From assembly GCA_017614275.1 (NCBI GenBank), contig JAGACE010000123.1, positions 1-14,518 on the forward strand: DNA of 14,518 bases, read 5' to 3'. A program made the position numbers and the translations under genes. The notes below the pieces were generated by a model. It searched no databases. It worked only from the letters and a program-made list of their open reading frames with translations, and was not told the DNA's origin. Numbering within the stretch: position 1 is the first letter of the stretch; each line of letters begins with the position of its first letter. Origin of the DNA: Clostridia bacterium (GTDB lineage Bacteria > Bacillota > Clostridia > Oscillospirales > Acutalibacteraceae). Shown here piece after piece: positions 1-14,518 of the stretch.

Positions 1-480
1 CCCCAGCCGGTATGAAACGGCATTATCCTCACAATTCTGTTTCGGATAGTGCTCCATAAATGCGGAAGCGGCCTGAAAAAGCAGATTTTTGGCGATCCGG
101 TCCATATTCAGGATCCGCCCCTTCAAAGGCAGCATAGCGTTCTGGTCGTCCCGCAAGTGAAAGGCAGCAAACAGAACAGAAAAAACGTCTTCCGGGTCTT
201 CCGCAATTTTATGCAATTCCCCGGGGAAGATCAGCAGGGAATGCCATGGCTTCAATATATATACGCAGCGACTCACCTCAATTTGAAATATATCCGCCAG
301 AGGACACAGCAGTATGTAGCGGTCATGAAGAAAAGAGCGGATCTCCTTGAACGCCGCCCGATAATAGAATTGAATTTTGTAGGGCAGCAGCGGCGGTACT
401 TCCGGAAATCCCGGTTTGGAAAACACAAATTCCGGAATCTGTTCCGTCCAGTTTTTCCATTTTGAAGAGATTTTACTCAT
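1..480 (-). CDS. AraC-type transcriptional regulator, N-terminal part (cut by window edge)
   Basis: The minus strand is open from an ATG at 480 to base 1 with no stop, giving the first 160 residues of a longer protein. The translation has the look of the N-terminal ligand-binding cupin-like domain of sugar-responsive AraC regulators: a hydrophobic beta-rich stretch (CVYILKPWHSLLIFPGELHK near residues 68-87) of the type that precedes 'PG..H' in this family, then an amphipathic helical part. The DNA-binding domain would lie beyond the edge, so the family call rests on the sensor part only. An in-frame GTG at 489 is an alternative start; an AGGAG at about 504-508 lies 14 nt from GTG but 23 nt from ATG, so GTG may be the true start. 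The gene is divergent from the hydrolase/GH3 operon and visibly less GC-rich than it. By position it is a candidate regulator of the TATGAT operators found at four promoters here. Confidence 0.6.
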   Translation of the reverse strand, partial: MSKISSKWKNWTEQIPEFVFSKPGFPEVPPLLPYKIQFYYRAAFKEIRSFLHDRYILLCPLADIFQIEVSRCVYILKPWHSLLIFPGELHKIAEDPEDVFSVLFAAFHLRDDQNAMLPLKGRILNMDRIAKNLLFQAASAFMEHYPKQNCEDNAVSYRLG

Positions 481-510
481 TTTAATCACTTTTGTTGATA
501 CAGCTCCTAT

Positions 511-547
511 CGAAAAAGCCACCGGTCCGCTGCCGGTGGCTTTTTCG
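511..547. terminator. Perfect 15-bp terminator-like hairpin in a divergent intergenic region
   Basis: Arms 511-525 and 533-547 are perfect inverted repeats (CGAAAAAGCCACCGG and its complement) around a 7-nt loop, giving a GC-rich stem with a T-run on either strand. It is symmetrical and could terminate in both directions. Its place is odd: it lies between two divergent genes and ends only a few bases before the ribosome binding site of the leftward regulator. It could be an attenuator for that regulator or an insulator. Confidence 0.75.
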
Positions 548-552
548 TTTCT

Positions 553-615
553 CAAGTTTTTATGATGACTCCCCAACATGTTATGATGCATGCCGAGGAG
601 TCTTTTGTTTATAAT
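553..615 (+). promoter_or_regulatory. Operator type A (site 1) plus -10 box of the hydrolase/GH3 operon
   Basis: Two half-sites of the form CAA-N5-TATGATG start at 553 and 574. Their TATGAT cores are at 561-566 and 582-587, exactly 21 bp apart, with CCC at 572-574 between them. A consensus -10 (TATAAT, 610-615) starts 28 bp after the second core, and there is no good -35, as expected for an activator-dependent promoter. The layout recurs at three other promoters in this window. A direct repeat at 21 bp is the classic spacing for AraC-family dimers. Confidence 0.75.
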
Positions 616-653
616 AAGCCCAATGATACAAAAGGCCCTCGGAGGGAAGCAGG

Positions 654-1670
654 ATGATCGTTACAAAAGATACGACATTACGAGAACTGAATGAGGCCCC
701 GGAACTGACAGCCGCGAAAGATGCGCTCATTTCCGGCGGGAACTATTTCGAGGGAGAGACCGCGGACTGGTCGCTGCAGGACCTGAACGAGAAGTTCGGG
801 ACCTGGGGCGCGTCCGATATGGTCTACGGTGTCCTGCGTCTGCTTCGGGTCCTGGCGTCCGGAGAACCGACCGTCTACTCCGTTTATTCTCCGGAAGAGA
901 TCGCGACGGAACCCAGAAAAGCGCAGGCAAAGCTGTTTTACCTGCCGGCAGAAAAGGTGGTGCGGCGGGAAGGAGCTCCCTTTGTGCTCCTGACGTCCGG
1001 CGGGGCGTACGGCGCGGTCTGCACGCTACCGGAGTCTCTTCCGGTGGCGGCAAAGCTGAACGAACTGGGCTACACCTGCTTCTGTCTGAACTACCGGACT
1101 GCAGTCCCGGAAGATGCAGCGAACGGGCTGTTCCCGATGCCGGCCGACGACTTTGCTGCCGCCTGGCGATTCATCAAAGCGCATGAAACAGACTTTGGCG
1201 TCTGCGCCGAGCACTATCTGGCCGGCGGCTTTTCCGCAGGAGGCCACCTCGCTGCTATGTGGGGTACCGAACACAAAGGCGCCCGCCATTATGGCATCCC
1301 GCAGCCGAAGATGCTGCTTCTGGATTACCCGATGATCTCAATGGATACCGTCGAGGAAGGTCCGATCCGGACCTTTATGCTGAACATGATGTTCGGTGCG
1401 GAACACAACCGGGTGGAGGAAGAAGACTATCTGGTCCACTACCATATCGACCGCAAATACCCCGCGGTCTACCATGTCCAGGCAGCCGACGACACAACGG
1501 TGCTGCCCGTCAACGCCAGCCTCCTGAAGGCGGCGGCAGAGCAGATGGAGGTTCCATATCGACTGGAACTGCTCGAACACGCAGGTCACGGGTTCGGGCT
1601 GGGAAGCGATACAGACGCCGCCGGTTGGGTGGAACGAGCGATGGCTTTTTATGAAGGAGAAGTCCGATGA
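654..1670 (+). CDS. Cytoplasmic alpha/beta-hydrolase (esterase/acetylesterase-like)
   Basis: This 338-residue protein has an alpha/beta-hydrolase fold. A strand followed by LLTSGGAYG (residues 112-120) occupies the oxyanion-hole position. The nucleophile elbow is GFSAGG (192-197, Ser194), the likely catalytic acid is Asp279 or Asp280 in VQAADDTT, and the likely catalytic histidine is His312 in GHGFG. There is no signal peptide, so it acts in the cytoplasm. The start is supported by GGAGGG seven bases upstream. It overlaps the next gene by 4 bp (ATGA), so the two are almost certainly co-translated. The fold and triad point to a carboxylic-ester hydrolase, and the GH3 partner suggests removal of acetyl or other acyl groups from a glycoside, but the substrate cannot be read from sequence. 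It is more distant from the esterases at 4239-5363 and 7126-8124 than those two are from each other. Confidence 0.85.
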   Translation: MIVTKDTTLRELNEAPELTAAKDALISGGNYFEGETADWSLQDLNEKFGTWGASDMVYGVLRLLRVLASGEPTVYSVYSPEEIATEPRKAQAKLFYLPAEKVVRREGAPFVLLTSGGAYGAVCTLPESLPVAAKLNELGYTCFCLNYRTAVPEDAANGLFPMPADDFAAAWRFIKAHETDFGVCAEHYLAGGFSAGGHLAAMWGTEHKGARHYGIPQPKMLLLDYPMISMDTVEEGPIRTFMLNMMFGAEHNRVEEEDYLVHYHIDRKYPAVYHVQAADDTTVLPVNASLLKAAAEQMEVPYRLELLEHAGHGFGLGSDTDAAGWVERAMAFYEGEVR

Positions 1671-4192
1671 CAGAAATGACAAAGCTGGAAAAGAAGAACG
1701 CGGCTCTTGCCGAAACGCTGGCAGAAGAGGGGATCGTTCTTCTGGAGAACAAAAGAAACTGCCTGCCGTTCGGAGACGGGATCCGGACGATTGCCCTGTT
1801 TGGCGCGGGCGCCCGCCGGACCATCGAAGGCGGGACTGGGTCCGGGCACGTGAACAGCCGGCACATCACCTCGGTGGAGGAAGGTCTGGAACAGGAAGGG
1901 TATACGATCGTATCGAAGGCCTGGCTCGATGAGTTCGACCGCGTCCAGAACGAGGCGCTGGCCGCCTATGAAGCTTCCATTCAGGAGGTGGCGCGTGAAA
2001 GTGCGCAGAAGGCGCTCCTGACCATGATGGGGAACCCGTTCCGGGAACCTGTATTCCGTGAACTGACCCAGGAGGAACTCACCGGCCTGTACGCGGATGC
2101 CGCCGTCTATGTCCTCGCCCGAAAGTCCGGGGAAGGCGCAGACCGGCACGACGCGGAAGGCGACTACCGGCTGACGGAGCAGGAGGTCCATGACATCCAG
2201 CTGCTCGCGGAACACTACCGTCGGTTTGTGCTGGTGCTCAACGTGGGCGGGCCGATGGATCTGCGCCCCGTCCGGAACTTCTCCGGCCTTGGCGCCATCC
2301 TGTACATCGGGCAGGGCGGCGTGGAATGCGGACGTGCTGCGGCACGGGTCCTGTCCGGCACCGTGACGCCCTCCGGCAAACTGGCTGCCACGTGGGCCTT
2401 CTCTTATGAAGACTATCCGTTCGCGGCCGAATACGCCGACGCCAACGGAGACCTCGACGATTCCTACTATAAAGAGGGCGTCTATGTCGGCTACCGGTAC
2501 TTTGATACCTTTGGGGTAGCCCCTCTTTATTCGTTCGGGCACGGTCTGTCCTATACGAGATTCCAGATGAAACTGGATACTCTGTCCCAGGAGAACGCCG
2601 AGGTGGTCCTGAAGGTCCGGGTCACCAACCTTCTGGAAGAATATGCCGGAAAAGAAGTGGTCCAGGTCTATGCGGCGCCGCCGATCGAAAGCGTCGACCG
2701 CCCCCGGCGGACACTTGTGGCGTTCGCCAAGACCAAATTGCTGGCTCCGGGCGAGCCGCAGCTCCTGACCATTCGCATCCCGGTAGATCGCCTCACCAAC
2801 TATAATGAAACTGAGTCTACCTTCGAACTGGAGGCGGGCGCATATACCCTGTCCCTCGGCGGGAGCCTGGAGTCTGCAGTCCCCTGTGCGGTGCTGCGGG
2901 TCAAAGACACGTTCGTCACCGAGACCTGCGCGGACCTCTTTGGCGATGTGCATCCGGAAGAACCCATCCCACTGAACCGGGTGGAGACCCCTGTGCCGGA
3001 CGCCTCTCTGCCGACCCTGGAACTGGACGAGTCGAAGTTCTTCACGACCATGCACGGCTATGCGCCGGTCGAACAGCGGGAACTGCTCAGCGGCATCCCG
3101 GAACTGACGTTCCAGGCGTTGAAGGAAGGCCGGACGACGGTCGAAGTCTTTACGGCCTGCCTGAGCGTGGAAGAAATGGCGACCCTCTGTGTCGGCTCTG
3201 CCCGTTTCTCGATGACCGATTTTTCCGTCATCGGGAACCAGTCGAAAGAACTGCCCGGCGCGGCCGGGGAGACCACGGACCTCCTGGAGAAGAAGTACGG
3301 CGTGCCGGCCGCCGTCATGGCGGACGGGCCTGCTGGGCTGCGCATCACCCCGGTCGTTTATGAGAAGGACGGCTATTACATCAAAAATCCGAAAGACGAC
3401 CCGACGTTCCGGCTCATCCTGCCGCCGGACGCACAGGACGTGGACCTTTCCGGCACCACGGTGTCGGAGCACTACTGCACGGCCCTGCCGGTGGCGACGG
3501 CACTGGCCCAGACCTGGAACCTGGACCTGCTCGAAACGGCAGGGGATATCGTCGGCAGTGAAATGGAGGCACTCGGCATCCACCTGTGGCTCGCCCCCGG
3601 CATGAACCTCCAGAAGAACCCGCTCTGCGGCAGAAACTTCGAATATTACTCCGAAGACCCGCTGCTCACCGGGCTCTGCGCGGCCGCCACGACCAGAGGC
3701 GTCCAGCAGCACAAGGGCTGCGGGGTCACCATCAAGCACATCGCCGTCAACAACCAGGAGACGAACCGGAACTTCAACTGCTCCCATGTCTCGGAGCGGG
3801 CGATGCGCGAGCTCTACCTCAAAGGGTTCGAGCTCTGCGTGCGGCAGGCCTACCCGGTCGCCGCCATGAGCTCCTACAACCTCATCAACGGAGAACAGGC
3901 ATCCAACCGGGAAGACCTGTTCACCCACATCCTTCGGAATGAATGGGGCTTTGCCGGCCTCGTCATGACGGACTGGGGCGCCACTTCCGGCTTTGGCCGC
4001 AGAGAGGACCAGAAGTACGACTGTGCGACGGCCGAAGGGTGCATCGCCGCCGGAAACGACCTCATCATGCCCGGCAGCCAGAGAGACGTCGATGCCATCG
4101 TCGCCGCTGTGGAGAAGGGCGATCTGCCCCTTGCCAAACTGCAGTTCTGCGCCGGGAACATCCTCTCCGTTTTGATTCGTCTTTTCGCGTAA
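1667..4192 (+). CDS. Glycoside hydrolase family 3 with permuted domain order
   Basis: This 841-residue protein has the parts of a GH3 beta-glycosidase in reversed order. Residues 15-300 resemble the usual C-terminal alpha/beta-sandwich domain: GIVLLENKRNCLPF, the GTGSGHV loop, SGEGADR at 154-160, and the GHGLSYTRF end at 291-299. Glu156 of SGEGADR is a candidate acid/base. Residues 300-415 look like the fibronectin-III-like domain (GKEVVQVY). Residues 490-841 are the (beta/alpha)8 barrel normally found first: ADGPAGLR (552-559), GRNFEYYSEDP, KHIAVNNQE (690-698), and the nucleophile motif VMTDWGA with Asp769. Such permuted GH3 enzymes are known from Ruminococcus albus and Butyrivibrio fibrisolvens. 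There is no signal peptide, so it probably cleaves imported beta-glycosides. The exact sugar specificity (glucoside, xyloside or other) is not determined. It is the second gene of the hydrolase operon and ends at a strong terminator. Confidence 0.93.
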   Translation: MTEMTKLEKKNAALAETLAEEGIVLLENKRNCLPFGDGIRTIALFGAGARRTIEGGTGSGHVNSRHITSVEEGLEQEGYTIVSKAWLDEFDRVQNEALAAYEASIQEVARESAQKALLTMMGNPFREPVFRELTQEELTGLYADAAVYVLARKSGEGADRHDAEGDYRLTEQEVHDIQLLAEHYRRFVLVLNVGGPMDLRPVRNFSGLGAILYIGQGGVECGRAAARVLSGTVTPSGKLAATWAFSYEDYPFAAEYADANGDLDDSYYKEGVYVGYRYFDTFGVAPLYSFGHGLSYTRFQMKLDTLSQENAEVVLKVRVTNLLEEYAGKEVVQVYAAPPIESVDRPRRTLVAFAKTKLLAPGEPQLLTIRIPVDRLTNYNETESTFELEAGAYTLSLGGSLESAVPCAVLRVKDTFVTETCADLFGDVHPEEPIPLNRVETPVPDASLPTLELDESKFFTTMHGYAPVEQRELLSGIPELTFQALKEGRTTVEVFTACLSVEEMATLCVGSARFSMTDFSVIGNQSKELPGAAGETTDLLEKKYGVPAAVMADGPAGLRITPVVYEKDGYYIKNPKDDPTFRLILPPDAQDVDLSGTTVSEHYCTALPVATALAQTWNLDLLETAGDIVGSEMEALGIHLWLAPGMNLQKNPLCGRNFEYYSEDPLLTGLCAAATTRGVQQHKGCGVTIKHIAVNNQETNRNFNCSHVSERAMRELYLKGFELCVRQAYPVAAMSSYNLINGEQASNREDLFTHILRNEWGFAGLVMTDWGATSGFGRREDQKYDCATAEGCIAAGNDLIMPGSQRDVDAIVAAVEKGDLPLAKLQFCAGNILSVLIRLFA

Positions 4193-4236
4193 ACAAAAAA
4201 CAAAGCCCCGTTTCCCACGGGGCTTTGTTTTTTGTT
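4192..4236. terminator. Bidirectional intrinsic terminator between convergent genes
   Basis: Arms 4192-4211 and 4217-4236 form a perfect 20-bp inverted repeat with a 5-nt loop. The AAAGCCCCGT core is GC-rich and flanked by A- and T-rich ends, so there is a U-tract in each direction. It closes the GH3 operon from the left and the secreted esterase gene from the right. Confidence 0.93.
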
Positions 4237-4238
4237 GC

Positions 4239-5363
4239 TTAAAAATGCGCTTCCAGCCAGTCGAGGTATTCTTCGAAGACCCAGGCATAGTCCGGATTGC
4301 TCGTGAAAATGTGATTGGCACCTTCGACTTCCGTATAGACCACATCTCCGCCTTTCGCTTCCAGGCGACTGGCATACTCTTTGGAACCAAGGTGAGTCAC
4401 TAGCATGTCCTCTGTCCCGTGAGCGATGTACTGCGGCACGGTCGTGTTCGTGATGTGAGACGGAAGATCGTACTGATACAACAGATTCGCTCTGGTGATC
4501 GGATTGCGGTACTCGTCTGCCGGGAAGACCGCAAAACCGCATCCGTGGTTATACTTCAAGGTAAGTGCCGGATAGAACAAGCCGATGCTGGAAACTTCAT
4601 CGGAAACCATATCGATCTCATCCGGTGTGTAGTCTTCCGGGAACTGATTTTTCCCCTGAAGAAGATTCAGAAAACCTGCGGCTAGGTACCCGCCGGCGCT
4701 TCCACCGAACAGAGCGATCTTATCGGGATCGAACCCATAGTCTTCCGAATGGAACCGAAGCCAGCGAACGGCTCTCTGCATGTCCAGAAGAGGAATGGGC
4801 ATTTTATACGGATTGCAGCGGTAGCCGAGCACAAACGCGGAGATGCCTCGCTCGTTGAACTGCTTGGCAAGGAGGTCGGTTTCTGCCGTATTGGGTTCCG
4901 TGATGTCGCCGGTGTAAACATAACCGCCCCCGGGAATGATGATGACCGCCCGGTCAGACCCTTCTACCGGGAAAGGCACGATAGCCGGAACATCAGTATA
5001 GGTCTCGGCAGAAATGCCGGGTTTGATATCCTTCAGCCAGGTCAGCGTATCGATCTCTTCCTGACAGTCGATATAGACGGCGCCGGTATATTTGCTCATC
5101 GCGATGAGGCTCTTTTTGAGATCGTTCTCCAACGTGGCGTCAAAATCGATTTTCATATCGTCGAATTTGCTTCGATCGCTGTTCCCGGGGATGGTCTCTC
5201 CCCAAATGGGAATGCTTGTGTAGTGCCCGTCTTTTGTGCTCGGCGTCTCCTGTCCGGAAGACTCCGCCGATCGGTCGGAATTGGCAAAGACCGGGACCAG
5301 CGTGACGACGAGGAGCAGTAATACGGAGAGAAAGATGGCCGCGTAACGATTAAAATGCTTCAT
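4239..5363 (-). CDS. Secreted alpha/beta-hydrolase (carbohydrate-esterase-like)
   Basis: This 374-residue protein begins with a clear signal peptide: MKHFNR, a hydrophobic core at residues 8-24, and a probable cleavage after Ala27 (VFA/NS). A Ser/Thr/Glu-rich linker to about residue 48 follows. No lipobox cysteine is seen, so it is probably released or loosely retained rather than a lipoprotein. The alpha/beta-hydrolase core has the oxyanion loop IIPGGGY (142-148), nucleophile elbow GGSAGG (220-225, Ser222), Asp319 in HGTEDM and His351 in GANHIF. From about residue 49 it aligns along its full length with the cytoplasmic protein at 7126-8124, with many identical blocks (for example IPIWGE, FNLLQG-type and EYL.WL ends). 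AAAGGAG lies about 8 bases before the ATG. It is divergent from the sugar symporter and shares its operator type, which suggests that it trims acyl groups from a glycoside outside the cell before uptake. Confidence 0.88.
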   Translation of the reverse strand: MKHFNRYAAIFLSVLLLLVVTLVPVFANSDRSAESSGQETPSTKDGHYTSIPIWGETIPGNSDRSKFDDMKIDFDATLENDLKKSLIAMSKYTGAVYIDCQEEIDTLTWLKDIKPGISAETYTDVPAIVPFPVEGSDRAVIIIPGGGYVYTGDITEPNTAETDLLAKQFNERGISAFVLGYRCNPYKMPIPLLDMQRAVRWLRFHSEDYGFDPDKIALFGGSAGGYLAAGFLNLLQGKNQFPEDYTPDEIDMVSDEVSSIGLFYPALTLKYNHGCGFAVFPADEYRNPITRANLLYQYDLPSHITNTTVPQYIAHGTEDMLVTHLGSKEYASRLEAKGGDVVYTEVEGANHIFTSNPDYAWVFEEYLDWLEAHF

Positions 5364-5424
5364 AAAAGAGTCTCCTTTGCATGTTTGATTATGACCGCGT
5401 GTTTGGCTTGAACGGCTGTTTGTA

Positions 5425-5486
5425 AGTATACGATAGTTACAAAATTATAAAATCATAAAAAAGAGGGATAATATCATATAAAAGAG
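5425..5486 (-). promoter_or_regulatory. Operator type A (site 3) plus -10 box of the secreted esterase
   Basis: Read on the minus strand, two 14-bp direct repeats, CTCTTTTATATGAT (5486-5473) and CTCTTTTTTATGAT (5465-5452), are 13/14 identical and exactly 21 bp apart. CCC lies between the two TATGAT cores, in the same place as at sites 1 and 2. The -10 box TATACT (5430-5425) starts 27 bp after the second core, the same spacing as at the symporter promoter. This is one of four matching promoters. Confidence 0.72.
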
Positions 5487-5527
5487 TGAAAACCTGTCCG
5501 AATGGCGGATAAGCCCGACAATTTTTT
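5487..5527 (+). promoter_or_regulatory. Rhamnose-type operator modules upstream of the symporter promoter
   Basis: Three blocks of the fucO operator recur here in swapped order. TGAAAACCTGTC (5487-5498) is identical to 8266-8277. GGATAA (5507-5512) matches 8259-8264. CCCGACAATTTTTT (5514-5527) matches 8245-8258 at 13 of 14 positions. The stretch lies between the divergent type A operators of the secreted esterase and the symporter, and its last bases overlap the symporter's first half-site. This may be a second regulatory input. Binding is inferred only. Confidence 0.4.
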
Positions 5528-5580
5528 ATGATTTTTTCCCAACATGCTATGATGAAATCGAACCCTGGAACACCTATAAT
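5519..5580 (+). promoter_or_regulatory. Operator type A (site 2) plus -10 box of the sugar symporter
   Basis: Half-sites CAA-N5-TATGAT start at 5519 and 5540, with TATGAT cores at 5527-5532 and 5548-5553 (21 bp apart) and CCC at 5538-5540. A consensus TATAAT (5575-5580) starts 27 bp after the second core. Aligned to site 1, about 27 of the 32 bases from the T-run before the first core through the second TATGATG are identical, including CCCAACATG. No recognisable -35 is present. Confidence 0.75.
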
Positions 5581-5612
5581 ACACTCGAAAGTTATTTAGA
5601 GGAGGAATTCAA

Positions 5613-7052
5613 ATGGCTCTTCGGAAAAAGAACGCAGAGACTGTTGCTGTGGGCACTGCAGCAGAAGCTGCTGCCGGTGAAGCGACCGCTTTGGAAAAGA
5701 AAGATAAACTGGGCGGGAACCAGAAGATCGGTGCCTTTATGGCGGCGATTGTCGCTGCGGTTGCCACGGGATATGTCCCGAACTACATCAACCTTTATTA
5801 CACGGAATTGATGGGTGTCTCCATCGGTGCCATCGGTGCCATCATCATGGTGACGAAGTTCACGGACGGTCTGACCGACATCATCATGGGCATGCTGATC
5901 GACCGGACCCATTCAAAATGGGGCAAGGCGAAGCCCTGGCTGCTCGCCGGCGCCGCCGGTCTGGCCATTTCCATGATGCTGCTCTTCAGCTGCCCGCCGA
6001 AGTGGGGCATGGGCGGAAAGATCGCGTTCTGCACCATCTTCTACATCCTGGCCAATCCGATTTTCGGGACCATGGTCGCGGTTGCGGCGAACACGCTCCC
6101 CAACCTGATTTCTCCCAAGTCGGATCACCGCGCCACCATCGGCGTGTTCAAAGGCCTGGGCGCCATGGTCCCGCTGCTTCTCATCGGTCTTGTCGTCCCG
6201 AAACTGCTCGAACTCATGGGAGAGAGCCAGAAAACGTACACCACTGCCACTCTCATGTTTGCCGTTCTTGCCATCCTGTGTGCCATCATCGCATTCCTTC
6301 TGATCCATGAGACGGTCACAGAACATGCTGAGGCAGTTCTTGGACAGACGAAGCAACCAGTCGGTGAATCCCTGAAGAATCTGTTCTCCAATAAGTATTT
6401 CCTCTGGCTTGCCGGCGGTACGATCCTCTATAACCTGACTGCGGCACCGGTCGCCACCTATTATGCCAAATACATTTTCCACAATGTCGGCACGGCTACC
6501 CTGATCAACCTGCCCAGCATTTTTATGGTCCTTCTCCTTCCGCTCGCCCTTCCCATCGTGAAAAAAATGGGCAAACGGCAGGCCATGGTCATGGGCCTGA
6601 CGGTTGCAGCGCTTGGCCATCTCATCATCTTCTTTGCGAACGATAACCTTGCATTGTTCATGGTCGGCAAGACCATCGCGGCCGTTTTCTCGGTCCCGTA
6701 TTTTGTTGCGCTGATCCCCCTGATGGGCGAAGTTTGCGACTATGCTCTGTACAAGTCCGGGAAACCCATGGATGGCACCATCAGTTCCGCCAACTCCATG
6801 GGAGAAAAGATCGGCGTCGGCCTCATCGCCGGAGTCTCCAGCCTCATGATGCAGCTGGCCGGTTTCCAGTCCAACACCATGGGCGCGGAAGTCGCCCAGC
6901 CCGGCAGCGCCATCTTTATGATCCGCTTCCTGCTCGGCGTTTTCCCGGCCATCCTCTTCCTTCTGGCAGCCTTCTGCTTCTGGCATGTCAACATGGACAG
7001 AGAGAACATCACCGAGATCCAGAAGGAACTCAAAGAAAAAGGCATGAGATAA
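5613..7052 (+). CDS. GPH-family (MelB-like) cation:sugar symporter
   Basis: This 479-residue, highly hydrophobic protein should have about 12 membrane segments after a 35-residue Ala/Glu-rich cytoplasmic N-terminus. The signature of the glycoside-pentoside-hexuronide:cation symporter family is clear: TKFTDGLTDIIMG (81-93) followed by DRTHSKWGKAKPWLL (97-111). Asp85 and Asp89 have the D-x3-D spacing of the cation-site aspartates of E. coli MelB (Asp55 and Asp59). It probably imports a glycoside or oligosaccharide with Na+ or H+ across the cytoplasmic membrane. GAGGAGG seven bases upstream supports the start. The gene is monocistronic, ending at a strong terminator. It shares its promoter architecture with both esterases and the GH3 operon, so it is the likely uptake system for their substrate. 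The sugar itself cannot be deduced. Confidence 0.9.
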   Translation: MALRKKNAETVAVGTAAEAAAGEATALEKKDKLGGNQKIGAFMAAIVAAVATGYVPNYINLYYTELMGVSIGAIGAIIMVTKFTDGLTDIIMGMLIDRTHSKWGKAKPWLLAGAAGLAISMMLLFSCPPKWGMGGKIAFCTIFYILANPIFGTMVAVAANTLPNLISPKSDHRATIGVFKGLGAMVPLLLIGLVVPKLLELMGESQKTYTTATLMFAVLAILCAIIAFLLIHETVTEHAEAVLGQTKQPVGESLKNLFSNKYFLWLAGGTILYNLTAAPVATYYAKYIFHNVGTATLINLPSIFMVLLLPLALPIVKKMGKRQAMVMGLTVAALGHLIIFFANDNLALFMVGKTIAAVFSVPYFVALIPLMGEVCDYALYKSGKPMDGTISSANSMGEKIGVGLIAGVSSLMMQLAGFQSNTMGAEVAQPGSAIFMIRFLLGVFPAILFLLAAFCFWHVNMDRENITEIQKELKEKGMR

Positions 7053-7079
7053 TAACTCTCGCTTGGATACATGTCTTAC

Positions 7080-7113
7080 GAAAAAGTGCCCGGAATCATC
7101 CGGGCACTTTTTC
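7080..7113. terminator. Bidirectional intrinsic terminator between convergent genes
   Basis: Arms 7080-7094 and 7099-7113 form a perfect 15-bp inverted repeat (GAAAAAGTGCCCGGA and its complement) with a 4-nt loop and T-runs on both strands. It lies between the symporter gene and the convergent cytoplasmic esterase gene and should serve both. Confidence 0.93.
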
Positions 7114-7125
7114 TTTTTAGTTCGT

Positions 7126-8124
7126 TTAAAAATGTTCGTCGAGCCAGGTCAGGTATTCTTCGAACACCCAGTTGTATTCCGGCTTGTTCGTAAAGATGTG
7201 GTTGGCGCCTTCTACTTCGACATAGTGGATGGGCGCGCCGGCGGCTTCCATGGCTTTGACGTACTGTCGGGAGGTCTTGTGGGTCACCAGCATATCCTTC
7301 GTCCCGTGGGCGATGAACTGCGGCGTTTTCGTGTCGATGATGTGGCGCGGCAGGTCGGTACGGTCCAGTGTGTCTCTCCGGCGCTTCCACGTCTTGAACG
7401 CCTCTTCGGGGAAGGTGGCGTAGAGGATGCCTTTGTTGTGCTTCAGCGTGACCGCAGGGTAGAACATGCCGCCGTTGCAGACGGCGTCATCGACTGCGTC
7501 CACTTCATCCGGCTCGTAACCGACGGGAAACTGGTTCGTCCCCTGCAGCAGGTTCAGAAAGCCTGCGACCTGGTACCCTCCGGCAGAGCCGCCCATGAGG
7601 GCAATCTTCTTCGGATCCAGTCCGTACTCCTCCGCGTGGAAGCGGATGAAACGAACGGCCCGCTGGACGTCGAGAAGGGGAATGGGGAAACGGTAGGGGT
7701 TATAGCGGTAGTCGAGGCAGAACGCGGAGATGCCGTGTTCATTGAGCCGTCTCGCCAGTTTGTCGGTCTCTTCCTGGTCTTTGGCGGTGAGGTCCCCCGT
7801 AAAGGCATAGCCGCCGCCGGGGATAAGGATGACTGCCCGGTCGGAACCTTCGCACAGGAAAGGCACGATGCCGGGAACATCGGTATAGGTTTGTTCGCAG
7901 TAGCCCGGCTCCATGCAATTGCACCAGGTGGCGGTGTCGATGACTTTCTTGCGGTCAAAGAACACGCTCCCCAAATACTTGCCGATGAGCAGCGCGAATT
8001 TGATCTGGTTTTTCTGCGGATCCGCGTCGAAGTCGATGGTCATGTCATCGAGCTTGGACCGGCTGCTGTTGCCGGGGATGACATCGCCCCAGATGGGCGT
8101 GACAGAATAGGTGCCTTCTTTCAT
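7126..8124 (-). CDS. Cytoplasmic alpha/beta-hydrolase, paralogue of the secreted esterase
   Basis: This 332-residue protein starts MKEGTYSVTPIWGD with GGAGGG just upstream. The longer open frame to 8313 is rejected as a start because it would run through the promoter. There is no signal peptide. The alpha/beta-hydrolase features match the secreted paralogue: IPGGGYAFTG (101-110), GGSAGGY (178-184, Ser180), HGTKDML with Asp277, and EGANHIF with His309. The two proteins share the opening IWG(E/D).IPGNS, NPY...PIPLLD and NLLQG.NQFP, and similar C-terminal ends. It lies after the symporter in convergent orientation and has its own type A operator. The pair therefore looks like one esterase made in two compartments: the secreted form acting before uptake, this one after. 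The natural ester substrate is unknown; a sugar acetyl ester is plausible. Confidence 0.87.
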   Translation of the reverse strand: MKEGTYSVTPIWGDVIPGNSSRSKLDDMTIDFDADPQKNQIKFALLIGKYLGSVFFDRKKVIDTATWCNCMEPGYCEQTYTDVPGIVPFLCEGSDRAVILIPGGGYAFTGDLTAKDQEETDKLARRLNEHGISAFCLDYRYNPYRFPIPLLDVQRAVRFIRFHAEEYGLDPKKIALMGGSAGGYQVAGFLNLLQGTNQFPVGYEPDEVDAVDDAVCNGGMFYPAVTLKHNKGILYATFPEEAFKTWKRRRDTLDRTDLPRHIIDTKTPQFIAHGTKDMLVTHKTSRQYVKAMEAAGAPIHYVEVEGANHIFTNKPEYNWVFEEYLTWLDEHF

Positions 8125-8158
8125 AAGAGTCCCTCCAGTAAGGTCATTATACACCAGT

Positions 8159-8220
8159 ATTATAGAGAAGGCACGGGCGATGCACATCGCAGAAACTTGG
8201 CGACTTCTCATAAAAACTTG
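8159..8220 (-). promoter_or_regulatory. Operator type A (site 4, degenerate) plus -10 box of the cytoplasmic esterase
   Basis: On the minus strand, half-sites CAAGTTTTTATGAG (from 8220) and CAAGTTTCTGCGAT (from 8199) are 21 bp apart. The first shares 13 straight bases, CAAGTTTTTATGA, with site 1. A consensus TATAAT (8164-8159) starts 27 bp after the second core. The second core (TGCGAT) and the central triplet (GCC) depart from consensus, so this is probably a weaker site. Confidence 0.65.
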
Positions 8221-8247
8221 CGACGAACCGGGACGCCTGCAAACCCC

Positions 8248-8302
8248 GACACTTTTTTGGATAAATGAAAACCTGTCGGTCTGCGTCGGTTTTCGGTATG
8301 AT
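8248..8302 (+). promoter_or_regulatory. Operator type B plus -10 box of fucO
   Basis: The 30-bp stretch 8248-8277, starting GACACTTTTTT and ending AAAACCTGTC, matches 10686-10715 upstream of rhaB at 24 of 30 positions. In both places a -10 hexamer starts 20 bp after the last operator base (here TATGAT, 8297-8302), with no good -35. An inverted repeat CCGACA/TGTCGG (8246-8251, 8274-8279) frames this copy. The arrangement fits a promoter switched on by an AraC-type activator, most simply the one encoded at 9646-10656. Confidence 0.7.
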
Positions 8303-8357
8303 GAGAATGTCAAAAGAATAACGAAATATTCGGCACTGCAGAAAAGGAGACTTTATC

Positions 8358-9506
8358 ATGGCCAACAGAATCAGCTTGAACCCCACTTCGTACCACGGCG
8401 CCGGCGCCATCCAGGAGATCGTTACCGAAGCCAAAGCCAACGGTTTTACCAAAGCGTTCGTCGCTTCTGACCCCGACCTCGTGAAGTTCGGCGTCACCGC
8501 GAAGGTCACGGACCTTCTGGATGCAGCGGACATCCCGTACGAAGTCTATTCTGACATCAAACCGAACCCGCCCATCGAGAACGTCCAGAACGGCGTGGAA
8601 GCCTATAAAACCTCCGGTGCGGACTTCATCGTCGCCATCGGCGGCGGTTCCTCCATGGACACCTCCAAGGCCATCGGCATCATCATCAACAACCCCGAGT
8701 TCGCGGATGTCCGTTCTCTCGAAGGCGTCGCTCCCACAAAGAACCCCTGCGTGCCGATCATCGCGGTCCCGACGACTGCCGGCACCGCCGCGGAAGTCAC
8801 CATCAACTACGTCATCACGGACGTGGAGCGCAAGCGGAAGTTCGTCTGCGTCGACCCGCACGATATGCCCATCGTCGCCGTCGTCGACCCTGAAATGATG
8901 TCCTCCATGCCCAAGGGCCTGACCGCCGCCACCGGCATGGACGCTCTGACCCACGCCATCGAAGGCTACACCACGAAGGCCGCCTGGGAAATGACCGACA
9001 TGTTCCACCTCAAAGCCATCGAACTCATCTCCAAGTCCCTTCGCGGCGCCGTCAACAACGAGCCGGAGGGAAGAGAAGGCATGGCGCTCGCGCAGTACAT
9101 CGCCGGCATGGGCTTCTCCAACGTCGGCCTCGGCATCGCCCACTCCATGGCCCACACCCTCGGCGCGGTCTATGACACGCCTCACGGCGTCGCCTGCGCC
9201 ATGATGCTCCCGAACGTCATGGAATTCAACGCGGACGTCACCGGTGACAAGTTCGCGAACATCGCGAAGGCAATGGGTGTCGAAGGGGTCGATGACATGA
9301 GCGTCGAAGAGTACCGCAAAGCGGCGGTCGATGCCGTCCGCAAACTCTCCGTCGACGTCGGCATCCCGACCGTCCTCGAAGCCCTCAAAGAAGAGGACCT
9401 CGACTTCCTCGCCGAAAGCGCCGCAGCCGATGCCTGCACACCCGGCAACCCGAAGGAAGCCTCTCTGGAGGATTACAAGACCCTCTTCCGGAAACTCATG
9501 AAATAA
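8358..9506 (+). CDS. fucO: Lactaldehyde reductase (L-1,2-propanediol oxidoreductase)
   Basis: This 382-residue iron-containing alcohol dehydrogenase closely fits FucO, which is 383 residues in E. coli. It would reduce the L-lactaldehyde made by rhamnulose- or fuculose-phosphate aldolase to L-1,2-propanediol with NADH, in the cytoplasm. Nucleotide-binding GGGSSMDT is at 95-102. The metal ligands Asp195, His199, His262 and His276 lie in GMDALTHA, GIAHSMAH and DTPHG, each one residue lower than the E. coli FucO ligands. AAAGGAG lies about 8 bases upstream of the ATG. The gene shares a type B operator with rhaB, so it is probably induced with the rhamnose pathway and acts as its fermentative redox outlet. 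An imperfect terminator follows. Confidence 0.93.
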   Translation: MANRISLNPTSYHGAGAIQEIVTEAKANGFTKAFVASDPDLVKFGVTAKVTDLLDAADIPYEVYSDIKPNPPIENVQNGVEAYKTSGADFIVAIGGGSSMDTSKAIGIIINNPEFADVRSLEGVAPTKNPCVPIIAVPTTAGTAAEVTINYVITDVERKRKFVCVDPHDMPIVAVVDPEMMSSMPKGLTAATGMDALTHAIEGYTTKAAWEMTDMFHLKAIELISKSLRGAVNNEPEGREGMALAQYIAGMGFSNVGLGIAHSMAHTLGAVYDTPHGVACAMMLPNVMEFNADVTGDKFANIAKAMGVEGVDDMSVEEYRKAAVDAVRKLSVDVGIPTVLEALKEEDLDFLAESAAADACTPGNPKEASLEDYKTLFRKLMK

Positions 9507-9551
9507 CTTCTCCCAACTCCTTTCCATACATCTCTTGAATCACTGAAACAG

Positions 9552-9586
9552 GAAGACCGTGACGAAATGTCGCGATCTTCTTGTCG
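9552..9586 (+). terminator. Imperfect intrinsic terminator after fucO
   Basis: Arms 9552-9563 and 9569-9580 pair over 12 positions with one mismatch and one G-T wobble around a GAAAT loop, followed by TTGTCGTTT. It is weaker than the two bidirectional terminators to the left. Its tail doubles as the -35 region of the next promoter. Confidence 0.6.
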
Positions 9587-9609
9587 TTTCCGTCGCGGTT
9601 GCTTATAAT
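9581..9609 (+). promoter_or_regulatory. Sigma-70-type promoter of the araC-type gene
   Basis: TTGTCG (9581-9586) and TATAAT (9604-9609) are separated by 17 bp, and the regulator's ATG is 37 bases beyond. Unlike the catabolic promoters here it has a usable -35 and no recognisable type A or B operator, which fits constitutive low-level expression of a regulator. Confidence 0.65.
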
Positions 9610-9645
9610 GGAAATAGCCAGGACACGTGCAAAGGAGGGCCCGTT

Positions 9646-10656
9646 ATGATCCGGGAAGAGATTCTGGAATACCTGCGTCCCATCACCGAAGAGGAACAGG
9701 CGGCGCTCGACGGCAGGGAAGAAGTCGACCGGTCGTTGTATGTCAAGGACGCGGAAAACCTGATTGCCAACAAGGAAGGAAAACTGGATGTCATCAACAG
9801 CGAAAAGCTGCTCGAGAACGGACGGATCATTACAGTCCGCCCGCACACCCGGTTCGTCCATTTCCCGGAACACCAGCACGACTACATTGAAGTCATCTAC
9901 ATGTGCTCCGGCTCCACGACCCACATCATCAACGGAACGGAACTGAAACTGCAGGATGGGGAACTCCTGTTCCTCGGACAGAACGCGACCCAGGAGATCC
10001 TCCCAGCGGGAGAGAATGACATTGCGGTCAACCTCATCGTCCTGCCGCAGTTCTTCGACACGGCCCTGCAGATGATGGGGGAGGAGGAGAGCCCGCTGCA
10101 CCGCTTCATCATCGACGTCCTGACCGGGGAGAACGCCACCGGGTACCTGTACTTCCAGGTCTCGGACATCCTGCCGGTCCAGAACCTGATGGAAAACTTG
10201 TTGTATACTCTGATCCACAATTCGCCGAATCGCCGCAACATCAACCAGACGACGATGGGCCTTCTGTTCCTGCAACTTTTGAACTACACGGACCGTCTGT
10301 TCTACGAGGACGACTCCGAGGAAGAAGCTGTCGTTCAGGTGCTCCGTTATATAGAAAACCATTATAATGACGGTTCGCTCAGCGAATGCGCCGACCTTCT
10401 GCACTACGACTTTTACTGGCTGTCGCGGGAAATCAAGAAACAGACCGGGAAGAACTACACAGACCTGTTGCAGGAGAAGCGGATGGCGCAGGCGGCCTTT
10501 CTGCTGAAGACGACTAAAATGAATGTGGCCGACATAGCCCTCAGCATCGGGTACGAGAATGTGAGCTACTTCCATCGGCTCTTCGGAAAGACCTATGGTT
10601 TATCGCCGAAGAAATACCGGACTGCCAACCAGGAAGTCCAGGGTGCGAACGGCTGA
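9646..10656 (+). CDS. AraC-family transcriptional regulator (candidate rhamnose activator)
   Basis: This 336-residue protein has the usual two-domain AraC layout. Residues 55-130 form a cupin-like sensor (HFPEHQHDYIEVIYMCSGS, then LKLQDGELLFLGQNATQEI). Residues 228-330 form the double helix-turn-helix DNA-binding domain, ending in the family signature NVADIALSIGYENVSYFHRL followed by FGKTYGLSPKKYR. The start is set by AAAGGAGGG six bases upstream of the ATG; the open frame extends 29 codons further up but through the -10 box. It sits between fucO and the rhaB operon, the two genes that share operator type B, so it is the natural candidate activator, probably sensing L-rhamnose or a pathway intermediate. 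It is not a clear sequence match to E. coli RhaS or RhaR, so no symbol is given. Confidence 0.9.
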   Translation: MIREEILEYLRPITEEEQAALDGREEVDRSLYVKDAENLIANKEGKLDVINSEKLLENGRIITVRPHTRFVHFPEHQHDYIEVIYMCSGSTTHIINGTELKLQDGELLFLGQNATQEILPAGENDIAVNLIVLPQFFDTALQMMGEEESPLHRFIIDVLTGENATGYLYFQVSDILPVQNLMENLLYTLIHNSPNRRNINQTTMGLLFLQLLNYTDRLFYEDDSEEEAVVQVLRYIENHYNDGSLSECADLLHYDFYWLSREIKKQTGKNYTDLLQEKRMAQAAFLLKTTKMNVADIALSIGYENVSYFHRLFGKTYGLSPKKYRTANQEVQGANG

Positions 10657-10685
10657 GTTGTCCGCACGACCGGACTGCAACAGAG

Positions 10686-10740
10686 GACACTTTTTTAGTT
10701 AAACCAAAACCTAACAAACCTCTCTTTCGGAGTGTATCAT
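10686..10740 (+). promoter_or_regulatory. rhaB: Operator type B plus -10 box of the rhaB operon
   Basis: 10686-10715 (GACACTTTTTTAG..., ending AAAACCTAAC) matches the fucO operator at 24 of 30 positions. The -10 box TATCAT (10735-10740) starts 20 bp after the operator's last base, identical to the fucO promoter. No -35 consensus is present. The first base of a 67-nt inverted repeat begins immediately after the operator. Confidence 0.7.
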
Positions 10741-10782
10741 GTGAACTGTAAGAACACGTGACACGCAACGAAAGGGAGGTTT
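10716..10782 (+). repeat. Imperfect inverted repeat covering the rhaB promoter and Shine-Dalgarno
   Basis: The outer arms AAACCTCTCTTTCG (10716-10729) and CGAAAGGGAGGTTT (10769-10782) pair over 14 positions with one T-G wobble. Inside them GTGTATCATGTG (10732-10743) partly pairs with CACGTGACAC. The right arm contains the rhaB Shine-Dalgarno (GGGAGG). The left arm lies upstream of the predicted -10, so an RNA hairpin could form only in transcripts entering from upstream. Confidence 0.6.
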
Positions 10783-10787
10783 TCGTT

Positions 10788-12184
10788 ATGAAATACTTTC
10801 TTGCAGTAGACATCGGAGCCGGCAGCGGACGACACATTCTCGGCTCCATTCAGGACGGCAAACTCGTCCTGGAAGAGATCCACCGCTTTGAAAACGGGAT
10901 GGACCGCAACGAAAACGGTCACCTCATCTGGGACCACGAGAGACTGTTCCGCGAGATCAAAGCGGGCCTGAAAAAAGCCGGCGACCTCGGCAAGGTCCCG
11001 TCCTATGTCGCCATCGACACCTGGGGCGTCGACTACGTCCTCCTCGACAAGGATGACCACGAGATCCTTCCGGTGTATGCCTACCGCGATGAACGGACTG
11101 AAGCAGCAGTCCCCGCAGTGGAAGCGGTCATCGCTCCCGAGAAGCTCTACAGCATCACCGGCATCCAGAAGCAGAACTTCAACTCCATCTACCAGCTCTG
11201 GTGTGACAAGGAGTCCGGACGCATGGACCAGGTCGCGAGCCTTCTGATGATTCCCGAGTACTTCTGCTACAAACTGACCGGCGTCAAGCTCAACGAGTAC
11301 ACGAACGCCTCCACCGGCGGCATGCTGGACGCGGCGAAGAAGACCTGGTCCGAAGAGATCATCGACAAGCTCGGCTACAAGAAGAGCCTTTTCGGAACGC
11401 TCTCCCTTCCGGGAACGGAAGTCGGAAGCTTCACGGAGCAGATCGCCAAAGAAGTCGGGTATGACGCCAAAGTCATCCTGTGCCCGACCCACGACACGGC
11501 ATCCGCCGTGGCTGCCTGTCCGCTCGACGACGAGACGCTGTTCCTGTCCTCCGGCACCTGGAGCCTCATCGGGTTTGAGAACCTCGAGCCTGTCATCAAC
11601 GAGGCCGGGTTCAAAGCCAACTACACGAACGAGGGCGGCATCGAGTACCGCTTCCGCTGCCTCAAAACTTCATGGGCATGTGGCTCTTCCAGAGCATCCG
11701 GAAAAACCTCGATAAAAAGTACACCTACGACGAGATGATGGAGATGGCCATGGCCTCCACGTACGACAAGACCGTGGATGTTAACAGCCCGAACCTCACC
11801 GCTCCGGAAAACATGATCGAAGCCATTCGCGCTGAAGTCGGCGAACCGGACCTTCCCGTGGGCGATGTACTGGAATGTGTGTACCAGTCCCTGAGTGACG
11901 CGTACGGCAGAGCCGTGAAGGAAGCCGAAGCGCTGTCCGGCCGGACGTTCTCGAAACTCCTCATCGTCGGTGGCGGCGGCTCCGACGTCTACCTCAACAA
12001 ACTGACCGCCGAAAAGACCGGCCTCACCATCCTGACCGGCATCAAAGAGGCAACGACCACCGGCAACCTCGCAGCGCAGATCATTTACGACTGCAAGGAA
12101 AACGGCGGAGAGTATATCGACATCATGAACTTCCGGGAGCTGGTCAAAGCCTCCTTCCCGCTGAGCGAAACGAAAGGAAACTGA
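10788..12184 (+). pseudogene. rhaB: Rhamnulokinase, interrupted by a 1-nt frameshift
   Basis: Rhamnulokinase (FGGY sugar-kinase family) phosphorylates L-rhamnulose with ATP. The first frame (from ATG 10788, GGGAGG eight bases upstream) gives DIGAGSGR at 8-15, DTWGVDY around 77-83, and CPTHDTAS with Asp236, the likely catalytic base. It reads correctly to about residue 293 (EYRFRCLK), then runs into unrelated residues and stops at 11738. The remainder, from NFMGMWLFQSIRKNL through GGGGSD to the end at 12184, is in another frame. Adding one A to the AAAA run at 11664-11667 would restore a single 465-residue protein, normal for RhaB. Neither half alone should be active. It may be a true mutation or a homopolymer sequencing error. 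The rhaD start follows 3 bases after the end of the second frame. Confidence 0.88.
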
Positions 12185-12187
12185 ACC

Positions 12188-13006
12188 ATGAAAGACATCA
12201 TGACTGCACCCTTTGTCAAAGAGATGTGTGAGACCACAGCCAACATGTATCGCCTCTACTGGGACGAGCGAAACGGCGGCAACATCAGCTACCTGCTGGA
12301 TGAGAAGGAAGTTGCCGAGTACCTCGACACGAGCTACGTCATCCGCACGTTCGACACCGGCTTCGAAGCGCCGGACCTCGTCGGCAAGTACTTCATCGTC
12401 ACCGGCTCCGGCAAGTACTTCAAGAACGTGGAGAAGGACCCCGCTGACAACATGGGTATCATCCGGATCGCGGAGGACGGCACCACCGCAGAACTCCTCT
12501 GGGGCTTTGAGGACGGGGTCTCCAAACCGACCTCTGAGCTGCCCGCCCACCTCATGAGCCATCAGGCCCGCCTGAAGGTCGACCCCGAGAACCGCGTGGT
12601 CCTGCACTGCCACCCGACGAACATCCTCGCCATGACCTATGTCCATGAGCTGGACGCGAAGAAGTTCTCCCACACGCTCTGGGAGATGAGCACGGAGTGC
12701 ATCGTCGTCTTCCCGGAAGGCGTCGAAGTCCTGCCCTGGATGCTCTGCGGCACGAACAGCATCGGCGAAGCCACGGCCGAGAAGATGCAGAACGCCCGCG
12801 TGGTCCTCTGGGCGATGCACGGCATCTACGGCGCCGGCAAAACCTGAGATGAGACCTTCGGCCTCGTCGAGACCGTCGAGAAGGCCGCGATGATCTACAT
12901 GAAGATCGCGCACCTGCCGCTCGTCAACACCATCAAAGACGAAGAACTGAAAGAACTCGCCGAGTACTTCGGCGTCGATTACCGAAAAGACTATCTGAAC
13001 GCATAA
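12188..13006 (+). pseudogene. rhaD: Rhamnulose-1-phosphate aldolase with an in-frame TGA
   Basis: RhaD is a zinc class II aldolase splitting L-rhamnulose-1-phosphate into dihydroxyacetone phosphate and L-lactaldehyde. The frame is clear: WDERNGGN (25-32), FIVTGSGK, TSELPAH with Glu117, LHCHPTN with His140 and His142, STECIVVFP, and His211 in AMHGIYGAG. These match E. coli Glu117, His141, His143 and His212. A TGA at 12845-12847 (codon 220) interrupts it where E. coli has Leu in GPTLDETFGL. The same frame continues as DETFGLVETVEK and so on to TAA at 13004-13006. The total, 272 residues plus the stop, is close to the family's 274. The metal site lies before the stop, but about 52 C-terminal residues would be lost. 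It is followed after 13 bases by the isomerase gene. Confidence 0.88.
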
Positions 13007-13019
13007 AGGAGGAAACAAC

Positions 13020-14453
13020 ATGCTCGTCAAAAGCCTCGTAGAAACCAAAGCGAAGGTCGGCGTGTTTGCCATCGCGCTGGGCGCGTACCTTCCGCAGTTC
13101 CCGACGCTGGTCCCGGAGTTTGAGGCCCAGTATGAGGACTTCAAGAAGACCAACATCCCGGATTCCGTCGAGCTCGTCGACGGCGGCATCGTCACGACGA
13201 AAGAACTCGCCATGGCGGCCGGGGACAAGTTCCGCGCCGCGGACGTGGATCTCGTCATCCTGCAGCTCCTGACCTATGCCACATCCTACAATATGCTTCC
13301 GGCCGTCCGCGATCTCAACGTCCCCGTCGTGCTCGTCAACGTTCAGAAGAAACTGGCGCCGGACTATGCAAACACGGACACCGCCACCTGGCTCGGCGAA
13401 CTTTATGCCTGCGGTGCCGTCGGTGAAATGGTCGCCGACCTCGAACGCGCCGGCAAGCGGCACGCGGTCATCACCGGTGTCGTCGAAGGGGGAGACCCCG
13501 AAGTCAAAGCGGAGATCGAGGACTGGTGCAAAGCCGCTCAGGTCCGCCGCCGCTTCCGCCAGACGAACATCGCGCAGATCGGCCGTCCGTATCCCGGCAT
13601 GATGGACCTCTACATCGACGAGACCAACCTGTACCACAGAATGGGCCTCTATACCAAACAGTTCGACTGGGAGGTCATGTGGGACATCGCCGACGACATC
13701 ACCGACGAGGAAGCCATCCGCGAAAAGGCGCAGGACATCCTGGACACCTTCGACATCGAGGGCGGTGCCACGGTCGAGACCGTCTGGGATATGGCGAAAT
13801 ACGTTGTAGCTTTCGAACAGTGGGTGAAGGACGAGCAGATCGCCTTCGTCGCCTCCCACTATGACGGCAAGGCCCAGGGCAAAGCCGGCACGCTCGACTC
13901 CATGCTCATCCCGGCGTTCTCCATGCTTATCAAGCAGGGCGTTGCCTGCGCCGTCGAAGGGGACATCAAAGTTTCCATGGCGATGAACATCCTGAAGACC
14001 ATTTCCGGCATGGGCCAGCTTTCTGAGATGTATTCCATCGACTTCAATGAAGACATCTGCATCATCGGCCACTCCGGCTCGGGCGACGCGGACATCTCCG
14101 CGAAGAAACCCACCATGAAGATCGTGGACGTGTTCCACGGCAAGACCGGCGGCGGATACCTCACCCAGTTCTATCCGCACCTCGGGCCCGTCACTTACCT
14201 CGGCATCACCCAGGACAAGGACGGCAACTTCAAGTTCGTCGTCGCGGAAGGCGTCAACGAGGAAGGCCCCATCTTCACCTACGGAGACACGAACATGCGC
14301 ACCCGCTTCACCTGCGGCGCCCGCGAGTTCTGCAATAAATGGAGCGAAGCCGGCCCCACCCACCACATGGCGGCGGCGTCCGGCAGACATATCGATACCA
14401 TCCTGAAGGTCGCCAAGATCTTTGACGTCCCGGTGGATATCATCACCCGCTGA
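13020..14453 (+). CDS. AraA/FucI-fold sugar isomerase, probable aldose-ketose isomerase of the rhamnose operon
   Basis: This 477-residue protein resembles the L-arabinose/L-fucose isomerase superfamily rather than the xylose-isomerase-like RhaA of about 420 residues. Family-like features are LQLLTYATSYNMLPAV (81-96), VEGDIK with Glu313, the metal-site region DFNEDICIIGHSG (341-353, with Asp341, Glu344 and His351 as candidate ligands), and GPTHHMA near 445-451 with His448 and His449, which fits the C-terminal histidine of AraA. AAAGGAGG seven bases upstream supports the start. It follows the aldolase in one operon and is intact, so its likely role is the opening isomerisation of L-rhamnose to L-rhamnulose, as a replacement for RhaA. 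An L-fucose or L-arabinose isomerase role remains possible. Confidence 0.8.
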   Translation: MLVKSLVETKAKVGVFAIALGAYLPQFPTLVPEFEAQYEDFKKTNIPDSVELVDGGIVTTKELAMAAGDKFRAADVDLVILQLLTYATSYNMLPAVRDLNVPVVLVNVQKKLAPDYANTDTATWLGELYACGAVGEMVADLERAGKRHAVITGVVEGGDPEVKAEIEDWCKAAQVRRRFRQTNIAQIGRPYPGMMDLYIDETNLYHRMGLYTKQFDWEVMWDIADDITDEEAIREKAQDILDTFDIEGGATVETVWDMAKYVVAFEQWVKDEQIAFVASHYDGKAQGKAGTLDSMLIPAFSMLIKQGVACAVEGDIKVSMAMNILKTISGMGQLSEMYSIDFNEDICIIGHSGSGDADISAKKPTMKIVDVFHGKTGGGYLTQFYPHLGPVTYLGITQDKDGNFKFVVAEGVNEEGPIFTYGDTNMRTRFTCGAREFCNKWSEAGPTHHMAAASGRHIDTILKVAKIFDVPVDIITR

Positions 14454-14492
14454 ACCAATTGAGAAAGACATTTTCCAAGGAGAGAGAGTAAC

Positions 14493-14518
14493 ATGTCAAC
14501 TTTAGTCAAGAAACAGCC
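14493..14518 (+). CDS. Start of a further operon gene, product unknown
   Basis: An ATG at 14493 follows AAGGAGAG by about 9 bases and opens MSTLVKKQ before the window ends. It lies 39 bases after the isomerase stop with no terminator between, so it probably continues the rhamnose operon. Eight residues are too few to identify it. Confidence 0.5.

Follow-up and report, generated by a model that had tools for sequence, protein, structure and literature searches.

A 21-bp direct-repeat operator marks a putative L-rhamnoside-utilisation regulon in an uncultured Clostridia bacterium, with the AraC-family protein AraC_A as candidate regulator

The AraC, MelR and RhaS proteins of E. coli combine an AraC-type HTH with a cupin-like N domain and activate transcription from sites that abut or overlap the -35 element; RhaS uses inverted repeats. 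In class II activation, AraC-type proteins occupy a downstream half-site that reaches the -35 region, and AraC-family sugar regulators with sites at such a position mostly activate. In the parts of the literature on rhamnose regulons drawn on here, AraC-family rhamnose regulators (RhaR) of Bacillales, Bacteroides and Enterococcus are described as having motifs unique to these groups, built as direct repeats with a 21-bp periodicity. Rhamnose-containing oligosaccharides have regulators of their own there, namely RhgR in Bacillales and RhiR and RhmR elsewhere (PMC3870299). As far as those parts describe the RhaR regulons, the locus analysed here resembles them in its candidate AraC-family regulator of rhamnose use, its direct repeats, alike in their 21-bp spacing, and its local regulon; it differs from them in that genes for rhamnosidases, esterases and a symporter stand behind the operator, whereas the catabolic genes carry another one (PMC3870299). 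A specialised rhamnoside regulator standing apart from the regulator of rhamnose catabolism, as appears probable here, is what RhgR, RhiR and RhmR represent in the same parts of the paper, although our locus belongs to another lineage than RhgR and has a GPH symporter and BD-FAE esterases where the paper has ABC transporters and rhamnohydrolases (PMC3870299). Since separate rhamnose and rhamnoside regulators and 21-bp repeats have both been described already, the system fits a known kind and is ordinary in kind. What it provides, for uncultured gut Clostridia, is a concrete operator of rhamnoside use and a candidate regulator that can be tested.

The window, by which we mean the whole stretch of 14,518 nucleotides that was analysed, belongs to a host assembly (G000) of 1,276,424 bases (1.28 Mb). 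Four promoters in it carry a 36-bp element of about CAANTTTTTATGATNNNNNCCCAANTTGNTATGATG, which consists of two half-sites with a consensus of about CCAANTTTTTATGAT in direct repeat, 21 bp apart, as in an AraC-type operator. Operator 1 (553-588, plus strand; cores at 561 and 582) lies upstream of an operon on the same strand that encodes a BD-FAE/alpha-beta hydrolase (target 1a, 654-1670) and a GH3 protein whose C domain precedes its N domain (target 1b, 1667-4192), and its promoter has the -10 box TATAAT at 610-615. Operator 2 (5451-5486, minus strand; cores at 5478 and 5457, both exact) precedes the minus-strand gene of a BD-FAE-family esterase that the original prediction called secreted (target 2, 4239-5363), with a TATACT box at 5425-5430. 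On the plus strand, operator 3 (5519-5554; cores at 5527 and 5548) and a TATAAT box at 5575-5580 precede the gene of a GPH-family (MFS_2) symporter (target 3, 5613-7052), while operator 4 (8185-8220, minus strand; cores at 8212 and 8191) and its TATAAT box at 8159-8164 precede the minus-strand gene of a second BD-FAE-family esterase, previously called cytoplasmic (target 4, 7126-8124). The four core pairs that had been predicted thus all lie where they were placed and with the 21-bp spacing, and the predicted register of the -10 box, 28 bp after core 2 at operator 1 and 27 bp at the other three, was likewise confirmed. The exact pattern TATGAT-N15-TATGAT occurs in three of the four sites; operator 4 reads TATGAG/TGCGAT, with 3 mismatches over both cores. 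On alignment, the CCC reported for three operators and the GCC reported for the fourth fall at the same internal place, where the second half-site (CCCAA) begins, and their counterpart 21 bp upstream is the CAA preceding the first core. Operator 2, the weakest by matrix, lacks this CAA and has both cores exact. The four elements are probably operators of one local AraC-family activator of L-rhamnoside breakdown, which would most likely be AraC_A, an AraC protein described below.

The position of the elements relative to their promoters is constant. A hexamer with 0-1 mismatches to TATAAT was found at an offset of 27 or 28 in all 12 site copies, which represent 6 orthologous promoters of three genomes, compared with 3.0% in shuffled downstream sequence. 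In every copy the downstream half-site thus extends to the -35 region and keeps a fixed distance from the -10 box, as in the class II layout. A hexamer with at most 2 mismatches to TTGACA was present in 4 of 8 promoters, against ~18% in random sequence, and 2 of these 4 promoters have a 15-bp spacer; the -35 sequences thus do not speak clearly for activation. An AraC-family dimer would be expected to occupy the two half-sites on one helix face, its downstream half-site extending to the -35 element of promoters whose -10 box is good, and to recruit RNA polymerase when an L-rhamnose-type inducer is present, switching on the GH78 rhamnosidases, BD-FAE-type esterases, GH3 protein and GPH symporter. 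An inducer of this type is suggested by gene content, namely by the GH78 genes and by the neighbouring genes of rhamnose catabolism. The same operator and an AraC-type protein could instead serve repression, or activation at some promoters only; the overlap of the site with the -35 region and the four promoters with a recognisable -35 hexamer would suit a repressor, but none of the promoters has a perfect -35 and the tendency of AraC-family sugar regulators at such sites is to activate. We regard this alternative as unlikely, and activation rather than repression as the likelier mode. That the repeats are the operator of a DNA-binding protein outside the AraC family, or a promoter feature, appears very improbable: TATGAT does resemble a -10 hexamer, but two such cores spaced by 21 bp and followed, after another 27-28 bp, by a -10 box of their own are not a pair of promoters, and the only regulators among the annotated cluster proteins are of the AraC type.

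We then asked how far the pattern exceeds what AT-rich promoter regions would produce by chance. With zero mismatches, TATGAT-N15-TATGAT has 3 matches in the whole G000 assembly, all inside the window, so that exact pairs of this spacing are not scattered at random across the genome, whereas such scatter would have told against the original prediction. Allowing up to 2 mismatches gave 45 matches on both strands of G000 versus 12 for a reversed control pattern, and allowing up to 3 gave 12 matches in the window, whereas 200 shuffles gave 4.5 on average and at most 11. When exact TATGAT cores lying on one strand at any distance of 6-60 bp were paired, 3 of 3 in the window were spaced by 21 bp, as were 4 of 5 on contig C18 of G001, a genome of the same genus, the fifth being spaced by 28 bp. 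With a matrix for which only the four window sites served as training set, five other sites scored 29.8-45.3, against a background maximum of 26.5 over 875,012 positions and at most 14.7 in 200 Markov copies of the window. The five sites were 5393 on host contig C238, 6554, 13576 and 17810 in G001, and 608 in the related genome G005; among them 17810 is orthologous to one of the training sites, C238:5393 is orthologous to 13576, and 6554 to G005 608. Leaving out each window operator in turn yielded scores of 38.3, 18.5, 40.7 and 25.7 for operators 1-4. Operators 2 and 4 thus fall under the background maximum and are not convincing by matrix alone, and the argument for them leans in large part on spacing, -10 register and position. 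In addition, G004 and G007 each contain the bare exact pattern once, and in neither was a full-length site found. These two observations favour chance similarity, the probability of which we nevertheless consider negligible given the confinement of the sites to one cluster, their fixed -10 register and the scores of the other sites above all background.

Sites in relatives were sought with a profile model, R1, which was trained on 9 of the 12 site copies, the remaining three being identical to training rows. In G001, where the bare pattern has four exact matches, all on C18, the model placed six sites, again all on C18 and in one cluster: before GH78a (6646-9387), before the BD-FAE genes at 13668-15332 and 15351-16460, and before the hydrolase/GH3 operon, the first esterase, the symporter and the second esterase. 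The host has its fifth site at C238:5393, on a contig that carries a GH78-esterase-AraC stretch matching G001 C18, and G005 has one relic site. The symporter gene itself was found in G000 and G001 only among the 8 genomes of the genus searched (E<=1e-80). Among 300 family genomes, scores of at least 24 bits were reached only in G000 (5 sites), G001 (6) and G005 (1); at E<=0.1 there were matches in 76 of the 300, the 73 besides these three genomes lying at or below 19.9 bits. Only G000 passed E<=0.001 among 295 order genomes. These large family and order searches used stricter filters, with 23 candidates scored per genome. With fuller scoring, nothing appeared at E<=1 in G002, G003 and G006, the matches in G004 and G007 did not exceed 13.8 bits, and G001 (97% complete) yielded no site outside the cluster. 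The scan of the genome and its relatives that the original prediction had proposed therefore found sites confined to the cluster in G000 and G001, the one relic in G005 and nothing comparable elsewhere in the 300 family and 295 order genomes; since the model uncovered no site beyond those already known, its value lies in this absence of comparable matches. Two lower-scoring elements on G001 C18 were considered individually. The element at 33122 (21.7), before a class II aldolase gene, is an exact CAAGATTT repeat 21 bp apart with poor cores and was excluded from the regulon, and the element at 17541 (22.7) includes the half-site of the AraC_A leader, its upstream half not being conserved.

Conservation of the sites relative to their flanks was measured on gapped alignments. 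Operator 1 and its ortholog at C18:17802-17837 (core 17810) in G001 agree at 30 of 36 positions (83%), compared with 73% upstream and 51% downstream. For the pair formed by G001 6554 and G005 608, the motif agrees at 33 of 36 positions (92%), with 43% upstream (21 columns only) and 63% downstream. G000 and G001 share 99-100% identity across the tract from ~3000 to 9000 of the window, and 70-95% in 500-base bins over the remaining aligned window; because operators 2-4 lie inside this tract, their conservation is uninformative, and the C238:5393 pair, whose flanks are 90-100% identical, adds nothing to the conservation argument. The comparison of orthologous upstream regions thus speaks for operator 1 and is silent on the other three window operators. 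The sites are better kept than their flanks, though not dramatically so at window 561.

The likely substrate of the regulon is suggested by two genes that lay beyond the view of the original prediction, those of the two GH78 alpha-L-rhamnosidases of the cluster, assigned by family; on G001 C18 the second (11076-13580) follows the first GH78 and an esterase. The lactaldehyde reductase (8358-9506 in the window) and the rhamnulose-1-P aldolase score above their NCBIfam cut-offs and a rhamnulokinase fragment scores below. A role of the targets in rhamnose release, uptake or catabolism is indicated by family only, through the two GH78 proteins and the GPH symporter. With two GH78 proteins, esterases, a GH3 protein and a GPH symporter beside genes of rhamnose catabolism, the cluster is best read as a putative L-rhamnoside-utilisation regulon, to which the two rhamnosidases likely give its substrate. 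This reading also proposes a likely substrate for the esterases, the GH3 protein and the symporter, which family membership alone would not tell.

The protein encoded at 1-480 on the minus strand (gene B) had been put forward as the simplest regulator of all four units. The contig end cuts this gene, leaving 160 aa from the N-terminus of what is probably an AraC-type protein, and it directly adjoins operator 1. These 160 aa gave 0 Pfam matches, and the sole other match in 100 family genomes (E<=1e-5) was a G084 protein, 31% identical over 62 aa, whose C-terminal part resembles an AraC HTH by eye. Gene B has no match in any of the seven genomes G001-G007 (E<=1), yet G001 retains six canonical sites. 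The alignment between the window and G001 starts at window 469, near the first codons of gene B, and G001 therefore lacks the remainder of this gene. We therefore rejected gene B as the main regulator and judge that the operator system would not require it; that its product controls all four units seems quite unlikely. The proposal of one AraC-like operator architecture marking a regulon was upheld, as a local regulon confined to the cluster, and the identity of its first candidate regulator has changed, AraC_A now standing ahead of gene B.

AraC_A is encoded at C238:8293-9282 in the host and at C18:16528-17526 in G001, where it sits between sites 13576 and 17810. Its HTH_18, HTH_AraC (2 stretches) and AraC_binding matches are all above cut-off, placing it in the AraC/XylS family. 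The host protein is 82% identical to that of G001, with 100 of 111 residues shared in the HTH region and 170 of 214 in the remainder. Its leader contains a single half-site, CAACAATATTTTATGAT, which matches the half-site consensus and is identical at 17 of 17 positions in both species versus 21% and 57% on either side, the 57% flank taking in a conserved block of a second motif described below. This conserved half-site suggests that AraC_A probably binds its own leader and is autoregulated. From its position, its domains and this leader, AraC_A is most likely the regulator of the TATGAT operators; co-occurrence of protein and sites amounts to n=2 genomes with the full system. AraC_A resembles E. 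coli AraC, MelR and RhaS in its AraC-type HTH, cupin-like N domain and predicted sites at the -35 region, but it scores far below the NCBIfam equivalog cut-offs (82.6 of 208 bits for AraC, 66.9 of 288 bits for RhaS) and is thus not an AraC or RhaS equivalog. Apart from G000 and G001, 9 of 250 family genomes have a more distant relative (29-34% identity), as do, apart from G000, 2 of 394 order genomes (30-31%), and a contig scan beyond G001 returned one remote match, 30% over 95 residues. In stretches of at most 20 kb surrounding five of these 9 family loci, tblastn (E<=1e-10) detected no cluster rhamnosidase, GH3, esterase or symporter; two of these five loci lie near an isomerase ~28-30% identical to that of the cluster. 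The upstream regions of the AraC_A relatives at these five loci (29-34% identity, other genera) contained no such repeat with a -10 box. The best candidates were an A-rich repeat at 20 bp in G024 that lacks a good -10, and repeats at 21 bp in G231 and G019 that are GC-rich and were taken as coding; the attempt to extend the system to other genera thus failed.

A third AraC-type protein, the RhaS-like AraC_C (9559-10656, plus strand; 89.6 of 288 bits against NCBIfam RhaS, below cut-off), also lies in this cluster, and both genomes with the full cluster retain it, so we considered whether it might control the rhamnose-catabolic genes and the four units together. The promoters beside it carry a different element instead, motif 2, which is GGACAYTTTTTTAGTTAAANNNNNACCTGT-like and occurs on the plus strand at 8247-8280, upstream of the lactaldehyde reductase gene, and at 10685-10718, upstream of the rhamnulokinase gene. 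The 8247 copy has 3 mismatches to the first 19 bases, and a -10-like hexamer follows each element by eye. Motif 2 was searched for at 16 AraC_C-homolog loci outside G000 (15 genomes). The best match, 20.9, was at the locus of the closest homolog, which is the nearest out-of-genus ortholog found (62%, G144), compared with 12.8 at the next AraC_C-homolog locus and at most 11.8 at 20 control loci. AraC_C homologs also occur without TATGAT sites, as in G004, which has two (49-51%) and, as noted above, no R1 match above 13.8 bits. AraC_C was accordingly rejected as the regulator of the TATGAT operators, and joint control by it of the catabolic genes and all four units is unlikely. Since the best motif 2 match lies at its closest homolog, AraC_C probably owns motif 2 and would regulate the rhamnose-catabolic genes, an assignment that outside the genus rests on one ortholog. 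With AraC_A retained for the TATGAT operators, it is conceivable, and we suggest it tentatively, that two AraC-family regulators split the pathway within a ~25-kb cluster, the TATGAT operators serving rhamnoside release and uptake and motif 2 serving catabolism, with the upstream region of AraC_A as the link between them. In both species that region contains motif 2 (C238:9347 and G001 17615) beside the conserved half-site, and through it the catabolic regulator may feed the rhamnoside tier.

A second operator type, motif 2, which differs from the TATGAT repeats, was found to be common to the promoters of the rhamnose-catabolic genes (window 8247-8280 and 10685-10718) and to the region upstream of AraC_A, a candidate AraC-family regulator encoded outside the window (L032:9347 in the host genome and C18:17615 in the same-genus relative G001). 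In the latter region, motif 2 is oriented facing away from AraC_A.

In a second relative, G005, almost all of the cluster of putative L-rhamnoside-utilisation genes seems to have been lost. What is retained at L068:1-1014 (contig C126) is the first operator of the cluster together with its -10, followed by the beginning of the GH78 gene; much of the remaining sequence at this locus matches G001 sequence located outside the cluster.

Alignment of the window with G001 revealed 99-100% identity across approximately 3000-9000 and 70-95% identity over the remaining aligned window. The near-identical tract may reflect recent recombination, or strains mixed within one of the two MAGs. The two esterase genes, as seen when the host genome and G001 were compared, are paralogs with approximately 67% DNA identity (window 4224-5003 and 7110-7890). 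In the GH3 protein (window 1667-4192) the C-terminal domain comes first, followed by an Fn3-like domain and then by the N-terminal domain.

The reading frames of the rhamnulokinase and rhamnulose-1-phosphate aldolase genes (window 10758-12184 and 12188-12847) are disrupted, the former consisting of two overlapping frames and the latter ending early, near 12846; each is a single open frame in G001. These breaks may represent assembly error or true decay. The presumed rhamnose isomerase (window 13020-14453) bears only distant likeness to named families, with weak likeness to fucose/arabinose isomerase C-terminal domains.

Between the truncated AraC-like gene B and operator 1 lies a hairpin with a T-tract (window 513-547), flanked by runs of A and T; a terminator scan called a terminator-like site there on the + strand.
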